Shown here: piece by piece, positions 1 through 64,000 of the stretch
Position numbering within the stretch: the stretch's first letter is position 1
How the letters are laid out: each line of letters starts with the position of its first letter
DNA from: Variovorax sp. UMC13
Lineage (GTDB): Bacteria; Pseudomonadota; Gammaproteobacteria; Burkholderiales; Burkholderiaceae_C
Length of the DNA stretch: 64,000 nt
Assembly: GCF_014170375.1 (NCBI RefSeq)
Contig: NZ_LZZW01000018.1
Coordinates: 124,001 to 188,000 of the forward strand
Reading direction: 5' to 3'
The notes under the pieces: generated by a model
Told to the model about the DNA's origin: nothing
Databases searched by the model: none
What the model saw: only the letters and a program-made list of their open reading frames with translations
Made by a program: the position numbers and the translations under genes

Positions 1-285
1 GGCGACCCTCTTCCAGCGCTCCATCACGAACCGGGTCACGCGCTCCTCGGGCGTGGCGGCCGTAGCGCACTGGCTGGCGATCGTCGAGATGGTGCTGGTC
101 GTGTGCATCAGGCACTCGAAGACCAGGTCTTCCTTCTTCTTGAAGTAGTAGGTGATGCTGTTGGTGCTCAGCCCCACCTGCGTCGCCACTTCCGCGAGCG
201 TCGTGCCCTTGAGGCCGTTCTCGTCGAACAGCTTGGCCGCGGCATCGAGGATGGCCTCGCGCTTTTGTTTGTAGCGTCCCGTCAT
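1..285 (-). CDS. TetR/AcrR-family transcriptional regulator (C-terminus beyond window)
   Basis: Partial gene: the N-terminal 95 codons are present and the reading frame runs off the left edge. The start of the protein (MTGRYKQKREAILDAAAKLF) followed by GTTLAEVATQVGLSTNSITYYF is the typical TetR helix-turn-helix, with the recognition helix around residues 30-48. The ligand-binding C-terminal domain is missing, so the inducer cannot be guessed. An in-frame ATG 33 bases upstream (318) would add 11 residues. I prefer 285 because the TetR domain starts right there; neither start has a clear ribosome binding site. The next gene downstream lies outside the window, so its target is unknown. Such proteins are usually local repressors. 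Confidence 0.85.
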   Translation of the reverse strand, partial: MTGRYKQKREAILDAAAKLFDENGLKGTTLAEVATQVGLSTNSITYYFKKKEDLVFECLMHTTSTISTIASQCATAATPEERVTRFVMERWKRVA

Positions 286-438
286 GCGGTCGCCGGCTTC
301 AGCGGATGGTGAGTGCATGGTCGCGAGTGGAGGGCGTGGCGGTCGGATGCCGGCTGCTGCGGCGGCGGCGGTGAGGCGGCATTCTAGGGGCGCCGCCGCG
401 GGCCGCCTGGGGAAGGGGATGCGCAGCGATGGCCGGCC

Positions 439-1113
439 TCAGGCATGCGAGGGGTGGCGCGGCGCGGCCGCGTAGGCGCGCCATGCGCCCTGCGGCGCGA
501 TGGGCTGGCAGCCCAGCAGGTCCATCACCGCCCGCAGCCAGGGCGGCTGCTCGCGCGTGCAGACCGTGATCGGGTGCGGCAGGTGCGAGCGCTGCGAGGC
601 CAGGTGGGCGAAGTGCGACGCGTACTCGGGCGGCCGTGCATCGGTGGCGAGCTCGGCGATGGCGAAGGGGTCGGGCGGAGCGGGCTGGGTGGTGTCGACC
701 AGCGGGATGTAGGGGGTGGAGGCGCTGCAGGTGCCGGCCATGCCGGGGCCGTCGAGCAGGAGGGCGCCGAGCACGAGCTCGGGTCGACCACCGGCGATGA
801 GCAGGGCGATGTAGGCGCCCAGGCCGCGGCCGCAGACGGTGGCGGGGCCGAGGTGTGCGAGGGCGATGTCGACGTCGCCCATGAGGACCTCGCAGCTGTA
901 GCCGCCGCCGGCGGGGATGGAGGATTGTCCGTGGCCGGTGAAGTCGAGGGCGTGGACGGCACCGGGCCAGCCCTCGTGGGTGAAGGCGGGGTGTGCGGCG
1001 TGGGACTCGCCCAGGCCGTGCAGCAGCAGCAGGGGGTGGGCGTCGGGCTGCGTGGCGGGGCGCAGCTGGTGCAGGGCCAGGCGGATGCGACCGTGCGCGA
1101 GGAACTCGGTCAT
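439..1113 (-). CDS. Alpha/beta-hydrolase fold protein lacking the nucleophile serine
   Basis: A 224-residue protein of the alpha/beta-hydrolase fold: LLLLHGLGES at residues 28-37 forms the oxyanion-hole loop and DFTGHGQSS follows at 58-66. The nucleophile elbow reads CGRGLGAY (94-101), so the expected GxSxG has glycine where the catalytic serine belongs. No convincing catalytic histidine is seen in the C-terminus. The start ATG overlaps the stop of the upstream hydrolase gene by four bases (ATGA), so the two are co-transcribed and probably translationally coupled. It may be a non-catalytic partner of the upstream hydrolase or a decaying paralogue. An upstream extension of the frame exists but reads through the neighbour and is not real. 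Confidence 0.75.
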   Translation of the reverse strand: MTEFLAHGRIRLALHQLRPATQPDAHPLLLLHGLGESHAAHPAFTHEGWPGAVHALDFTGHGQSSIPAGGGYSCEVLMGDVDIALAHLGPATVCGRGLGAYIALLIAGGRPELVLGALLLDGPGMAGTCSASTPYIPLVDTTQPAPPDPFAIAELATDARPPEYASHFAHLASQRSHLPHPITVCTREQPPWLRAVMDLLGCQPIAPQGAWRAYAAAPRHPSHA

Positions 1114-2090
1114 GGGCGAAGCAGGAAGTCGGTGACGAGCTCGGCGGTTTCGCGCGGGCGCTCGATGTGGATGAAATGCCCGGTGTCGGGCATCGCGATG
1201 CCGCGCGCCGAAGGAGGCAGGTAGGGCGCGAGGTCCTCGAGGTGGCAGTCCCAGCCCATGGGTTCGTCGACCGTGCTGAAGAGCGCCAGCAGCGGCACCG
1301 GGAAGCCGGGCAGCCGGTCGGTCATCCAGCGCGAGCGCATGGCACCGAAGCCGCCGGGCCGGATGGCCGGGTCGAGCTTCCAGCGCCAGCCTTCGGCATC
1401 GTGCTGCGCGCCCTGCGTGACCAGGTAGCACAGCCATTCATGGCTCAACCGCGGGTTCATGCGCGCGCGGCGGCGCGCGATCTCCTGCAGCGGCGAGGGC
1501 TTGCGCGCGGCCGAGCCGGCCGTGTGGCGATGGGCCAGCCAGCTGCTGATGATCTCGGGCGACATGTAGCGCCGCTCGTGCATCGCGGTGTCGGGGTGCG
1601 GGCTGCGAAAGGGCATGCCGTCGATGCACGCGAAGCGCGTGAAGCGGTGCGGCAGCGCCTCGATGGCATGGATCAGCAGCGAGCCGCCCTTGCTGTGGCC
1701 GATCACCGGCATCGGCTGGCGGGTGATCGAATCGGCCACCGTCAGCAGGTCGCGCTCGTCGGCGACCCAGCCGTAGAGCGCCGCATGCGAGGAGTCGCCA
1801 TGGCCGCGCTGGTCGTAGGCCACCACGCGGAAGCCGGCGTCGGCGATCAGCGGCGCGAACACGTCGAAGGTGCGCGCGAAGTCGAGCGCGCCATGCACCA
1901 GCAGCACCGGGGGGGCGTCGGGCGCCCCCCATTCATAGCAGGCCAGGCTCACGCCGTGGGCGTCGACACGGCGTTGCCGGTCGGGCGCGCGGGCGCCCGG
2001 AAAGTCGAAGAAACGTGCGTCCTCCGAGGCCATGGCCGGCGGCGGGGACGGCGGTTCGATCACTGCCGCGGACTGGGTGAAAGAAGGCAT
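1110..2090 (-). CDS. Alpha/beta hydrolase (esterase or C-C hydrolase like)
   Basis: About 326 residues from this start. The fold and a complete triad are visible: oxyanion loop LLVHGALDF, DQRGHGDSS, nucleophile elbow GHSKGG, acid in FSTVDEP, and histidine in DTGHFIHIERP near the C-terminus. The substrate is not evident; the family includes esterases, dehalogenases and meta-cleavage hydrolases. The start is uncertain: in-frame starts occur at 2135 and 2033 as well, and none has a clear Shine-Dalgarno sequence. The conserved domain begins only about 25 residues after the chosen start. It is the first gene of a two-gene unit with the serine-less paralogue downstream (4-base overlap). An AT-rich stretch with an inverted repeat lies upstream. 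Confidence 0.78.
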   Translation of the reverse strand: MPSFTQSAAVIEPPSPPPAMASEDARFFDFPGARAPDRQRRVDAHGVSLACYEWGAPDAPPVLLVHGALDFARTFDVFAPLIADAGFRVVAYDQRGHGDSSHAALYGWVADERDLLTVADSITRQPMPVIGHSKGGSLLIHAIEALPHRFTRFACIDGMPFRSPHPDTAMHERRYMSPEIISSWLAHRHTAGSAARKPSPLQEIARRRARMNPRLSHEWLCYLVTQGAQHDAEGWRWKLDPAIRPGGFGAMRSRWMTDRLPGFPVPLLALFSTVDEPMGWDCHLEDLAPYLPPSARGIAMPDTGHFIHIERPRETAELVTDFLLRP

Positions 2091-2471
2091 GTGTGGGGTT
2101 GGTGGTATGGACGACTCTGAGCGAGAGTCTCGCATGAAAATCAAATGAAATTGATGATTGTGAGTGCGGCAATACTCGTAATTTACTCGATGAGTACGAT
2201 TATTGGTGTTGATGGTATGGAACTATTTGGCATTCTGCAAATGCCATGGCGCGCTCCGCCGCGCATCGGGCGATGCGGCGGGGCGTGTGGGATCAGGGGG
2301 CGTGCGCCGACCGGGCGTCGGGAAGCGGCGGGCTGCGCCGTGACCGTTGGCCAGGGGCTGCCACAAGAGGGGGATGGGGCGCTGCCTGGAGAGGCAGGCC
2401 GATGGTGGGAGTGCTTCCCTGGGCGGCTTCAGCGGGCCGCCCGGAAATACGGAAGGACGGAAGGGGCGGAC
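2091..2471. other. Intergenic region with AT-rich promoter segment and a hairpin
   Basis: No convincing gene. Bases 2140-2230 are clearly AT-rich against the GC-rich surroundings and probably hold the promoter of the hydrolase pair. The rest, 2230-2471, is GC-rich without coding character. A 7-bp stem (GGGCGGC at 2421-2427 with GCCGCCC at 2436-2442, 8-base loop) lies just past the end of the 95-residue gene on the minus strand and may act as its terminator, although no T-run follows. Confidence 0.5.
2171..2204. promoter_or_regulatory. Inverted-repeat operator candidate upstream of the hydrolase pair
   Basis: Within the AT-rich region the core TACTC-GAT-GAGTA (2184-2196) is a perfect 5-bp inverted repeat. 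AATACTCGTA (2171-2180) and TACGATTATT (2195-2204) form a second, near-perfect 10-bp pair (one mismatch). Overlapping repeats of this kind are typical of repressor sites. The protein that binds is not known; no regulator gene is adjacent. Confidence 0.4.
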
Positions 2472-2759
2472 TCAGCCCGGTCGAACCTCGAAGTAGGCCT
2501 CGTCGGCGCCGCCCAGGTCCCGGAAGCCGGCCATCCTGGCCTTCTCGTAGGCCTTGGGCCAGGCGCTGGCCAGGGCGAGCTCGTCCGCCGACAGTTCGTC
2601 GGCGCCCGATTCCGAGGCGTTCATGTAGGCCTTCAGCACCTGGCCGAGGTCCTCGCCCAGGGCTTTCTCCAGGGCGATGCGGAAGCGTTTCTCGGCGGTG
2701 GCGATGCCTTCGGGCGGCAGGCCCGGAAATTCCCGGAGCCGGATGGTGGTTTCGATCAT
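2472..2759 (-). CDS. Conserved-looking small protein of unknown function (95 aa)
   Basis: Not recognised. The protein starts MIETTIRLREFPGLPPEG and is predicted soluble, mixed alpha-helical, with an acidic stretch NASESGADELSADELALAS in the middle. There is no signal peptide, membrane segment or known motif. The ATG overlaps the stop of the upstream 77-residue gene by four bases (ATGA at 2756-2759), which supports real, coupled expression. The longer frame upstream of this ATG is a shadow of that gene. Through the shared promoter region with the LexA-type box at 3016-3031, it may be part of the SOS response; that is inference. Confidence 0.6.
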   Translation of the reverse strand: MIETTIRLREFPGLPPEGIATAEKRFRIALEKALGEDLGQVLKAYMNASESGADELSADELALASAWPKAYEKARMAGFRDLGGADEAYFEVRPG

Positions 2760-2989
2760 GAGGGGTCCTTGGGTTGGAATCGGCGCGCGGCGTCGGCCGC
2801 CACGATCTCCACCGGCCCGATGCCGGCGTAGACGAGCTGGCCGCTGTCGCGCTCCACGATGCGCACCCGCTCGCCCCGGGTGCTCAGCACGTAGCATTCC
2901 GGCGCCAGGTCGAGCCGGATCTCCTCGGTCAGGGCCGGTCCGAGCCAGGACGGCAGCCGCAGCAGGGTGAGGTGGGGGCGATCGGTCAT
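2756..2989 (-). CDS. Small protein of unknown function, first gene of a LexA-box-linked pair (77 aa)
   Basis: Not recognised. The 77-residue product begins MTDRPHLTLLRLPSWL and contains CYVLSTRGERVRIVERD and a beta-rich middle, suggesting a small soluble beta/alpha protein. It has no export signal. The start ATG at 2989 lies 26 bases from a LexA-type box in the divergent promoter region, and its stop overlaps the start of the 95-residue gene. Gene order (two coupled small genes on one side of the box, one small gene on the other) suggests a compact regulated module. Toxin-antitoxin function was considered because of size and coupling, but no known toxin or antitoxin motif is visible. Confidence 0.6.
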   Translation of the reverse strand: MTDRPHLTLLRLPSWLGPALTEEIRLDLAPECYVLSTRGERVRIVERDSGQLVYAGIGPVEIVAADAARRFQPKDPS

Positions 2990-3015
2990 GCAGTGACAAT
3001 GAATTGTGAAATTGA

Positions 3016-3031
3016 CTGTATGAATATACAG
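3016..3031. promoter_or_regulatory. LexA-type SOS box
   Basis: CTGTATGAATATACAG has the CTG-N10-CAG architecture of the LexA box used in gamma- and betaproteobacteria, with 6-bp perfect arms CTGTAT/ATACAG and an AT-rich centre. A TTGACT -35-like hexamer (3012-3017) overlaps its left edge. The box lies 20 bases before the ATG of the plus-strand 61-residue gene and 26 bases from the start of the minus-strand pair, so one LexA dimer could control both directions. Confidence 0.7.
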
Positions 3032-3051
3032 CTTTTCGCTAAACTCACGCC

Positions 3052-3237
3052 ATGAATTCCATACCCGAAACCGAATGGATCGCGGCCTGCGCGCACCGGC
3101 TGCAGCGGCACTGGCGAAGCGTCGATCCCCTGGAACTGGAGGCGCTGGCCGCCGAGCTCGCGCACGACGAACGCCTGCGCGCGATGCTGCCGACCCTGGC
3201 GGCCGGCGAGTGGTTGAAGCCGATCGAGCAGGCCTGA
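3052..3237 (+). CDS. Small protein of unknown function beside a LexA box (61 aa)
   Basis: Not recognised. The product (MNSIPETEWIAACAHRLQRH...) is a short, probably all-helical acidic protein with no membrane segment. Support comes from its position: the ATG is 20 bases after a LexA-type box, and a hairpin follows its stop codon. Spacing to the box suggests a very short or absent 5' leader. It is divergent from the 77/95-residue pair and convergent with the enoyl-CoA hydratase gene. SOS control is an inference from the box. Confidence 0.55.
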   Translation: MNSIPETEWIAACAHRLQRHWRSVDPLELEALAAELAHDERLRAMLPTLAAGEWLKPIEQA

Positions 3238-3254
3238 GGGCGGGGTGCCGATGG

Positions 3255-3281
3255 CGCGCCGGCCGCGAGCCTCCCGGCGCG
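3255..3281. terminator. Hairpin between convergent genes, possible bidirectional terminator
   Basis: CGCGCCGG (3255-3262) pairs perfectly with CCGGCGCG (3274-3281) across an 11-base loop. It sits between the stop of the plus-strand small gene (3237) and the stop of the minus-strand hydratase (3295). There is no T-run on either side, so termination strength is uncertain. Confidence 0.45.
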
Positions 3282-3294
3282 ACGCCCAGTCCGC

Positions 3295-4131
3295 TCAGGC
3301 CACGGCGAACTTCTCGTCGCGCCACTTGAACGCGGCCTTGAGCCCGCGCTCCTGCGCGATGCCGAAGAACTCGCGCTTCTCCTGCGAATCGAGCAGGTGG
3401 ATCAGCGCGAACATCTCCGCGCCGTAGTCGATGGTCGACTGGAAGCCGCGCATCTCGTAGCTGCGGTTGAGCGTCTGCTTGTTCATCTGCATCGCATCGG
3501 GCGCGATCATCGAGAACCGCAGCGCCAGCTTCTGCGCCTCTTCCAGCAGCGTGGCCGCGGGCACCACGCGCGTCGCCAGGCCGGCCTCGCGCGCCTCGTG
3601 CGCGCCGATGCGGTCGCCCGTGAGCATCAGTTCCTTGGTCTTCTTCATGCCCACGATCCACGGCATGATCATCAGCGGCGGGGCCGACTGGAACTGGATC
3701 TCGGGTTCGCCGAACTGCGCATCGTCGGCCGCGAGCGTGATGTCGCAGGCCATCGACAGTTCGCAGCCGCCGCCCAGGCAGAAGCCGTTGACCGCCGCGA
3801 TCACCGGCAGGCGGGAGCGCCAGATGCGCAGGAAGGTGTCGTTGCCCATGCGCGCATGCTCGCGCCAGTCCTGGACCGTGGTGAACGGCTTCTCGCGCGG
3901 GCTCAGGTCGAAGCCTGAACTGAAGGCGCGACCCTCGCCGGTAATGACCAGCGCGCGGATCTCCGGGTTCTGTTCGAGCGCGTCCAGCGCATGCTGCATC
4001 TCGAGCAGCAGATCGTCGCCCAGCGCGTTCATCTTGTCGGGCAGCGCCATCGTGAGGGTCGCGACCCAGCGGTCGATGTCGAGCCGGATGCAGCGGTAGG
4101 CGTGGGTGGTTTCGGAGGTCGGGAGGCTCAT
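3295..4131 (-). CDS. Enoyl-CoA hydratase/isomerase (crotonase family)
   Basis: A 278-residue crotonase-fold protein. Visible signatures are the oxyanion-hole segments GRAFSSGFDLS and GFCLGGGCELSMACD, and the acidic FGEPE where hydratases carry a catalytic glutamate. The segment after it (QSAPPLMIMPWIVGMKK) departs from the usual GG-T-RLPR pattern, so the substrate may be unusual. It probably hydrates or isomerises an enoyl-CoA in the cytoplasm. It starts 11 bases downstream of the acyl-CoA ligase stop, so ligase and hydratase form one operon: the acid is activated and then hydrated. The chosen ATG gives the normal family length; an upstream extension of 17 residues runs back into the intergenic gap and is not needed. 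Confidence 0.88.
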   Translation of the reverse strand: MSLPTSETTHAYRCIRLDIDRWVATLTMALPDKMNALGDDLLLEMQHALDALEQNPEIRALVITGEGRAFSSGFDLSPREKPFTTVQDWREHARMGNDTFLRIWRSRLPVIAAVNGFCLGGGCELSMACDITLAADDAQFGEPEIQFQSAPPLMIMPWIVGMKKTKELMLTGDRIGAHEAREAGLATRVVPAATLLEEAQKLALRFSMIAPDAMQMNKQTLNRSYEMRGFQSTIDYGAEMFALIHLLDSQEKREFFGIAQERGLKAAFKWRDEKFAVA

Positions 4132-4142
4132 GGTTCTGGCTT

Positions 4143-6257
4143 TCAAGGTTGGCAGGGAACGATCAGCGCGTCGAGCGCGCAAGCGCCTTGCCCCTCGCGG
4201 AGCACGGCAACGGGGTTGAGTTCGATGGCTTCGATGACGTCGGCATAGGCCCGCGCGATCTCGCTCACGCGCACGACCATGGCCTCCAGCGCGGCCCGGT
4301 CCGCAGGCGGGGCGCCGCGGTAGCCGGCCAGCAGCCTGCTGGCGCGCGTGCGGTCGACCTGTTGGCTGGCCTGGGCGGCGCTCACAGGGGCGAGCGCGAA
4401 GGCGCTGTCGTTCATCAGCTCGACCAGCACGCCGCCGGCACCGACGACGATGCCCGGCCCGAAGGGGCGGTGCTGCGCCGAGCCGACGATGATCTCGATG
4501 CCGCCGCGCACCATCTCCTGCACCACGACGCCGTCGATCTGCGCGTCGGGCCGGTGCCGGCGCACGCTGTCGAGCATGCGGTCGAAGGCCTGTGCCACGG
4601 CCGCCGCGCTGTCCAGCGACAGCGCCACGCCGCCCACGTCGCTCTTGTGCGCGATGTCAGGCGAGTCGACCTTGAGCACCACCGGAAAACCGATCGCCTC
4701 AGCCGCGCGCACCGCGGCCTCGGCGGTGGCCGCGCTCGTTTCTCCGGTGGTTCGGACGCCGTGCTCTCGAAGGAAGCGCTTGGCTTCGCTTTCCGACAAG
4801 GGTGTTCCCTTGGCCAGGCGCGCATGCCAGGCGGGTTGCGCGTCGACGCCGGGGGCCAGCGCCGCGGGCGCGGGCGTCCAGCGGTGCCATTCGAGGTAGG
4901 CGCGGATCGCGACCAGCGCCGGGCGCGCACCCTGCAGCACCGGCACCGGCGTGCCCTGCAGCGGCGCGATGGTCACGGGGTGCAGCGGGCCGGCCACGTT
5001 GCTGTAGAAGACCACGGGCTTGGCGGTGCTGCGGTCGATCTCCGCGGTCGACTGCGCGAGCTTGCCGTAGCCGTGCGCCGCGCCGTCGCTCAGGCCGGCC
5101 GGGCAGTCCTGCGACACGGCCACCAGCCCGATCGCCGGGTCGTCGAGCAGCGCGCGCATGGCGTGCCGGTAGACCTGCGGATCGGACAGCGCGGCGCTCG
5201 TGGCGTCCAGCGGGTTGGCCGGCGTGGCGAAGGCGGGCAGGATCTGCGTCAGGGCCGTCTTGGTGGTCACGCCCAGCGGCGGCAGCTGCAGCCCCAATTC
5301 CTGCCCGAGGTCGCAGGTCAGCGCGACCTCGCCGCCGCTGATGTTGATCACGGCGAGGCCGTCGTTGGCGGGCGGCTTGCGCAGCGTGTCGAACAGCACG
5401 CAGGCTTCGACCAGTTCGTCGAGGTCGTCGACCACCACGATGCCGGCCTGCCGGAAGAACGCGCTGGCCGCCGTGTGCGAACTCGCGAGCGAGCCCGTGT
5501 GCGCGGCCGAGGCTGCCGCCCCCATGGCGGTGCGGCCGACCTTGAGCGCCACCACGGGCTTGCCGGCCGCGCGCATGCGCGCGACGGCCGCGGCCAGCCG
5601 GTCGGGCCGGCGCACGGTCTCGAGGAACAGGCAGGCCAGGCGTGTGCCCGGGTCCTGGGCGAAGTGCTCGAGGTAGTCCTCCGCATCGAGTCCCACGCTG
5701 TTGCCCATCGAAACCACCTGGTTCAACCCGAAGCGACCGGTGCCGCTGAGCGCGATGCAGGCCGAACCGGAGTGCGCGGCGATCGATACGCCGCCGCGCG
5801 GCGCATCGACGGCCAGCGGCGCGCTGTAGAGCGCGAAGCGGCGGTGCAGGTTGCGCACGCCCAGCACGTTGGGGCCGCAGACCTTCATGCCGCTGCGGTC
5901 GCAGAAATCGGCCAGCGCGCGCTGCAGCCGTTCGCCTTGCGCGCCGGTCTCGGCAAAGCCGCTGGCGAACACCACCGCGGCCTTGGTGCCGCGCGCGGCC
6001 GCCTGTTCGAGCACCGGCAGCACCTTGTCCGCGCCGAGCGCGATGGCCACGCATTCGGGGGCCTCGGGCAAGGCATCGAGCGTGGCATGGCAGGCCAGCC
6101 CCGCGAGCTGCGCTTCGCTCGGGTGGATGGGGTAGATGCGGCCTTCGTAGCCGCCGCGCAGCAGGTTGTCGAGCACGCGTTGTCCCAGCGCGCCGGCGCG
6201 CGGCGAGGCGCCGACGATGGCGACGGAGGACGGGTCCAGCAATGCGTTGAGCGTCAT
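4143..6257 (-). CDS. Acyl-CoA ligase, NDP-forming (acetate-CoA ligase family, fused subunits)
   Basis: A 704-residue fused enzyme of the ACD / Pat-like type that makes acyl-CoA from an acid, CoA and a nucleoside triphosphate via a phosphohistidine. The N-terminal CoA-binding Rossmann domain starts at SSVAIVGASPRAGALG. A succinyl-CoA-ligase-like domain follows, with KVGRTAMGAAASAAHTGSL carrying the phospho-histidine. A C-terminal ATP-grasp domain contains GFPVVLKVDSPDIAHKSDVGG and VVQEMVRGGIEIIVG. The start follows a purine-rich GGGGGAGCG about 5 bases upstream; an extension further upstream has no support. It precedes the enoyl-CoA hydratase gene in an operon. A LysR-type palindrome at 6445-6465 suggests control by the neighbouring regulator. 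The natural acid substrate is unknown. Confidence 0.88.
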   Translation of the reverse strand: MTLNALLDPSSVAIVGASPRAGALGQRVLDNLLRGGYEGRIYPIHPSEAQLAGLACHATLDALPEAPECVAIALGADKVLPVLEQAAARGTKAAVVFASGFAETGAQGERLQRALADFCDRSGMKVCGPNVLGVRNLHRRFALYSAPLAVDAPRGGVSIAAHSGSACIALSGTGRFGLNQVVSMGNSVGLDAEDYLEHFAQDPGTRLACLFLETVRRPDRLAAAVARMRAAGKPVVALKVGRTAMGAAASAAHTGSLASSHTAASAFFRQAGIVVVDDLDELVEACVLFDTLRKPPANDGLAVINISGGEVALTCDLGQELGLQLPPLGVTTKTALTQILPAFATPANPLDATSAALSDPQVYRHAMRALLDDPAIGLVAVSQDCPAGLSDGAAHGYGKLAQSTAEIDRSTAKPVVFYSNVAGPLHPVTIAPLQGTPVPVLQGARPALVAIRAYLEWHRWTPAPAALAPGVDAQPAWHARLAKGTPLSESEAKRFLREHGVRTTGETSAATAEAAVRAAEAIGFPVVLKVDSPDIAHKSDVGGVALSLDSAAAVAQAFDRMLDSVRRHRPDAQIDGVVVQEMVRGGIEIIVGSAQHRPFGPGIVVGAGGVLVELMNDSAFALAPVSAAQASQQVDRTRASRLLAGYRGAPPADRAALEAMVVRVSEIARAYADVIEAIELNPVAVLREGQGACALDALIVPCQP

Positions 6258-6444
6258 GGGGCGCTCCCCCCCGTCGTTCGCGTTGACGCTTTCGCGCACA
6301 CGGCGGTGCGCCGGTGTCGGGGGTGTCTGCTCGGCAGGATGGCCTTTGGCACGGTGATCTCCTTCGTTCGTTCGCGGGACATCCGCGGCAGAGGGAAATC
6401 TAGAAGCCGTGACCGGCATCGGCAAGCATCGATTTATCGCCTGT

Positions 6445-6465
6445 GCGTTCTCGTTGCGAGAACGC
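6445..6465. promoter_or_regulatory. LysR-type operator, copy 2 (upstream of ligase operon)
   Basis: GCGTTCTCG (6445-6453) and CGAGAACGC (6457-6465) form a perfect 9-bp inverted repeat with a 3-base spacer. It contains the T-N11-A core of LysR sites. The same half-sites recur in the palindrome at 7474-7500 on the other side of the LysR gene. It lies about 190 bases before the ligase start and 14 bases past the LysR stop. Confidence 0.72.
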
Positions 6466-6479
6466 GAGGCGGCGTGACG

Positions 6480-7418
6480 TCAGTCCGGCGCGCTGCCCGG
6501 TTCGAGCACCTCGGCGATGCGCGCGAGCATGGTGGTGCTCGCCGCCGACAGCGTGCGGCCGCGCCGCGTGCAGCAGGCGAGCAGCTGCGGCGCGATGTTG
6601 CCGTCGCGCAGCGGCAGGTACACCACGGGCGACGACCGGGTGTTCGACGCGAACACCTGCTGCGTGAGGATCGCGATGCCGATGCCCGACTCCGCCGCCG
6701 AACGCATCACCTCGTAGGAGTTGGTGGTGAGCGCGACCTGGGGGGCGAGCCCGGCCTGCGCGAACATCTTGTCCAGCGTCGCGCGCAACGCCAGCGACGC
6801 GTCGGGCATGACCAGCTCGTACGGCGCGCAGTCGCGCAGGCGCAGCGCACGGCGCGTGGCCAGCGGGTGGTTGCGCCGCACCATCGCGCAGACGCCGACG
6901 TTGAGCCGTGCCGCGAGCGTCAGGCTCTCGTGCGGCGGCGGATTGAAGGCCAGGGCGAAGTCGATCTCGTCGGCCAGCACCATCTCGACCAGGCGCGGCG
7001 AGTGGGCGGTGGCGACGTGGTACTGGATGCCCGGATGGTCGCGCCGGAACTGCGTGAGCAGCCCTGGCAGCACTTCGCGCCAGATGCCTTCGTTGGCGCC
7101 GAAGTTCACCGTGCCGCGCCGCAGGCCCTGCAGCGCGTCGATCTCGCTGCCGGCGGCGCCGAGTTCGGTCATGGCCCGCTTGAGGCGATAAAGCAGGATC
7201 TCGCCCGCGGCCGTGAGCCGCAGGCCCTCGCGCCCGCGGCCTCGCTCGAACAGCGGCGAGCCCATCTCTTCCTCGAGGTGCTTGACGTGCCGGTTGATGG
7301 CCGACGCGGCCACGTGCACCTGCGCCGAGGCCTTGCGGAAGGACCCGGCCTTGGCCACCTCGAAGAAGTAGCGCAGCGAGAGCGGATGCTTGAGCGGGAC
7401 GAAGGATTCGCGTGTCAT
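6480..7418 (-). CDS. LysR-family transcriptional regulator
   Basis: A 312-residue LTTR. The winged HTH covers residues 13-70 (LRYFFEVAKAGSFRKASAQV, INRHVKHLEEEMG, LFERG). The effector-binding domain follows, with GTVNFGANEGIWREVLPGLL. The ATG at 7418 gives the standard length; the extra 27 residues of the open frame upstream overlap the promoter palindrome and are unlikely. It is divergent from the TTT receptor gene and lies head-to-tail before the ligase/hydratase operon. Matching palindromes in both flanking intergenic regions point to it as the activator of both units and as autoregulator. The inducer is probably the acid or CoA ester handled by these genes. Confidence 0.92.
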   Translation of the reverse strand: MTRESFVPLKHPLSLRYFFEVAKAGSFRKASAQVHVAASAINRHVKHLEEEMGSPLFERGRGREGLRLTAAGEILLYRLKRAMTELGAAGSEIDALQGLRRGTVNFGANEGIWREVLPGLLTQFRRDHPGIQYHVATAHSPRLVEMVLADEIDFALAFNPPPHESLTLAARLNVGVCAMVRRNHPLATRRALRLRDCAPYELVMPDASLALRATLDKMFAQAGLAPQVALTTNSYEVMRSAAESGIGIAILTQQVFASNTRSSPVVYLPLRDGNIAPQLLACCTRRGRTLSAASTTMLARIAEVLEPGSAPD

Positions 7419-7473
7419 GGGCGCCTTGGATCGGGGTGGAGGACGGTGACGAAACGCCGGCATCGTAGTGCTG

Positions 7474-7500
7474 TTTGCGTTCTCGGTGCGAGAACGCAAA
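7474..7500. promoter_or_regulatory. LysR-type operator, copy 1 (divergent LysR/TTT promoter)
   Basis: TTTGCGTTCTCG (7474-7485) and CGAGAACGCAAA (7489-7500) are perfect 12-bp arms around a 3-base spacer. The T-N11-A LysR core is embedded in the centre. It lies 55 bases before the LysR start and 81 bases before the TTT receptor start, as expected for a regulator controlling itself and a divergent target. Confidence 0.8.
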
Positions 7501-7581
7501 TGTGCGGAATCGGTGATTGCCGAGATACGGGCCGGGGTCTAGATTTCGTGACGCCCCAGAAGCGCCTCGAAAGGAGCAATC

Positions 7582-8568
7582 GTGAACATGCAGACTTTTT
7601 CCCCTCGCCGCCGGCATGTGGTGGGCGCCATCGCGCTGGCCCCCCTTGCCGCCATGGCGCAAAAATCCGGCTGGCCCGACCGGCCGGTGCGGCTCATCGT
7701 CGGCTGGCCTCCCGGCGGCAGCGCCGACGTGGTGGCGCGGCTGCTGGCCGAGCCGCTGGGGCGCCGCCTCGGCCAGCCCGTCATCGTGGAGAACCGCGCC
7801 GGCGCCAGCGGCCGGATCGGCGCGCAGCAGGTCGCGCGCTCGGAACCGGACGGCTACACGGTCCTGTTCGGCGCGCCGTCGGAACTGACCATCGCGGCGG
7901 CCACGGTGCTGTCGCTGCCCTACGACCCCTTCAAGGACCTGCAGCCGGTCACCCAGGTCGTGTCGGGCGCGTTCATGCTGGTGGCCCAGGCGAACTTCCC
8001 GGCAGCCTCGGTCGGCGAGCTCGTCAGCTATGCGAAGTCGAATCCCGGCAAGCTCAACTACGCCTCCTACGGCAACAACACCACCAACCACATCTACGGC
8101 GCGCAGTTCTGTGCCGCCGCGGGCATCCAGGCCACGCACGTGCCCTACAAGGGCGGTGCGCCGGCCTGGAACGACATGATGGCCGGGCAGGTGCAGTTCA
8201 TGTTCGACAACGCGGCGGTGCTGATGCCGCTGGTGCGCGCGGGCCGGATGAAGGCGCTGGCGGTGCTGTCGCCCGAGCGCATCCGCCTGTCGCCCGGCAC
8301 GCCGACCATGGCCGAAGCAGGCTATGCGGAGATCGGCATGCGGTCGTGGCTGGGGCTGCTGGTGCCCGCGAAGACCTCGCCGGCCATCGTCAAACTGTTG
8401 CACGACGAGGTGGCGGCCGTGCTCGCGGCGCCCGAGTTCGCGGCCCAGCTCGAGGATCGCGGCATGCCGGCCCACGGCAGCACGCCGGCCGAATTCGCGC
8501 AGGTGCTCCGTTCGGAGACCGCCACGCTGAAGGCGCTGGTGCACAAGCTCGGGCTCAAGCTCGAATGA
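7582..8568 (+). CDS. Tripartite tricarboxylate transporter (Bug-family) substrate-binding protein
   Basis: A 328-residue periplasmic binding protein of the Bug/TctC family. It has a Tat-like or Sec signal (SPRRRHVVGAIALAPLAAMA) ending near residue 26. The family opening WPDRPVRLIVGWPPGGSADVVARLLAE, NRAGASGRIG, and the inner motif GYTVLFG follow. It captures an organic acid outside the cell. No TctA/TctB membrane partners lie nearby, so it must use a distant pair or act as a sensor, as is usual for Bordetella and Variovorax Bug proteins. It is divergent from the LysR gene and probably controlled through the palindrome at 7474-7500. The thiamine-diphosphate enzyme gene follows 31 bases downstream, so the two are likely co-transcribed. 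Confidence 0.9.
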   Translation: MNMQTFSPRRRHVVGAIALAPLAAMAQKSGWPDRPVRLIVGWPPGGSADVVARLLAEPLGRRLGQPVIVENRAGASGRIGAQQVARSEPDGYTVLFGAPSELTIAAATVLSLPYDPFKDLQPVTQVVSGAFMLVAQANFPAASVGELVSYAKSNPGKLNYASYGNNTTNHIYGAQFCAAAGIQATHVPYKGGAPAWNDMMAGQVQFMFDNAAVLMPLVRAGRMKALAVLSPERIRLSPGTPTMAEAGYAEIGMRSWLGLLVPAKTSPAIVKLLHDEVAAVLAAPEFAAQLEDRGMPAHGSTPAEFAQVLRSETATLKALVHKLGLKLE

Positions 8569-8599
8569 GCCGTCTTCTGCACGGCCCGAAGGGGGCGCG

Positions 8600-10141
8600 G
8601 TGAACGGCGCCGAGGCCTTGCTGCGCACGTTGTGCGCGGCGGGGGTCGACAGCTGCTTCTCGAACCCGGGCACCAGCGAGATGCACTTCGTGGCGGCCAT
8701 GGACCGGGTGGCCGGCATGCGCGGCATCCCGGTGCTGGCCGAGGGCGTGGCGACGGGCGCCGCGGACGGCTACGGGCGCATGGCGCGCAAGCCGGCCGCG
8801 ACCCTGCTGCACTGCGGGCCGGGGCTGGCCAACGGCATCGCGAACCTGCACAACGCCCGCCGTGCTCGCTCGCCGGTGCTCAACCTGATCGGCGACCTGT
8901 CGCACACGCATCGGCCGGCCGATCCGCCGCTGGCCTCCGACATCGAAAGCCTGGCGCGCGTCGTCTCCTCGTGGACCCGCGTGGCGCGCGACGTGCATGC
9001 GGTGGCGGGCGACGGCGCGGCGGCGGTGGCCGCGGCCATGGGCGCAGGCAAGGGCATCGCGAGCCTGGTCCTGCCCTCGGATGTCTGCTGGACCGAAGGC
9101 GCGCAGCCAGCCGTCCCGCAGGTCGCGGCGCCTGCCTCCGCGGTGCCGTCATCGGCCATCGCACGGGCCGTGGAGTGGACCGCGCTCGGCGCGCAGACCG
9201 TGCTGCTGCTCGGCGGCGAGGCCCTGTACGGGGAGGGGCTGGCGTTCGCAGGGGCCATCGCGCGGCGCACCGGCGCGCGGCTGATGGCGGAAAGCGCCAT
9301 CGCCCGCATCGAACGCGGACGCGGCAGGCCCGCGGTGGCGCGCGTGCCCTATGCCCCTGCAGCGGCCATCGAGGCGATGGCGAGCGTCGGCAAGCTGCTG
9401 CTGGTCGGCGCGCGCCGGCCGGTGTTCTCGTTCGCGGGCCCCGACGGCCGGTCGCGGCCCGAGCGGACGGACCTCGAGGTCGCCGTGCTGGCCCACGCGG
9501 AGGAGGACATTCCCGATGCGCTGGCACGCCTGGCCGCCGCGCTGGGCTGCGCGCCATCGCCGCCGCATGCGGTGTCGGTCGAGCGGGTTCCGCCCGCCAC
9601 GGGCGCGGTGACGCCGGCGTCCTTCGTCCAGTCGCTGGCGGCGCTGCTCCCCGAAGCCGCCATCGTGGTCGACGAGAGCGTGAGCTTCGGGCGCGATCTC
9701 TTTCCGCACATGGGCGGCGCGGCCCCGCACGACTGGCTGCAACTGACCGGCGGCGCCATCGGATCGGGCATGCCCATGGCCACCGGTGCCGCGGTGGCCT
9801 GTCCGGGGCGTCGGGTCGTGAACCTGCAGGCCGACGGCTCGGCGCTCTACACCGTGCAGTCCTTGTGGACGCAGGCGCGAGAAGGGCTGGACGTGACGAC
9901 GGTGATCCTCTCGAACCGGCGCTACGCGATCCTGTTCGACGAGATGCGCCGCGTCGGCGCCGCCGCATCGCGCACCGCCAGCGACCTGCTGAGCCTCGAG
10001 CGGCCGGAGATCGACTGGCTTCGCATGGCCCGGGCCTTCGGCGTGGAGGCCGAGCGCGCGGACACCATGGCGGCCTTCAACGCCGCCTTCGGTCGTTCGC
10101 TGCGTGCCCGCGGGCCGAGGCTGATCGAGCTGGTGCTGTAG
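8600..10141 (+). CDS. Thiamine-diphosphate-dependent enzyme (acetolactate synthase / benzoylformate decarboxylase superfamily)
   Basis: A 513-residue ThDP enzyme. The pyrimidine-binding domain is at the N-terminus, with FSNPGTSE and the cofactor-activating glutamate E48 in VLAEGVATGAADGYGRMA. A central domain follows, and the C-terminal diphosphate-binding domain has NLQADGSALYTVQSLWTQA and the downstream ILSNRRYAIL, the G-D-G...N motif in an ADGS variant. The substrate should be a 2-oxo acid that is decarboxylated or ligated. It is shorter than acetolactate synthase (about 560-590), closer to decarboxylases. The start is GTG with GAAGGGGGCG upstream. It follows the TTT receptor, suggesting that the imported acid or its product is a 2-oxo acid. 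It is convergent with the HTH regulator gene, with 9 bases between them. Confidence 0.82.
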   Translation: MNGAEALLRTLCAAGVDSCFSNPGTSEMHFVAAMDRVAGMRGIPVLAEGVATGAADGYGRMARKPAATLLHCGPGLANGIANLHNARRARSPVLNLIGDLSHTHRPADPPLASDIESLARVVSSWTRVARDVHAVAGDGAAAVAAAMGAGKGIASLVLPSDVCWTEGAQPAVPQVAAPASAVPSSAIARAVEWTALGAQTVLLLGGEALYGEGLAFAGAIARRTGARLMAESAIARIERGRGRPAVARVPYAPAAAIEAMASVGKLLLVGARRPVFSFAGPDGRSRPERTDLEVAVLAHAEEDIPDALARLAAALGCAPSPPHAVSVERVPPATGAVTPASFVQSLAALLPEAAIVVDESVSFGRDLFPHMGGAAPHDWLQLTGGAIGSGMPMATGAAVACPGRRVVNLQADGSALYTVQSLWTQAREGLDVTTVILSNRRYAILFDEMRRVGAAASRTASDLLSLERPEIDWLRMARAFGVEAERADTMAAFNAAFGRSLRARGPRLIELVL

Positions 10142-10150
10142 GCGCGCGTT

Positions 10151-10822
10151 CTACGCGGCGCGGCGCTTCGCCGCCGGTTCGATCCGGTAGGCGCAGCGCC
10201 GCGCGCCCGCGAGGATGTGTTCGACGCGGCTGACGCTCACATCGGTGCCCAGCACGTCCTCGAAGAGTTGCAGTTCACTGCGGCAGAAGCCGGTGCAGGC
10301 CTGTGCCGCGGTGCAGATCGGGCAGTGGTTCTCGATGAACAGGAAGCCGTCGCCCTCGGGCTGGAACTCGGCCATGTAGCCTTCGCGGCTGCGGATCTCG
10401 GCAAGGCGTTCGAGCCGTGCCGCGAGGCTGCGCGCGCCGCGCATGGCGGCCGTGTAGTCGGCGCGCATGACCTGCTCGCGTTCGCCGATCAGTTGGTTCA
10501 TGCCCTGCGGGCCGAAGACCTTGATCACGGCGCTGATCATCTGCACCGTCATCTCGGCGTGGGTGTCGGGAAAGCGCTGGTGGCCTGCACCGGTGAGCCG
10601 CCAGATCTGCGTGGGCCGGCCACGGCCACTGGGTCGGCTTTCGGCGTCGACCAGGCCCTCGGCCTCCAGCTTGGCCATCTGCTGGCGCACCGCTTCCACC
10701 GTGACGCCCAGGATCTTGGCGATGTCGGGAATGCCGAGCGCGCCGCGGGTCTTGAGCGTGGTGAGGATGCGGTCGGCCGGCTGGTGCGGCGTCCAGGCGG
10801 GCTTGGCATCTGGGGCGGACAT
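10151..10822 (-). CDS. HTH transcriptional regulator with C-terminal cysteine cluster (SufR/DeoR-like)
   Basis: A 223-residue regulator. The N-terminal winged HTH is at residues 16-70 (LTTLKTRGALGIPDIAKILG, VEAVRQQMAKLEAEGLV, GRPTQIWRLT). The C-terminal half carries HCPICTAAQACTGFCRSELQ plus a later RRCAYRI, four or five cysteines placed like the Fe-S ligands of SufR-type repressors. Metal or redox sensing is thus plausible but inferred. The gene lies 36 bases downstream of the efflux outer-membrane gene in the same direction, so it may be the last gene of the efflux operon and its regulator. An alternative ATG at 10855 would add 11 residues. Neither start shows a strong ribosome binding site. 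Confidence 0.8.
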   Translation of the reverse strand: MSAPDAKPAWTPHQPADRILTTLKTRGALGIPDIAKILGVTVEAVRQQMAKLEAEGLVDAESRPSGRGRPTQIWRLTGAGHQRFPDTHAEMTVQMISAVIKVFGPQGMNQLIGEREQVMRADYTAAMRGARSLAARLERLAEIRSREGYMAEFQPEGDGFLFIENHCPICTAAQACTGFCRSELQLFEDVLGTDVSVSRVEHILAGARRCAYRIEPAAKRRAA

Positions 10823-10857
10823 GGCGAGTTTTATCGTGGAGGACAACAGCACCATTG

Positions 10858-12294
10858 TCAGGTGCCGGGACCACCCTTTCGATCCGGAGGTGCTTGCCAG
10901 CCGCCGCCCAGCGCCTTGTAGAGCGCGACCAGGCTGGTGTACGAAGCGGTCTCGGCCTCGGCCACGGCGTCCTGCGCGCGCAGCAGGGTGCGCTGTGCAT
11001 CGAGCACGCTCAGGTAGGGCGCCGCGCCTTCGCGGTAGCGCACCTCGGCCAGTTCGGCGGCGCGGCCGCTGCGCGCCGAGGCTTCGGCCAGCCGCCGCAG
11101 GCGCAGCTGGTTCTGGCCATAGCCGGTGAGTGCGCCTTCCACGTCCTCGATGGCGCGCAGCACGGTCTGTTCGTAGCGCGCGCGTTCGCCCTCGGCACGG
11201 GCCTCGGCGCCGCGCACGCGGGCCTTCACCGAGCCCAGCCGCAAGGCGGGCCAGCGCACGCCGGGCGTGACGCTGAAGGCGCGGCTCGACGCGCTGCCCA
11301 GGTCGGCACCGCGCAGCGCCACAAAACCGAGGAAGCCGCCGATGTCGAAACGCGGGTACAGCTCGGCCGTGGCGGCGCCCACGTCGGCCGTGCTGGCCGC
11401 CAGGCCACGCTCGGCACGCAGCACGTCGGGCCGGCGACGCAGCAGGTCGCCGAGATCGCCGATGGGCAGGCGCTTGTCGAGCATGTGCAGCTGTTGCGGC
11501 TGCAGCATGGGCTCCAGCTCGGCCGGGCGCAGGCCGGCCAGCACGGCCACGCGGTAGGCCGCGATGCGGCGCATGGCCTCGAGTGCCGGCAACTGGCTTT
11601 CGGTGCTCGCGAGGTTGGCCTGCGCGCTGGCCAGATCGCCTTCGAGGCCGCGGCCGGTCTGCACCTGCGCCTCGGTCACGCGCAGGCTGTTGCGCAGGCT
11701 GTCGAGCGTGCGGCGGGTCACGGCGATGCGCTGCTCGGCACCGCGCATCTCGTAGTAGCTGCGGGCCAGTTCGGCCACGGCCACGATGCGCACCTGTTCG
11801 AGGTCGGCCGCTGAGGCCTGTGCGCGCGCCGTGGCCGCTTCGTCGAGTCGCTGCAGGCGTCCGAACAGGTCGATTTCCCACGCGGCATCGAAGCCCGCGC
11901 GGCTGCTCTGCGCCAGCGTGCGCGCATCGGCGGGCATGCCGTTGCCCTGCGCGATGCCGCGGGTCTTGCTGGCGTCCATCGTGACGGCAGGCAGGCGGTC
12001 GAGCTCGGCCTCGGCCTGCGTGGCGCGCGCTTCCTGCAGGCGGGCCTGCGCGATGCGGATGTCGTGGTTCTTGCCGAGGGCCCGCTCGATCAGCGCATCG
12101 AGCTGCGCATCGTCGAGCTGGCGCCACCAGTCGCGCTGCACCGCGTCGCTGCCGAACAGCGAGCGCTCGGGCGCCGAGATCGTGACCGGTGCGTCCGCGG
12201 GCGCGGTGTACCGGGGCCCCACGGCGCAACCGGCCAACAAGAGCGCGCCGAGTCCCCAGGCCGCGGCAGGAAGTAGAAGTCCGTTCATCGTCAT
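10858..12294 (-). CDS. RND efflux system outer-membrane lipoprotein (NodT/OprM family)
   Basis: A 478-residue outer-membrane channel protein. It has a lipoprotein signal with lipobox LLAGC near residue 22, then CAVGPRYTAPADAPV as in NodT-family factors. Two OEP repeats follow with long helices, for example AAWEIDLFGRLQRLDEAATA and GVRWPALRLGSVKARVRGAE. It forms the trimeric exit duct for the RND pump. The ATG overlaps the pump stop by four bases. Adaptor, pump and outer-membrane channel are thus encoded in strict order and coupled. The C-terminus ends just before the start of the Cys-rich regulator gene. Confidence 0.92.
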   Translation of the reverse strand: MTMNGLLLPAAAWGLGALLLAGCAVGPRYTAPADAPVTISAPERSLFGSDAVQRDWWRQLDDAQLDALIERALGKNHDIRIAQARLQEARATQAEAELDRLPAVTMDASKTRGIAQGNGMPADARTLAQSSRAGFDAAWEIDLFGRLQRLDEAATARAQASAADLEQVRIVAVAELARSYYEMRGAEQRIAVTRRTLDSLRNSLRVTEAQVQTGRGLEGDLASAQANLASTESQLPALEAMRRIAAYRVAVLAGLRPAELEPMLQPQQLHMLDKRLPIGDLGDLLRRRPDVLRAERGLAASTADVGAATAELYPRFDIGGFLGFVALRGADLGSASSRAFSVTPGVRWPALRLGSVKARVRGAEARAEGERARYEQTVLRAIEDVEGALTGYGQNQLRLRRLAEASARSGRAAELAEVRYREGAAPYLSVLDAQRTLLRAQDAVAEAETASYTSLVALYKALGGGWQAPPDRKGGPGT

Positions 12295-15200
12295 GCTCCC
12301 TGGACCAGTGCGTCGAGTTCGGCGGCGCGCGGCGAGCGGCCCACCGTGCGGTGGTCGCGTGCCAGCAGCGTGTACATGGTGGGCAGCACGAACAGCGTGA
12401 ACAGCGTGCCCACCAGCATACCGACCACGATCACCAAGCCGATGCTGAAGCGGCTGGCGGCACCCGCGCCGCTGGCGAACAGCAGGGGCACCAGGCCCAT
12501 CACCATCGCGGCGGTGGTCATCAGGATCGGGCGCAGCCGGATGCGCGCGGCCTGCTCGATGGCGGGCCGGCGGTCCAGGTTGTCGCGCGCCTGGATCTCG
12601 TTGGCGAACTCCACCATCAGGATGCCGTGCTTGCTGATCAGTCCGATCAGCGTCACCAGCCCGATCTGCGTGTAGATGTTGACGGTGGCGAAACCCATGG
12701 CCAGCGGCACCAGCGCGCCGCAGATCGACATCGGCACGCTGACCAGGATGATCAGCGGGTCGCGCAGGCTCTCGTACTGCGCCGCCAGCACCAGGTAGAT
12801 CACCACGATCGCGAACACGAAGGCCATCACCAGTGCCGAGCCCTCCTGCGAGAACTGGCGCGCATCCGACTGCCAGTCGTAGCTGAAGCCGGCCGGCAGC
12901 TTCTTCGCCTCGTCGCTCAGGAAGGCGACCGCGTCGCCCATGGTCACGCCCGGCATCGGAATCGCCTGGAAGGTCGCGGCATTGAGCTGGTTGAACTGCG
13001 TGAGCTGGTTGGGCCCGACGCTGGTCGACAGCTGCACCAGGTTGGCCAGCGGCACCGGCTGGCCGCTGGCGCTCTTCACGAAGTAGCGCGACAGCGCTTC
13101 GGCCGACAGGCGCTGGTCGCGCGGCGACTGCGGAATCACGTCGTATGAACGGCCGTCCATGCCGAAGCGGTTGACGTAGTTCTCGCCCACCAGCACCGCC
13201 AGCGTGTCGCCGATGGCCTTCATGGTCACGCCCATGCTGTTGGCCTTGGCGCGGTCCACGCGCACTTCGGTCACCGGGTTGTTGAACTCCAGGTCGCTGT
13301 CGAGCACGGCGAACCTGCCGCTCTCGCGCGCCGCCTTCTTCAGCGCCTCCATCGCCTCGAACACCGTGCGGTGGTCGCCCGCGCTGCGGATCACCATCTG
13401 CACCGGCAGGCCGCCGGTCGAGCCCGGCAGCGAGGGCAACTGGAAGGCGAAGACGCTGCTGCCCTCGACCTCGTTCATGCCGCCCTGCACCTCGGCCTGG
13501 ATCTGTTCGGCGCTGCGCTGGCGGTCCTTCCAGTCGGACAGCTGCACGCCGCCGATGCTGTTCGATACGCCGTCCGAACCGTTGACGAGCCAGCGGCCGG
13601 TGTTCTCGGGCAGGGCGGCCAGCACCTCGTCCCACTTCTTGCCGAACTTTTCGACGTAGTCGATGTTGGCGTGCTGCGGCGACTTGATGACGGTCATCAC
13701 CATCGCCTGGTCCTCGCCGGGCGCCAACTCGCGCTGCGCCGCGTTGTAGAGAAAGGGCAGGCTGAGCAGCACCGCGGCCGCCAGCAGGCCTGTCACCCAG
13801 CGATGGTGCAGCGACACGTCGAGCAGCCGGCCATAGCCCGCGGACAGCCGGTGGAAGAAGGCTTCGGCATGGCGCGCCATGCGGCCCGCGCCCGTGTCCT
13901 GCGGCAGCAGGAAGGAGGCCATCACCGGCGACAGCGTGAGCGCGATCACGCCCGACACCACCACCGCGCCCGCCAGCGTGAAGGCGAACTCCTTGAACAG
14001 CGAGCCCGTGAGGCCGCCCATCAGGCCGATGGGCGCGTACACCGCGGCCAGCGTGAGCGTCATCGCGATCACAGGGCCGGCCACTTCGCGCGCGCCGATC
14101 AGCGCCGCCTGCACCCGCGACCTGCCTTCCTCCATGTGGCGGTGCACGTTCTCCACCACCACGATGGCGTCGTCGACCACCAGCCCGATGGCCAGCACCA
14201 TCGCCAGCAGGGTCAGCAGGTTGAGGCTGAAGCCGAACAGCAGCATCAGCGCGGCCGCGCCCAGCATCGACAGCGGAATCGTCACCACCGGGATCAGCAC
14301 CGCACGCATCGAGCCCAGGCACAGGAAGATCACCAGCACCACGATGGCCACCGCCTCGAGCAGCGTCTTCTGCACCTCGTCAATGGAGGCCTCGATGAAG
14401 CGCGCCAGCTCGAAGGGCAGCTGCACCTCGACACCGGGCGGCAGGTTCTGCTTGACCGCGGGCAGCAGCTCGCGGATGCGCTTGACGATCACCAGCGGGT
14501 TGCCGTCGGGCGCCGCGTGCAGGCCCAGATAGATGGCCTTCTCACCATCCATCGTCGCGCTGCTGTCGACGCTGGCCGCGCCCAGCTCCACCGTGGCCAC
14601 GTCGCCCAGGCGCACGATCGCCTCGCCGTCGCGCTTGACCACCATGTCGCGGAACTCGGCCACGTTCATCAGGTCGGTGTTGACGCGGATGTTCGACACC
14701 ACGTACAGCCCTTTGACCTGTCCCGGCGCGGCCTGCACGTTGTTCTGCCGCAGCGCGTCGGCCAGCTCGCCGGCCGAGATGCCGCGCGCAGCCAGGCGGT
14801 GGGGATCGAGCCACACGCGCATCGCCAGCGTCTGGCCGCCCGACACGGCCACGCTCGACACCCCGGGAATGGACGCGAACTGCGGCTGCACCACGCGCGA
14901 GAGGTAGTCGGTGAGCGCCGGGATCGGCATCGTCTTGCTGGAGAAGCCGACGTAGGCCACCGCGGTGGCCTCGCCCGAGGACTTGAGGATCACCGGGTCG
15001 AAGGCCTCGGCCGGCAGCCGGTACTTGACCCGGCTGACCTGCGCCATGGCCTGCGTCAGCGCCTGGTTGGCATCGGCGTTGAGCTTCATGCGCACGCTGA
15101 CCACGCTGCGGCCCAGGGTGGACGTCGAGGACAGGTAGTCGACGTTCTCGATGGTCGCCACCGCCTGCGCGATGGGCTGCGTGACGAAGCCCTGCATCAG

Positions 15201-15371
15201 CTCCGGCGAGGCGCCCGGGTACTGCGTGGTGATGGTGAGGGTGGTGCTTTCGGTCAGCGGGTACTGGCGCACCGGCAGCTCGCCCAGCGCGCGGGCGCCC
15301 AGCAGCAGGATCAGCGTGCTCACCACCAGCGCCAGCACGGGCCGGCGCACGAACAGGTCGGTGAACTTCAT
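12291..15371 (-). CDS. RND efflux pump permease (HAE-1 / MexF-MexK-like)
   Basis: A 1026-residue inner-membrane proton-driven exporter, the normal length for the HAE-1 family. It opens with MKFTDLFVRRPVLALVVSTLILLLGA (first membrane helix). The periplasmic docking and porter domains contain QYPGASPELM, and the TM4 proton-relay motif IGLVVDDAIVVVENVHRH has the paired aspartates. The second half repeats this architecture, ending FTLFVLPTMYTLLARDHR. It exports hydrophobic compounds or antibiotics across both membranes together with the adaptor and channel. It overlaps both neighbours by ATGA. Substrate range cannot be read from the sequence. Confidence 0.94.
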   Translation of the reverse strand: MKFTDLFVRRPVLALVVSTLILLLGARALGELPVRQYPLTESTTLTITTQYPGASPELMQGFVTQPIAQAVATIENVDYLSSTSTLGRSVVSVRMKLNADANQALTQAMAQVSRVKYRLPAEAFDPVILKSSGEATAVAYVGFSSKTMPIPALTDYLSRVVQPQFASIPGVSSVAVSGGQTLAMRVWLDPHRLAARGISAGELADALRQNNVQAAPGQVKGLYVVSNIRVNTDLMNVAEFRDMVVKRDGEAIVRLGDVATVELGAASVDSSATMDGEKAIYLGLHAAPDGNPLVIVKRIRELLPAVKQNLPPGVEVQLPFELARFIEASIDEVQKTLLEAVAIVVLVIFLCLGSMRAVLIPVVTIPLSMLGAAALMLLFGFSLNLLTLLAMVLAIGLVVDDAIVVVENVHRHMEEGRSRVQAALIGAREVAGPVIAMTLTLAAVYAPIGLMGGLTGSLFKEFAFTLAGAVVVSGVIALTLSPVMASFLLPQDTGAGRMARHAEAFFHRLSAGYGRLLDVSLHHRWVTGLLAAAVLLSLPFLYNAAQRELAPGEDQAMVMTVIKSPQHANIDYVEKFGKKWDEVLAALPENTGRWLVNGSDGVSNSIGGVQLSDWKDRQRSAEQIQAEVQGGMNEVEGSSVFAFQLPSLPGSTGGLPVQMVIRSAGDHRTVFEAMEALKKAARESGRFAVLDSDLEFNNPVTEVRVDRAKANSMGVTMKAIGDTLAVLVGENYVNRFGMDGRSYDVIPQSPRDQRLSAEALSRYFVKSASGQPVPLANLVQLSTSVGPNQLTQFNQLNAATFQAIPMPGVTMGDAVAFLSDEAKKLPAGFSYDWQSDARQFSQEGSALVMAFVFAIVVIYLVLAAQYESLRDPLIILVSVPMSICGALVPLAMGFATVNIYTQIGLVTLIGLISKHGILMVEFANEIQARDNLDRRPAIEQAARIRLRPILMTTAAMVMGLVPLLFASGAGAASRFSIGLVIVVGMLVGTLFTLFVLPTMYTLLARDHRTVGRSPRAAELDALVQGA

Positions 15372-16468
15372 GGCCTGGGCTCCTGCAGTGCGAGCGTGTC
15401 CTTCTCGGCCGGCGCCACGGCGGCGCCGCTGTACAGGCGCAACTGGCCCGAGGTGACGACCTGCTCGCCGGCCTCCAGGCCCTGCTCGATGACGACTCGG
15501 CCGTCCTGCCGGTCGCCGGCCTTGACGAACACCTGCTGCGCGGTGAAGCCGCCCTTGTCGTCGGGGCGCACCAAGAAGACCGCGTCGCCGTGCGTGCTGT
15601 AGGTGAGGGCGGTCTCGGGCACGGTGATGGCATCGGCCCTTGCCGGCAAGGCCACCTTGCCATTGACGAACATGCCCGGCCTGAGCGCGCCGTCGGCGTT
15701 GTCGACGGTGGCCTGCAGGCGCACGGTGCGGGTGTCGGTGCCGATCTGCGGCTCGATGGCGCTGAGCCGGCCCTGGAACACGCGGCCCGGGTAGGCATCG
15801 ACCGAGAGCGCCACCGGCTGGTGGCGGTGCAGCGCAGGCAGCGCGGTCTCGGGCAGCGTGAGGTTGGCGAACAGCGTGCGCGCATCGGTGAGCGATACCA
15901 GCGCATCGCCGGCGCGCACGAACTGCCCGAGGTGCACGCGGCGGATGCCAAGCACGCCGTCGAACGGCGCCTTGACCTGCTTCTGATCGCGCATCGCCTG
16001 CGCGCGCTTGAGCTCGCCGCCGGCCTGGTCGAAGGCGGCCTGCGCCTGTTCGAGCTGTTCCTGCGTGGCCGCCTGCTGCGGCAACAGGCGGCGCGTGCGC
16101 TCGAGCAGGGCGAGGGCATTGGCCCGCTGCGCGCCCAGGCGCTCCAGGTCGCCCTGCTCGGGCGCATCGTTGAGTTGGACCAGCAACTGACCCGCGCGCA
16201 CCTCGCCGCCGGGCACGAACAGGATTCTGGCAACCCGCCCGTCCACCTCGGCCGGCACCTCGACCTGGGACCGGGCCTCGAGCGTGCCGATGCCGCCGAG
16301 CATGCGCGCCAGCTCGGTCCTCTGCGCGACGGCCACCGCCACCTTGGCGGGCGGCATGTCAGCCCCCTGCGCATGCGCCGGCTTGAGCCTGGCGACGAGC
16401 CCATAGCCGCTACCCACCAGCAGCACCGCGAGGCCAGCCCCCAGCCAGGCCCTTGAACGTGTCTTCAT
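15368..16468 (-). CDS. RND efflux periplasmic adaptor (membrane fusion protein)
   Basis: A 366-residue adaptor with an N-terminal signal/anchor (AWLGAGLAVLLVGSGYGLVA). A barrel-sandwich hybrid starts at RTELARMLGGIGTLEARSQV. An alpha-hairpin coiled coil sits around residues 100-160 (LERTRRLLPQQAATQEQLEQ), and the second half-motif VKAPFDGVLGIRRVHLGQFV follows. A beta-barrel and the membrane-proximal domain end the chain. It bridges pump and outer-membrane channel. It is the first gene of the efflux operon, and its stop overlaps the pump start. A perfect 24-bp palindrome lies 14-37 bases upstream of its ATG, close enough to block ribosome or polymerase access. Confidence 0.92.
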   Translation of the reverse strand: MKTRSRAWLGAGLAVLLVGSGYGLVARLKPAHAQGADMPPAKVAVAVAQRTELARMLGGIGTLEARSQVEVPAEVDGRVARILFVPGGEVRAGQLLVQLNDAPEQGDLERLGAQRANALALLERTRRLLPQQAATQEQLEQAQAAFDQAGGELKRAQAMRDQKQVKAPFDGVLGIRRVHLGQFVRAGDALVSLTDARTLFANLTLPETALPALHRHQPVALSVDAYPGRVFQGRLSAIEPQIGTDTRTVRLQATVDNADGALRPGMFVNGKVALPARADAITVPETALTYSTHGDAVFLVRPDDKGGFTAQQVFVKAGDRQDGRVVIEQGLEAGEQVVTSGQLRLYSGAAVAPAEKDTLALQEPRP

Positions 16469-16481
16469 GATCTGTCCATAT

Positions 16482-16505
16482 TAATCAAAGAAAGTTCTTT
16501 GATTA
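16482..16505. promoter_or_regulatory. Perfect inverted-repeat operator of the efflux operon
   Basis: TAATCAAAGAA (16482-16492) and TTCTTTGATTA (16495-16505) are perfect 11-bp arms around a 2-base centre. The site is AT-rich in a GC-rich background and immediately upstream of the adaptor gene. A long, tightly spaced palindrome like this is typical of a dimeric repressor (TetR, MarR or DeoR class). The Cys-rich regulator at the end of the operon is the nearest candidate binder. Confidence 0.72.
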
Positions 16506-16564
16506 TTGGCGATGGCAGCCGGACATGTCGAGCCATGGGGGGCAATGGCCCGGATGGATTCAGG

Positions 16565-17839
16565 CTATCGAAGCCTGTCCCTCGCAACGACATGCGCCGT
16601 CAGCGGCACCAGGCAGACCAGCGCCGCGACCAGCCAGAAGGCCGTCTGCAGGCCGAGCGCGTGGGCGACGAAGCCGATGCCGGCCGGGCCCACCAGGATG
16701 CCGGCATAGCCCGCAGTGGTGATGGCGCCGATGGCCAGGGCCGCGGGCATGGCGGTCTGCGCGCCGGCCTTGCGGAACAGCACCGGCACGATGTTGGATG
16801 CGCCCAGCCCGACGAGCAGGAAGCCCGCCATCCGGACCCACGCGATCGGTGCCGCCAGCAGCACGGCGAAACCGGCGACGGCCAGCAGGCCACCCCAGAG
16901 CAGGGTGTTCCGGTCGCCCACCCTGGCCGTGACCCTGTCGCCCGCGAGCCTGCCGGCGGTCATCGCGATGGCGAACAGCATGTAGCCCACGCCCGCCAGG
17001 CTGGGGCTCGCGAGGCCGGCGTCCGTGAGGAGGAGGGCGCTCCAGTCCAGCGTCGCGCCTTCGGCGAGAAACGTCGCGGCCGCCAGGCCCGCGAGCAGCA
17101 GCACGATGCCGCGCGGCCGGACGAGGAGCGAGCCTTCCACCTTGTCCGGCACCTCGGCCAGCAGGCGCGGCCAGGCGAAGGCCATGGCCAGCGCCATGGC
17201 GGCGGCCGAGGCCAGCGTGCCCCAGAGCGGATCGACACCCCAGGAGAGCAGCGCGGTCATCGATGTCGCGCCGGCGAAACCGCCGACGCTGAACAGCGCA
17301 TGGAAGCCCGACATCAGCGGCGTGCCGGCCGCGCGCTCCACCGCCACGGCATGGACGTTCATCGCGACGTCGATCGAGCCCAGTGCGGCGCCGAAGGCGA
17401 GCAGCGCGAGCGCCAGCGCCAGCGGCGTGGCGGCCACCGACAGCGTGGGCAGCACCACGGCCAGCCCGAAGCCGCCGGCCAGGATGATGGGCTTGCTGCC
17501 GAAGCGCGCGCTCAACGGGCCGGTCAGCAGCATGGCCGCGACGGAGCCGATGCCGATGCACAGCAGCAGCAGGCCGAGCGTGCCGTCATCGACCGCCAGC
17601 CGCCGCTTGGCGAAGGGCACCAGCGGCGCCCAGCAGGCGAGGCCGAAGCCAGCGACCAGGAAGGAGAGGCGGGTGGCGAGTCGGGTCGCGGCGCGATCGG
17701 GGGAGGGTGTTGCAGGGGTCGGTGGCATCGCAAGGGAAAGGGAGGGGGCGGAAGGCGCATCGGCCTCGGGGCGCGGGCCCTGCGTCGTCGAGGTGCGCAG
17801 CGGCAGGCCCGGCTGGCTCGTGAGGCTTCGCAGACGCAT
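16565..17839 (-). CDS. MFS transporter
   Basis: About 424 residues with 12 predicted hydrophobic helices: LVAGFGLACWAPLVPFAKRR at the start of the membrane part, LLLLCIGIGSVAAMLLTGPL, then LSARFGSKPIIL, the A-motif-like loop between helices 2 and 3. The sequence resembles the YbjJ-like MFS group, of unknown substrate. The N-terminus is uncertain: starts at 17878, 17869, 17839 and 17728 are all in frame. I chose 17839 because GGAAAA lies about 8 bases upstream, although the first 55 residues or so remain non-membrane. It is divergent from the GcvA-like LysR gene, which probably controls it. Confidence 0.85.
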   Translation of the reverse strand: MRLRSLTSQPGLPLRTSTTQGPRPEADAPSAPSLSLAMPPTPATPSPDRAATRLATRLSFLVAGFGLACWAPLVPFAKRRLAVDDGTLGLLLLCIGIGSVAAMLLTGPLSARFGSKPIILAGGFGLAVVLPTLSVAATPLALALALLAFGAALGSIDVAMNVHAVAVERAAGTPLMSGFHALFSVGGFAGATSMTALLSWGVDPLWGTLASAAAMALAMAFAWPRLLAEVPDKVEGSLLVRPRGIVLLLAGLAAATFLAEGATLDWSALLLTDAGLASPSLAGVGYMLFAIAMTAGRLAGDRVTARVGDRNTLLWGGLLAVAGFAVLLAAPIAWVRMAGFLLVGLGASNIVPVLFRKAGAQTAMPAALAIGAITTAGYAGILVGPAGIGFVAHALGLQTAFWLVAALVCLVPLTAHVVARDRLR

Positions 17840-17914
17840 GAGATTTTCCGAAAGATCGAAGTGCCGCATGCCGGCCATGCTAGGGACGGCCTGGCTCCGC
17901 TACCATCGACTTTT

Positions 17915-18904
17915 ATGACGTCATCCATGAGCTCACCTCATGCCAGCGCGCGCCGGCTGCCCTCGCTCAACATGTTGCGCGCCTTCGAGGCGGCCGCGCG
18001 GCTGCGCAGCGTGACGCGCGCGGCGCAGGAACTCCACGTCACGCAGAGCGCGGTCAGCCACCAGATCAAGGCGCTCGAGGAATGGTTGGGTGCCACGCTC
18101 GTCACGCGCGAAGGGCGGCAGCTCGCGCTGACGCCCGAGGGCGCGGCCTACCTGCCCAGCCTGAGCAGCGCCTTCGACCTGATGGCCGACGCGACCCATC
18201 GCATCGGACGCGCCACGCGGCGCCGCACGCTCACGGTCAACGCGCTGCCCACACTGGCGGCGCAATGGCTGATCCCGCGGCTGTCCGGCTTCTGCGCCCA
18301 GGTGCCCGACACCGACGTGCAGCTCGCCACCACGGTGAGCGTGCTCGACTTCGCGCCCGCGGCCTTCGACGTGTCGATCCGCTGCCTGTCCGCGGAGGAG
18401 CTGGGCATGCTGCAGGCGCGTGCGGGCTGGCGCGGCGTGCGCTTCGGCGCCTTCCTGCCCGATGCGCTGACGCCGGTCTGCAGTCCGGCCTTGCTGGCCC
18501 GGTTGCCGGCGTCGCCGAAGCCGGCCGACCTGGCCCGCCACACGCTGCTGCACAGCCGCTCGACGCCGCTGGCCTGGCGCGACTGGCTGGCGGCGGCCCG
18601 CGTGCGCAAGCTCAAGCCGGCTGGCGAACTGGGTTTCGACCATGCCCACCTCGCGGTGCAGGCGGCCGTGCAGGGCATGGGCTTCGCGCTGGGCAACCCC
18701 GACCTGGTGGCGGACAGCGTGGCGAGTGGGCTGCTGGCGATGCCCTTCAGCGCCTGGACCACGCGCGAGAAGACCTTCCACTGGATCCTGCCCGAGCGCT
18801 CGGCGCAGGACGCCGACGCGCTGGCCTTCTGCGACTGGCTGCAGGCCGGCGGCCGCGCGGCGACGGACCCGCGCGCTACTTCCGCCGGGGCCGCAGCGAC
18901 TTGA
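17915..18904 (+). CDS. LysR-family regulator, GcvA-like
   Basis: A 329-residue LTTR. The HTH is at residues 15-75 (LPSLNMLRAFEAAARLRSVT, AQELHVTQSAVSHQIKALEE), with the LPSLNALRAFEA-type opening that marks the GcvA/AmpR-like branch. The effector domain includes LTVNALPTLAAQWLIPRL. A second in-frame ATG occurs four codons later. It is divergent from the MFS transporter with a 75-base gap that contains the palindrome TGACGTCA over the start. Control of the transporter is the simplest inference. Its 3' end overlaps the convergent XRE gene by 29 bases. Confidence 0.9.
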   Translation: MTSSMSSPHASARRLPSLNMLRAFEAAARLRSVTRAAQELHVTQSAVSHQIKALEEWLGATLVTREGRQLALTPEGAAYLPSLSSAFDLMADATHRIGRATRRRTLTVNALPTLAAQWLIPRLSGFCAQVPDTDVQLATTVSVLDFAPAAFDVSIRCLSAEELGMLQARAGWRGVRFGAFLPDALTPVCSPALLARLPASPKPADLARHTLLHSRSTPLAWRDWLAAARVRKLKPAGELGFDHAHLAVQAAVQGMGFALGNPDLVADSVASGLLAMPFSAWTTREKTFHWILPERSAQDADALAFCDWLQAGGRAATDPRATSAGAAAT

Positions 18905-19760
18905 GCAGCGCCAGGGTTTCCAGGGGCTGCAGCACCGCCACCTTGACCAGCGAATCGAACTCGCGCGTGAGCTCGGAGATGGTCTCTTCATCCTGGCTCA
19001 GCAGGAACTTCTGGCCCAGGTTGATCGACGCGTAGCGCTGGCCGAAGATCGTGACGGGAAAGCCGGCGAAGAAGTTGTCACGCGCGTCGAAGCAGAACCA
19101 GCGGAAGGTGGGGTACACGCTCTCGTAGACCTCGATCATGTGGTCCAGCTCGCGCTGCCTGAACGCATCGGGCAGTTCGCCCCAGAGGTACTCGCCCTTG
19201 GCGAAGGCATGGATGATCTCCACGCTGGTGCAGACCTCCATGTCCGCGCCCGGGCGCGACAGGTAGCGGCGCCGGTGCGCGATGCCCTCCTGGGCCTCCG
19301 CCACCGTGATTTCGGGATGGTCCTTGTACTGCCAGGCCAGGTTCTCGTCGCTCTTGAGCGGGTCGGGGAAGGTGGTCGGCAGGTAGCGGACCTTCATGCC
19401 GCCGTAGTTCTCCCGCCAGCGCGAGAACTGCTCCTGCTTGATGCTGGAGACCTGGAATTTCGCGCGCCCGGTCGCCGCTTCCTCGGCCGCATCGGCCGGC
19501 CGCTGGGCGTCGTCGTCCAGCCCGAGCAGCCAGTCGACGCTGACACCCAGCGCGCGCGAGATCTGCACGATGGTCTCGATGCGCGGCAGCCGCGTGGTGG
19601 TGTCGGACAGCAACTGGGAGATCGAACTCCGGTTGAGACCCGCCAGCGCGGCGAAGTCGTTCCTGGACATCTTTCTCTTGAAGAGCAGCGCATTGAGGCG
19701 CTCGCGGAACTGGGTGGCGTGCTCGGTCTTCGACGGCTCGCTCTCGGAAACATCAAGCAT
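18876..19760 (-). CDS. XRE-family transcriptional regulator with unknown C-terminal sensor domain
   Basis: A 294-residue protein. The cro/C1-type HTH is at residues 18-80 (RERLNALLFKRKMSRNDFAA, LNRSSISQLLSD, ISRALGVSVDWLLGL). The C-terminal region of about 200 residues has no motif I recognise (DMEVCTSVEIIHAFAKGEYL, TFRWFCFDARDNFFAGFPVT) and probably senses a small molecule. The start at 19760 follows GAAGGCGAG; the longer open frame upstream is rejected. It is divergent from the ten-gene catabolic operon starting at 20117 and is the likely controller. The last 29 bases overlap the end of the convergent LysR gene. Confidence 0.85.
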   Translation of the reverse strand: MLDVSESEPSKTEHATQFRERLNALLFKRKMSRNDFAALAGLNRSSISQLLSDTTTRLPRIETIVQISRALGVSVDWLLGLDDDAQRPADAAEEAATGRAKFQVSSIKQEQFSRWRENYGGMKVRYLPTTFPDPLKSDENLAWQYKDHPEITVAEAQEGIAHRRRYLSRPGADMEVCTSVEIIHAFAKGEYLWGELPDAFRQRELDHMIEVYESVYPTFRWFCFDARDNFFAGFPVTIFGQRYASINLGQKFLLSQDEETISELTREFDSLVKVAVLQPLETLALLKSLRPRRK

Positions 19761-20116
19761 CTGCTCGCCTTCGCATGAAACGGTTGGGGGGAGGGGCGGT
19801 CGCGACCGGCGCGACCGCGTTCGTTGAAGCGTCCCACAGCATGCCATCGCTGCAGGCCGGAACGGACGCCTTGGTCCGGTCGATGCGCATGTGTTGCGCT
19901 TGCAACTCATTGTTTCCCAAGCATAACACGCGGTCCTTGAGAGCCTCTTTCAGAGGAGAACCGGCCCTGGCGGGCGCGAATGACGCTGCCGGCTGCTGTA
20001 CAGGCGCCTGCGATCTCCCGGTGTAAACCCTAGGAGTTTGACCCACTTGAAAAACATATGATGCACTTGCGCAACCAAGGCGCACATACGCAACATACAT
20101 TTGATAGGTGGAACAA
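19761..20116. promoter_or_regulatory. Divergent promoter region of the XRE gene and the ten-gene operon
   Basis: There is no gene in these 356 bases. The part near the operon (20030-20116) is AT-richer and carries repeated words: CACTTG at 20044 and 20064, and CGCACATAC (20081-20089) followed directly by CGCAACATAC (20089-20098). These tandem repeats are candidate XRE-regulator sites. TTGACC (20038) and TATGAT (20057) resemble promoter hexamers but their spacing (13 bases) is too short for a normal sigma-70 promoter. A short 5-bp stem CCTCT/AGAGG lies at 19944-19956. AGGTGG (20105-20110) is the ribosome binding site of the first operon gene. Confidence 0.5.
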
Positions 20117-20791
20117 ATGACAGTCATTCTGGATGCCGCTCAGGTCGAGCTGGCGAAGACGAAGCTCTACTCGGCCGTGGTCTGCGACGTGCTCGACACC
20201 CTGGGCTATCGCCACCAGGGCATGAAGACCTTCGTCCGTCCCTTGAACGACCAGCACGTCGTGTTCGGTCCGGCGCGCACGGGGGCCTACATGAAGGTCG
20301 GTGGGCACCTCGAGGGCGAGAACCCCTACGACATCGAGATGGACCTGCTCGATGACCTGAAGGAGGGCGAGGTGGTGGTGTTCGGCGTCGACGGCCCGAC
20401 CGACAACATCGTGCCCTGGGGTGAGCTGCTGACCACCGGCGCGCGCGCCCGCAAGGCGGCCGGCTGCGTCACCGACGGCCTGATCCGCGACGCGCGCCAG
20501 ATCCGCGAGGTGGGCTTTCCCGTGTTCCATGGCGGCATCGGCCCGTGGGATTCCAAGGGCCGCGGCAAGATGGTGAGCAAGGACGTCGCGATCCAGTGCG
20601 GCGGCGTCACCGTGCACCGGGGCGATTACGTGATCGCGGACATCGACGGCGTGGTCGTGATCCCGAACAAGGTCGTCAAGGAGGCCATCGCCATGGCCCT
20701 GGCCAAGGTGGACAGCGAAGACACCGTGCGCGCCGAGATCCTGGCCGGCAGCACCTTGCGCGCCGTCTACGACAAGCACGGCGTCCTCTGA
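20117..20791 (+). CDS. RraA-like / HMG-aldolase-fold protein
   Basis: A 224-residue protein of the RraA family (old name dimethylmenaquinone methyltransferase-like). Family core is visible: GELLTTGARARKAAGCVTDG followed by LIRDARQI, where G, R and D match the pyruvate/oxaloacetate-aldolase active site with its divalent metal. So it may be an aldolase or decarboxylase cleaving a 4-hydroxy-2-oxo acid, rather than the RNase E inhibitor. The ATG at 20117 is preceded by AGGTGG at good spacing; an upstream GTG (20108) is less likely. It is the first gene of the operon, 14 bases before the SAF subunit gene. In this context a lyase that splits the final keto acid is the best guess. Confidence 0.85.
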   Translation: MTVILDAAQVELAKTKLYSAVVCDVLDTLGYRHQGMKTFVRPLNDQHVVFGPARTGAYMKVGGHLEGENPYDIEMDLLDDLKEGEVVVFGVDGPTDNIVPWGELLTTGARARKAAGCVTDGLIRDARQIREVGFPVFHGGIGPWDSKGRGKMVSKDVAIQCGGVTVHRGDYVIADIDGVVVIPNKVVKEAIAMALAKVDSEDTVRAEILAGSTLRAVYDKHGVL

Positions 20792-20805
20792 GAGACAGGC
20801 CGCCC

Positions 20806-21075
20806 ATGAAGCGTTCCATTCGCCTCGCGGCGGAGGACAACGTGGCGATCGCATTCGAAGAAATCGTTCCCGACGATTGGGTCGAATGCGCTTCGATCGC
20901 GTTGCGTGCCTCCAGCCTCGTGCCCTTCGGCCACAAGATCGCCCTGGTCGACATCCCGAAGGGGCAGCCCGTGTACCGCTACGGCGTCCCGATCGGCTTC
21001 ACCTTGTCGGACGTCCCCAGTGGCGCCCATGTGCATTCGCACAACCTCAGCACCTACTTCCTCGACCACCAGTGA
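20806..21075 (+). CDS. UxaA-family dehydratase, small SAF-domain subunit
   Basis: An 89-residue protein (MKRSIRLAAEDNVAIAFEEI...) matching the N-terminal SAF domain of altronate/galactarate dehydratases: DNVAIA, IPKGQPVYRYGVPIGFTLSD, VPSGAHVHSHNL. In enzymes such as E. coli UxaA both domains are in one chain of about 500 residues. Here the SAF part is separate and its large partner is encoded at 23955-25184, with four transporter genes between. It would help place substrate and metal in the active site. Cytoplasmic. The gene lies 12 bases before the first permease gene. Confidence 0.88.
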   Translation: MKRSIRLAAEDNVAIAFEEIVPDDWVECASIALRASSLVPFGHKIALVDIPKGQPVYRYGVPIGFTLSDVPSGAHVHSHNLSTYFLDHQ

Positions 21076-21087
21076 GGGGCCTCCGGG

Positions 21088-21786
21088 ATGAACTACACAC
21101 TTGATTTCTCCTGGCTGCAGGGCAGCCTGCCGATGCTGTGGAGCGGGCTGCAGGCCACCGTGTTCCTCACGCTGGTGGCATGTGCGCTCGGTTCGCTGGT
21201 CGGCATCGTCGGTGCGCTGGGCCGCAACAGCCCGTGGCTGCCGTTCCGGGCCGCCGCCACCGCCTACGTCGAGGCGATCCGCAACACGCCGCTGCTGGCG
21301 CAGGCCTTCCTGATCTACTTCGGCCTGCCGGCGCTGGGCATCAGCCTCACGCCGATGGTCGCGGCCGGGCTGGCGCTGACCATCAACTGCGGGGCCTACA
21401 CCGCCGAGATCTTCCGCGCCGGCTTCGAAGCGATCCAGAAGAGCCAGCACGAGGCGGCGACCGCGCTGAACCTGAGCCGCCGCCAGACCTTCCTGCACAT
21501 CGTGCTGCCGCAGGCCTTCCGCAGCGTCTACCCGGCGCTGAGTTCGCAGTTCGTCCTGATCCTGATGGCCAGCAGCATCACCTCGCAGATCTCGGCCGAG
21601 GAGATCAGCGCGGCCGCCAACCAGATCCAGTCCACCAGCTTCCGCGGCTTCGAGGTCTACCTGCTCATCTCGCTGGTCTACCTCGCGATGGTGCTGGCGA
21701 TGAAGTCCCTGTTCTCGCTCATCGGCGGCTTCCTGCTGCGCAACAGCGCGGGCGGGCGCCTGGTCGCGGAAAGGGCCGCGCCATGA
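21088..21786 (+). CDS. ABC transporter permease, polar amino acid (HisM/GlnP) type, 1
   Basis: A 232-residue inner-membrane permease with about five hydrophobic segments. It has the His/Glu/Gln/Arg permease signature AYVEAIRNTPLLAQAFLIYF near residues 65-84 and the EAA loop EAATALNLSRRQTFLHIVLP around 133-152, which contacts the ATPase. It forms the channel with the second permease encoded just downstream; the genes overlap by four bases. The PAAT family transports amino acids and also opines and small acids. The operon context, with sugar-acid-type enzymes and no amino-acid enzymes, suggests a hydroxy acid as cargo. Confidence 0.92.
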   Translation: MNYTLDFSWLQGSLPMLWSGLQATVFLTLVACALGSLVGIVGALGRNSPWLPFRAAATAYVEAIRNTPLLAQAFLIYFGLPALGISLTPMVAAGLALTINCGAYTAEIFRAGFEAIQKSQHEAATALNLSRRQTFLHIVLPQAFRSVYPALSSQFVLILMASSITSQISAEEISAAANQIQSTSFRGFEVYLLISLVYLAMVLAMKSLFSLIGGFLLRNSAGGRLVAERAAP

Positions 21787-22419
21787 CCCGCTCCTTCGGC
21801 TGGCCCGACCTGCTGTTCCTCATCGAGGCCGCGCGCTGGACCGTGCTGGTGTCGCTGGTGGCCTTCGCGGGCGGTGCGCTCGGCGGCGCGCTGATCTGCA
21901 TCCTGAAGCTCGCCGGCGGCCGGCTCGGCGGCGCCGTGGTCCGGGTCTGGGTGCAGCTGGGGCAGGGCATTCCGGTGCTGATGCAGCTCTTCCTCTTCTA
22001 CTTCGGGTTGAGCATCCTGGGCTTCAGCGTGCCGCCGCTGCTGGCCGCGGCCGTCGCCTTCGGGCTCTATGCCTCGGCCAACATCGGCGTGATCTGGCTG
22101 GGCGCGGTGGACGCGATACCGAAGCAGCAATGGGAAGCCGGCGAGACGCTGGGCCTGTCGTGGGCCCAGCAGATGCGGCAGGTCATCGCGCCGCAGGCCC
22201 TGAGGCTCGCGCTCGCACCAACGGTCGGCTTCATGGTGCAGATCGTGAAGAACACCTCGCTGACCTCCGTCATCGGCATCGTCGAACTCGCGCGCGCCGG
22301 CCAGGTGGTGAACAACGCCACCTACCAGCCCTTCTCGGTGTTCTTCGCCATCTGCGTGATCTATTTCATCCTCTGTTTCCCGCTGTCGCTGCTGAGCCGC
22401 GGGTTGGAAAGGCGTCTCC

Positions 22420-22433
<14 letters not shown>
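21783..22433 (+). CDS. ABC transporter permease, polar amino acid (HisM/GlnP) type, 2
   Basis: A 216-residue permease paralogous to the preceding one. The signature region reads VRVWVQLGQGIPVLMQLFLF and the EAA loop QWEAGETLGLSWAQQMRQVI. The glycine-rich QGIPVLM replaces the usual RNTPLLV, a moderate departure. The start overlaps the previous stop (ATGA), and the 3' end overlaps the ATPase start by 14 bases. It forms the heterodimeric membrane part of the importer. Confidence 0.92.
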
Positions 22434-23145
<712 letters not shown>

Positions 23146-23154
23146 GAGACAACC

Positions 23155-23946
23155 ATGTCCATCTTGAAATTCATCCGGGCCATCGTCGCCAGCGCGCTGG
23201 CGCTGCTGGTGGTGTGCCATGTCCAGGCCCAGACACTGGACCAGATCCAGAAACGCGGCAAGGTGCTGATCGGCGTGGACCTGACCACCGCGCCCTTCGG
23301 CTTCACCGACGCGCAACTGAAACCCACGGGGGTCGACGTGGAAGTCGCGGGCCTGATCGCCGCGGGCCTGGGCGTGCCGCTGGAGATCGTGCCCGTCACC
23401 GGGCCCAACCGCATCTCCTACCTGCTGACCAACAAGGTCGACCTGGTGGTGTCGACCTTCAGCATCACGCCCGAGCGCGCGCGCACCATCTCGTTCTCCA
23501 ACCCCTACGCCGCGACGCAGATCGTGCTGCTGGCGGAAAAGGCGAAGAAGTTCGAGAAGCCGGCCGACCTCGCGGGCAAGTCGGTGGCGGTGGTGCGCGG
23601 CACGGTGCAGGACACGCAGCTCACGCTCGTGGCCCCCAAGGACGCGGTGATCCGCCGCTTCGACGACGACGCCACCGCGGCCACCGCGCTGCTGAGCGGG
23701 CAGGTCGAGGCGATCGCCACCGGCTCCGTCATCGGCAACGAACTGGTCAAGCGCGGCGCGCAGAAACAGCTCGAGCTGAAGTTCGTGCTGACGCAGTCGA
23801 CCTACTCGATCGGCCTGCGCAAAGGCGACCACGACCTGCTGCACTGGGTCAACACCACGCTCTACTACTACCACCTGAACGGCGCCCTGGCCAAGGTGCA
23901 CGAGAAGTTCATCGGCGGTCCCTACCCGGTCATGGGTTCGTTCTGA
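23155..23946 (+). CDS. ABC transporter substrate-binding protein (family 3)
   Basis: A 263-residue periplasmic binding protein with a Sec signal ending at about residue 25 (ALALLVVCHVQAQ). The family-3 fold shows KRGKVLIGVDLTTAPFGFTD, LLTNKVDLVVSTFSITPERA and FSNPYAATQIVLLAEK. The D/S-TITPER segment, which contacts the ligand alpha-amino group in amino acid binders, reads STFSITPERA. It delivers the ligand to the permease pair encoded just upstream. The ligand is unknown; neighbouring enzymes suggest a small hydroxylated acid. Confidence 0.92.
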   Translation: MSILKFIRAIVASALALLVVCHVQAQTLDQIQKRGKVLIGVDLTTAPFGFTDAQLKPTGVDVEVAGLIAAGLGVPLEIVPVTGPNRISYLLTNKVDLVVSTFSITPERARTISFSNPYAATQIVLLAEKAKKFEKPADLAGKSVAVVRGTVQDTQLTLVAPKDAVIRRFDDDATAATALLSGQVEAIATGSVIGNELVKRGAQKQLELKFVLTQSTYSIGLRKGDHDLLHWVNTTLYYYHLNGALAKVHEKFIGGPYPVMGSF

Positions 23947-23954
23947 GGTGCGAT

Positions 23955-25184
23955 GTGAACAAGGTTGAAACACAGTCCTTCCCCCTGGCCGGCTACCTGC
24001 GATCGGACGGCCGCAAGGGCATTCGAAACCATGTCGCGGTGGTCTACCTGGTGGAGTGCGCGCACCATGTGGCGCGCGAGATCTCGCTGCCCTTCCGCGA
24101 GCAGGGTGCCCATGTGCTCGGCTTCGCCGGCTGCTTCTCCAACGACTACGCGAGCCGCATGATGGAGCGGCTCTGCCTGCACCCCAACGTGGGCGCGGTG
24201 CTGCTGGTGTCGCTGGGCTGCGAATGCTTCAAGCGCGGCCCGCTCGAGCAGGCCATCGCGGCCTCGGGCCGGCCGGTGAAGACGCTGGTGATCCAGGACA
24301 GCGGGGGCACCGTCTCCACCATCCAGCAGGGCCGCGAATGGGTGGCGCAGACGCTGGCGGCGCTGTCGACGGTCGAGAAGGTGCCGATGGCGCTGAGCGA
24401 GCTGATCGTGGGCACGACCTGCGGCGGCTCCGACAGCTTCAGCGGCGTGACCGCCAACCCGGTGGTCGGCCTGGCCTTCGACAAGCTCGTGGACCAGGGC
24501 AGCGCCGTGATGTTCGAGGAGCTGGGCGAACTCATCGGCTGCGACGAGCACATGGCGAAGCGCGCCGTGTCGGACGGCCTGGCGGACGCGATCCGCGCCG
24601 CCATGGCCAAGACCCGCTCCTACTACCAGCACTTCGGCCATGGCAACATCGGCGACGGCAACGTGGAAGGCGGCCTGACGACCATCGAGGAGAAGTCGAT
24701 CGGTGCGTACACCAAGAGCGGCTCGCGTCCCATCGTGGGCATGATCAAGCCAGGCGAAATCCCGCCGGCGGGCGGCCTCTACCTGATGGACATGATCCCC
24801 GACGGCGCGCTGCAGTTCGGCCTGCCGGACGTCAACGACACGGCCGAGATCGTCGAGATGATCGCCTGCGGCTGCCAGGTGATCCTGTTCACCACCGGCC
24901 GCGGTTCGGTGGTCGGATCGGCCATCGCCCCGGTGCTCAAGATCTGCTCGAACCCCAGCACCTACCGGCGCATGGCGGGCGACATGGACATCAATGCCGG
25001 CGCCATCGTCGACGAGCGCGTGAGCTTCCAGGCCGTGGCCGACCAGCTCTACGACGCGGTGATCGACACGGCCAATGGCGCGAAGACCAAGTCCGAGCAG
25101 CTGGGCCACCAGGAATTCCTGCTCTGGTACAAGAACATGGAACCCTCGGGCCCGGCCTGCCTGCCGTTGCGGAGGGCCGCGTGA
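23955..25184 (+). CDS. UxaA-family dehydratase, large catalytic subunit
   Basis: A 409-residue protein equal to the large C-terminal domain of altronate/galactarate dehydratases. Signatures are LRSDGRKGIRNHVAVVYLVE, GCECFKRGPLEQAI, VGTTCGGSDSFSGVTANPV, EEKSIGAYTKSGSRPIVG and ILFTTGRGSVVG, with conserved cysteines likely to bind the metal. The reaction should be removal of water from a polyhydroxy acid to give a 2-keto-3-deoxy acid. The start is GTG with GAGG 8 bases upstream; the nearby ATG at 23953 is out of frame. The SAF partner is encoded at 20806. The stop overlaps the start of the M81 gene by one base. Confidence 0.9.
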   Translation: MNKVETQSFPLAGYLRSDGRKGIRNHVAVVYLVECAHHVAREISLPFREQGAHVLGFAGCFSNDYASRMMERLCLHPNVGAVLLVSLGCECFKRGPLEQAIAASGRPVKTLVIQDSGGTVSTIQQGREWVAQTLAALSTVEKVPMALSELIVGTTCGGSDSFSGVTANPVVGLAFDKLVDQGSAVMFEELGELIGCDEHMAKRAVSDGLADAIRAAMAKTRSYYQHFGHGNIGDGNVEGGLTTIEEKSIGAYTKSGSRPIVGMIKPGEIPPAGGLYLMDMIPDGALQFGLPDVNDTAEIVEMIACGCQVILFTTGRGSVVGSAIAPVLKICSNPSTYRRMAGDMDINAGAIVDERVSFQAVADQLYDAVIDTANGAKTKSEQLGHQEFLLWYKNMEPSGPACLPLRRAA

Positions 25185-26698
25185 TGACCGGCCCCGAGCG
25201 CAAGGTCTTCGTCGGCGGGATCTGGCACGAGACCAACACCTTCTCCCCGGTGCTGGCGGACGTGGCGCAGTTCGAGGCGTATCAGTGCATCCCGGCCCAC
25301 AAGCTTCGCCTCGAACTGGCCGGCAGCGAGACCGAGATCGGCGGCTTCCTGCGCGAGGCCTGGAAGAGCGGGATCGATGCGGTGCCGAGCGGCTTCTACG
25401 CCGCCGTGCCCTCGGGGCCGGTGACGCTGGCGGCCTATGCGAAGTTCAGCACGGTCCTGCTGGACGACATCGCGGCATCGGCCGGCGTGCTGGAGGGCAT
25501 CTACCTGGCGCTGCACGGCGCCATGGTGCTGGAGGATGGGCAGAGCGGCGATGCACTGCTGCTGGAAGAGGTCAAGGCACGCTGGCCCGGGCTGCCGCTG
25601 GTGGCGACCTTCGACATCCATGCCAACCTCAGTGACGCAGCCATCGAGGCCGCCGACCTGCTGATCGGCTACGACACCTTTCCGCACGTCGACATGGCCG
25701 AGCGCGGCGCCGAGGCGGCCCGCTGGATGGCGCACATGCTCGCGACCGGCCGGCGCCCGAAGAAGGCCTGGGCCCGGCTGCCGCTGATCACCGTGCCGCA
25801 GGCGCAGAGCACGCAAGACGAGCCCATGGCCGGCCTGCTGCGCCTGGCGCACGCCGCGGAGGAAGGGCAGGGCGTCTGGACCGCTTCGGTGGTGCCCGGT
25901 TTCGCCTATGCCGACGTGCCCTACCTCGGCTTCACCGCGCTCGGCTACGGCGACGATGGCGCCGCCGCGGCCGGGGTGGTGCAGCAGATCGCCGAGTCGG
26001 CCTGGGCGCAGCGCGAGGCCTTCGTCCCGCGGCTGGAAACGGAAGACGCGGTGCGTGCGCGCATTCGCGGCCTGGCGGGCAGGCCGGGCCTCGTCGTGCT
26101 CGCCGAGCCCGCGGACAACGTGGGCGGCGGCGGCCCCGGCGACAGCACGCATGTGCTCGCGCTGCTGCTGAAGGAAGACCTGGGGCCGGCCACGGTCGTG
26201 CTGTGGGATCCGCAGGCGGCGGCTCACGCGGCAGGGCAGGGCGTCGGCGCGCGCTTCGCGCGCCTGGTGGGCGCCCATTCCACGCCGCTGAGCGGCGACC
26301 CCGTGCGCCTCGAAGGCACGGTGTCCGATGTGCGGGACGTCAGCTACCAGCGCACGGGCCCCTACATGACGGGCCAGACCGTGCGCATGGGCCTGACGGC
26401 CCTCGTGCAGGCCGGGCGTGTCACCGTCGTGCTGACGACGGAGCGGGTCATGCCCTTCGACAGCGACCACCTCACGGTGCTGGGCATCGACCCGAAGGCG
26501 CAGCGCTTCATCGTGGCCAAGTCGGGTTCGGCGTGGCGCGTGGCCTTCGAGCCCTGGTGCATCGACAGCATCTATGTCGACACCCCCGGCGTGGCCGCCT
26601 CCAACGTGACGCGCCTGCCCTACAAGTCGCTGCGCGGGCCGATGTTCCCGCTCGACAGAGACATCGCATTCGAACCGACAGTCCAGACAAGACCTTGA
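25184..26698 (+). CDS. M81-family metalloenzyme (MlrC/microcystinase C-like)
   Basis: A 504-residue member of the MlrC family. It opens with VFVGGIWHETNTFSP. Metal-ligand candidates lie in TFDIHANLSD and IGYDTFPHVDMAERG, and the C-terminal domain has AEPADNVGGGGPGDSTHV. MlrC of the microcystin pathway is described as a metallopeptidase, but relatives are common in sugar-acid and hydroxy-acid operons, where they may hydrolyse an amide or lactone bond. A good GGAGG precedes the ATG. It is translationally coupled to the dehydratase and 2 bases from the FAH gene, so all three act in one route. It probably releases the acid from a conjugate. Confidence 0.88.
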   Translation: MTGPERKVFVGGIWHETNTFSPVLADVAQFEAYQCIPAHKLRLELAGSETEIGGFLREAWKSGIDAVPSGFYAAVPSGPVTLAAYAKFSTVLLDDIAASAGVLEGIYLALHGAMVLEDGQSGDALLLEEVKARWPGLPLVATFDIHANLSDAAIEAADLLIGYDTFPHVDMAERGAEAARWMAHMLATGRRPKKAWARLPLITVPQAQSTQDEPMAGLLRLAHAAEEGQGVWTASVVPGFAYADVPYLGFTALGYGDDGAAAAGVVQQIAESAWAQREAFVPRLETEDAVRARIRGLAGRPGLVVLAEPADNVGGGGPGDSTHVLALLLKEDLGPATVVLWDPQAAAHAAGQGVGARFARLVGAHSTPLSGDPVRLEGTVSDVRDVSYQRTGPYMTGQTVRMGLTALVQAGRVTVVLTTERVMPFDSDHLTVLGIDPKAQRFIVAKSGSAWRVAFEPWCIDSIYVDTPGVAASNVTRLPYKSLRGPMFPLDRDIAFEPTVQTRP

Positions 26699-26700
26699 AC

Positions 26701-27903
26701 ATGAACGCAAACTCCCCATCCTCCGCCGCCATCCTCGAACGCTTCCTGCCGGCCGACGGCTACGCCGGCACGCTGGTGGCGCGCATCTGGCAACCCGGTG
26801 TCCATGCCGGCCCCAGCGTGGTCGTGATCCGTGAAGACGGCGTGCACGACATCTCCGAAACCTTCCCGACCATGAGCAGCCTGCTCGAGACCGAGTCCCC
26901 CGCGGACAGCGCGCGCGCCGCCGCGGGCGTGAAGGTCGCGGGCCTGGCCGAGATCACCGCGAACAGCATCGTGGCGCAACGGGACGCCTCGAAGCCCTTC
27001 TTCCTCGCCCCCTGCGACCTGCAGGTGGTCAAGGCCTCGGGCGTGACCTTCGCCGAGAGCCTGGTCGAGCGGCTGATCGAGGAGCACGGCGCGGGCGACC
27101 CGGTGCTGTCGGCGCGCTTTCGCGACCAGGTGCTGAGCGTGGTGGGCACCGAGCTCGAGGGCCTGAAGCCGGGCAGCGCGGAGGCCATGAAGCTCAAGGC
27201 GCTGCTGGTGGAAAAAGGGATGTGGTCGCAGTATCTGGAGGTCGGCATCGGACCCGATGCCGAGGTCTTCACCAAGGCGCCGGTGCTCGCGGCGGTGGGC
27301 TATGGCGACCATGTGGGCATCCGCGCGGATTCGGTCTGGAACAACCCCGAGCCCGAAGTCGTGCTGGCGGTGAACAGCCGCGCGCGCATCGTGGGCGCCA
27401 CGCTGGGCAACGACGTGAACCACCGCGACATCGAAGGCCGCAGCGCGCTGCTGCTGGGCAAGGCGAAGGACAACAACGCCACCTGTTCGATCGGCCCCTT
27501 CATCCGTCTCTTCGATGCGCACTACGGGCTGGACCAGGTCCGGCAGGAGCAGGTCCGGATGACCGTCACGGGCCTGGACGGCTTCGTGCTCGAAGGCAGC
27601 AGCTCGCTCGAGAAGATCAGCCGCGACCCGCTGGAGCTCGTCGCGCAGACCATGGGCAGCCACCAGTACCCCGACGGCATGCTGCTGTTCTTGGGCACGA
27701 TGTTCGCGCCCACGCAAGACCGCGGCGCGAAGGGCAAGGGCTTCACGCACCACGTGGGCGACCACGTCAGCGTGCGCGCGAAGTGGCTCGGCGAACTGGT
27801 GAACGAGGTCAGGCATTGCAACGATGCGGCGCCCTGGACCTTCGGTGTGCGGGCGCTGGTCAACAACCTCGCCGCGCGCGGCCTGCTGCGCCATGGCCTC
27901 TGA
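26701..27903 (+). CDS. Fumarylacetoacetate hydrolase (FAH) family protein
   Basis: A 400-residue protein of the FAH superfamily in its longer form. The C-terminal catalytic half has WNNPEPEVVLAVNSRARIVG, TLGNDVNHRDIEGRSALLLG and KAKDNNATCSIGPFI, with metal-binding acidic residues in the PEPE and NDVN segments. FAH-fold enzymes cleave or hydrate 2-keto-3-deoxy acids or hydrolyse acylpyruvates. After a UxaA-type dehydratase, a role on the 2-keto-3-deoxy product fits well. It starts 2 bases after the M81 stop. Exact chemistry is inferred from neighbours only. Confidence 0.88.
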   Translation: MNANSPSSAAILERFLPADGYAGTLVARIWQPGVHAGPSVVVIREDGVHDISETFPTMSSLLETESPADSARAAAGVKVAGLAEITANSIVAQRDASKPFFLAPCDLQVVKASGVTFAESLVERLIEEHGAGDPVLSARFRDQVLSVVGTELEGLKPGSAEAMKLKALLVEKGMWSQYLEVGIGPDAEVFTKAPVLAAVGYGDHVGIRADSVWNNPEPEVVLAVNSRARIVGATLGNDVNHRDIEGRSALLLGKAKDNNATCSIGPFIRLFDAHYGLDQVRQEQVRMTVTGLDGFVLEGSSSLEKISRDPLELVAQTMGSHQYPDGMLLFLGTMFAPTQDRGAKGKGFTHHVGDHVSVRAKWLGELVNEVRHCNDAAPWTFGVRALVNNLAARGLLRHGL

Positions 27904-27918
27904 AGCCGCGAGGTCCGC

Positions 27919-28992
27919 ATGACTTCGCCGCACCGCTATCCCGCACCGGCCCTGGCCGCGTTCGCACGGGACCTGCTCCGGTCCGCGTCGATGCCGCCGG
28001 AAAAGGCCGCGGCCGTCGCGGACACGCTGCTCGACGGCGACCTGCTGGGCCACGACACCCACGGCCTCGCGCTGCTGGCGCCCTACATGGACCAGATCGC
28101 CAAGGGCTTCATGCAGGTGGCCGGCGAGCCCGAGGTGCTGCAGGACCGGGCCGCGGTCGCGGTCTGGGACGGCCATCGCCTGCCCGGGCCCTGGCTGATG
28201 CTGGAGGCGCTCGAAGCGCTCAAGCCCAAGGCCAGGCGCTACGGCACGGCCTCGCTGGTGCTGCGCAACAGCCACCACATCGCGTGCCTCGCGTCCTACC
28301 TGCGCAAGGCCACGGAGGAAGGATTCATGGCCTTCATCGCCAGCTCCGACCCGACGGTGCGCACCGTGGCGCCGCATGGCGGCACCCGGGCCGTCTTCAC
28401 GCCCAACCCGATGGCGATGGGGCTGCCCACCTCGGGCCCTCCGGTGCTGGTCGACATCTCGTCCTCCATCACCACCAACAGCATGGTGCGCCGCCTCGAC
28501 GCGGCCGGCCAGATGTTCCCGGAAGACTGCCTGCTCGATGCGGCCGGCGCGCCCTCGCGCGACCCCGCGGTGATGTCGGCGAAGCCGCCGGGCACCTTGC
28601 TGCCGCTGGGCGGCATCTCGGCGGGCCACAAGGGCTACGGCATGGCGCTCTATGTGGAGGCGCTGACCAGTGCGCTGGGCGGCTATGGACGTGCCGACCC
28701 CGATCTGCTCGAAGGCGGCTGGTGCGCCAACGTCCACCTTCAGCTGCACGACCTCGAGGCCTATGCGGGTCGGGGCGAGTACGTCCGCCAGATGGACTGG
28801 ATCGTCGAGGCCTGCCGGACGAATCCGCCGCAGCCAGGCGTTGAGGCGGTGCGGTTGCCGGGGCAGCGTGCGGCCGAGAACGCCTCCAGCCGTCTGCGTT
28901 CCGGTGTTCCGCTGCGTGACGAGGTCGTGGCGGCGTTGCAGCACTGCGCCGCCGTCCAGAGGATCCCGTTTCCGGGTGCGATCGAGCGCTGA
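27919..28992 (+). CDS. Ldh-family NAD(P)-dependent oxidoreductase (malate/L-lactate or 2,3-diketogulonate reductase type)
   Basis: A 357-residue member of the type-2 malate/lactate dehydrogenase family. Signatures are LLGHDTHGLALLAPYMDQIA and RNSHHIACLASYLRKA with the likely catalytic histidine, then FTPNPMAMGLPTSGPPVLVD and GHKGYGMALYVEAL. These enzymes interconvert 2-oxo and 2-hydroxy acids with NAD(P)H. It is the last gene of the operon, 15 bases after FAH; a hairpin overlaps its stop codon. It could oxidise the imported hydroxy acid or reduce a keto product. Confidence 0.9.
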   Translation: MTSPHRYPAPALAAFARDLLRSASMPPEKAAAVADTLLDGDLLGHDTHGLALLAPYMDQIAKGFMQVAGEPEVLQDRAAVAVWDGHRLPGPWLMLEALEALKPKARRYGTASLVLRNSHHIACLASYLRKATEEGFMAFIASSDPTVRTVAPHGGTRAVFTPNPMAMGLPTSGPPVLVDISSSITTNSMVRRLDAAGQMFPEDCLLDAAGAPSRDPAVMSAKPPGTLLPLGGISAGHKGYGMALYVEALTSALGGYGRADPDLLEGGWCANVHLQLHDLEAYAGRGEYVRQMDWIVEACRTNPPQPGVEAVRLPGQRAAENASSRLRSGVPLRDEVVAALQHCAAVQRIPFPGAIER

Positions 28993-29014
28993 CAGGGCCT
29001 CCGCTGCCCCTGTC
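28991..29014 (+). terminator. Hairpin at the end of the ten-gene operon
   Basis: GACAGGG (28991-28997) pairs with CCCTGTC (29008-29014) around a 10-base loop, overlapping the TGA of the Ldh gene. A second perfect stem, CGCGGTGT (29024-29031) with ACACCGCG (29036-29043), follows 9 bases later. Two stacked hairpins suit a terminator, but neither has a T-run. Confidence 0.5.
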
Positions 29015-29308
29015 TTGTGCGCACGCGGTGTCTCCACACCGCGGTGCCCGCGCAGGTGTTCCTTGCGGCCGCGCCGCTGCACGTCGCCCGCAGGATTCGG
29101 CGGACTCTGGCAAGATCGGCCGGCGCCAGACACGGCGCCCCGCTCCTTGGCCCGTACGACAGGGCCATGCCTGCCTGCCCCGGCCGTTGACCGAACGGCC
29201 CTTGGCTTCATCGACGCGATGAAGTCGGCAGGCTTCAACGCTCCCACCCAGCCCGCACAGGCGCGCGGCGGCGGTGGGCTTGATGGCAACTCCTGCGAGA
29301 TCTTCCAG
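28993..29308. other. Intergenic region between the catabolic operon and the SDR gene
   Basis: Apart from the two hairpins at 28991-29043 I see no gene or clear promoter element. The remaining sequence is GC-rich and non-coding in character. It presumably includes the promoter of the SDR gene at 29309. Confidence 0.4.
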
Positions 29309-30070
29309 ATGAATATCAATCCACCAAGGGATGGCGCGCTTCGTGTCGCATTGGTCACCGGATCCACTTCCGGCATCGGGGCCGCGATCGCGCGCAGGCT
29401 CAGTCACGCCGGCCATGCGGTGGTTCTTCATTCGCGCAGTTCCGCGAAGACGGGACATGCGATGGCCGCCGAATTGCCGCAGGCGGTCTATGTGCAGGCC
29501 GACCTGGCCCTGGAAGCCGATCGGGTTCGCCTGGTCCGCGAGGCCATCGCGGCATGGGGCCAGCTCGATGTGCTGGTGAACAACGCGGGCATCAGCAAGG
29601 TGATTCCGCACGGCGACCTTGCCGCCGCCACGTCGGCGGTGTGGCACGAGCTGCATGAAGTCAACGTCGTGGCGCCTTTCCATCTCGTCGCGCTGGCCGA
29701 GTCGGCCTTGCGCGAGGCCGCCCGTTGCCGCCGCGCGGGCTGCGTCGTGAACATCAGCTCGCACGCGGGTGTCCGCCCCAAGGGTGCATCCATTCCCTAT
29801 GCGGTCAGCAAGGCCGCGCTCAACCACCTGACACGCCTGCTCGCGCTGTCGCTCGGTCCGGACATTCGCGTCAACGCCGTGGCGCCGGGCCTGGTCGACA
29901 CGCCGCTGACCGCCGACTGGACCGCGGCACAGGCCTTGTGGCGCGAGCGCGCTCCGATGCGCCGGGCGGCGAGTCCGGACGACATCGCGCATGCGGTGCT
30001 GATGCTGGTGGCCTCCGACTACCTCACCGGCGAAGTGCTGCTGTCGGATGGCGGCTTGAATCTGACCTGA
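29309..30070 (+). CDS. SDR-family NAD(P)-dependent oxidoreductase
   Basis: A 253-residue short-chain dehydrogenase. The cofactor loop is VTGSTSGIGAAIARRL (17-32), then NNAGIS, the catalytic Ser in CVVNISSHAG and the YAVSK Tyr-Lys pair, and the C-terminal SDGGLNLT. It oxidises an alcohol or reduces a ketone; the substrate is unknown. It lies 317 bases after the ten-gene operon in the same direction, past hairpins, so it is probably separately transcribed, although a role in the same route is possible. It is convergent with the TTT receptor gene. Confidence 0.88.
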   Translation: MNINPPRDGALRVALVTGSTSGIGAAIARRLSHAGHAVVLHSRSSAKTGHAMAAELPQAVYVQADLALEADRVRLVREAIAAWGQLDVLVNNAGISKVIPHGDLAAATSAVWHELHEVNVVAPFHLVALAESALREAARCRRAGCVVNISSHAGVRPKGASIPYAVSKAALNHLTRLLALSLGPDIRVNAVAPGLVDTPLTADWTAAQALWRERAPMRRAASPDDIAHAVLMLVASDYLTGEVLLSDGGLNLT

Positions 30071-30099
30071 GGAAAGGGTGCCGCCTGCGGCGCGAGGAC

Positions 30100-31074
30100 C
30101 TACGGCTTGCCCTTCAGGCCTGCCTTGTCGATCAGCTCGGCATAGAAGGCATGGTCCTTGGCCAGCGCTTCCTGGAAGGCCGGGCCGTCGGCGTAGGCGT
30201 AGCCCATGTTCTGCTTCTTGAGCGCATCCTTGAACTGCGGGTCGGCCGCGACCTTGGCCGCCACCTGACGCAGCGTCGCCATGATCGCCGGCGACGTGTC
30301 CTTGTGGGCGGCGAGGCCGCGGAATGCGCCCAGCTGGATGTCGTAGCCCTGCTCCTTGAGCGTGGGGATGTTCTCGTAGCCTTCGGTTCGGGTCGCCGAC
30401 ATCATGCCGAGGATCTTGACCTTGCCGCCGGTCACGTAGGGCCAGACCTCCGCGCCGGCGATCGTGGTGGCCTGGATATGGCCGCCCAGCAAGGCGAGTG
30501 CCGAGGGGCCGGCCCCCTGGTAGGGGATGTGCGTGAACTCGACCCCGGCCTGTTTTTCCAGGGCGGCGGCGGCCAGGTGATAGGCGCCGCCGGTGCCGCC
30601 GTTGCCCACGCTCAAGCCACCCTTCTTCGCCGCCGCCAGCACCTCGGCCACCGAGTTCCAGGGCGAGTCGGCCTTGACCGAGAAACCCGCCGGGTCGAAG
30701 TTGAGCCGGGCGATCGGCGCGAAGTCGCGGTAGGTGATCTTGGTGTAGCCCATGTTGGCCTGCACCACGAGATCGGTCGCGAGGATCACGATGCGATAGC
30801 CGTCGGGCGGACTGTTCGTCACATAGGACCAGCCGATGGCGCCCGCGGCGCCGGACTTGTTGATGACGATCAGCGGTTGGGACAGGTACTTGGTGGCCAC
30901 CTGCGCGAAGGCGCGCGCCAGCACGTCGGTGCCGCCGCCCGCAGGGTAGGGCACGACCAGTTCGATGGGCCGTGCCGGGTACTCGCTGCCTTGGGCCATG
31001 GCCCGGCCCGGCAGTGACAGACAGGAAGCCGCCGCGGCCAGGGCCAGGGCGCGTCGAGTGAATCGAGGGGTCAC
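30100..31074 (-). CDS. Tripartite tricarboxylate transporter (Bug-family) substrate-binding protein
   Basis: A 324-residue periplasmic Bug protein. It has a signal peptide (FTRRALALAAAASCLSLPGRAMAQ), family opening YPARPIELVVPYPAGGGTDVLARAFAQ, NKSGAAGAIG and the ligand-loop region PPDGYRIVI. The start is GTG with GGAAAGG upstream. It stands alone with no TctA/TctB genes nearby. It is convergent with the SDR gene and divergent from the flavin monooxygenase operon, with a 364-base shared upstream region. Confidence 0.9.
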   Translation of the reverse strand: MTPRFTRRALALAAAASCLSLPGRAMAQGSEYPARPIELVVPYPAGGGTDVLARAFAQVATKYLSQPLIVINKSGAAGAIGWSYVTNSPPDGYRIVILATDLVVQANMGYTKITYRDFAPIARLNFDPAGFSVKADSPWNSVAEVLAAAKKGGLSVGNGGTGGAYHLAAAALEKQAGVEFTHIPYQGAGPSALALLGGHIQATTIAGAEVWPYVTGGKVKILGMMSATRTEGYENIPTLKEQGYDIQLGAFRGLAAHKDTSPAIMATLRQVAAKVAADPQFKDALKKQNMGYAYADGPAFQEALAKDHAFYAELIDKAGLKGKP

Positions 31075-31438
31075 GGGTAAAGCCTTTCCGAATGAAACAG
31101 TGGGAGGAGCAGGGCCGTTGCTGTGTGGTGTGATTTGCAGCTGAGACTTACGTTTTGCATATAAGCATTTTGTCCTGCAAGTGAATCATAAGATTCGATG
31201 GAAGAACGTCTTATTGGTGTTTGTTCGCATGTGCGAGGACCGATGAGCGGGTAGCCGATCGCGGGCGACGTCCGCCGCCCTGACGGCCGGTGAGGGACGC
31301 GGCCATGGGTCTGGGTGATCGGCGGGACGGCCGGTCAAGCCGGAAAACCGTCTATGCACATGCGGAAATCTGCGTTCCTCCCGCGCCCGGTGGCGGTGGA
31401 GACTCACGGGTTTTTCTTCACCAGGGACCTTCCTCCGG
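31075..31438. promoter_or_regulatory. Divergent upstream region of the TTT gene and the monooxygenase/ABC operon
   Basis: No gene in 364 bases. Bases 31125-31215 are AT-rich and hold the probable promoters. Two inverted elements are visible: TTGCA (31155-31159) with TGCAA (31176-31180), and GAATC-ATAA-GATTC (31183-31196). The right part up to 31438 is GC-rich with no recognised motif. The ribosome binding site of the monooxygenase gene is weak. Confidence 0.45.
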
Positions 31439-32848
31439 ATGCCGAGCCTTTCCTCTTCCCCGCGTCAACTTCACTTCGGCATCTTCCTGTTCTCCATCGG
31501 CTACCACCCCGGCGCCTGGCGCTTGGCCGGTGTGGACCCGAAGGCCTCGCACGATCCGGCCTTCATCGCGTCGATCGCGCGCAAGGCGGAAGACGCCAAG
31601 TTCGATTTCTTCTTCCTCGGCGACGCGCTCGCCACCAGCGCCGAGCAGCAGTACGTGTTCCCCTCGCAGACGGTGCGGCTGGAGCCCTTCACCATGCTCG
31701 GCTACGTGGCTGCGCACACCCAGCGCATCGGCCTGATCGCCACCGCCAACACCACCTATGCCGACCCGTACCACATCGCGCGCCAGACCGCCTCGCTCGA
31801 CCACCTGAGCGGCGGCCGGCTCGCATGGAACGTGGTCACCGGCGCCGACGAGCGCGCGGCGAAGAACTTCAGCCGCGACCACCACTGGGACAACAGCCGC
31901 CGCTATGACTGTGCGGAGGAACTGGTGGAGGTGGTGTCCAAGCTCTGGGACTCGTGGGAAGACGATGCGCTGATCGGCGACCAGGACGCCGGCCTGCTGG
32001 TCGACCCCGCGAAGCTGCATGCCATCGAACACCAGGGCCACTTCTTCCGGGTAAAGGGGCCGCTCAACGTCGCCCGCCCGCCGCAAGGCCAGATCCCGCT
32101 GGTGAATGCGGGCACCTCGCCGCGTTCGCGCGCCTTCGGTGCCGCGCACTCGACGGTGGTCTTCGCCGGCGTCCCGACCTTCGAGGCGGCGCAGGGCTTC
32201 TACCGCGAGATCAAGGCCGGCGCGGTGGCCGGCGGCCGCGCGGCCGACGAGGTGTCGGTGCTGCCCGGGCTGGTGCCCTACATCGGCCGCACCAGCGAGG
32301 AGGCCTATGCGCTCTACCAGCGGCTCAGCGCGCTGATCGCCGCCAAGCTCGACACCGCCGCGCTCGAACGCGACCTGGGCGTGCCACTGGCCGGGCTGTC
32401 GGGCGAGGACCTGTTCCCGGCCTTCGACGAAGCCGATCCGGCCTTCGCGCTGGCGCGGCTCTTCATCACCCAGGCGCGCCAGCTCAACCGCACCGACACG
32501 CCCACGGTGCGCCATGTCTTCGAGTACGCGATCGCGCGCGGCCGCGGCCACTTCCTGGCCATCGGCAGCGCGGAGGAGGTGGCCGACACCATCCAGCACT
32601 GGTTCGAGCACGGCGCGGCCGACGGCTTCAACATCTGCCCGCCGCACCTGCCCGCGGGCCTGGACGATTTCGTCGAGCTGGTGCTGCCGATCCTGCGTGC
32701 GCGCGGCCTGTTCCGCGAGGACTACAGCGGCAGCACCTTCGGTGCGCACTTCGGCCGCACCGACAAGCCGGCCAACCGTTTCGAGGGCGTGCGCACCGCC
32801 GACGCCGAGTTCGGCCGTATCACCGAAACGCACCACCGTGTGGTCTGA
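31439..32848 (+). CDS. NtaA/SnaA/DszA-family FMN-dependent monooxygenase
   Basis: A 469-residue luciferase-like monooxygenase of the large NtaA type, which uses reduced flavin from a partner reductase. Signatures are HFGIFLFSIGYHPGAWR, FFLGDALATSAEQQYVF, TANTTYADPYHIARQTASLD, GGRLAWNVVTGADERAAKNF and KGPLNVARPPQGQIPLVNAG. Family members oxidise nitrilotriacetate, sulfones or related C-N and C-S compounds. Its 3' end overlaps the permease gene by 11 bases, so the importer genes that follow supply its substrate. By analogy with sulfonate clusters, desulfurisation of an imported organosulfur compound is the favoured guess. No flavin reductase gene is adjacent. Confidence 0.9.
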   Translation: MPSLSSSPRQLHFGIFLFSIGYHPGAWRLAGVDPKASHDPAFIASIARKAEDAKFDFFFLGDALATSAEQQYVFPSQTVRLEPFTMLGYVAAHTQRIGLIATANTTYADPYHIARQTASLDHLSGGRLAWNVVTGADERAAKNFSRDHHWDNSRRYDCAEELVEVVSKLWDSWEDDALIGDQDAGLLVDPAKLHAIEHQGHFFRVKGPLNVARPPQGQIPLVNAGTSPRSRAFGAAHSTVVFAGVPTFEAAQGFYREIKAGAVAGGRAADEVSVLPGLVPYIGRTSEEAYALYQRLSALIAAKLDTAALERDLGVPLAGLSGEDLFPAFDEADPAFALARLFITQARQLNRTDTPTVRHVFEYAIARGRGHFLAIGSAEEVADTIQHWFEHGAADGFNICPPHLPAGLDDFVELVLPILRARGLFREDYSGSTFGAHFGRTDKPANRFEGVRTADAEFGRITETHHRVV

Positions 32849-33638
32849 GTCGAAAAGGAAGCCGGGCACGCGTTCGGGCTTCAGGGGCTGGGGCATCGTG
32901 CTGGCACAGGTGGCCACCGCGCTGGCGCTGCTGGGTGTCTGGGAGGCCGCGGTACGTGCCGGGGCGGTGAGCGCGCTCTACCTGCCGGCACCCACGGCCA
33001 TCTTCGAGCGCTTCGTGCCGATGCTCACGCACGGCCAGCTGCTGCATCACACGGGCGTCACGCTGGCGGAGTTCGTCGTGGGCTATGCGGCGGCGGTGGT
33101 CGCGGGCATCGGCTTCGGCGTGCTGCTGGTGCTCACGCCCTCGGCGGAACGCTTCGCACAACCCTTCATGGCGGCGCTGATGTCGGTGCCCAAGGTGGCC
33201 ATCGTGCCGCTGCTCGCGCTGTGGCTGGGCATCGGCTTCAGCCACAAGGTGGCGATCGTCTTCCTGTTTTCGGTGTTCCAGATCCTCTACAGCACCATCG
33301 CCGGCATCAAGCAGACGCGCCGCGAACACCTGAAGGTGGCGCGTGCGTTCCGGGCCTCGACGCTGCAGACCGTCTGGAAGGTGATCCTGCCCTCGGCCGT
33401 GCCGACCCTCTTCGCGGCGCTGCGCGTCTCGGCCTCGGTGGGGCTGGTGGGGGCGCTGTTTGCCGAGATGCTCTCGTCCAAGGAAGGGCTGGGCAACCTC
33501 ATCACGCGCTCGACCGCCTCGCTCGACACGGCCGAGACCTTCGCGCTGATCGGGCTGGTGACGGTGCTGGCGGTGGCCATGATCGCCGCGCTCGACCTGC
33601 TCGAGCGCTTGCTGTTCCTGCGCTGGCGGCCTGCCTGA
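32838..33638 (+). CDS. ABC transporter permease (SsuC/TauC-like)
   Basis: A 266-residue permease from a GTG start inside the end of the monooxygenase gene. The BPD-type membrane domain starts at IVLAQVATALALLGVWEAAV, followed by YLPAPTAIFERFVPML, PKVAIVPLLALWLGIGF and the EAA loop KVARAFRASTLQTVWKVILP. This is the layout of sulfonate/nitrate/taurine permeases. The first roughly 20 residues are polar, so a GTG at about 32899 is an alternative start. The binding protein and ATPase genes follow. Confidence 0.9.
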   Translation: MWSESKRKPGTRSGFRGWGIVLAQVATALALLGVWEAAVRAGAVSALYLPAPTAIFERFVPMLTHGQLLHHTGVTLAEFVVGYAAAVVAGIGFGVLLVLTPSAERFAQPFMAALMSVPKVAIVPLLALWLGIGFSHKVAIVFLFSVFQILYSTIAGIKQTRREHLKVARAFRASTLQTVWKVILPSAVPTLFAALRVSASVGLVGALFAEMLSSKEGLGNLITRSTASLDTAETFALIGLVTVLAVAMIAALDLLERLLFLRWRPA

Positions 33639-33678
33639 GGCCCTGCGCATTCTTTTCCTTTCCCTGTTCGACAGATCC

Positions 33679-34707
33679 ATGACCTCCATCCCTTTCATCG
33701 CCCGCGCTCGCCGAATCCGCTGGGCCCGCCTGGTCGCCGTCGGCGTGGGCATCGCCATCCTGGCCGCGTGCTCGCGCACCGAGCCCGAGGCGAAGGCGCC
33801 CGTGGCCGCGCCGGCCGCCGAGGCTGCGCCGCTGAAGTTGCGCTACGCCGGCTATCCCGGCGTCACCGGCCTGGGCGTGCAGCTCGGCATCGAGAAGGGC
33901 TTCTTCAAGGACGAAGGCCTGGCGCTCGAGTTCATCAACACGCAGGATGCGATCTCGGGCCTGGCCAGCGGCGACATCGACATCGCCGACTGGAACACCA
34001 CGGGCGCGATCGTCGCGGCCGGCAAGGGGGTGCCGCTGAGCATCGTCGCATCGATGTTCCGCCATGTGGGGCCGTTCTATCTGGTGGGTGCGCCCGAGGT
34101 GGCCTCGGTGGCCGCGCTCGAGGGCAAGACGGTGGGGGCGGCCGCCTTCGGCACCGGCCTCGATGTGTATGCGCGCACCATCCTGTCGAAGGAGGGCGTG
34201 CCGCTGGACAGCGTGTCCTTCGTCGCCAACGGCGTCAACGCCGCCGCGCTCGCCACGGTGGAGAACGGCTCGGTCAGCGCCACCATCCTGCACGAGCCTT
34301 TCGCCTCGCTGGCCGAGGCGACCGGCAAGGGCAAGGTGCTGGCGGCCGGCTACGACTACCTGCCGCGCTTCCACACCGGCGTGATCGTGGCCAACAACCG
34401 GTTCATCGCGAATGCTCCGCAAGGCGTCGAGAAGTTCCTGCGCGCGTACTTCAAGTCGAACGCATACGCCAAGGCCCACCTCGACGAGTACAAGGCCTTC
34501 TACGCGAAGCGCCTGGGTGTGGACCCGAAGGTGGCCGATGCCGCGGTGCAGCGCGAGCTCCCGATCTGGGCCAACGACCCCAAGGTGTCGCTGGAGGAAG
34601 TGGAGGAAACGCAGAAGATCCAGCTGGCGCTGGGCTTCCAGAAGGAGCTCTACGACGCCGCGAAGTTCGTGAACCTGGCGTTCATCCCCAAGGCCCCAGC
34701 GCCCTGA
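33679..34707 (+). CDS. ABC transporter substrate-binding lipoprotein (SsuA/NMT1 type)
   Basis: A 342-residue binding protein. The signal ends in a lipobox (GIAILAACS, Cys near residue 31), so it is membrane-anchored, unlike typical soluble SsuA. The NMT1/SsuA fold shows LKLRYAGYPGVTGLGVQLGI, EKGFFKDEGLALEFI and GLASGDIDIADWNTTGAI. The ligand could be an aliphatic sulfonate, taurine or a related compound. It sits between the permease and ATPase genes in the operon. Confidence 0.9.
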   Translation: MTSIPFIARARRIRWARLVAVGVGIAILAACSRTEPEAKAPVAAPAAEAAPLKLRYAGYPGVTGLGVQLGIEKGFFKDEGLALEFINTQDAISGLASGDIDIADWNTTGAIVAAGKGVPLSIVASMFRHVGPFYLVGAPEVASVAALEGKTVGAAAFGTGLDVYARTILSKEGVPLDSVSFVANGVNAAALATVENGSVSATILHEPFASLAEATGKGKVLAAGYDYLPRFHTGVIVANNRFIANAPQGVEKFLRAYFKSNAYAKAHLDEYKAFYAKRLGVDPKVADAAVQRELPIWANDPKVSLEEVEETQKIQLALGFQKELYDAAKFVNLAFIPKAPAP

Positions 34708-34720
34708 GCGCGCGGCATCC

Positions 34721-35509
<789 letters not shown>

Positions 35510-35675
35510 GGATGCGTGCCTGCCTTTGGCGTCGAGTGCATGCGGCCGGGTAATTTGCCGAGCTTGGAGGCCGTGTCGCGTTCGAGCTGGAATTCCCGGG
35601 TTTGGCTCATTTGCTTTGGCATTTGGCGGCTAGATCTCAGGGGGCCGTGCTCTCGGCGGTGCGATGGCTACAGTG

Positions 35676-35706
35676 GGCGGCGGATTCAACCGGTCGACGC
35701 AACACA
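35676..35706 (+). repeat. Left terminal inverted repeat of the IS30 element
   Basis: Reads inward from GGCGGCGGATTCAACC and is identical over 31 bases to the reverse complement of 36880-36910. The match stops at 35675 on the outside and 35707 on the inside, which sets the element boundary. Confidence 0.88.
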
Positions 35707-35739
35707 ACAACCACTGCTGAGGCAGAAGGAGTGTTGCAG

Positions 35740-36900
35740 ATGAAGTATCGGACGCGAACCTACTACACGGACGCCCAGAAGGCATTGATGTGGGAGCGCT
35801 GGAAGGAAGGCTGGACTCTGCATCAGGTCGGCCATCTGTTCGACCGACCTCACACCTCCATCCACACCATCCTGTCGAAGGCCGGTGGCATTCGACCAAC
35901 GGACCGGCGGCGCAGCGCGAAGGCGCTGACCCTGGCGGAGCGAGAAGAGATCTCTCGTGCTCTAGTGATCGGTTAATCGATGCGCTCGGTGGCCGCCCGA
36001 CTTGCCCGGGCACCGTCGACCACCAGCCGCGAGATCGGTCGCAACGCAGGGCAAGACTGCTATCGGGCGAGCGTCGCCGACGAAGCAGCCTGGAACCGTG
36101 CCCTGCGGCCGAAGCGCTGCAAACTGGTCATGAATCGAGCGCTGGCTGGCGTCGTGGCGGACCTGCTTCGAATGCGGTGGTCGCCGGAGCAGATCGGCGG
36201 TTGGCTCGAGCATACTTATCCGAACGACCCGGGCCTTCATGTGTCACACGAGACCATCTACCGCAGCCTGTTCATTCAAGCGCGTGGCGCGTTGAAGAAG
36301 GAACTGCTGGAGCATCTCAGACGCACACGCGGCATGCGACGCTCTCGTTCCTACACACAGAAGACGGCGATCCATGGGCAGATTGCTGATGCCGTGTCGA
36401 TCAGGGAGCGCCCTGCATCTGTCGAAGATCGGGCAGTGCCTGGCCATTGGGAGGGAGACTTGGTCTTCGGGAGCGGCAACAGCCAAATCGCCACGTTGGT
36501 CGAGCGACAGACGCGATACGTGATGCTGGTCAAACTCGAAGGCAAGGACTCGCAGTCGGTCGTCAACGCGTTGATCAAGAACGCACGCAAGTTGCCGCAG
36601 GAGCTCTACAAGTCATTGACTTGGGATCGAGGCACGGAGATGCACGGTCACAAGCGATTCACGATGGCCACCGACATCCAGGTCTACTTCTGTGATCCAC
36701 AGAGCCCCTGGCAACGCGGCAGCAACGAGAACACCAATGGGCTGCTGCGGCAATACATGCCGAAGGGCATCGACATCTCGGGCTACTCACAGCTCCAACT
36801 CAACGCGATCGCGCGACAATTGAACGAGAGGCCGCGCAAGACACTCGGCTTCCACACACCCGCTGAGATGTTCAGCGAATGTGTTGCGTCGACCGGTTGA
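35740..36900 (+). pseudogene. IS30-family transposase interrupted by an in-frame TAA
   Basis: The frame starts at ATG 35740 (MKYRTRTYYTDAQKALMWER, N-terminal HTH) and meets TAA at 35974-35976. The same frame then continues without shift through SMRSVAARLARAP to 36900. Without the stop it would be 386 residues, a normal IS30 length. The DDE core is intact: GHWEGDLVFG (first Asp), LTWDRGTEMHGH (second Asp) and WQRGSNENTNGLLRQYMPKG (Glu). The stop may derive from CAA by one C-to-T change, since glutamine is common at this place in related proteins (from memory). An internal ATG at 35980 could give an HTH-less fragment. The element is probably immobile unless helped in trans or by read-through. 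Confidence 0.85.
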
Positions 36901-36952
36901 ATCCGCCGCCGCCAGCTGTCATCGCGGTGGAAGCCGCTTTGGCCCAAAGGCA

Positions 36953-37183
36953 CTACTGGCGCTTGATACGTCGAACGATGTACACGGCTGCGGCGACAGC
37001 CAACACTACGCCAATCGCGCCTGATGTCAGCAAGTGATCGCGCACAAGCGAGTAGACCCACCAGAGAGGGACGACGACGACAAAGATCAGAAGCGGCAGC
37101 ACGAACAGCCATTCCCCGATTTGTGCAGCCGCACCTAAAGCCTCCCAACTTTGCCGCCAATGTCGTGATTTGAGCTTCGTCAT
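36953..37183 (-). CDS. Small two-helix membrane protein of unknown function (76 aa)
   Basis: Not recognised. After a basic N-terminus (MTKLKSRHWRQSWEALG) come two hydrophobic segments, EWLFVLPLLIFVVVVPLWWV and TSGAIGVVLAVAAAVYIV, then a basic tail RRIKRQ. It is predicted to be a small inner-membrane protein with both ends in the cytoplasm. The gene lies 43 bases past the right end of the IS30 element, in a patch with lower GC than the genes around it. Three other small genes on the same strand follow upstream. Function unknown; acquired DNA is likely. Confidence 0.6.
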   Translation of the reverse strand: MTKLKSRHWRQSWEALGAAAQIGEWLFVLPLLIFVVVVPLWWVYSLVRDHLLTSGAIGVVLAVAAAVYIVRRIKRQ

Positions 37184-37244
37184 AGTGTCTTCGGTATACA
37201 GAGGCCTTCAAACAGCCGTGACTGCCACCGGTCGAAAGCCGAGG

Positions 37245-37520
37245 TCAGAGCCAGCGTTGCGACGCGCTGTCCGCGTCCACATCGTTGGGCGTGAACGAAC
37301 CGAACAGGGTCGCCGAGAGGTAGAAGCCAACGGCTGCAACCAGCATTTGAAGCATTTCACCCACGGCTGGAATGAGGTGCCAAGGCAGATTGCAAAGTAC
37401 CACGGTTACAACGAACGAAAGAAATGCCAACCGAGCGCCTTTTCGGTAGAGCGTAAGCGTACAACCCAGCGTTGGAACCCTGAGCATCGAATGCCCCCGA
37501 AGCTTTTGCAGCGTTGACAT
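37245..37520 (-). CDS. Small membrane protein of unknown function (91 aa)
   Basis: Not recognised. Two hydrophobic stretches (LAFLSFVVTVVLCNLPWHLI and MLQMLVAAVGFYLSATLFG) follow a basic N-terminus, so an inner-membrane protein is predicted. The start at 37520 is chosen because AGAGGATG gives good spacing; an ATG two codons upstream sits too close to it. The codon choice is less GC-biased than in the flanking operons. It is on the same strand as the 76-, 148- and 77-residue genes, with gaps of about 60-140 bases. Confidence 0.55.
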   Translation of the reverse strand: MSTLQKLRGHSMLRVPTLGCTLTLYRKGARLAFLSFVVTVVLCNLPWHLIPAVGEMLQMLVAAVGFYLSATLFGSFTPNDVDADSASQRWL

Positions 37521-37592
37521 GGTCATCCTCTTTGAGTCAAATTTTGAGGGCGCGCCCGAGCGTCGGCTTCTGGCCGTATTCTGACGTCGCGC

Positions 37593-38039
37593 TCAAGCGC
37601 CCAGTCGAACAAGGTCGTCGAACGAGTTCGACGCTTCAAGGTTCGTCGACTTGATTGAAACCGTAACCGTGCCAGCTCGCTGACGTGCACGGACCAAGTA
37701 CGAACCCGGCGCGGCATCGAAGAACACGTTTCCATATTCCGCTTCCGGCTCCAGACCAGCGGCGCTCATCATCTCGCCGGCACCGAAGAAGTACCGACCG
37801 CTAGTGTTCTGCACGAAAAATTTAACGTCTGCGTCCGCGAACTCCTCGTGTGGGACGAGTTCGAGCTCATAGCATCCGTCGGCGCTGACGTTCATGAACG
37901 CAGCGTTCGCCCGGTTGACCTCGAGCAGTTCTTCCTGAGGCAACGACCACCGATCGGCATCTTCGTTGAGCCGGTGCCGCATGCACTCCGGGTCGAAAAG
38001 GACGATGGTGGCGGTGTCGGTCGTTACGGTTGTGCGCAT
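37593..38039 (-). CDS. Soluble protein of unknown function in IS-flanked patch (148 aa)
   Basis: Not recognised. An acidic soluble protein, beta-rich by appearance: TDTATIVLFDPECMRHRLNE, CYELELVPHEEFADADVKFF, NVFFDAAPGSYLVRARQR. There is no signal peptide or membrane helix. Small acidic proteins in such islands are often immunity or antitoxin proteins; with no cognate toxin in view, this is only a possibility. Lower GC than flanking operons, like its three small neighbours. Confidence 0.6.
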   Translation of the reverse strand: MRTTVTTDTATIVLFDPECMRHRLNEDADRWSLPQEELLEVNRANAAFMNVSADGCYELELVPHEEFADADVKFFVQNTSGRYFFGAGEMMSAAGLEPEAEYGNVFFDAAPGSYLVRARQRAGTVTVSIKSTNLEASNSFDDLVRLGA

Positions 38040-38175
38040 CGCTCAATGTCTGGTGTTGGCCGAATTTTGCCTCAGGCCGCAAGCCGCTATTTCTGGCCGC
38101 GTGCCGACGCTGTCCCGCAGTCGCATCAAAGAATGGCTGACCCATAACTGGTCATGGGCCGACTATTCTTTTCCC

Positions 38176-38409
38176 TCACGGAATAGTCAAGTCCAAGCCA
38201 AGCATTCTGCCAAGGCCAAAGGTGAAGAGCGAGATCACCAGAAGCGATAGCAAGAAGACTGCGGCCACCTTGCCGCTCGTGCGTAGCACCGCGCTCTGCT
38301 TCTTCTTGTCCTTGTTTGCTTTCTGATAATGCCATTTGATGGCGAAGAACATACCCGTGCCGAACACGAGAAGCTTGAACGTAACGAAGACGATGGGGAC
38401 CCAATCCAT
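38176..38409 (-). CDS. Small two-helix membrane protein of unknown function (77 aa)
   Basis: Not recognised. Two hydrophobic segments (WVPIVFVTFKLLVFGTGMFF and VAAVFLLSLLVISLFTFGLG) are separated by a strongly basic loop HYQKANKDKKKQ. The topology with a positive loop predicts a cytoplasmic loop and both ends outside. It is the most upstream gene of the small-gene patch. The 3' remnant of a second ssuB-like gene begins 88 bases further on. Confidence 0.6.
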   Translation of the reverse strand: MDWVPIVFVTFKLLVFGTGMFFAIKWHYQKANKDKKKQSAVLRTSGKVAAVFLLSLLVISLFTFGLGRMLGLDLTIP

Positions 38410-38496
38410 AATTTTGAATATTCCAGGCTATTAGGTGACGCTATCTATCGAGAGGAGGGCCGGTCCGCGATCGGCCTCAATCAGACAGGCAGCGCG

Positions 38497-38590
38497 CGCG
38501 GGTGAGGGGGCAGAAGGCGCCGATCGAGGTCGAGGCCGAGGTGTATGGTGCCATTCATGGAATCGATGGCGGCGATGAGGTCGTCGGCAC
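38497..38590 (+). pseudogene. 3' remnant of a second SsuB-like ATPase gene
   Basis: Bases 38497-38575 align with the end of the intact ATPase gene (about 35391-35469), with 11 mismatches in 79 by hand count. Both encode RG-QKA-IE-EAEVY-AIHG. Upstream, nothing else of an ATPase is present. Downstream, the frame runs on without homology. It is therefore a decayed tail of a paralogous or duplicated transporter gene, not a functional gene. Confidence 0.7.
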
Positions 38591-38725
38591 GGAGCATTCG
38601 TGCGCTGCTGCCTTTCGTGAGGATCGGGGCGATCAGCAGATGGCCCAGGGGCTGGACGTGGCGGTCGAGCCGATGGAGAGCGGGCCCATCTTGCATCGGG
38701 TGCGATGCAAGGGACTCGCGCCGGC

Positions 38726-39748
38726 TCAGCGCCAGCCCAGCGCCGGCGCCACCTGGGTCAGGATGGTCTCGATCACGTGCGCGTTGTACGCGACGCCCAA
38801 CTGGTTGGGCACGGTCAGCAGAAGGGTGTCGGCCTCCGCGATGGCCTCGTCCTGCGCCAGCTGCCCGATCAGCTGCTCGGGCGCCGCGGCATAGCTGCGA
38901 CCGAAGATCGCCTGCGTCTGCTCGTCGATCAGGCCGACCGTGTCGCCTTCCTGGCCGCCGCGCCCGAAATACATGCGGTCCTGGTCGTTGACCAGGGCGA
39001 AGATGCTGCGGCTGACCGACACCCGCGGCGTGCGCGCATGGCCGGCTTCCTTCCAGGCCGCGCGGTAGGCGCGGATCTGGCGCGCCTGCTGCACATGGAA
39101 GGGCTCGCCGGTCTCGTCGGTCTTGAGTGTCGAGCTCTGCAGGTTCATGCCGAGCTTCGCGGCCCAGACCGCCGTCGCGTCGGAGCTCGATCCCCACCAG
39201 ATGCGTTCGCGCAGGCCCTCGGCATGCGGCTCGACGCGCAGCAGTCCCGGCGGGTTCGGGAACATCGGCCGCGGGTTGGGCGGGGCGAATCCCTCGCCCC
39301 GCAGCACGTCCAGGAAGACCTGGGTGTGCTCGCGCGCCATGTCGGCGTGCGTGCGGCCATCGGCGGGCGCGTAGCCGAAATGGCGCCAGCCTTCGATCAC
39401 CTGTTCGGGCGACCCCCGGCTCAGGCCCAGCTGCAGGCGCCCGCCGGCAATCAGGTCGGCCGCGCCCGCGTCCTCGGCCATGTAGAGCGGGTTCTCGTAG
39501 CGCATGTCGATCACGCCGGTGCCGATCTCGATGCGGCGCGTGCGGGCGCCGATGGCGGCCAGCAAGGGGAAGGGCGCGCTGAGCTGGCGGGCGAAGTGGT
39601 GCACCCGGAAATAGGCGCCGTCGGCCCCCAGTTCCTCGGCCGCCACGGCCAGCTCGATGGACTGCAGCAACGCGTCGGCGGCGGAACGTGTCTGTGACTG
39701 GGTCGACGGCGTCCAGTGGCCGAACGACAGGAATCCGATCTTCTTCAT
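38726..39748 (-). CDS. Luciferase-like (LLM) flavin-dependent oxidoreductase
   Basis: A 340-residue bacterial-luciferase-family protein. Features are [11 protein letters not shown] at the N-terminus, [20 protein letters not shown] with the conserved histidines, [20 protein letters not shown] and [20 protein letters not shown]. It belongs to the shorter luciferase alpha-like class, distinct from the NtaA-type enzyme at 31439. It probably uses FMNH2 from a reductase elsewhere. It is divergent from a truncated LysR gene that was probably once its regulator. The start at 39748 gives the normal length. Confidence 0.88.
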
Positions 39749-40047
39749 GGCTTGTGCTTTGCAGGGGTGGTCTGGGGCCGTGCCCGGCTGCGGATGGACA
39801 TCCGGCCGAGGCATGCGGGCCCGCCACTGTGCCAGTTGCCGCAAGACCGGGTGCGCGGGCGGTTTCTGGCCCGACGCGAGCCTGGGCCGGGCCTGAATAA
39901 GCAAGTGCGGATTGATTCGTTCACGGTCCGCGCGGCGCACCCTATGGTTGCGGTTTTCGTTTCCTGCGGCCGTTCCCGTGCATCTCTCATCTCCCTGCCT
40001 CCAGGCCGCGCGCCGGATGCCATCGCTCTCCCGACCCTCCGTCTCGC
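39749..40047. other. Intergenic region between the LLM gene and the LysR fragment
   Basis: About 300 bases with no gene. An AT-richer part around 39895-39960 could hold the promoter of the divergent pair; no clear palindrome is seen. Confidence 0.35.
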
Positions 40048-40332
40048 GTGCGTACCGTGTTCAGCATTGAACTGGTCGAGGCCCTGCGCGAGGTGTCGCG
40101 CCATGGCAACCTGACGCGCGCCGCCTCGGCGATGGACCTGTCCAAGTCCACCATCAGCAAGTACATCACCGAGCTCGAGTCGCAGGTCGGCGTGCGCCTG
40201 CTGCACCGGAGCACGCGCGTGGTGGAGGTCACCGACGCGGGCCGCCACCTGCTCGAGCGCAGCGTGGCGCTGGTCGACCTGGCCCGCTGCATCCAGTCGG
40301 AACTCGATGCGCGGGGCGCATCGCTGCGCTGA
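40048..40332 (+). pseudogene. Truncated LysR-family regulator (HTH part only)
   Basis: From a GTG start, 94 codons encode an intact [60 protein letters not shown]. The frame then stops at 40332, whereas LysR proteins are near 300 residues. The whole effector domain is missing and the downstream DNA is a monooxygenase remnant on the opposite strand. The fragment is probably the result of a deletion; a stand-alone DNA-binding peptide is possible but unlikely. Confidence 0.75.
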
Positions 40333-40336
40333 GCGC

Positions 40337-40884
40337 TCAGCGCGCTCGTTGTTGCGCGGGGTGCACCGGGTGCTGCAGGCCCAGGTGCTCTCGCAGCGTG
40401 CGGAAGCGCCGGAGTTCCGCTCGTGCATTCGACGCTTCGTGCAACCCAGGTCGACCGCGCGGTCATCGAGCGTGGCCCTGCCGAAGTCCTGACCGCCGAA
40501 GTAGTCCGACGGGAACTGCAGGGACTGCTCGCGCGTGATCAAGGTTTCCAGCGCGGCCAGCTTGTCGAGCGCCGCCCGCCGCGAAGGCCTGGCCATCGTC
40601 CGACGAGCCCGCCTGCACCCGCAACGGTTGGCCCTGGGGTGAGCGCGCGATGTTGAGCGGCCCTTCCACCGGGAAGAGCGCGCTCCGGTGTCGGCCGACT
40701 TGAACTGGCGCGCCAGGTTGAACGGCTCGCTGTACGAGGTCGAGGCCGTCGCCACCAGCCCGATGCGCTCGCTCGCGCCCGCGAGCGCCAAGACCAGCGC
40801 GATCGGCTCGAACCGGTTCAGGATGTTCGGATGCGAGGTCTCGTTGATGGCCAGGCTGTCGGCCAGGAAGGCCAGCGCTTCGAC
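40337..40884 (-). pseudogene. Degraded NtaA-type monooxygenase gene
   Basis: Pieces of an NtaA-like flavin monooxygenase are spread over different minus-strand frames. An N-terminal part has [20 protein letters not shown] and [20 protein letters not shown] (40690-40884), and a middle part has [20 protein letters not shown] (40577-40692). A C-terminal tail [20 protein letters not shown] ends at TGA 40337-40339. Compared with the intact relative at 31439, over half the protein is missing and at least two frameshifts are needed to join the rest. It is clearly non-functional. Confidence 0.72.
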
Positions 40885-40968
40885 ACCAGCGTGATGCGGA
40901 TGGTCATCGCTTCGCTCATCCTGCTGGTTACGCTGGTGCAGTTCGTAGGCGGCTGGCGCGGCGGCTGA
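40876..40968 (+). pseudogene. C-terminal fragment of an ABC permease (MetI-like)
   Basis: In one plus-strand frame [20 protein letters not shown] continues to [10 protein letters not shown] and a TGA at 40966-40968. The pattern (short polar lead, last membrane helix ending in LVQ, then a short basic tail) resembles the C-terminus of methionine-type ABC permeases. It abuts and slightly overlaps the monooxygenase remnant on the other strand, marking a rearrangement breakpoint near 40876-40884. Identification from about 30 residues is tentative. Confidence 0.4.
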
Positions 40969-41002
40969 CGCGCTGGGCACCGCCTGCCACAACCCAACCG
41001 GG

Positions 41003-42289
41003 TCAGGGCGTGCCTGAGGACCGGGTGCGAGGGCTGGCCTGGCGCGCCGACGCCGCTTCGCCCAGGGGAAGGTCGGCCTCGGCGTCCAGCCGTGCGGGCA
41101 GCCCCATCAGGGTGCGGATGAGATCGACTTGCCGGGTGGCCCCCATCTTCAGCATGGCCCGCTGGATGTGCGTGCGGACCGTCGACAGGGCGACACCCGT
41201 TCGCGCCGCAATGTCCCTGGCGTTGGCGCCGGCCGCGATCTGGGCCGCGACGCGCCCCTCCGCGGGGGTGAGGTCGAAGCACTCGGAAATGATCTGCGGG
41301 TCGAAGGAGGTTTGCGCTGCGGCCGGATCGTGCAGGATCACCAGGGCCCGCTCGGCCATGCCGAACGCCCCCATCGATGCCGAGGGCCGCAGCGCGCTGA
41401 TCAAGGCCAGCAAGGGCACCCGTGTGCCTCTGGGAATCGAGATCACCGATCGCGCCGGAGCCTGGGTCGTCCGCCTGGCCGTGTCGTGGAGCCCCAGATC
41501 GCGCAGGGCCAGGGTCAGCGCGGTGTCGGCCCGGTCGTCGCGGATGGCGAGCACACCGCCTCGTTCGAAGACGGCATCGCTGTCTTTCATCGTCCGCTCG
41601 GCGGCTTCGTTGCGATACCAGATGCCGCGCGCCTCGTCGACGATCAGCATCGCGTACGCGAATCTCGCAAGAAGCTGGCGCGCCATGCCCAGCTCGACAT
41701 AGCTTTCGCGCAGAAACACGAAGTTCCGCAAGGCCTCCGTCAGGTGATGCTTGACCTGCTCCAGCAGTGGCATCTCCGCCGCGCCGATCGGCTCGTCGCC
41801 GCTGCCCCGCATCGCACCGAACAGGAAGATGAAGTCGTTGCTCTCCACCAGCTTGGTGGCCGACAGGTAGCGCCCGCCGTGCGGGATCAGGAAGTCCTGA
41901 TAGAAGGGGCTTTGCGCGACATAGGCCGCATCGAAATGCTCGTGGCAGTGCATCCAGGCGGCTGCAGGCGTGGCCAGGGTCGGTGCGATGCGGGGATTGG
42001 TTGCATGGAACAGCCGCAGGTAGTCCAGCGCAGCCGAGGATCGGCCGGCCCCCCCTTCCTCGGTGAAGATCAGGCGGCCGTTGTGCTTGTCGATGCCGAT
42101 GATCTGCGCGCCCCACAGGTCCAGCAGGGCCGCGAGCCGGTCAAGCGGCTGCTGCCAGGGCAGCCGTCCTGCGGCGGCGGCGTAGATGTCGGATATCGCG
42201 CCCTCCATGGCGAGGGTGTCCGACGGGTCGGCGCCGGCGGAGGCCTCCAGCGTGGCAGCGACGAGAATTTCAGGCGTTGTGTCGGGCAT
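41003..42289 (-). CDS. LuxR-type transcriptional regulator (paralogue A)
   Basis: A 428-residue regulator. The N-terminal region of about 300 residues is a sensor-like domain with [40 protein letters not shown] and [15 protein letters not shown]. The C-terminal LuxR HTH reads [43 protein letters not shown] at good spacing supports the start at 42289 over an upstream ATG at 42367. It closely resembles the regulator at 44809-46029 along its full length, and the two flank the lipoprotein gene. The ligand of the sensor region is unknown. Confidence 0.85.
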
Positions 42290-42446
42290 ATCGGTCCTCG
42301 GATCCACCTCGGGTTGCCTCGGGCGTGATTCTGTCCCCGTGCCGGCATGCATGGAAGGCATCGACACAGCGCGAACGTTTCCGCAGACAAAAGACCGCCA
42401 CGCGGTGCGTGGCGGTCGGCTGCGGGCGCGGAGGGCGCGCGTCGCG

Positions 42447-44561
42447 TCAGTTGAAGCCCTCGGTCTGGTCCTTGTACGAGCCGTCGAGCATCTTGTAGCG
42501 CCACTGCAGCGTGCGGGACACGAACTTCGAGGTGGTCAGCGCGGGGAAGGTGCCGCCCACCGCCGTCACCGACTGGCTGCTCACGCCCTTGGGCACCGGC
42601 GTCGAGGCGGAGTTCACCGTGCGCGCGTCGGCGAAGCTGTAGACGTTGACCGATTCGATGCGCTCCGCGTACGGGTTGATCTGCCATTCGAGCGTCAGCG
42701 TCGAGGCCTCCGGCGCGCCGTTGCTTGCCAGTGCCCGGGTGCTGTCCGGGATGGTGTGCCATTGCTGCGTGGCCGCGTAGGCGGCCGGTACCACCGGTGT
42801 CACCATGCGCAGGGCGAAGCTCAGCGCAGGCGTCAGGTTGGTCGGCGTCGCGGGGTTCGCGTCGGCGGCGGTGAACAGCTCGAACTCGTAGCGCGACCAT
42901 CCCGGCACCTTGCTCAGGTCGAAGCGCCAGTCGGCGCTCGGCGTCTCGCCATACATGGACGGGTGCGCCCAGCTGGCGAAGCCCGGCGTGGCCTGCGCGA
43001 TCGAGGGGTTCGCCCGCAAAGCGAAGGCATCCGGGCCGGTGATGTCGCGGCTGCGTTGCAGGTTGAAGATGTTGGTGGAGTTCGGCACGAACTGCTGCGC
43101 GCCGGCCGGGATGGTGCCCGAGGCATTCAGGATCGACATCCAGCTCTGCGGCAGGTCCCCGGGGTCGGCGAACACCAGGCCGGCGGTGGGCAGGCCCGGA
43201 CCCTTGACGCGCGCATAGCGCAGGTTGGGCAGGCTCGGACCGTAGCCGGTGCGGGCCACGTAGATCTCCAGCCCGGTCTGGTAGCGCGACGGTCCGGTGT
43301 TGAACTGCTCCTGGAAGGCCGCGGGCAGCAGTTGTTCCTGGCGCCGGATGGAGGCGCGCACGTAAGCGTTCACCGTGCGCTGGTTGCCGTACAGCCACCA
43401 GTTGGTGTTGCGCGCCGCGGTGGCGGTGTTCTCGAACTTCTTCACCACCAGGATGCGGTTGTCCGGCACGCCGTTCTTGTCGGCGAAGCGCAGGTTCACG
43501 ACGGCCTCGTCGCGGCCATTCTGCTGCGTGGTGTAGCGCAGCATCTCGGGGCGGTTGAAGCGGGCACCGTCCATGTCGGCCGAGGCGATCAGGCCGTTGA
43601 AGGCGCCCGAGGCGTTGAGGCCGCTGTGCAGGTAGCTCGCGTTGCCGGTCTGGGCGGCGGGCGCGTCGTCGACCACCAGCCCGTCGCACGCGGACGAGGA
43701 ACTGCGCGAGGTCGAAGGCACCGCAAAGCAGGCGGTGAAGCCGGTCTGCAGGAAGTCCAGTTCGGTGACCGAGAAATCGCCGGCCGCCGAGGTCGCCACG
43801 GTGGCGGGCGTGGTGGTGCCCGCATCGGCCACCGGCACCGGCGGCGCATCGGGGTTGAGCGTGTTCGACAGCACGGGCGAGCCGTTCTCGAAGCTCACGC
43901 GCACCTGGTCGAGCATCTTGTCGGCGCCGGTGTTGGAGCCTCCGACGAAGGGCGTGGAGATCGGGTCGAAGGTCGCCGGGTCGAGCCCGACGCTGGTGAG
44001 CACGGCGGCCAGCTGCTTCGCGACGTTGGTGCGCACCGCCTGCAGGGTGGCGCCGTCGATCGCGGCCAGTGAGGCCGGGTTGTTCACGAGCGAGAGCGGG
44101 TCCTTGTTGGGCGCCAGTTGCGCCGCGATGGCGGTGGTCAGCGGGCTGATGTTGGCGGTGGCCTTGGTGCCCGCCGTGGGCAGCGCCGTCATCAGGCTCA
44201 CCATGGGATTGCGCAGGCCCGACGGGTCGGTCGCCAGCAGCACGAGCGGGGGCGTGGCGCCGCTCTTCAGCTCGCAGGAGAAGGCGCCCTTGTCGTTGGC
44301 CACCAGCGGAGTCACGGTGCAACTGTCGGCGCCGGTCCGGTCCAGGATGCGGACCGCGGCCCCGGCGAGGGCGGCGCCCGTCGCCACCGTGCCGTCGATC
44401 GACGCCGGTGCCGCGACGGGGTCGGGCGCAGGCACGGGCGCCGTGGCGACCGGCTGTCCGCCGCCGTCACTGCCGCCACCGCATGCCGCCATCGCCAGCA
44501 GTGCCGTCACGCTGGCCGCAGCGATGCCCGAGCGCGCGAAGAAATCAGTCGACCATGTCAT
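42447..44561 (-). CDS. Large lipoprotein of unknown function with Ig-like/CarboxypepD-like N-terminal domain
   Basis: A 704-residue exported lipoprotein with signal ASVTALLAMAACGGGSDGGG (lipobox Cys near residue 27) and a Gly/Pro-rich linker. A domain beginning SIDGTVATGAALAGAAVRIL resembles carboxypeptidase-regulatory-like folds found in surface proteins. The remaining 550 residues or so have no motif I recognise (for example WWLYGNQRTVNAYVRASIRR, NPSIAQATPGFASWAHPSMY). GGAGGGG lies upstream of the ATG. It is probably anchored in the outer membrane. It sits between two paralogous LuxR-type regulators, suggesting controlled expression. No enzymatic residues could be assigned. Confidence 0.8.
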   Translation of the reverse strand: MTWSTDFFARSGIAAASVTALLAMAACGGGSDGGGQPVATAPVPAPDPVAAPASIDGTVATGAALAGAAVRILDRTGADSCTVTPLVANDKGAFSCELKSGATPPLVLLATDPSGLRNPMVSLMTALPTAGTKATANISPLTTAIAAQLAPNKDPLSLVNNPASLAAIDGATLQAVRTNVAKQLAAVLTSVGLDPATFDPISTPFVGGSNTGADKMLDQVRVSFENGSPVLSNTLNPDAPPVPVADAGTTTPATVATSAAGDFSVTELDFLQTGFTACFAVPSTSRSSSSACDGLVVDDAPAAQTGNASYLHSGLNASGAFNGLIASADMDGARFNRPEMLRYTTQQNGRDEAVVNLRFADKNGVPDNRILVVKKFENTATAARNTNWWLYGNQRTVNAYVRASIRRQEQLLPAAFQEQFNTGPSRYQTGLEIYVARTGYGPSLPNLRYARVKGPGLPTAGLVFADPGDLPQSWMSILNASGTIPAGAQQFVPNSTNIFNLQRSRDITGPDAFALRANPSIAQATPGFASWAHPSMYGETPSADWRFDLSKVPGWSRYEFELFTAADANPATPTNLTPALSFALRMVTPVVPAAYAATQQWHTIPDSTRALASNGAPEASTLTLEWQINPYAERIESVNVYSFADARTVNSASTPVPKGVSSQSVTAVGGTFPALTTSKFVSRTLQWRYKMLDGSYKDQTEGFN

Positions 44562-44808
44562 GTGAACCCCTCCAGTTCTTGCTTGAAAGAGGAGTCCTTC
44601 ATGAACTCCCGCCGTGTGGAGTGTTCGCAGAGGATGGCCGTGCGCGCATCATTCATTTGTATGACGCCGGGCCGGTCGCGCTCCTCACACAATGCCGTAC
44701 CCGCAGGCGCGCCCAGGGCGCCGCAGGGGCCTCCCCTGTTCATGGGATGGCAGCACCGAACGGTCCGGCTAGCATGTTTTCGAAGGTGCGTTCAGTCCGG
44801 TGCAGGCG

Positions 44809-46029
44809 ATGCGCATCGAGGACGCCCGGCGTCAAGAGGTGAGGGCCGCGGTCGATGAACCTCCCGAATCGGAAGTCGATGAAGCGCATTCCATGGACGT
44901 CCCCACGCTGATCTCGGGTCTTTATGCGGCGGCCCATGGCCGTACGACCTGGCACGCCCCGCTGGGCGACCTGGCCGCCTATCTGGACCTCTGGCTGGTG
45001 CAGGTCGGCACCGTCGACACGAGAAACGGCGCGCTGCTCTTCACGGGTTACGGCGGCCCTGGTGCCACACCGGAGGCCTCGCTGGACTACGTGCGCTTCT
45101 ACAACACCATCGATCCGCGCATCCCAGCCATCCTGGCCATGCCGACCGACGACTGGATGCTGAGCGACCGGCACCACGATGCCGCTTTCGTGCGGAACAG
45201 TCGCTTCCACCAGGAGTTTCTGATCCCGCACGGGGGCGGCGCCATGGCCGGTGCCAAGGTGCTGGAAGTGGACGGCATGCAGTTCATGCTGGCCATGGTG
45301 CGCTCGCACAACGCGCCGCCGCTCGACCCGCTCAAGCTGCCCTTCATGAACCAGCTCAAGCACCATCTGGGCGAGGCGTTTCGCAACATGCTCCACTTGC
45401 GCAGCACGCATGCCGAACTGGACATGGCGAAAGAACTGCTCGGTCCGTTCGACCACCCGATGATGCTGGTGGACGAGACGCGCGGGCTATGGCACAGGAA
45501 TGCGGCGGCGCTGAAGGTGCTGGCGCAGGGCGACATCTTCAAGGAGCAGGCCGGCCTCCTGATGTGCCGCCGCAAGGAGGACAACGAGGCCTTGACGCAA
45601 GCCCTGCATGCGATGACCCGCACCCCTGCGGCGGGCTCGGCCGCACCGGCGCGGCAGGTGCTGAGGTTGCAGGGCGCGGACAGCGCGCCCTGCCTGGCCT
45701 TCGTCAGTGCCATGCGGCCCGAGCAGACGATGGGTGCCTTCGGCCGGGCCGTGCGCGCGCTGATCGTGCTTCACGATCCGGCCCGGCGCCGGGCCGCGCT
45801 GGACCCGTTCATCGTGGCCGAATGCCTCCATCTCACGCCTGCGGAAGCCCGTGTTGCGGTGCAGGTCGCCGACGGTGCCAACGCCAAGGAGATCGCCCGG
45901 CGCAGCGGCGCGGCCTTGCCCACGGTGCGTACCCAGATCCAGCGCGTGATGGAGAAGGCCGGTGTGAGCCGGCAGTCCGACCTGGTCTTGCGCTTGCTGA
46001 ATCTGCCGGCGTCCGTCGCATGGCATTGA
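44809..46029 (+). CDS. LuxR-type transcriptional regulator (paralogue B)
   Basis: A 406-residue regulator with the same architecture as the one at 41003. The sensor region is ISGLYAAAHGRTTWHAPLGD, EFLIPHGGGAMAGAKVLEVD, VDETRGLWHRNAAALKV. The C-terminal HTH is LHLTPAEARVAVQVADGANA, SGAALPTVRTQIQRVMEKAG. A GTG at 44800 could add three residues. It is divergent from the lipoprotein gene with about 250 bases between, so regulation of that gene is plausible. The pair probably arose by duplication, though sequence divergence suggests it is old. Confidence 0.85.
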   Translation: MRIEDARRQEVRAAVDEPPESEVDEAHSMDVPTLISGLYAAAHGRTTWHAPLGDLAAYLDLWLVQVGTVDTRNGALLFTGYGGPGATPEASLDYVRFYNTIDPRIPAILAMPTDDWMLSDRHHDAAFVRNSRFHQEFLIPHGGGAMAGAKVLEVDGMQFMLAMVRSHNAPPLDPLKLPFMNQLKHHLGEAFRNMLHLRSTHAELDMAKELLGPFDHPMMLVDETRGLWHRNAAALKVLAQGDIFKEQAGLLMCRRKEDNEALTQALHAMTRTPAAGSAAPARQVLRLQGADSAPCLAFVSAMRPEQTMGAFGRAVRALIVLHDPARRRAALDPFIVAECLHLTPAEARVAVQVADGANAKEIARRSGAALPTVRTQIQRVMEKAGVSRQSDLVLRLLNLPASVAWH

Positions 46030-46135
46030 CCCGGCCGGCCATCACGCCGAGGCATGGCGGGGCGAAGTCCGGAATGCGCTCCTGTGCTGCGGCCTCTTCA
46101 CGGCCGGGAGACGTCGACCGACTATCCTCGGGCCG

Positions 46136-46813
46136 GTGAGTACAACTCCTCTTCTTCCCCTGGTCCCCGGCAACCTTTCGCATTTCCTCCTCTGGATGGG
46201 CGACAGCGGCCTGGCCACGTTGGTCGTCGGCGCGGTGGCGCTGTGCCTGGCCCTGCGCAGGCAGACGCGCGGGCTGGCGTGGCTGTGGGCGGGCACCTTC
46301 GTGCTCGTGACCTCGCTGGTGTTCGCGACCAAGCTGGGCCTGTTCGGCTGGGGCGAGGGCTTCGCATCGCTCGACTTCCGGGGGCCGAGCGGGCACGCCA
46401 CCCTGTCGGCCTTCGTCTGGCCCATGGTCGCGTGGCTGCTGACGCTGCATGCCGACCGGCGCGTGCGCCTCGCGGCCCACCTGCTCGGCGCGGCCTTCGC
46501 GCTGGCGATCGCATGGATCCTCGTCGCCTACGACTTCCATTCCCTGCCCGAGGTGGTCGCCGGCAGCCTGCTCGGTGGCGGCGCGTCGGTGGCGTGCATC
46601 GCGGCCGCGCGTTCGTCCGCGCCGGCGCCCAGGCACATCACGTTGCTGGCGGCCCTGATGATCGCGTTGCTGTTCGGCCTGCAGCACGGCACGCAGCTCG
46701 GGCCGCTGGTGCGCTTCAAGGCGAAGGCGCATCAGCTCGTGGCGGCCGACGGCCATCCGGCGCTGCGCGGTGGCAGCGAGGCCGCCCGAAGCGGCCGGCG
46801 CGACGGGACCTGA
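46136..46813 (+). CDS. PAP2-superfamily membrane phosphatase
   Basis: A 225-residue membrane protein with about six hydrophobic helices. The central PAP2 motif RGPSGHATLSAF holds the conserved SGH. The last motif reads YDFHSLPEVVAGSLLGG, with the nucleophile histidine and glutamate where aspartate is more common. The N-terminal KxxxxxxRP motif is not obvious. It probably dephosphorylates a lipid phosphate or undecaprenyl pyrophosphate at the periplasmic face. The start is GTG. It is followed by an AraC regulator gene 26 bases later on the same strand. Confidence 0.78.
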   Translation: MSTTPLLPLVPGNLSHFLLWMGDSGLATLVVGAVALCLALRRQTRGLAWLWAGTFVLVTSLVFATKLGLFGWGEGFASLDFRGPSGHATLSAFVWPMVAWLLTLHADRRVRLAAHLLGAAFALAIAWILVAYDFHSLPEVVAGSLLGGGASVACIAAARSSAPAPRHITLLAALMIALLFGLQHGTQLGPLVRFKAKAHQLVAADGHPALRGGSEAARSGRRDGT

Positions 46814-46839
46814 GGCGCCTTCGGCCGAAGATTTCGACG

Positions 46840-47427
46840 ATGGCCGTCACCAATCCCTGGCGCTATGCGCTCGATGCCGACGCGGTCGAGGTGGGCCATT
46901 GGCAGGGCGACAGCGCACCCGCGCTGGCCGCCCACTTCCACGCGCAGGCCCAATGCACCCTGGTGCTGCGCGGCAGCCGGCTGTTCGGGATCGGCGATCG
47001 CGCGATCCTGGTGTCGGCGGGCGAATGCCTGCTCATTCCCGCCGGCCTGCCGCATCGCGGCCTCGCGCACGTCGACCCCGGCTCGGCCTGCCTCAATGTC
47101 TACCTGGAAGTCGAGGGACCGGCGCAGGCGTCTGCGCTGGCGGGCACGCCGGAGACCGTGGCGCGCCTGGCCGAGCGGGCCGGCGTGAGCCGCGAGGCCT
47201 TCACGCGCAGCTTTGCGCGGCGCACGGGCCTGCCACCGGCCGCCTACCGGATCGTCCATCGGCTCAACCAGGGGCGGATGCTGTTGCGGCATGGCGCATC
47301 GGTGGCCGATGTGGCGTTTGCGCTCGGCTTCGCCGACCAGAGCCATTTCGGTCGCCTGTTCAAGCAGCGCTTCGGCATCACACCCGGCGCCTACAGCCGC
47401 GGCCTGCGCGCATCACAAACGTTCTAG
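46840..47427 (+). CDS. Short AraC-family transcriptional regulator
   Basis: A 195-residue protein, shorter than the 250-300 of most AraC members. A cupin-like N-terminal part (QAQCTLVLRGSRLFGIGDRA, ISAG-type GECLLIPAGLPHRG) is followed by two HTH units (VARLAERAGVSREAFTRSFA and VADVAFALGFADQSHFGRLF), ending FKQRFGITPGAYSRG. The N-terminal sensor is compact but has the His-containing cupin loop. It lies between the PAP2 and TauE genes and could control either. Confidence 0.85.
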   Translation: MAVTNPWRYALDADAVEVGHWQGDSAPALAAHFHAQAQCTLVLRGSRLFGIGDRAILVSAGECLLIPAGLPHRGLAHVDPGSACLNVYLEVEGPAQASALAGTPETVARLAERAGVSREAFTRSFARRTGLPPAAYRIVHRLNQGRMLLRHGASVADVAFALGFADQSHFGRLFKQRFGITPGAYSRGLRASQTF

Positions 47428-47474
47428 ACCGTCATGCCGGCGCTCCCTAGTCTCCTGCGCTTTGGAGACCGTGG

Positions 47475-48236
47475 ATGCAGACGTCGATGGGTGCATTGCT
47501 TTTTGTCTCGGGGCTGGCCGGCGGTGTGATCAACGCGGTGGCGGGCGGGGCCACGCTGATCACCTTTCCCGCCATGCTCGCGGCCGGTCTGCCGCCGGTG
47601 GTCGCCAACGCCTCGAACGCGGTCGCCGTCGCGCCCGGGCACCTGCTCGCGGCCATCGCCGACCGGGAGAAGCTGCCGGTGGTCGACCGGTGGCTAGTCT
47701 GGACCCTCGCGGCGGCGGTGCTGGGGGGCGTCGCGGGGGCGCTGCTGTTGCTGGCCGTGCCGGCGCGCCTGTTCGTGCTGCCGGTGCCGGCGTTGATCGG
47801 CTTCGCCACGCTGCTCTTCGCCTTTGCGCCGCGGGTCCAGGCATGGTCGGCGCGGCGGCGAGGGGGCAGGGCGCCGTCGCCATTGGCCGGGCTGGGCAGC
47901 GTGGCCGGGGCCTCCGTCTACGGTGGCTTCTTCGGCGCCGGGCTGGGCGTGATCCTGACCGCGATCCTGGCGATCCACGACGCGGGCGACCTGCGGCGCG
48001 TCAAGGTCCTGAAGAACCTGCTCGCCACGGCGGTGAGCCTGGCGGCGGTCGCCATCTTCATCGTCCAGGGCGCCGTGCGCTGGCCGGAGACCGCCGTCAT
48101 GCTGGCGGGCGCATTGCTGGGCGGCTACGCCGGCGGACACCTGGTGCGCGTGCTGCCGGCCCAGGCGACCCGCTGGGTCGTCATCGTCGCGGGCGCGGCG
48201 ATGACGGTCTTCTACGCATGGAAGTACTGGCGTTGA
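47475..48236 (+). CDS. TauE/SafE-family permease
   Basis: A 253-residue integral membrane protein with two homologous halves. The first starts VSGLAGGVINAVAGGATLIT FP in outline, with the N-V-A-G-G-A motif; the second has GSVAGASVYGGFFGAGLGVI. About eight hydrophobic helices are present. The family exports sulfite, sulfoacetate or other small anions, or takes up such anions. Starts 47 bases after the AraC gene. Convergent with the sensor kinase gene. Confidence 0.88.
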   Translation: MQTSMGALLFVSGLAGGVINAVAGGATLITFPAMLAAGLPPVVANASNAVAVAPGHLLAAIADREKLPVVDRWLVWTLAAAVLGGVAGALLLLAVPARLFVLPVPALIGFATLLFAFAPRVQAWSARRRGGRAPSPLAGLGSVAGASVYGGFFGAGLGVILTAILAIHDAGDLRRVKVLKNLLATAVSLAAVAIFIVQGAVRWPETAVMLAGALLGGYAGGHLVRVLPAQATRWVVIVAGAAMTVFYAWKYWR

Positions 48237-48257
48237 CGGGGGCACGGCGCGCGGGCG

Positions 48258-49679
48258 TCACCCCTGCGCCAGCGGCAGCCTCACCGTCACTTGCAGGCCG
48301 CCGCCATCGCCAGGGTTGACGCCCAGCGCGATCTGCCCGCCGTGCTTCTCGACCACCGACCTGACGATGGCCAGGCCCAGGCCGCTGCCGGTCTGCGTCT
48401 GGTCCGGGGTGCGGAAGAAGCGGTCGAACACGCGCTCGCGCAACGCGGCATCGATGCCCGGCCCCTGGTCGGACACGGTCAGCACGGCTTGGTCCGCCTC
48501 GCGCGCCAGCCGCACCGTGACCATGCCGGCCGGCGGGCTGTACTTGGTGGCGTTCTCGACCAGGTTGTCGACCATCGAGGTCAGGCCCTCGCGCGCGCCC
48601 AGCACGCGCAGGTCGCGTTCCGTCGTGACCAGTTCCAGCTCGACGCCGCGGGCCTGGGCCAGTCCGGACAGCGTCGCGAGCCGGTCCTGCAGCAGTTCGT
48701 CGAGCGCCAGCTTCTCGTTCGGACCGACGTCCATGTCGGCGCTGCTGCGCATCAGCCGCAGCAGCTGGCCCACCAGCCGGGTCGCGCGGTCGATGCTGCG
48801 CAGCACGCCGCTCAGCAGTTCGCCCTGGTGCTCGGTGAGCCGGTGCTGGGCCTGCAGGGCCTCGACGTTGATGCGGATGGCCGCGATCGGCGTGCGCAGT
48901 TCGTGCGCGGCATCGGCGATGAAGTTGCGTTCGCGCGCGGCGCTTTCCGACAGGCGCTGCATCAGCGCGTTGACGCTTTCGACCAGCGGCCGCAGTTCGG
49001 CATGCCGCGCTTCGAAGCCCAGCGGCGTCAGGTCCTTCGGCCCGCGCGCGGCGATCTCCGTGCTGACCTCGCGCCAGGGCCGCAGCGCGAGCCGTATCGA
49101 CAGCCAGGCCGGCAGCAGCAGGAAGGGGATGCTGATGATCAGCGGTATCAGGTAGTAGCCGCGCGAGTTGAAGGTCACGATCAGCTGCTTGCGGTCGCTG
49201 GGCGTGACCAGCGCGACGCGGGTGTCCGACAGTGGCGACTGCCGCGTGCTGGCGCGCCAGTGGCGGCCCTCGACGAACAGGCGCTCGAGGGTGTCGAGCC
49301 GGCTGTTCCGGAGGGTGTCGGGCACACCGTCGGACTTGTAGACCAGCCGGCCCGCCTGCCACACCAGGATGCTCGGCGCCATGGCGGGCTCGTTCTTGTC
49401 GCCATAGGCTTCGCGCAGCGCCACGTCGAGGGCCTGCAGGCTGGCATGCTGCAGCGCCGGGCGGTCGGCCAGGTTCTCGGCGACGGAGAGCACGGCGTCG
49501 TAGGCGTCGGTGGCGCCGTACAGGTCCTGGTTGAAGGCCTCGGCCAGGAACAGCCCCACGAGCACGCTCCACAGCAGTGCCAGCGTGGCCACCTGTCCCA
49601 GCAGCAGGCGGCGCACCAGCGTGGGCCGGGTCCAGCGTTGCCAGCGCGACGCACGCGCGACGGCCATCGCGGCGCTCAT
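48258..49679 (-). CDS. Sensor histidine kinase (QseC-like)
   Basis: A 473-residue membrane kinase with TM1 at about residues 26-46 (GQVATLALLWSVLVGLFL) and TM2 at about 175-196. The periplasmic domain of about 125 residues lies between. A HAMP-like linker follows, then the H-box FIADAAHELRTPIAA with phospho-acceptor H259. The ATPase part has DNLVENATKYSPP, DQGPGIDAA and GSGLGLAIV. It phosphorylates the response regulator encoded upstream, whose stop overlaps its start by four bases. The periplasmic domain gives no clue to the signal. Confidence 0.92.
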   Translation of the reverse strand: MSAAMAVARASRWQRWTRPTLVRRLLLGQVATLALLWSVLVGLFLAEAFNQDLYGATDAYDAVLSVAENLADRPALQHASLQALDVALREAYGDKNEPAMAPSILVWQAGRLVYKSDGVPDTLRNSRLDTLERLFVEGRHWRASTRQSPLSDTRVALVTPSDRKQLIVTFNSRGYYLIPLIISIPFLLLPAWLSIRLALRPWREVSTEIAARGPKDLTPLGFEARHAELRPLVESVNALMQRLSESAARERNFIADAAHELRTPIAAIRINVEALQAQHRLTEHQGELLSGVLRSIDRATRLVGQLLRLMRSSADMDVGPNEKLALDELLQDRLATLSGLAQARGVELELVTTERDLRVLGAREGLTSMVDNLVENATKYSPPAGMVTVRLAREADQAVLTVSDQGPGIDAALRERVFDRFFRTPDQTQTGSGLGLAIVRSVVEKHGGQIALGVNPGDGGGLQVTVRLPLAQG

Positions 49680-50359
49680 GGGCGCGCCGTCAGCGGCTGT
49701 TCCGCCTGGTCGATCACGTAGCCCACGCCCCGCACGGTGCGGATGTAGCCGTCGCCGATCTTGCGTCGCAGGTTGGAGATGTGGACCTCCAGCACGTTGC
49801 TCTCGTTGACCATGCCGCCGGGCACCAGCTGTTCTTCCAGCACGCGGCGGGTGATCACGCGGTCGACGCGCCGCATTAGCAGGCTGAGTAGTTCGAACTC
49901 GCTGCGCGACAGCGCCACCGGGGCGCTGCGCACCCGCACGCGCCGGGTCGGCTCGTGCAGCGTGAGGCCGCGCACCTCGACGGTCCCGTCGTCGAAGCCG
50001 TAGCTGCGCCGCACCAGGGCGCGCACACGCGACAGCAGCTCTGCCAGCACGAAGGGCTTGACCAGGTAGTCGTCGGCGCCGCTGTCGAGCCCGTTGAGCC
50101 GATCGTCGAGCGCGTCGCGCGCGCTCAGGATCAGCACCGGGGTCTTGTGGCGCTCGCGTCGCATCTGCATCAGCAGGCCCAGGCCGTCGCCGTCGGGCAG
50201 GCCCAGGTCGAGCAGCACCAGGTCGCAGGTGCCCGACTGCAGGGCGCGCGTCGCTTCCTCGATCCGGCGAACCCAGACGACCTCCATGTCCTCGTCCCGC
50301 AGCGCCACGCGGATGCCGTTGCCCAGGTCGAGGTCGTCTTCCACCAGAAGTATTTTCAT
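49676..50359 (-). CDS. OmpR-family response regulator (QseB-like)
   Basis: A 227-residue regulator. The receiver domain has the acidic pocket VEDD (7-10), phospho-acceptor D51 in LVLLDLGLPDGDG and the KPF lysine. The C-terminal winged helix contains SRSEFELLSLLMRR and NESNVLEVHISNLRRKIG, then IRTVRGVGYVID. It is the first gene of the two-component operon, with the kinase gene overlapping by ATGA. It probably binds the phased repeats at 50426-50464, controlling its own operon and the divergent exported protein gene. Confidence 0.93.
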   Translation of the reverse strand: MKILLVEDDLDLGNGIRVALRDEDMEVVWVRRIEEATRALQSGTCDLVLLDLGLPDGDGLGLLMQMRRERHKTPVLILSARDALDDRLNGLDSGADDYLVKPFVLAELLSRVRALVRRSYGFDDGTVEVRGLTLHEPTRRVRVRSAPVALSRSEFELLSLLMRRVDRVITRRVLEEQLVPGGMVNESNVLEVHISNLRRKIGDGYIRTVRGVGYVIDQAEQPLTARP

Positions 50360-50425
50360 CGGGGGAATCTAACCGCTCACGTTAAAGAAAAGCTGAAGGC
50401 CGGCCGGGGGCGCAGGCGAGTGTCG

Positions 50426-50464
50426 TTCAGCCAATCTTCAGGAAATGCCGAGGCTGTCTTCAGG
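50426..50464. promoter_or_regulatory. 11-bp-phased TTCAG repeats, candidate response-regulator sites
   Basis: TTCAG occurs at 50426, 50437 and 50459, that is at spacings of 11 and 22 bases. The last two are part of the identical octamer TCTTCAGG (50435 and 50457). OmpR-family regulators bind direct repeats on one helix face at this period. The site lies between the response regulator start (50359) and the exported-protein start (50547). Confidence 0.55.
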
Positions 50465-50546
50465 TGACGGCGGAAGACTGCAGGGGTGCGGACCGGCGGG
50501 GCGTGCGCCCGCCGTCGCTGCATCTTCTTGCGAGGACTGGACGCTC

Positions 50547-50849
50547 ATGTGGATGACGAAAACGCAGGCCTGCTCGGCCCTCATCGCGCTCGTGCTGGGC
50601 GCCTTCGCGGCGGCGGTGTGCGCGGCCGAAGGGCCTGGGCCGCAGCGCAGCCATGGCGGCACCGCGGCGGCAGCGCCGGCCTTGAGGCCCTTGGCCGAAC
50701 GCGGCCCCGCGGCTTTCGATTCGGAGCGCGACGCTCGCCCGGTAAGGTCCATCGGCGCCGCGGCCGGCTATGCACGCCTGGGCCGTTTCCGGTGCTGGGT
50801 GGCGGTGCGGACCTACCTGCGGCGCCAGTTCCTGCAGGCCGGCGGCTGA
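50547..50849 (+). CDS. Small exported protein of unknown function (100 aa)
   Basis: Not recognised. An N-terminal signal peptide (TKTQACSALIALVLGAFAAA, cleaved after VCA) is followed by a low-complexity Ala/Gly/Pro linker. A short basic C-terminal part YARLGRFRCWVAVRTYLRRQ follows. It is predicted periplasmic. A second ATG lies two codons downstream. It is divergent from the two-component operon and shares the repeat-bearing promoter region, so it may be a target or periplasmic modulator of that system. The basic tail could bind membranes or anionic polymers. Confidence 0.6.
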   Translation: MWMTKTQACSALIALVLGAFAAAVCAAEGPGPQRSHGGTAAAAPALRPLAERGPAAFDSERDARPVRSIGAAAGYARLGRFRCWVAVRTYLRRQFLQAGG

Positions 50850-50855
50850 GGCGCC

Positions 50856-53636
50856 TCAGATCAGCGGGATCTCCCGCGCCCGTGCCAGCGCGCTGGTCCG
50901 GTTCTTCACGCCCAGCTTGGCGAAGATCCGGTGCAGGTGCCACTTCACCGTGGCCTCGGCCAGGAACAGGCTGGCCGCGAGCTCGCGGTTGCCCAGCCCG
51001 GCGTCGAGCAGGCGCAGGATCTTGAGCTCGCGCTCGGTCAGCGGCTCGACCAGGGGCTTGGCGGATTCGGCGGCGCGTGCCGGTGCCGCGTCGGTGGGCG
51101 CCGGCGTCCGGCCCGCGGCGCGCAGCAGCGTGGCCAGGTAGTCCGGCGGCACCGGGTTGTGGCTGGCCGGCACCAGCGGCCCGCGGCGGCCGTGGATCTG
51201 CTCGACCAGTTCGGGGATCAGCGGATCGGCGTCGACAAAGCTGCGCACCAGGCCGCAGCGCGAACCCGCGCGCAGCGCTTCGTCCAGCGTGCGCAAGGCG
51301 GCCTCGCGGTCGTGCGCGCGATGCTGCTGGGCGGCGCGCAGCAACAGCAGCCGCACCTTCTGCGCCTCGTGGCCGTCGCGCTGCGCGCGCCGCAGCGCAT
51401 CGGACAGCGGGCCGGCGGCACGCGCCGCATCGGCCGCGCACAGCAGCCGCAGCGCGACCAGCGCGGCATGGTCGGGCTCGCTCTCGAGCGCGGTGCAGCG
51501 CCAGCCGGCATCGTGGCGCAGCAGCCCATAGGACTGGGCCAGCTTGAGCGCGTCGTCGACCGCGCCGGCCTGCAGCCGCAGCGCGCAGCGCTCGGCCGCC
51601 AGCACGCGGGCCAGCCGCGGCAGGCCCAGCCGGTGGCCCAGCGATTCGCCCTCGAGCAAGCAGGTGTCGGCGCCGGCGGTCTCGCCGCGCAGGCGCAGCA
51701 GGCGGGCCCGCGTGAGGTAGCCGGCGGCCGTCATCTCGACCAGGCCGTGCTCGTCGACGAAAGGCAGGCCCAGGTCGAGCAGGCGCTGGGCCTGTTCGAG
51801 CTCGTGGTGCTCGTAGCAGACCTCGGCCGCCAGCAGCAGCGGCATCGAGGCCGCGTACGAGGAGACGCCCAGGCTGCGCTCCACCTCGGCGATGCCGCGC
51901 CGCGCCTCGGCCAGCGCCGCGTGGTAGTCGCCGCGGCGGATCGCGATCATCATCTGCAGCGCGCCGGCCCAGGCGATGCCGTAGTGCGCGGCGCTGGGTT
52001 CGAAGGAGGTGCGCGCCAGCGCGAGCGCCTGCACGCCGCGTTCGAAGTCGTCGGTGGCGCAGCAGCCGAAGGCCAGCACGTTGGCCACCACGCCGACCGA
52101 GAAGTCGTCGCCGCGCGGCGTCTGCTGCAGCCAGGCCTCGCTGCGCGCCTTGGCCAGCATCGGCTGGTCGGTCAGCGCGAAATACACGCAGCGGATCATC
52201 TCGACCACCCGGCGCACCGGATCGTCGGTGGCGCCGGCGGCGTGGGCCTCGAGCAGCAGCAGCTCGCGGTCGGCCTCGGGGTAGCGGCGCGTGAGCACCA
52301 GCGACCAGGCGTGGCCGATGAGGATCTGCGGCCGCGCCTGCACCAGCGCCGGCGGCAGCCGCGCGATCCAGTGCAGCAAGGTCGCATGTTCGCCGCGGTG
52401 CTGCACCAGCTCGCCCGAGAACTGCGCCACCAGGTCGGCCGCGCGTTCGAGGTCCCGGCCCTCGAAGGCGTACCGCACCGCCTCGTGCGGCAGGCCGTTG
52501 CGGTCGAACCAGGCGCTGGCGCGCAGGCAGATGGCGCGCGTGCGTTCGGCCGACTGCTCGCGCATGCGCGTGCGCAGGTAGTCGGCGAACAGGTGGTGGT
52601 AGCGGAACCAGGTGCGCGAACGGTCGAGCCCGGCGAGGAACAGGTTGCGCGCCTGCACCTCGGCCAGCAGGGCGCGGCTGTCGCTGCGGCCCAGCACCTC
52701 GTCGCAGAGTTCGGCGCAGAAGCGGTCGAGCATCGCGGTGCCCAGCAGGAACTCGCGCAGGTCGGGCCGCAGGCGGTCGAGCACCTGCTCGCCCAGGTAG
52801 TCGGTGATGTCTCGGTCGGTGCCGGAGAAGGCGGCCAGGAAGGCGGCCTTGTCCTCGCTGTCGCGCAGCGCGAGGGAGGCCAGCTGCAGGCCGGCGATCC
52901 AGCCCTCGGTGCGGTCGTGCAGAGTCTCGATCTGGCTGCGCTCGAGCGCGGTGCCGCTCACGCGGCCGATGAACTCGGCGGCCTCCTCGAGCTGCAGCCC
53001 GAAGTGCGCCGCGTCGAGTTCGAGCAGCTCGTCGCGCACGCGCAGCTGGCTCACCGACAGCGGCAGCCGCGTGCGGCTGGCGACGATGAAGCCGATGCCG
53101 GGCGTGGCGTGGGCCAGCAGCCATTCGAGCTTGCGGTGCACCAGGTCGCTGCTCACGAGGTGGAAGTCGTCGAACACGATCAGCCAGGGCCGGCCGCTGG
53201 CCACCAGGTCCTGCAGCAGCGAGGCCACGACCGCATCGAGCGAGGCCAGCGTGCCGGCGCCGAACTGGGCCAGCGCGTTGCGGCCCAGCGTGTCGTCCGC
53301 ATGGTGGAGCGCCTCGGCCAGGTAGCGCATGAAGCGCAGCGGATCATTGTCCTCGGCGTCGAGGCTGAGCCAGGCGGTGGCCACGCCCAGGCCCTCGGCG
53401 CGCGCGACGAACTGGGTCAGCGCGGTGGTCTTGCCGTAGCCGGCCGGCGCGGTGATGCTGACCAGCCGCTTGGCCAGGCCGATCTGCAGCAGCGCCGACA
53501 GCTGCTCGCGCGCCAGCAGGCTCAGCGGGACGTGCGGCGGCGCCAGCTTCGAGCGGACCAGCACGGTCGTCGATGCGCTGTGGTCGAAGGATGTCTCCAC
53601 GGGAGTGCTTGGAACCGGGGTTTTGCGGCGCGCCAT
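50856..53636 (-). CDS. MalT-like LAL-type transcriptional activator (LuxR HTH, STAND ATPase)
   Basis: A 926-residue regulator. Walker A APAGYGKTT lies at residues 63-71, with a Walker-B-like WLIVFDDFHLVSS. A long helical-repeat (TPR/MalT-type) sensor region occupies the middle, and the C-terminal LuxR HTH reads LTERELKILRLLDAGLGNRE, ATVKWHLHRIFAKLGVKNRT. It is expected to use ATP binding and an inducer to assemble on DNA. Its ATG follows the thiolase stop by only 9 bases, so it is co-transcribed with the acyl-CoA genes upstream, giving possible positive feedback. It ends next to the small exported protein gene (convergent). Confidence 0.9.
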   Translation of the reverse strand: MARRKTPVPSTPVETSFDHSASTTVLVRSKLAPPHVPLSLLAREQLSALLQIGLAKRLVSITAPAGYGKTTALTQFVARAEGLGVATAWLSLDAEDNDPLRFMRYLAEALHHADDTLGRNALAQFGAGTLASLDAVVASLLQDLVASGRPWLIVFDDFHLVSSDLVHRKLEWLLAHATPGIGFIVASRTRLPLSVSQLRVRDELLELDAAHFGLQLEEAAEFIGRVSGTALERSQIETLHDRTEGWIAGLQLASLALRDSEDKAAFLAAFSGTDRDITDYLGEQVLDRLRPDLREFLLGTAMLDRFCAELCDEVLGRSDSRALLAEVQARNLFLAGLDRSRTWFRYHHLFADYLRTRMREQSAERTRAICLRASAWFDRNGLPHEAVRYAFEGRDLERAADLVAQFSGELVQHRGEHATLLHWIARLPPALVQARPQILIGHAWSLVLTRRYPEADRELLLLEAHAAGATDDPVRRVVEMIRCVYFALTDQPMLAKARSEAWLQQTPRGDDFSVGVVANVLAFGCCATDDFERGVQALALARTSFEPSAAHYGIAWAGALQMMIAIRRGDYHAALAEARRGIAEVERSLGVSSYAASMPLLLAAEVCYEHHELEQAQRLLDLGLPFVDEHGLVEMTAAGYLTRARLLRLRGETAGADTCLLEGESLGHRLGLPRLARVLAAERCALRLQAGAVDDALKLAQSYGLLRHDAGWRCTALESEPDHAALVALRLLCAADAARAAGPLSDALRRAQRDGHEAQKVRLLLLRAAQQHRAHDREAALRTLDEALRAGSRCGLVRSFVDADPLIPELVEQIHGRRGPLVPASHNPVPPDYLATLLRAAGRTPAPTDAAPARAAESAKPLVEPLTERELKILRLLDAGLGNRELAASLFLAEATVKWHLHRIFAKLGVKNRTSALARAREIPLI

Positions 53637-53645
53637 GGGCCCAGT

Positions 53646-54842
53646 CTAGGGCGCGCCGTCCGTGGCCTGGTAGAGGGTGACTACGCAGGCGCCGCCCAGC
53701 CCCAGGTTGTGCTGCAGCGCCAGGCGCGCGCCGGCCACCTGCCGCTGCTCGGCCGTGCCGCGCAGCTGCCAGACCAGCTCGGCGCATTGCGCCAGGCCGG
53801 TGGCGCCCAGCGGATGGCCCTTGGACAGCAGCCCGCCCGACGGGTTGACCACCCAGCGACCGCCGTAGGTGTTGTCGCCGTCAAGCACCATCTTCTCGCC
53901 GCCGCCCTCGGGCACCAGGCCCAGCGCCTCGTAGCTCAGCAGCTCGTTGGCGGTGAAGCAGTCGTGCAGCTCGATCACGTCGAGGTCCTCGGGGCCCACA
54001 CTGGCCTGTTCGTAGACGCGCTGCGCGGCGGCGCGCGTCATGTCGAAGCCGATCAGCCGGCGCATGTCGCCGGAATCGAAGCTGTCGGCGCGGTCGGTGG
54101 TCATGGCCTGCGCGGCGATGGTGACGCGTGCATCGAGCCCGTGCTTCCGGGCGAAGGCCTCGCTGCAGAGGATCGCGGCCGCGGCGCCGCAGGTGGGCGG
54201 GCAGCATTGCAGGCGGGTCATGGGGTCGAAGACCGTGGGCGAGGCCATCACTTCCTCCAGCGTGATCGGCTCGCGGAACACCGCCAGCGGGTTGCGCGCC
54301 GCATGGCTGCGCGCCTTGACCGCGATGCGGCCGAAGGTGTCGGCGCGCGTGCCGTATTCCTGCATGTGCCGGCGCGCGGCGCCGCCGAAGTACTGCGCGG
54401 CGACGGGCGTGCCGGGGGCCGCGCCCTGCAGGCCTTCCATCGTGGCCTGGAAGCGTTCGAGCGGGTTCGGCCGGTCGGTGAACTGGGCGCCCAGCGCGCC
54501 GCGCTGCATCTGCTCGAAGCCCAGCGCGAGCACGCACTCGGCCGCGCCGCTGGCGATCGCCTGGCGCGCGAGGAAGAGCGCGGTCGAGCCAGTGGCGCAG
54601 TTGTTGTTGACGTTGACGATCGGGATGCCGCTCAGGCCCACGGCGTAGAGCGCGGCCTGGCCGCTGGTGGAGTCGCCGTAGACATGGCCGACATAGGCCT
54701 GCTCGACCTGCGTGTAGTCGAGGCCGGCATCGGTCAGCGCGGCGCGCGTGGCCATCGCCCCCAGCTGGTCGTAGGGCAGGCTGGCGCTGGGTTTGGCGAA
54801 GGGCACCATGCCCACGCCGACGACCGGGACCTTGGCAGTCAT
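53646..54842 (-). CDS. Thiolase, SCP-x / lipid-transfer protein type
   Basis: A 398-residue thiolase-fold enzyme with catalytic C82 in NNNCATGSTALF. The SCP-x-type segments are ELHDCFTANELLSYEALGL and NPSGGLLSKGHPLGATG, supplying two histidines. Such enzymes cleave 3-oxoacyl-CoA in side-chain degradation of branched or cyclic substrates, or act as aldolases with a DUF35 partner; no DUF35 gene is adjacent. GGAAGGA precedes the ATG at 54842, so the five-residue upstream extension is dropped. The start overlaps the ligase stop by four bases. Confidence 0.88.
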   Translation of the reverse strand: MTAKVPVVGVGMVPFAKPSASLPYDQLGAMATRAALTDAGLDYTQVEQAYVGHVYGDSTSGQAALYAVGLSGIPIVNVNNNCATGSTALFLARQAIASGAAECVLALGFEQMQRGALGAQFTDRPNPLERFQATMEGLQGAAPGTPVAAQYFGGAARRHMQEYGTRADTFGRIAVKARSHAARNPLAVFREPITLEEVMASPTVFDPMTRLQCCPPTCGAAAAILCSEAFARKHGLDARVTIAAQAMTTDRADSFDSGDMRRLIGFDMTRAAAQRVYEQASVGPEDLDVIELHDCFTANELLSYEALGLVPEGGGEKMVLDGDNTYGGRWVVNPSGGLLSKGHPLGATGLAQCAELVWQLRGTAEQRQVAGARLALQHNLGLGGACVVTLYQATDGAP

Positions 54843-56722
54843 GCGGATTCCTTCCATTCGAGGGTCCAGCGCACCGGCAGGCGGCCGAGCGCGGACTCGG
54901 TCTGCTGCATCAGCGCGGTGCTTTCAGGGCCGGTGGGGCGGGGCGCGCGCACATGGGCCTCGAGCCCGTGCAGCGCATGCGGCACGACCTCGACCGCCAC
55001 CTGCACCGGGCCGAGCGTCTTCTCCACGGTCTCGGCCAGCGCGCGGGCGATCGCCAGTTCGCGCAGCCGGGGCTTGAAGATCTTGTTGACGGCGGTGAGC
55101 GGCATTGCTTCCAGCACCACCACGTCGACCGGCACGGCCGCGCGTTCGGCGATCACGCCGCGCGCATGCGCGAGCAGCTCGGCCGCACTGCAGCGCGTGT
55201 GCTGGCGCAGCGTGACGTAGGCCATGGGCAGCTCGCCCGCATGGCCGTCGGGCTTGCCCACGGCCGCGGCCAGCTCGACCGCGGGGTGGCGCATCAGGCC
55301 TTCCTCGATCATCGCGGGGTCGATGTTGTGGCCGCCGCGGATGATCAGGTCCTTGGCGCGGCCGGTGAGCCAGAAGTAGCCCTGGGCATCCTGTCGCCCG
55401 AGGTCGCCGGTGTTGAGCCAGCCGTCGGCCAGGCAGATGCCCTGGTTGTCCTTCTCCTGCACATAGCCCGAGAACACATAGGGCCCGCGCAGCAGCAGCG
55501 TGCCGATCTCGTCGACCGCGGCCTCGCGCAGCACCGCGCCGTCGGCGCCCAGCTGCGCGACCTTCATCTCCTGGTAGGGCAGCCGCAGGCCGATCGAGCC
55601 GATCGCGCGCTGGCCGTCGCGCGGGTTGAGCGCGCTCACGCAGGTGGCCTCGGTCATGCCGTAGCCCTCGAGCAGCCGCAGCCCGGTGGCGGCCTCGAAG
55701 CGCTGGAACAGCTCCGGCGACAGCGGCGCCGCACCGCAGATCGCGAAGCGCAGCGAGGCCAGGTCGGCGCCGTCCTGCGGCACGTTGAGCAGCGCCGACA
55801 GCACGGTCGGCACGGCGCTGAACAAGGTGGCGCGGTAGCGCTCGACCGAGCGCCAGAAGGCGGCGAAGGTGCGCGGCTCGCGGTAGCCCGAAGGCGACAG
55901 CATCACCACGTGCGCGCCCACGCTGAAGGGCGCCAGGCCCGTGACCATCATCGCGTTGGAATGGAACAGCGGCAGGCCGCACAGCAGCGTGTCGCGCGGG
56001 CCCATCGCGACCGCGGTCGACACCGCCCAGGCATTGGCCGCCTCGTTGAAATGCGTGCGGCGCGCCAGCTTGGGCGTGCCGGTGGTGCCGCCGGTGTGGA
56101 AGTAGGAGGCGATGTCCTCGCCCTGCGGCGCGGCGCCGACCAGGGCGTCGCCGGGCTGGGTGTCGAGCAGGGTGTCGAAATCCAGCGCCCACGACGGACA
56201 GGCATCGATGCCGCCCACGCGCAGCACGTTCTGCAGCGTCGGCACGCGTTCGCGCAGCGCCTCGACCTTCTCCCAGATGCCGGGCTGCGCCTGCCGGCCC
56301 AGCGCCACCAGCACGCGGGTGCCGGCGGCGTTGAGGATGCCGGCCATGTGCTCGACTTCCAGGAAGGGATTGACCGGGTTCACGATGCCCGCCGCTTCGG
56401 CGCCCCAGAGCGTGAAATGCGTCTGCGGCAGGTTGGGCAGCAGGTACGAGACCACCTCGCGCCGGCCCACGCCCAGCCGGGTGAAGGCGTTGGCGGCCTG
56501 CGTGACGCGCGCGGCCAGCGCGGCGTAGTCGAAGCGGGTCTCGCCGTCGGCCGGGTCGCCGGTGGGCACGAAGCTCAGCGCCGGCGCGCCGGGCGTCAGG
56601 TCGGCCTGCCGCACCAGGGCCGCGTAGCTCGAGACGGGCGAGGCCAGGCGCTGGCGGATCGGCACGCGCTCGATGGCTTCGATGTCGCGCAGGTCGCGCA
56701 GGGGAGAGTGGAGGGCGCTCAT
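54839..56722 (-). CDS. AMP-forming acyl-CoA synthetase
   Basis: A 627-residue ANL-superfamily enzyme. The AMP-binding loop is YFHTGGTTGTPKLARRTH, followed by the YGMTEATCV motif (A5), TGDLGRQDAQGYFWLTGRAK and the C-terminal catalytic lysine region AVNKIFKPRLRELA. It activates a carboxylic acid with ATP and CoA. It is longer than most by an N-terminal stretch of about 40 residues and a C-terminal addition. It lies between the saccharopine-dehydrogenase-like and thiolase genes and is coupled to the latter. It probably feeds the thiolase route. Confidence 0.9.
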   Translation of the reverse strand: MSALHSPLRDLRDIEAIERVPIRQRLASPVSSYAALVRQADLTPGAPALSFVPTGDPADGETRFDYAALAARVTQAANAFTRLGVGRREVVSYLLPNLPQTHFTLWGAEAAGIVNPVNPFLEVEHMAGILNAAGTRVLVALGRQAQPGIWEKVEALRERVPTLQNVLRVGGIDACPSWALDFDTLLDTQPGDALVGAAPQGEDIASYFHTGGTTGTPKLARRTHFNEAANAWAVSTAVAMGPRDTLLCGLPLFHSNAMMVTGLAPFSVGAHVVMLSPSGYREPRTFAAFWRSVERYRATLFSAVPTVLSALLNVPQDGADLASLRFAICGAAPLSPELFQRFEAATGLRLLEGYGMTEATCVSALNPRDGQRAIGSIGLRLPYQEMKVAQLGADGAVLREAAVDEIGTLLLRGPYVFSGYVQEKDNQGICLADGWLNTGDLGRQDAQGYFWLTGRAKDLIIRGGHNIDPAMIEEGLMRHPAVELAAAVGKPDGHAGELPMAYVTLRQHTRCSAAELLAHARGVIAERAAVPVDVVVLEAMPLTAVNKIFKPRLRELAIARALAETVEKTLGPVQVAVEVVPHALHGLEAHVRAPRPTGPESTALMQQTESALGRLPVRWTLEWKESA

Positions 56723-56733
56723 CGGCGTGCGTC

Positions 56734-57870
56734 TCAGTCGCTGATGCTCAGTTCGGGCTTGGCCACCAGGCCGAAGGCGCGCAGCTGGCCCAGCAGCTCG
56801 TGGTGCCCGAAGGCCTGGCAGCCCGAGGCGAAGCCCACGCGCTTCGGTGGCTGCTGCAGCAGCGCGTGCGCGGCATAGGCCTGCAGCAGGCCGGTCTGCT
56901 TGTAGTTGCTGTTGCCGAAGATCACGCAGTGGGCGCGGCCCAGCGGGCCCGAGGCATAGACCGAGTCGACCGACTTGTTGAGGCGCGGGTTCTCGCGCGG
57001 CGGCATGGTGTTCATCACGCTCGCGGCGGTCTGCGACAGCGCCGCATAGCGGTCCTGCTCGTTCATGCCTTCGGTGGCCTTGAGGGCCGCCTCGACGATC
57101 TTCGGCACGCCCATCATCAGCGGCTTGTTGAACACGCCGCCCAGCACCTTGACGTTGGCCACCCGCGGGTCCTTGCGGAACCACACCGGGTGCGAGGTGC
57201 CGCCCCAGGGCAGGGCCAGCGCCAGCTCGTGCTGGCCCGGGATCGCCAGGCTGTAGAGCCCGGCGTCGGGCTGCCATTCGACCAAACGGTTCTGCTGCAG
57301 GTGGAAGGCCTTGGAGGTCGCGGCGTTGACCAGGATGGTCTGGGTCGAGGCGATGGTCGGGCTGCCGCCCCAGAACACCGCGATGTCCAGCGTGTCGAGG
57401 CCAGGCGTCTCCAGGCACAGCTGCGCGGCGATCTCGCCCGTGGTGTACATGTGGGCCAGACCCGGCGACAGCAGCAGGCCGGCCGCGGCGAACTGCGCGC
57501 CGTACTCGGCCTCGAGCGTGATCAGCCAGTCCTGCTCGCCCGTGGTGTCGGTGTAGTGGCACTTGGCCGCCAGGCAGGCCTGCACCACCTCGGGCCCGAA
57601 CTTCGCGAACGGGCCGACCGTGTTCAACACCACCGAGGCGCCGGTGAACAGCTGGGTCAGCGCCGCCGTCGTGTGCTCCACCGCCAGGACTTCGTAGTCG
57701 GCGGTCTCGATGCCGGGCACGTTCGATTGCATCGCCGCCTGCAGCTTGTCGGCGCTGCGCCCCGCCGCGATGAAGGGGATGCCGTACTCGCGCAGGTATT
57801 CGCAGACCAGCCGGCCGGTGTAGCCGCTGGCGCCGTAGACGATGACGGGTTTCTTGGCGCTCTTGTTCAT
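56734..57870 (-). CDS. Saccharopine dehydrogenase-like NAD(P)-binding protein (trans-acting enoyl reductase type)
   Basis: A 378-residue protein with an N-terminal Rossmann fold, VIVYGASGYTGRLVCEYL. The saccharopine-dehydrogenase-family features are NTVGPFAKFGPEVVQACLAA and CHYTDTTGEQDW. Relatives reduce or isomerise acyl or polyketide substrates and are not lysine enzymes. GGAG 8 bases upstream supports the ATG at 57870. It starts the block of ligase and thiolase genes; the ligase starts 11 bases after its stop. The reaction is not deducible. Confidence 0.85.
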   Translation of the reverse strand: MNKSAKKPVIVYGASGYTGRLVCEYLREYGIPFIAAGRSADKLQAAMQSNVPGIETADYEVLAVEHTTAALTQLFTGASVVLNTVGPFAKFGPEVVQACLAAKCHYTDTTGEQDWLITLEAEYGAQFAAAGLLLSPGLAHMYTTGEIAAQLCLETPGLDTLDIAVFWGGSPTIASTQTILVNAATSKAFHLQQNRLVEWQPDAGLYSLAIPGQHELALALPWGGTSHPVWFRKDPRVANVKVLGGVFNKPLMMGVPKIVEAALKATEGMNEQDRYAALSQTAASVMNTMPPRENPRLNKSVDSVYASGPLGRAHCVIFGNSNYKQTGLLQAYAAHALLQQPPKRVGFASGCQAFGHHELLGQLRAFGLVAKPELSISD

Positions 57871-57968
57871 GTTCAGTCTCCGTGAGTTTGTCTTTGAAAG
57901 AAGGTCACCAAGGGACGGGCTGCTGCCAGGGCACCCGTGGATCCGGCTCCGCCGGTCCACCGGGTGCG

Positions 57969-58014
57969 CCCCCCTTGGGGGGAAGGTCCGGGCGACACGC
58001 AGTGCGCCCGGACC
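57969..58014. repeat. GC-rich double hairpin between SDR and saccharopine-type genes
   Basis: CCCCCC-TT-GGGGGG at 57969-57982 is followed by GGTCCGGGCG (57985-57994) and CGCCCGGACC (58005-58014), a perfect 10-bp stem with a 10-base loop. Motifs of this shape are frequent between genes in Comamonadaceae (from memory). It may act as a terminator or mRNA-stabilising element between the two gene blocks. Confidence 0.5.
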
Positions 58015-58023
58015 ATCGGGGGG

Positions 58024-58788
58024 TTACAACAATGACCCGCGGGTGCCGCCGTCGAGGACATGGACCGCGCCGTTGGAGAAGGCCGCGCGCGGCGAGGCCA
58101 GGAACACCGCCAGCTTCCCGACCTCCTCGGCCGTGCCGTAGCGGCCCTGCTTCTGCGCCACCAGCGCATCGAAGTCGGGCAGGCCCAGCATCTTTTCGAA
58201 CTCGGCCTTGCGCGGCTTGACCATGTCGGTGTCGATGAAGCCCGGCAGGATCGCGTTGACCCGGATGTGGTGGGCGCGCAGCTCGACCGAGGCGGTCTGC
58301 GTGAGCGACACCACGCCGGCCTTGGCGGCCGCGTAGTGGCCGATCAGCGGCACGGCGGCCTGGGCGGTGATCGAGGCCATTGTGACGATCGCGCCACCGC
58401 CCGCGGCGATCATGGCCGGCGCCGCATAGCGGATGCAGAGGAACACGCCGTCGAGGTTGACCGACAGCACCTCGCGCCATTGCGCATAGCTCATCTGCGC
58501 GAGCGGCACGACCGAGGCCACGCCGGCGTTGGGCACCATGATGTCGAGCCGGCCATGCGCCTCGACCGCGGCCTCGACCAGCGCCTCGACCTCCAGCGGC
58601 TCGCGCACGTCGCAGGGCACGGCGATCGCGCCGGGCAGCGCATCGGCCACGCGCCGCGCGGCGGCCGGGTCGAGGTCGGACACCACGAGCTTCGCGCCCT
58701 GGGCCGCATAGGCGCGTGCCACGGCCTCGCCGAGGCCCTTGCCCGCGCCGGTGACGATCGCCACCTTGTCTTGAAGAAGATTTTTCAT
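58024..58788 (-). CDS. SDR-family oxidoreductase 1
   Basis: A 254-residue short-chain dehydrogenase: VTGAGKGLGEAVARAYA cofactor loop, PNAGVAS (NAG motif variant with proline first), catalytic Ser in TMASIT, and HYAAAKAG giving the Tyr and Lys. It ends HVLDGGTRGSLL. The substrate is probably an alcohol or ketone of the polyol or acyl route. The start overlaps the stop of the second SDR gene upstream by four bases, so the two are coupled. A double hairpin lies between this gene and the next block downstream. Confidence 0.9.
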   Translation of the reverse strand: MKNLLQDKVAIVTGAGKGLGEAVARAYAAQGAKLVVSDLDPAAARRVADALPGAIAVPCDVREPLEVEALVEAAVEAHGRLDIMVPNAGVASVVPLAQMSYAQWREVLSVNLDGVFLCIRYAAPAMIAAGGGAIVTMASITAQAAVPLIGHYAAAKAGVVSLTQTASVELRAHHIRVNAILPGFIDTDMVKPRKAEFEKMLGLPDFDALVAQKQGRYGTAEEVGKLAVFLASPRAAFSNGAVHVLDGGTRGSLL

Positions 58789-59546
58789 AGCAGGCTCGCG
58801 GACAGGCCGCCGTCCAGAACATAGTGGGATCCGGTGGTCCAGCTGGCGTCGTCGGAAGCCAGGAAGGCCACCATCTCGGCGACTTCCAGCACGGTGCCCA
58901 GCCGCTGCTGCTTGAGCGCGACCAGCGTGTCCCAGGGCACGCCCACGGCCGCCTCAACGGTGGGCACCAGCCGGTCGACCATCGCGGTGCCGATGAAGCC
59001 GGGGCAGACCGCGTTGATGCGCAGCCCGGTGGGCCGCAGCTCGACCGCCGCCACGCGGGTGAGCTGGATCACCGCCGCCTTCGACGCGCAGTAGGAGCCG
59101 AACAGCGGCGCGCCGCCGATGCCGGCCAGCGAGGACATGTTGACGATCGAGCCGCGGCCCGAGGCCACCAGCGCGCCGAGCGCGTGCTTCATGCCCAGGA
59201 ACACGCCCTTGACGTTGATCGCCATCAGCCGGTCGAACTCTTCCTCGCTCTGTTCGAACAGCGGCTTGACGATCTCGATGCCGGCGTTGTTGACCAGCGT
59301 GTCGAGGCTGCCGAAGGCCGCCACGGTGGCGTCGACCGCGGCCTGCATGTCGGCCGCCGAGGTGACGTCGCAGCGCACGGCTCGGGCCTGCGGCCCGAGC
59401 GTGTCCGCCGCGCGCTGCGCGCCGGGCCCGTCGATGTCGGCGAGCATGACCTGTGCGCCGCGCTCGACGAACAGTTCGGCGATGGCCAGGCCGATGCCCT
59501 GCGCCGCGCCGGTGATGAGGGCCTTGCGGCCCTGCAGTTCTGGCAT
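58785..59546 (-). CDS. SDR-family oxidoreductase 2
   Basis: A 253-residue SDR with TGAAQGIGLAIAELF, NNAGIEIV, NMSSLAGIG and SYCASKAAV (Tyr/Lys), ending YVLDGGLSASLL. The motifs are complete. It probably forms a tetramer and uses NAD(H). It is the first gene of a pair. A 115-base gap with a palindrome at 59624-59636 separates it from the kinase gene, so a promoter may lie there. The start was chosen at 59546; a 20-codon upstream extension has no support. Confidence 0.9.
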   Translation of the reverse strand: MPELQGRKALITGAAQGIGLAIAELFVERGAQVMLADIDGPGAQRAADTLGPQARAVRCDVTSAADMQAAVDATVAAFGSLDTLVNNAGIEIVKPLFEQSEEEFDRLMAINVKGVFLGMKHALGALVASGRGSIVNMSSLAGIGGAPLFGSYCASKAAVIQLTRVAAVELRPTGLRINAVCPGFIGTAMVDRLVPTVEAAVGVPWDTLVALKQQRLGTVLEVAEMVAFLASDDASWTTGSHYVLDGGLSASLL

Positions 59547-59623
59547 GGGTGTCTCCTTTGTTGTGCACCCATTGGAGCAAGGGGTGGTGCGCGCGGGCGC
59601 CCACAAAAAGGATGGAAATTCGC

Positions 59624-59636
59624 GCTGCAGTGCAGC
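59624..59636. promoter_or_regulatory. 13-bp palindrome upstream of the SDR pair
   Basis: GCTGCAGTGCAGC is a perfect palindrome about a central G. It lies 78-90 bases before the SDR 2 start, in an AT-richer patch (AAAAAGGATGGAAATTC). It may be an operator for an internal promoter. Confidence 0.3.
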
Positions 59637-59661
59637 AGAAACGCCGCGGCGCGGGCCGGGC

Positions 59662-61149
59662 TCAGGCCTTCAGCGCATGCACGATGTCGCGGGTGGCCGT
59701 GTAGAGCTGCAGGTAGAGCCCGAACAGCCGGTCGTAGGTGGCGCGCCGCGCCGGGTCGGGTGCGATCACGCGCCCGGGCCGGACCCAGTCGCCGAGCGCT
59801 TCGGCCGGCAGCAGCCCGGCCGCGCGGCCCGCCAGGAAGGCATCGCCGTAGGCGGCGCCCAGCGTCACCTGCGGCACGATCTGCTCGACGCCCGCGATGT
59901 CCGAGATGATCTGCAGCCAGGTGTCGGAACTCGCGCCGCCGCCCACCGCCACCATGCGATCGACGCGCGCGCCGATCTGGGCGAAGGCCTCGAGGTTGTG
60001 CCGCACGCCGAAGCCCACGCCCTCGAGCAGCGCGCGGAACACCTGGTCGCGGGTGTGCGAGAGCGTCAGGCCGACGATCATGCCGCTGGCGTCGGGGTCG
60101 TTGATCGGCGTGCGCTCGCCGCTGAAGTAGGGCAGGGCCAGCAGGCCGCCCGCGCCCGCGGGCACATGCGCGGCGGCCGCGAACAGCGTGGCGTAGTCGG
60201 TCTGCGGCGAGAGTTCGTCCTTGAACCAGCGCGTGAGGCTGCCGGTGGTGCTCATGCCCGCGGCCAGCGCGTAGCTGCCGGGCGTGGCGCCGGCCACGGT
60301 CCAGACGCGCGGGTCGGGCGTGGGGCGGTCCTGCGTGAGCACGAAGAAGGTGGTGCTGCCGTGCATCAGCATCAGGTCGCCGGGCTGCACCGCGCCCACG
60401 CTGATGGCTTCGCTCAGCGCATCGATGGTGCCGAACGCGACCGGCGTGCCCGCGGCCAGGCCGGTGGCCTGCGCGGCTTCGGCGCCGACGCTGCCGGCCA
60501 GGTCCTCGGCCCAGCCCAGCTCGGGCAGCATGCCGATCGGGCAGACGCCTGCCGCGTGGCGCGCGTCCCAGTCGCCCGTCGCGGGGTTGTAGAGCGGCAT
60601 GAAATGGCTGGCCGAATGCCGGTCCATGCACAGGCGCCCGGTCAGGCGGTAGACCAGGTAGGAAGTGGCCGAGGTCAGCTTGACGGTGCGTTGCCAGATG
60701 TCGGGTTCCTGCTGGCGCAGCCAGCGGATCTTCGGGCCGATGGCCTGGCTGCTGAGCTGCATCAGCGAGAAGGCGGCGATCGCCTCGGTGCCGATCTCGG
60801 CCTCGAGCTCGGCGATCTGTTGCGTGGCGCGCGTGTCGACGCCGTAGAGGATGCCCGGGCGCAGCGGCTGCATCCGCGCGTCGAGCGGCAGCAGACAGGG
60901 GCCGATCGCGCTCACCGCCATCGCGGCGATGCGCCCGGCCTCCACGCCGGGGCGCGCGAGCAGCTCGCGGGCGAGCGCGCAGACGTCGTGCCACCAAACG
61001 CCGTCGGCGTCCTGCTCGACATGGCCGGGCGCGGGCAGCGAGATGCCGTGCGCGATCACCGCGGTCTGCAGCACCCGGCCCGCGAGGTCCGTGAGCGCCG
61101 CCTTGCTGCTGTAGGTGCCGACGTCGATGCCGAGCAGGAGGTCCTTCAT
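59662..61149 (-). CDS. FGGY-family carbohydrate kinase
   Basis: A 495-residue sugar or polyol kinase. The N-terminal phosphate-binding loop is GIDVGTYSSKAALTD. The family segments include FGTIDALSEAISVGAVQPGD, MHGSTTFFVL and the C-terminal VAVGGGASSDTWLQIISDIA. It resembles xylulokinase or erythritol-kinase-like proteins. It transfers phosphate from ATP to a sugar, polyol or sugar acid. It lies 20 bases downstream of the dehydrogenase gene, in an operon with DhaK/DhaL genes, so the same route has two different types of kinase. Confidence 0.9.
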   Translation of the reverse strand: MKDLLLGIDVGTYSSKAALTDLAGRVLQTAVIAHGISLPAPGHVEQDADGVWWHDVCALARELLARPGVEAGRIAAMAVSAIGPCLLPLDARMQPLRPGILYGVDTRATQQIAELEAEIGTEAIAAFSLMQLSSQAIGPKIRWLRQQEPDIWQRTVKLTSATSYLVYRLTGRLCMDRHSASHFMPLYNPATGDWDARHAAGVCPIGMLPELGWAEDLAGSVGAEAAQATGLAAGTPVAFGTIDALSEAISVGAVQPGDLMLMHGSTTFFVLTQDRPTPDPRVWTVAGATPGSYALAAGMSTTGSLTRWFKDELSPQTDYATLFAAAAHVPAGAGGLLALPYFSGERTPINDPDASGMIVGLTLSHTRDQVFRALLEGVGFGVRHNLEAFAQIGARVDRMVAVGGGASSDTWLQIISDIAGVEQIVPQVTLGAAYGDAFLAGRAAGLLPAEALGDWVRPGRVIAPDPARRATYDRLFGLYLQLYTATRDIVHALKA

Positions 61150-61169
61150 GCCGTGCCGCGCCTCGGGTC

Positions 61170-62063
61170 TCAGTGGGCGGGCTGGGCCGGCGCGTTACCG
61201 GCCATGAGCTCGAACAGCTTGAAGATGGCGGTGGCGTTGAGCTCACCCCAGCCCAGGTTCTGCGCCACCTTGTTGAGCTCGTGCACTGTGTTCGAGAGCA
61301 GCACCGGCACGCCGATGGCCTCGGAGTGGTTGCGGATCAGCTCGGTGTCCTTGACCATGGTGCGCAGGTGGAAGGACACGCCGAAGTCGCCGTCGATCAT
61401 CGAGCGGCCCGCGCCTTCGATGATGGGCGAGCGGAAGTCCGATTCGCCCCACAGCGTGATCAGCTGGTGGCAATCGAGCCCCGACTTGCGCGCCATCGCC
61501 AGCGATTCGGCCAGCGCGGCCAGCACCGAGGACACCAGGTGGTTGCCGCTGAGCTTGGCCGCGCAGCCCGCGCCCACCGGGCCCATGTGGTGCACCGTGG
61601 CGCCGATGGCCTGCAGCAGCGGCAGCGCGGCGGCCCAGCCGGCTTCGTCCGCGCCGGCCATGATCCAGAGGCCGCCCGAATGCGCCTCGGCCTTGCTGCC
61701 GTGCACCGGTGCGTCGACGAACAGCGCGCCCTGGGCCGCGAAGGCCTGTGCCACCTCGCGCGCGGTGGTCGGCAGCTGGGTGCTCATGTCGATGAAGACC
61801 TGGCCTGCGCGTGCATGGGCCAGCAGGCCGTCGGGGCCGTCGAGCATCTGGCGCAGGCCGGCCTCGTTCCACACCAGGATGATCACGTGCGTCGCGCCTT
61901 CGGCCGCTTCGCCGGGGGTCGCGCACCAGGTGGCGCCGGCCTGCACCAGTTCCTGTGCGTTGGCTTCACTGCGGTTGTGGCAGCGCACCTCGTGGCCCTT
62001 GGCGAGCAGGGTCAGGCCCACGCCCGTGCCCATCACGCCGGTGCCGATGACTGCGATCTTCAT
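61170..62063 (-). CDS. NAD(P)-dependent beta-hydroxyacid dehydrogenase (HIBADH/6PGDH family)
   Basis: A 297-residue enzyme. Rossmann motif IGTGVMGTGVGLTLLAKGHE, substrate-binding DAPVHGSKAEA, and the catalytic-lysine region GPVGAGCAAKLSGNHLV are present. Family members oxidise 3-hydroxyisobutyrate, tartronate semialdehyde or L-threonate, among others. The start overlaps the DhaL stop (ATGA). Between kinase genes it may oxidise a sugar acid or a phosphorylated intermediate. A longer open frame running back through dhaL is a shadow. Confidence 0.9.
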   Translation of the reverse strand: MKIAVIGTGVMGTGVGLTLLAKGHEVRCHNRSEANAQELVQAGATWCATPGEAAEGATHVIILVWNEAGLRQMLDGPDGLLAHARAGQVFIDMSTQLPTTAREVAQAFAAQGALFVDAPVHGSKAEAHSGGLWIMAGADEAGWAAALPLLQAIGATVHHMGPVGAGCAAKLSGNHLVSSVLAALAESLAMARKSGLDCHQLITLWGESDFRSPIIEGAGRSMIDGDFGVSFHLRTMVKDTELIRNHSEAIGVPVLLSNTVHELNKVAQNLGWGELNATAIFKLFELMAGNAPAQPAH

Positions 62064-62713
62064 GAAGAACTTTCGGTGGATGCGGCGGCGAACGCACGCA
62101 GGGTGTCGATGATCAGGACGCCGACCGTGGCGCCCGCGTCCTGCAGGCCCAGCGACTTCTCGGGGAAGCAGGCGGCCTTGCCGTGCTGGGCCACCATGGT
62201 CCGGGTGGCTTCGAGGCCGTCGGCGGCGGCTTGCGCGGCGGCTTCCAGCGCTGGCGTGAGTGCCACGCCCGCGGCGGCCGAGGCGCGCAGCGAGGTTGCG
62301 ATCGGGTCGAGCACGTCGAGCAGCGTCTTGTCGCCGCGCTTGGCCTTGCCGCGCTCGGCCACGCCGTCGTGGTAGGCGGTCCAGAAGGCCGCGATCTCGG
62401 CGGTGCCGATGCTGGGCGCATCGCCGACGGCCTTGCCGCCGCGCATGAAGCCGGTGGCGGTCAGCGTGCCCATGGTCGAGGGGGCCGCCTTGGCGATGGC
62501 CATGCCCGCGAGCTGCAGGGTCTTGCCGATCGGGTCGGTGGTGTTGGCCTTCACCGATTCCCAGGCCGCGTTGAAGCCCTTGTTCATCGTGATGCCCAGG
62601 TCGCTGTCGCCGACCTTGCCGTCGAGTTCGATCAGGAAGCTGCGCTGCGCGGTGAAGGTTTCGCTCAGGCGCTGGAAGAGGCCCGCGAGGTCGTTCTTTG
62701 CGATGGAGTCCAT
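62060..62713 (-). CDS. dhaL: Dihydroxyacetone kinase subunit DhaL-like
   Basis: A 217-residue protein matching the ADP/ATP-binding DhaL subunit. GKVGDSDLGITMNKGF carries the metal-binding aspartates (a KVGDSDLG variant of the DGDHG-type motif), and APSTMGTLTATGFMRGGKAV the nucleotide loop. It supplies phosphate to the ketose bound on DhaK. No DhaM/PTS gene is in the window, so ATP is the likely donor. It lies 8 bases after dhaK. The sugar may be dihydroxyacetone, erythrulose or another short ketose. Confidence 0.88.
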   Translation of the reverse strand: MDSIAKNDLAGLFQRLSETFTAQRSFLIELDGKVGDSDLGITMNKGFNAAWESVKANTTDPIGKTLQLAGMAIAKAAPSTMGTLTATGFMRGGKAVGDAPSIGTAEIAAFWTAYHDGVAERGKAKRGDKTLLDVLDPIATSLRASAAAGVALTPALEAAAQAAADGLEATRTMVAQHGKAACFPEKSLGLQDAGATVGVLIIDTLRAFAAASTESSS

Positions 62714-62721
62714 GGCGGGTC

Positions 62722-63729
62722 TCAGAGCTGGGGCTGGACGAAGAAGGGCGAGGACGCGGGCGCGGCGACCAGGCGCTTGAGCTCCTCGTCCATGCGCAGC
62801 AGCGAGATCGAGGCGCCGGCCATTTCCATCGCGGTCGCGAATTCGCCGACATAGGCGTGGAACACCGAGACCCCGCGCTCCTTCAGGACCTGCGAGACCT
62901 TGCGGAACAGGATGTAGAGCTCTTCCTGCGGCGTCGCGCCCAATCCGTTCACCAGCACCGTGACCTCGTCGCCGCTGGCCAGCGACAGTTCGGCCAGCAG
63001 CGGGCGCATCATCTCCTCGACCACCAGGTCGGCCGACTGCAGCGGGCCGCGGCGGATGCCGGGTTCGCCATGGATGCCCATGCCGATCTCCATCTCGTCC
63101 TTGCCCAGCGAGAAGGTCGCGTGGCCGACCTCGGGCACGATGCAGGGGCTCAACGCGACGCCCATGGTGCGGGTCTGGGCCTTGGCCTTCTCGGCCACGC
63201 GCTTGACCTCGTCCAGCGACATGCCCTCGGCGGCGGCCGCGCCCGCGGCCTTGTAGACGAAGAAGATGCCCGCGACGCCGCGGCGCTTGTGTTCCTCGCC
63301 GACCACCGACGAGGCGGCGTCGTCGTTGCCCACCACCGACAGCACGCGGATGTCCTCGATCTCGGCCATCTCGGTGGCCATGTCGAAGTTCAGGATGTCG
63401 CCGGTGTAGTTGCCGTAGATATAGAGCACGCCCGCGCCCTGGTCGATGGCCTTGGTGACCTCGAACATCTGGTCGGCGCTGGGCGACTGGAAGACGCCGC
63501 CCACGGCCGCGCCGTCGAGCAGGCCGGCGCCCACGTAGCCCAGGAACAGCGGCAGGTGGCCCGAGCCGCCGCCGGTGGCCAGGCCGACCTTGCCCTGCGC
63601 GCGGGGCGTGGTCGCGACCAGGCAGCGGCGGTCGTTGGCCACGAAGCCGACCTGCTTCGGGTGCGCGGCGTAGATGCCGTCGAGCATCTCGTCGACGAAG
63701 TCCTCGGCCTGGTTGAGGAATTTCTTCAT
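62722..63729 (-). CDS. dhaK: Dihydroxyacetone kinase subunit DhaK-like
   Basis: A 335-residue ketose-binding subunit. TGGGSGHLPLFLGYVGAGLL (52-71), YTGDILNFDMA and GMGIHGEPGIRRG, with H220 as the residue that binds the ketose covalently, are all present. Together with DhaL it phosphorylates a short ketose. Relatives act on dihydroxyacetone or on D/L-erythrulose, so the name does not fix the substrate. The gene is downstream of a sugar ABC permease gene. Confidence 0.9.
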   Translation of the reverse strand: MKKFLNQAEDFVDEMLDGIYAAHPKQVGFVANDRRCLVATTPRAQGKVGLATGGGSGHLPLFLGYVGAGLLDGAAVGGVFQSPSADQMFEVTKAIDQGAGVLYIYGNYTGDILNFDMATEMAEIEDIRVLSVVGNDDAASSVVGEEHKRRGVAGIFFVYKAAGAAAAEGMSLDEVKRVAEKAKAQTRTMGVALSPCIVPEVGHATFSLGKDEMEIGMGIHGEPGIRRGPLQSADLVVEEMMRPLLAELSLASGDEVTVLVNGLGATPQEELYILFRKVSQVLKERGVSVFHAYVGEFATAMEMAGASISLLRMDEELKRLVAAPASSPFFVQPQL

Positions 63730-63769
63730 GTGTGTTTCTCCTTGAGGGGGTGCGGGTGCGAAGGGAGGG

Positions 63770-64000
63770 TCAGCGGCGGCGGATCGCGAAGAAGGCGCCC
63801 GCGACCAGGATGAAGGCGCCGACCACGACGCGCTGCCAGGTGCTGGGGATGCCGGTCATGATCAGCACGTTGTTGATGGCCACGACCAGGAACACGCCCA
63901 GCAGCGTGCCGGTGACCGTGCCCGTGCCGCCGGTGATGCGCGCGCCGCCCAGCACCACGGCCGCGATCACGTCGATCTCCATGCCGACCAGGTCGAAGGG
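63770..64000 (-). CDS. ABC transporter permease, ribose/sugar (RbsC) type, C-terminal part
   Basis: Partial gene: the last 76 codons are present and the frame continues beyond the right edge. The sequence MEIDVIAAVVLGGARITGGTG and LLGVFLVVAINNVLIMTGI, with the last membrane helices, is typical of RbsC/BPD-2 permeases of the CUT2 family. It imports a monosaccharide or polyol together with an ATPase and binding protein presumably encoded outside the window. It lies 40 bases upstream of dhaK and on the same strand, so the importer and the kinases are likely one operon. Confidence 0.9.
   Translation of the reverse strand, partial: PFDLVGMEIDVIAAVVLGGARITGGTGTVTGTLLGVFLVVAINNVLIMTGIPSTWQRVVVGAFILVAGAFFAIRRR

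Follow-up and report, generated by a model that had tools for sequence, protein, structure and literature searches.

Between two divergent units of short genes in the window, by which we mean the whole 64-kb stretch of Variovorax DNA analysed here, lies a palindrome that resembles a LexA binding site. LexA represses its target genes until RecA triggers its cleavage after DNA damage. The locus raises the question of whether these genes belong to the SOS response and what they would add to it. A preliminary description had placed a LexA-consensus box less than 30 bases from both start codons, had recognised no SOS function in the three genes around it and had suggested that they could be new DNA-damage response genes.

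The box between the divergent genes

The pattern CTGT-N8-ACAG had a single match in the window, CTGTATGAATATACAG (Table 1). Shuffled windows contained 0.5 matches on average, so the bare pattern is weak evidence by itself. A LexA matrix of 20 positions was built on nine further sites in this genome, which are AT-rich and were hand-picked in front of repair-type genes. With this matrix, CTGTATGAATATACAG scored 27.7 bits, compared to a leave-one-out range of 21.0–35.2 bits for the nine training sites; the second-best place in the window reached 7.8 bits and the best over 20 simulated windows 16.3 bits. The specificity of the box thus comes from its flanks and core, which the matrix scores, and not from the bare pattern. 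Judged by its sequence, CTGTATGAATATACAG is a strong predicted LexA site that scores on par with the genome's own sites. It lies 20 bases from the ATG of the 61-aa gene and, on the other side, 26 bases from that of the 77-aa gene, which confirms the position first claimed for it, and the locus has the CTGT-N8-ACAG-type palindrome at the promoter that is looked for in a LexA regulon. Scans near the box for sigma-70-like promoters and for terminators found none, and a longer E. coli-like LexA consensus had no match in the window at up to 3 mismatches.

Table 1. Position and supporting analyses of the box and the three small genes (window coordinates).
Feature	Position	Strand	Notes
LexA box CTGTATGAATATACAG	3016..3031	none	between two divergent transcription units; pattern, matrix, conservation
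61-aa gene of the LexA-box-linked family	3052..3237	+	homologue searches, alignment, selection, predicted structure
77-aa gene, first of the divergent unit	2756..2989	-	family consensus end ..VVY.GIGPVE(I/V); codon model
95-aa gene, second of the divergent unit	2472..2759	-	codon model, selection, predicted fold

Two such boxes also stand upstream of the lexA gene of the same genome (Pfam LexA_DNA_bind). Genome-wide, the loose pattern TACTG-N10-CAG was not enriched (42 and 44 matches vs 87 and 77 in the reversed control), and a stricter palindromic pattern matched one site, which is unlike a LexA box. Sites were examined among the 86 loose-pattern matches, at eight loci first and at more later, and nine were kept for the matrix. 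Behind the genome's own LexA-type sites, Pfam recognised UmuC, an S24 (UmuD-type) protein, a radical SAM protein, a DnaE-type polymerase and a DEAD_2 helicase. In our reading, the radical SAM protein is SplB-like, the DnaE-type polymerase is dnaE2 and one further site precedes a UvrD-like gene; the protein that we read as imuB-like behind another site had no Pfam match. No 61-aa gene was found beside any of the nine matrix sites, and the whole genome has two 61-aa matches.

Further bidirectional LexA-box loci were seen in this genome on contigs C10 (~118.2 kb, L261), C23 (~94.6 kb, L262) and C13 (~51.7 kb, L263). At these, a different 79-aa protein (MDTD.GTGILD...) stands before SRAP in place of the 61-aa gene, and the opposite side of the box holds 113-, 121- and 82/83-aa genes on C10 and C23 and a 55-aa piece on C13. 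Three near-alike dnaE2-like genes, on C13 (L263), C1 (L264) and C23 (L266), each follow a LexA-type box. One of the three is DnaE-type by Pfam, and two of the loci have a divergent 134-aa gene, which is also found in a cassette on contig C31.

All three small genes were called by a codon model trained on the window's known genes. The stop of the 77-aa gene and the start of the 95-aa gene overlap as ATGA (2756–2759), so the two look like one operon. None of the three proteins passed a Pfam cut-off, matched an NCBIfam model or had a PHROGs match better than E = 0.22, which agrees with the earlier remark that they carry no recognisable SOS function. The model of the 61-aa protein is all-helical (mean pLDDT 88.3, pTM 0.70) and had no match in the PDB or BFVD at E up to 0.001; its best BFVD row was an unnamed viral protein (E = 0.32, TM 0.76), and its best VIA-align, among 12 chains, was a CUE domain (Z 4.2). 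The 95-aa model (mean pLDDT 87.5) had no match in the PDB at E up to 0.001, and the missing fold matches for these two models do not prove new folds. A sequence search against solved structures gave a single chance match (E = 3).

Two candidate assignments of the 61-aa protein were rejected. The DinI family matched neither this protein in Pfam (E limit 10) nor 53 family members (limit 0.01), and the polyketide dimerisation domain PKS_DE (PF18369) scored 23.5 bits, below its cut-off of 26.7, and was matched by 1 of the 53 members.

The 61-aa family and its neighbours

The 61-aa family was present in 27 of 61 genomes, all of them among the 37 of the window's genus and with up to four matches each; the 95-aa and 77-aa families were found in 19 and 15 of the 61, in one genus only. 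A profile search of 399 genomes from the taxonomic family detected the 61-aa family in 40, which represent 24 of 141 genera. Carriers could be named at 62 loci and were Variovorax, Pseudacidovorax, Hydrogenophaga, Pseudorhodoferax, Xenophilus and unclassified Comamonadaceae or Burkholderiales; the contig scan behind these loci used one short peptide pattern, so distant relatives can escape it. Among 399 genomes of the order, a clear match was obtained in the own genome only, together with four weak partial matches that had no box nearby. Two queries found no match among the isolated phages of INPHARED, and two Variovorax replicons were the plasmids with a 61-aa match. The family consensus reads WIAACAHRLQ..WRTVDP..LE..A.DLW.D.RLRAM.P..AA..WL.P, and W9, C13, A14, L17, W21, A33, P47, A50, L55 and P57 are invariant in 53 aligned members; the family as a whole fitted no Pfam model. 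The family may often be unannotated, and no description of it or of the cassette appeared in literature search listings or in the available parts of the papers. On the two replicons (NZ_LR594668.1, L315, 5001–5174, and NZ_CP138516.1), the PLSDB table, which is incomplete, holds no annotated gene under the match.

A box (CTG[TG]-N8-[AC]CAG, −130 to +30 of the start) was found near the start of 134 of 140 61-aa entries, compared to 10 of 540 control gene starts; as the entries share descent, the 134 boxes are not 134 independent events. The entries comprise 112 genomic ones, 27 further ones from viral contigs and the window; near-identical stretches were dropped, not all search matches were fetched, and the frameshifted L209 and one in L097 are counted twice each, so that the entries represent at most 138 genes. 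The controls were other predicted genes of the same loci, more than 700 bases from the 61-aa start, with overlapping loci kept. The distance from box to start peaks at 12 and at 20–22 bases. The box is missing from six entries, namely L105, at a contig edge, the fragments L152, L102 and one L098 match, and also L168 and L303; a matrix site of at least 12 bits was found in 135 of the 140. In the alignment, the box is kept while identity to the window protein falls to 44 per cent. The site is thus retained beside homologues in other genomes, as in a LexA regulon, and the failure that would have spoken against the original proposal, a box not conserved beside the gene, did not occur for the 61-aa gene.

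The proteins themselves are also conserved. The median dN/dS was 0.30 over 982 family pairs with dS of 0.15–0.9. Seven copies of a type found near tmRNA genes, four of which were scanned for tmRNA, had dN of 0.01–0.15 and dS of 0.27–2.8, with one saturated pair, and the 61-aa gene of the window compared with the copy in genome G005 gave a dN of 0.13 and a dS of 1.38. For the 95-aa gene, the window and Variovorax boronicumulans copies differed by a dN of 0.024 and a dS of 0.212. These values indicate maintained proteins under moderate to strong constraint.

Repair genes recur around the family. In 36 of 131 entries, an SRAP gene (YedK/HMCES type) lies no more than 1.2 kb downstream in the same orientation, a count taken apart from one cluster that mixes SRAP with other proteins, and DUF72 does so in 9; SRAP, DUF72, UmuD and UmuC were each checked with Pfam on one example. 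The SRAP start is at +184 or +185 in L066, L082, L096 and L169, and the SRAP or DUF72 start overlaps the end of longer 61-aa frames, which suggests coupled translation; outside the +184/+185 loci the distance is variable. Many SRAP genes, a protein found in 45 of the 61 genomes, stand without a 61-aa gene. Viewed from the SRAP side, at least 11 of 30 loci have a 61-aa match upstream, which is a lower bound because strands were often misassigned at those loci.

As side observations, DUF72 replaces SRAP right after the 61-aa gene, with its start at +184, in L070, L077, L078, L102 (where the 61-aa gene is a fragment) and L173, and the own genome has seven SRAP (PF02586) matches, two of which are adjoining pieces.

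On the divergent side, 116 entries had enough sequence. The commonest neighbour, in 55, was a family with a GIE...QxWWCR-like end, followed by the 77-aa family (30), the 95-aa family (22), a 91–113-aa family (14), dnaE2 (5), umuD (3) and imuA (1); at least one of six of these was present in 84. In a few loci the divergent neighbours are umuD-umuC, dnaE2 or imuA-imuB-dnaE2. The 77-aa and 95-aa pair stands opposite the 61-aa gene in 12 of the 116 (the window included, and one frameshifted locus twice). Of the three-gene arrangement that was to be sought in related genomes, the box beside the 61-aa gene is kept in most entries and the divergent pair is limited to these few. Paralogues of the 95-aa gene on contigs C11 and C16 of the own genome have no AT-rich box in the stretches examined, so the 95-aa family is not tied to LexA. 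For the 61-aa gene, the boxes and the repair neighbours support the original suggestion, and as far as sequence can tell they make a new gene of the DNA-damage response very probable here; for the 77-aa and 95-aa genes the case is weaker.

Prophages and the copy in the window

A scan of IMG/VR yielded 34 contigs with the 61-aa gene, 33 of them with the box. In 29 of the 34 the gene lies within 4 kb of a contig end, where the ends are predicted boundaries and one contig is only 9.9 kb long. By neighbour clusters, 26 of the 34 viral loci contain an endolysin, an integrase, a P2-type terminase, one tail protein or several of these, and the cluster representatives were named endolysin, terminase, tail and integrase by PHROGs. 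Typically, tail and lysis genes come first, followed by the divergent small genes, the box, the 61-aa gene and SRAP, and in six loci by an integrase. P2-type carriers depart from this order and have the cassette beyond the terminase and portal genes, a place where P2 and 186 hold accessory genes such as tum.

Chromosomal copies point the same way in part. A paralogue on contig C31 of the own genome, 68 per cent identical to the window protein, adjoins a Dus gene and a phage integrase (Pfam) and lies beside a long run of phage tail or structural genes and lysis genes (lysozyme by Pfam). A tmRNA gene, a classic integration site, lies 0.6–0.8 kb (L085, L086 and L191) or 3.4 kb (L089) from the 61-aa copy in all four such loci scanned. 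Among the 74 non-viral entries, narrow phage hallmarks were near 11; with a broader set, 19 had at least one hallmark and 10 at least two. Many relatives, though not all, are thus carried near a prophage end beside lysis or integrase genes, in the manner of prophage morons. Moron-like genes are described at the right end of VarioGold, a mitomycin-induced Variovorax phage, in the available part of its report, whose text does not contain the words SOS and LexA (PMC9658991). Spread of the 61-aa family by prophages is well supported by these gene contexts. Downstream of the 61-aa gene in L085, L086, L089 and L191, which come from several Variovorax genomes, we also read a methyltransferase-like gene.

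The copy in the window does not lie in a recognisable prophage. Our reading of the predicted genes found no phage genes in the 19 kb on the left of the copy or anywhere in the window, and none of nine genes near it had a structural, lysis or integration PHROG. The C31 cassette has SRAP beside its box and a first divergent gene, and the window copy has neither. The same cassette, about 92 per cent identical, occurs in V. boronicumulans Xaverov 112, where the 61-aa gene is frameshifted. The window copy resembles a pared-down, orphaned form of its fuller paralogue in the C31 dusA prophage; we infer a prophage origin for it, and it may be on its way out.

Two other features were noted in the surroundings. 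Alpha/beta-hydrolase-like genes at window positions 439–1113 and at 992–1738 of L307, about 17 kb apart on contig C18, have a long nearly identical stretch in common, and a transposase piece (PHROG 4646), IS30-like in our reading, lies at 36460–36900 of the window.

Possible roles of the 61-aa protein

We propose, with a probability of roughly 0.8, that the locus is an SOS accessory cassette which LexA controls and prophages spread, represented in the window by a small bidirectional unit; box and conservation make it very likely that this unit is under LexA control and belongs to a new small-protein family. In the undamaged cell, LexA would occupy the shared box and block both promoters, and DNA damage, through RecA-triggered cleavage of LexA, would release transcription on both sides. 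The 61-aa gene would be the constant, box-linked part of a Comamonadaceae prophage cassette that is carried near prophage ends, typically between lysis genes and integrase/att. Its cargo would vary, with SRAP/YedK or DUF72 downstream and small genes, umuDC, dnaE2 or imuAB-dnaE2 opposite, and the window copy would be an orphaned remnant that has retained three genes and the switch.

For the 61-aa protein itself, the most likely role is in the damage response, as a small helical protein that assists or modulates repair and translesion synthesis. As there is no significant fold match, its role has to be argued from its neighbours, SRAP and the translesion polymerases. According to the available parts of the sources, SRAP forms protein-DNA cross-links at abasic sites (PMC9436759) and stands beside umuDC, imuAB-dnaE2 and dinB under SOS control (Aravind 2013, PMC3765255). 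The same partners adjoin some 61-aa genes, and the text of the latter account, as far as it was available, names no partner of about 60 aa and uses 'small protein' 0 times; the window copy differs from these SRAP/YedK-HMCES neighbourhoods in having no SRAP. A role as a repair or translesion accessory is a tentative assignment. Equally tentatively, we suggest for the 61-aa protein the part of a novel SOS effector or regulator, working with SRAP abasic-site shielding and translesion polymerases and carried in a portable bidirectional switch. Comamonadaceae prophages would spread this switch and its flanks would be exchanged like cargo, and hosts would keep orphan copies, which would extend their own damage response.

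A direct action on the SOS response, as a co-repressor or as a protein that binds RecA, LexA or UmuD, is rather unlikely. The 61-aa gene stays constant at a shared bidirectional box while the cargo changes, umuD is its divergent neighbour in 3 of 116 entries, and the DdrR protein of Acinetobacter offers a precedent (PMC7273328, seen in part), which is by analogy the closest model for a modulator. In the available text, DdrR is likewise a small, one-genus protein encoded divergently from an SOS gene with a shared palindrome, and the Acinetobacter location CP9 brings together an SRAP gene and umuC (PMC7273328). In that system, however, UmuDAb replaces LexA, whereas the 61-aa family is mobile and multi-copy, and the likeness is one of description. 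Moreover, because the own genome has two 61-aa matches only, its other LexA sites (lexA, the dnaE2 copies, umuDC) work without an adjacent 61-aa gene.

Unlikely, too, is that the protein is a LexA-controlled prophage antirepressor like 186 Tum or Gifsy-1 GfoA, in which case damage would lift LexA, the protein would bind the phage repressor, the prophage would be induced and the chromosomal copies would be leftovers. The relatives in viral contigs are indeed small prophage genes linked to a LexA box, first behind it and near prophage ends, and small LexA-controlled antirepressors outside the immunity region are known. The 186 tum and Gifsy gfoA/dinI operons, in the available part of their description (PMC3121763), likewise lie in prophages away from the immunity region and begin with small genes under a LexA box. 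Pfam recognised nothing, not even S24, in the ORF of the C31 prophage that we read as repressor-like, and 21 of 33 virus records (possibly fragments; L291 left out) have no S24 match. However, the other 12 of the 33 and the prophage in genome G019 contain an S24 protein, which speaks against this role because a self-cleaving repressor would need no antirepressor. The S24 records thus point both ways. The 61-aa sequence is also alike across P2-type and other phages, a low dN is kept in the tmRNA-locus-type copies, and some copies adjoin umuDC and dnaE2. Compared to the tum and Gifsy operons, to which they are likened by description, the 61-aa cassettes have other hosts and cargo, S24 in some carriers and chromosomal copies under selection.

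It is quite improbable that the protein halts cell division after damage. SulA, SidA and YneA are small LexA-controlled division inhibitors of other bacteria, and small LexA-controlled orphan proteins of such kind are the precedent for this reading; the helices of the 61-aa model, however, are unlike a membrane segment in our reading, and the recurring neighbours that can be named are repair genes, not division genes. A chance palindrome beside ordinary genes, finally, is rejected as having next to no likelihood, since the bare pattern expected 0.5 times per window and the loose pattern not enriched in the genome are outweighed by the matrix score (27.7 bits vs at most 16.3 in simulation) and by the box in 134 of 140 entries.

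Prophage-borne, LexA-controlled SOS operons are a kind already known, and what is new is this small-protein family variant. One earlier case resembles the 61-aa gene by description only: hypA, a hypothetical gene with a predicted LexA site in beta-Proteobacteria with several chromosomes, from an analysis that took in Variovorax paradoxus (PMC3323433, available in part).

The SOS regulon of these soil bacteria thus appears to include a mobile layer of short genes that have no family model and are boxed almost throughout. If the 61-aa protein is an antirepressor, it would show how the prophages of these bacteria listen to LexA; if it acts with SRAP or translesion polymerases, it would give a handle on abasic-site shielding and on mutation under stress.
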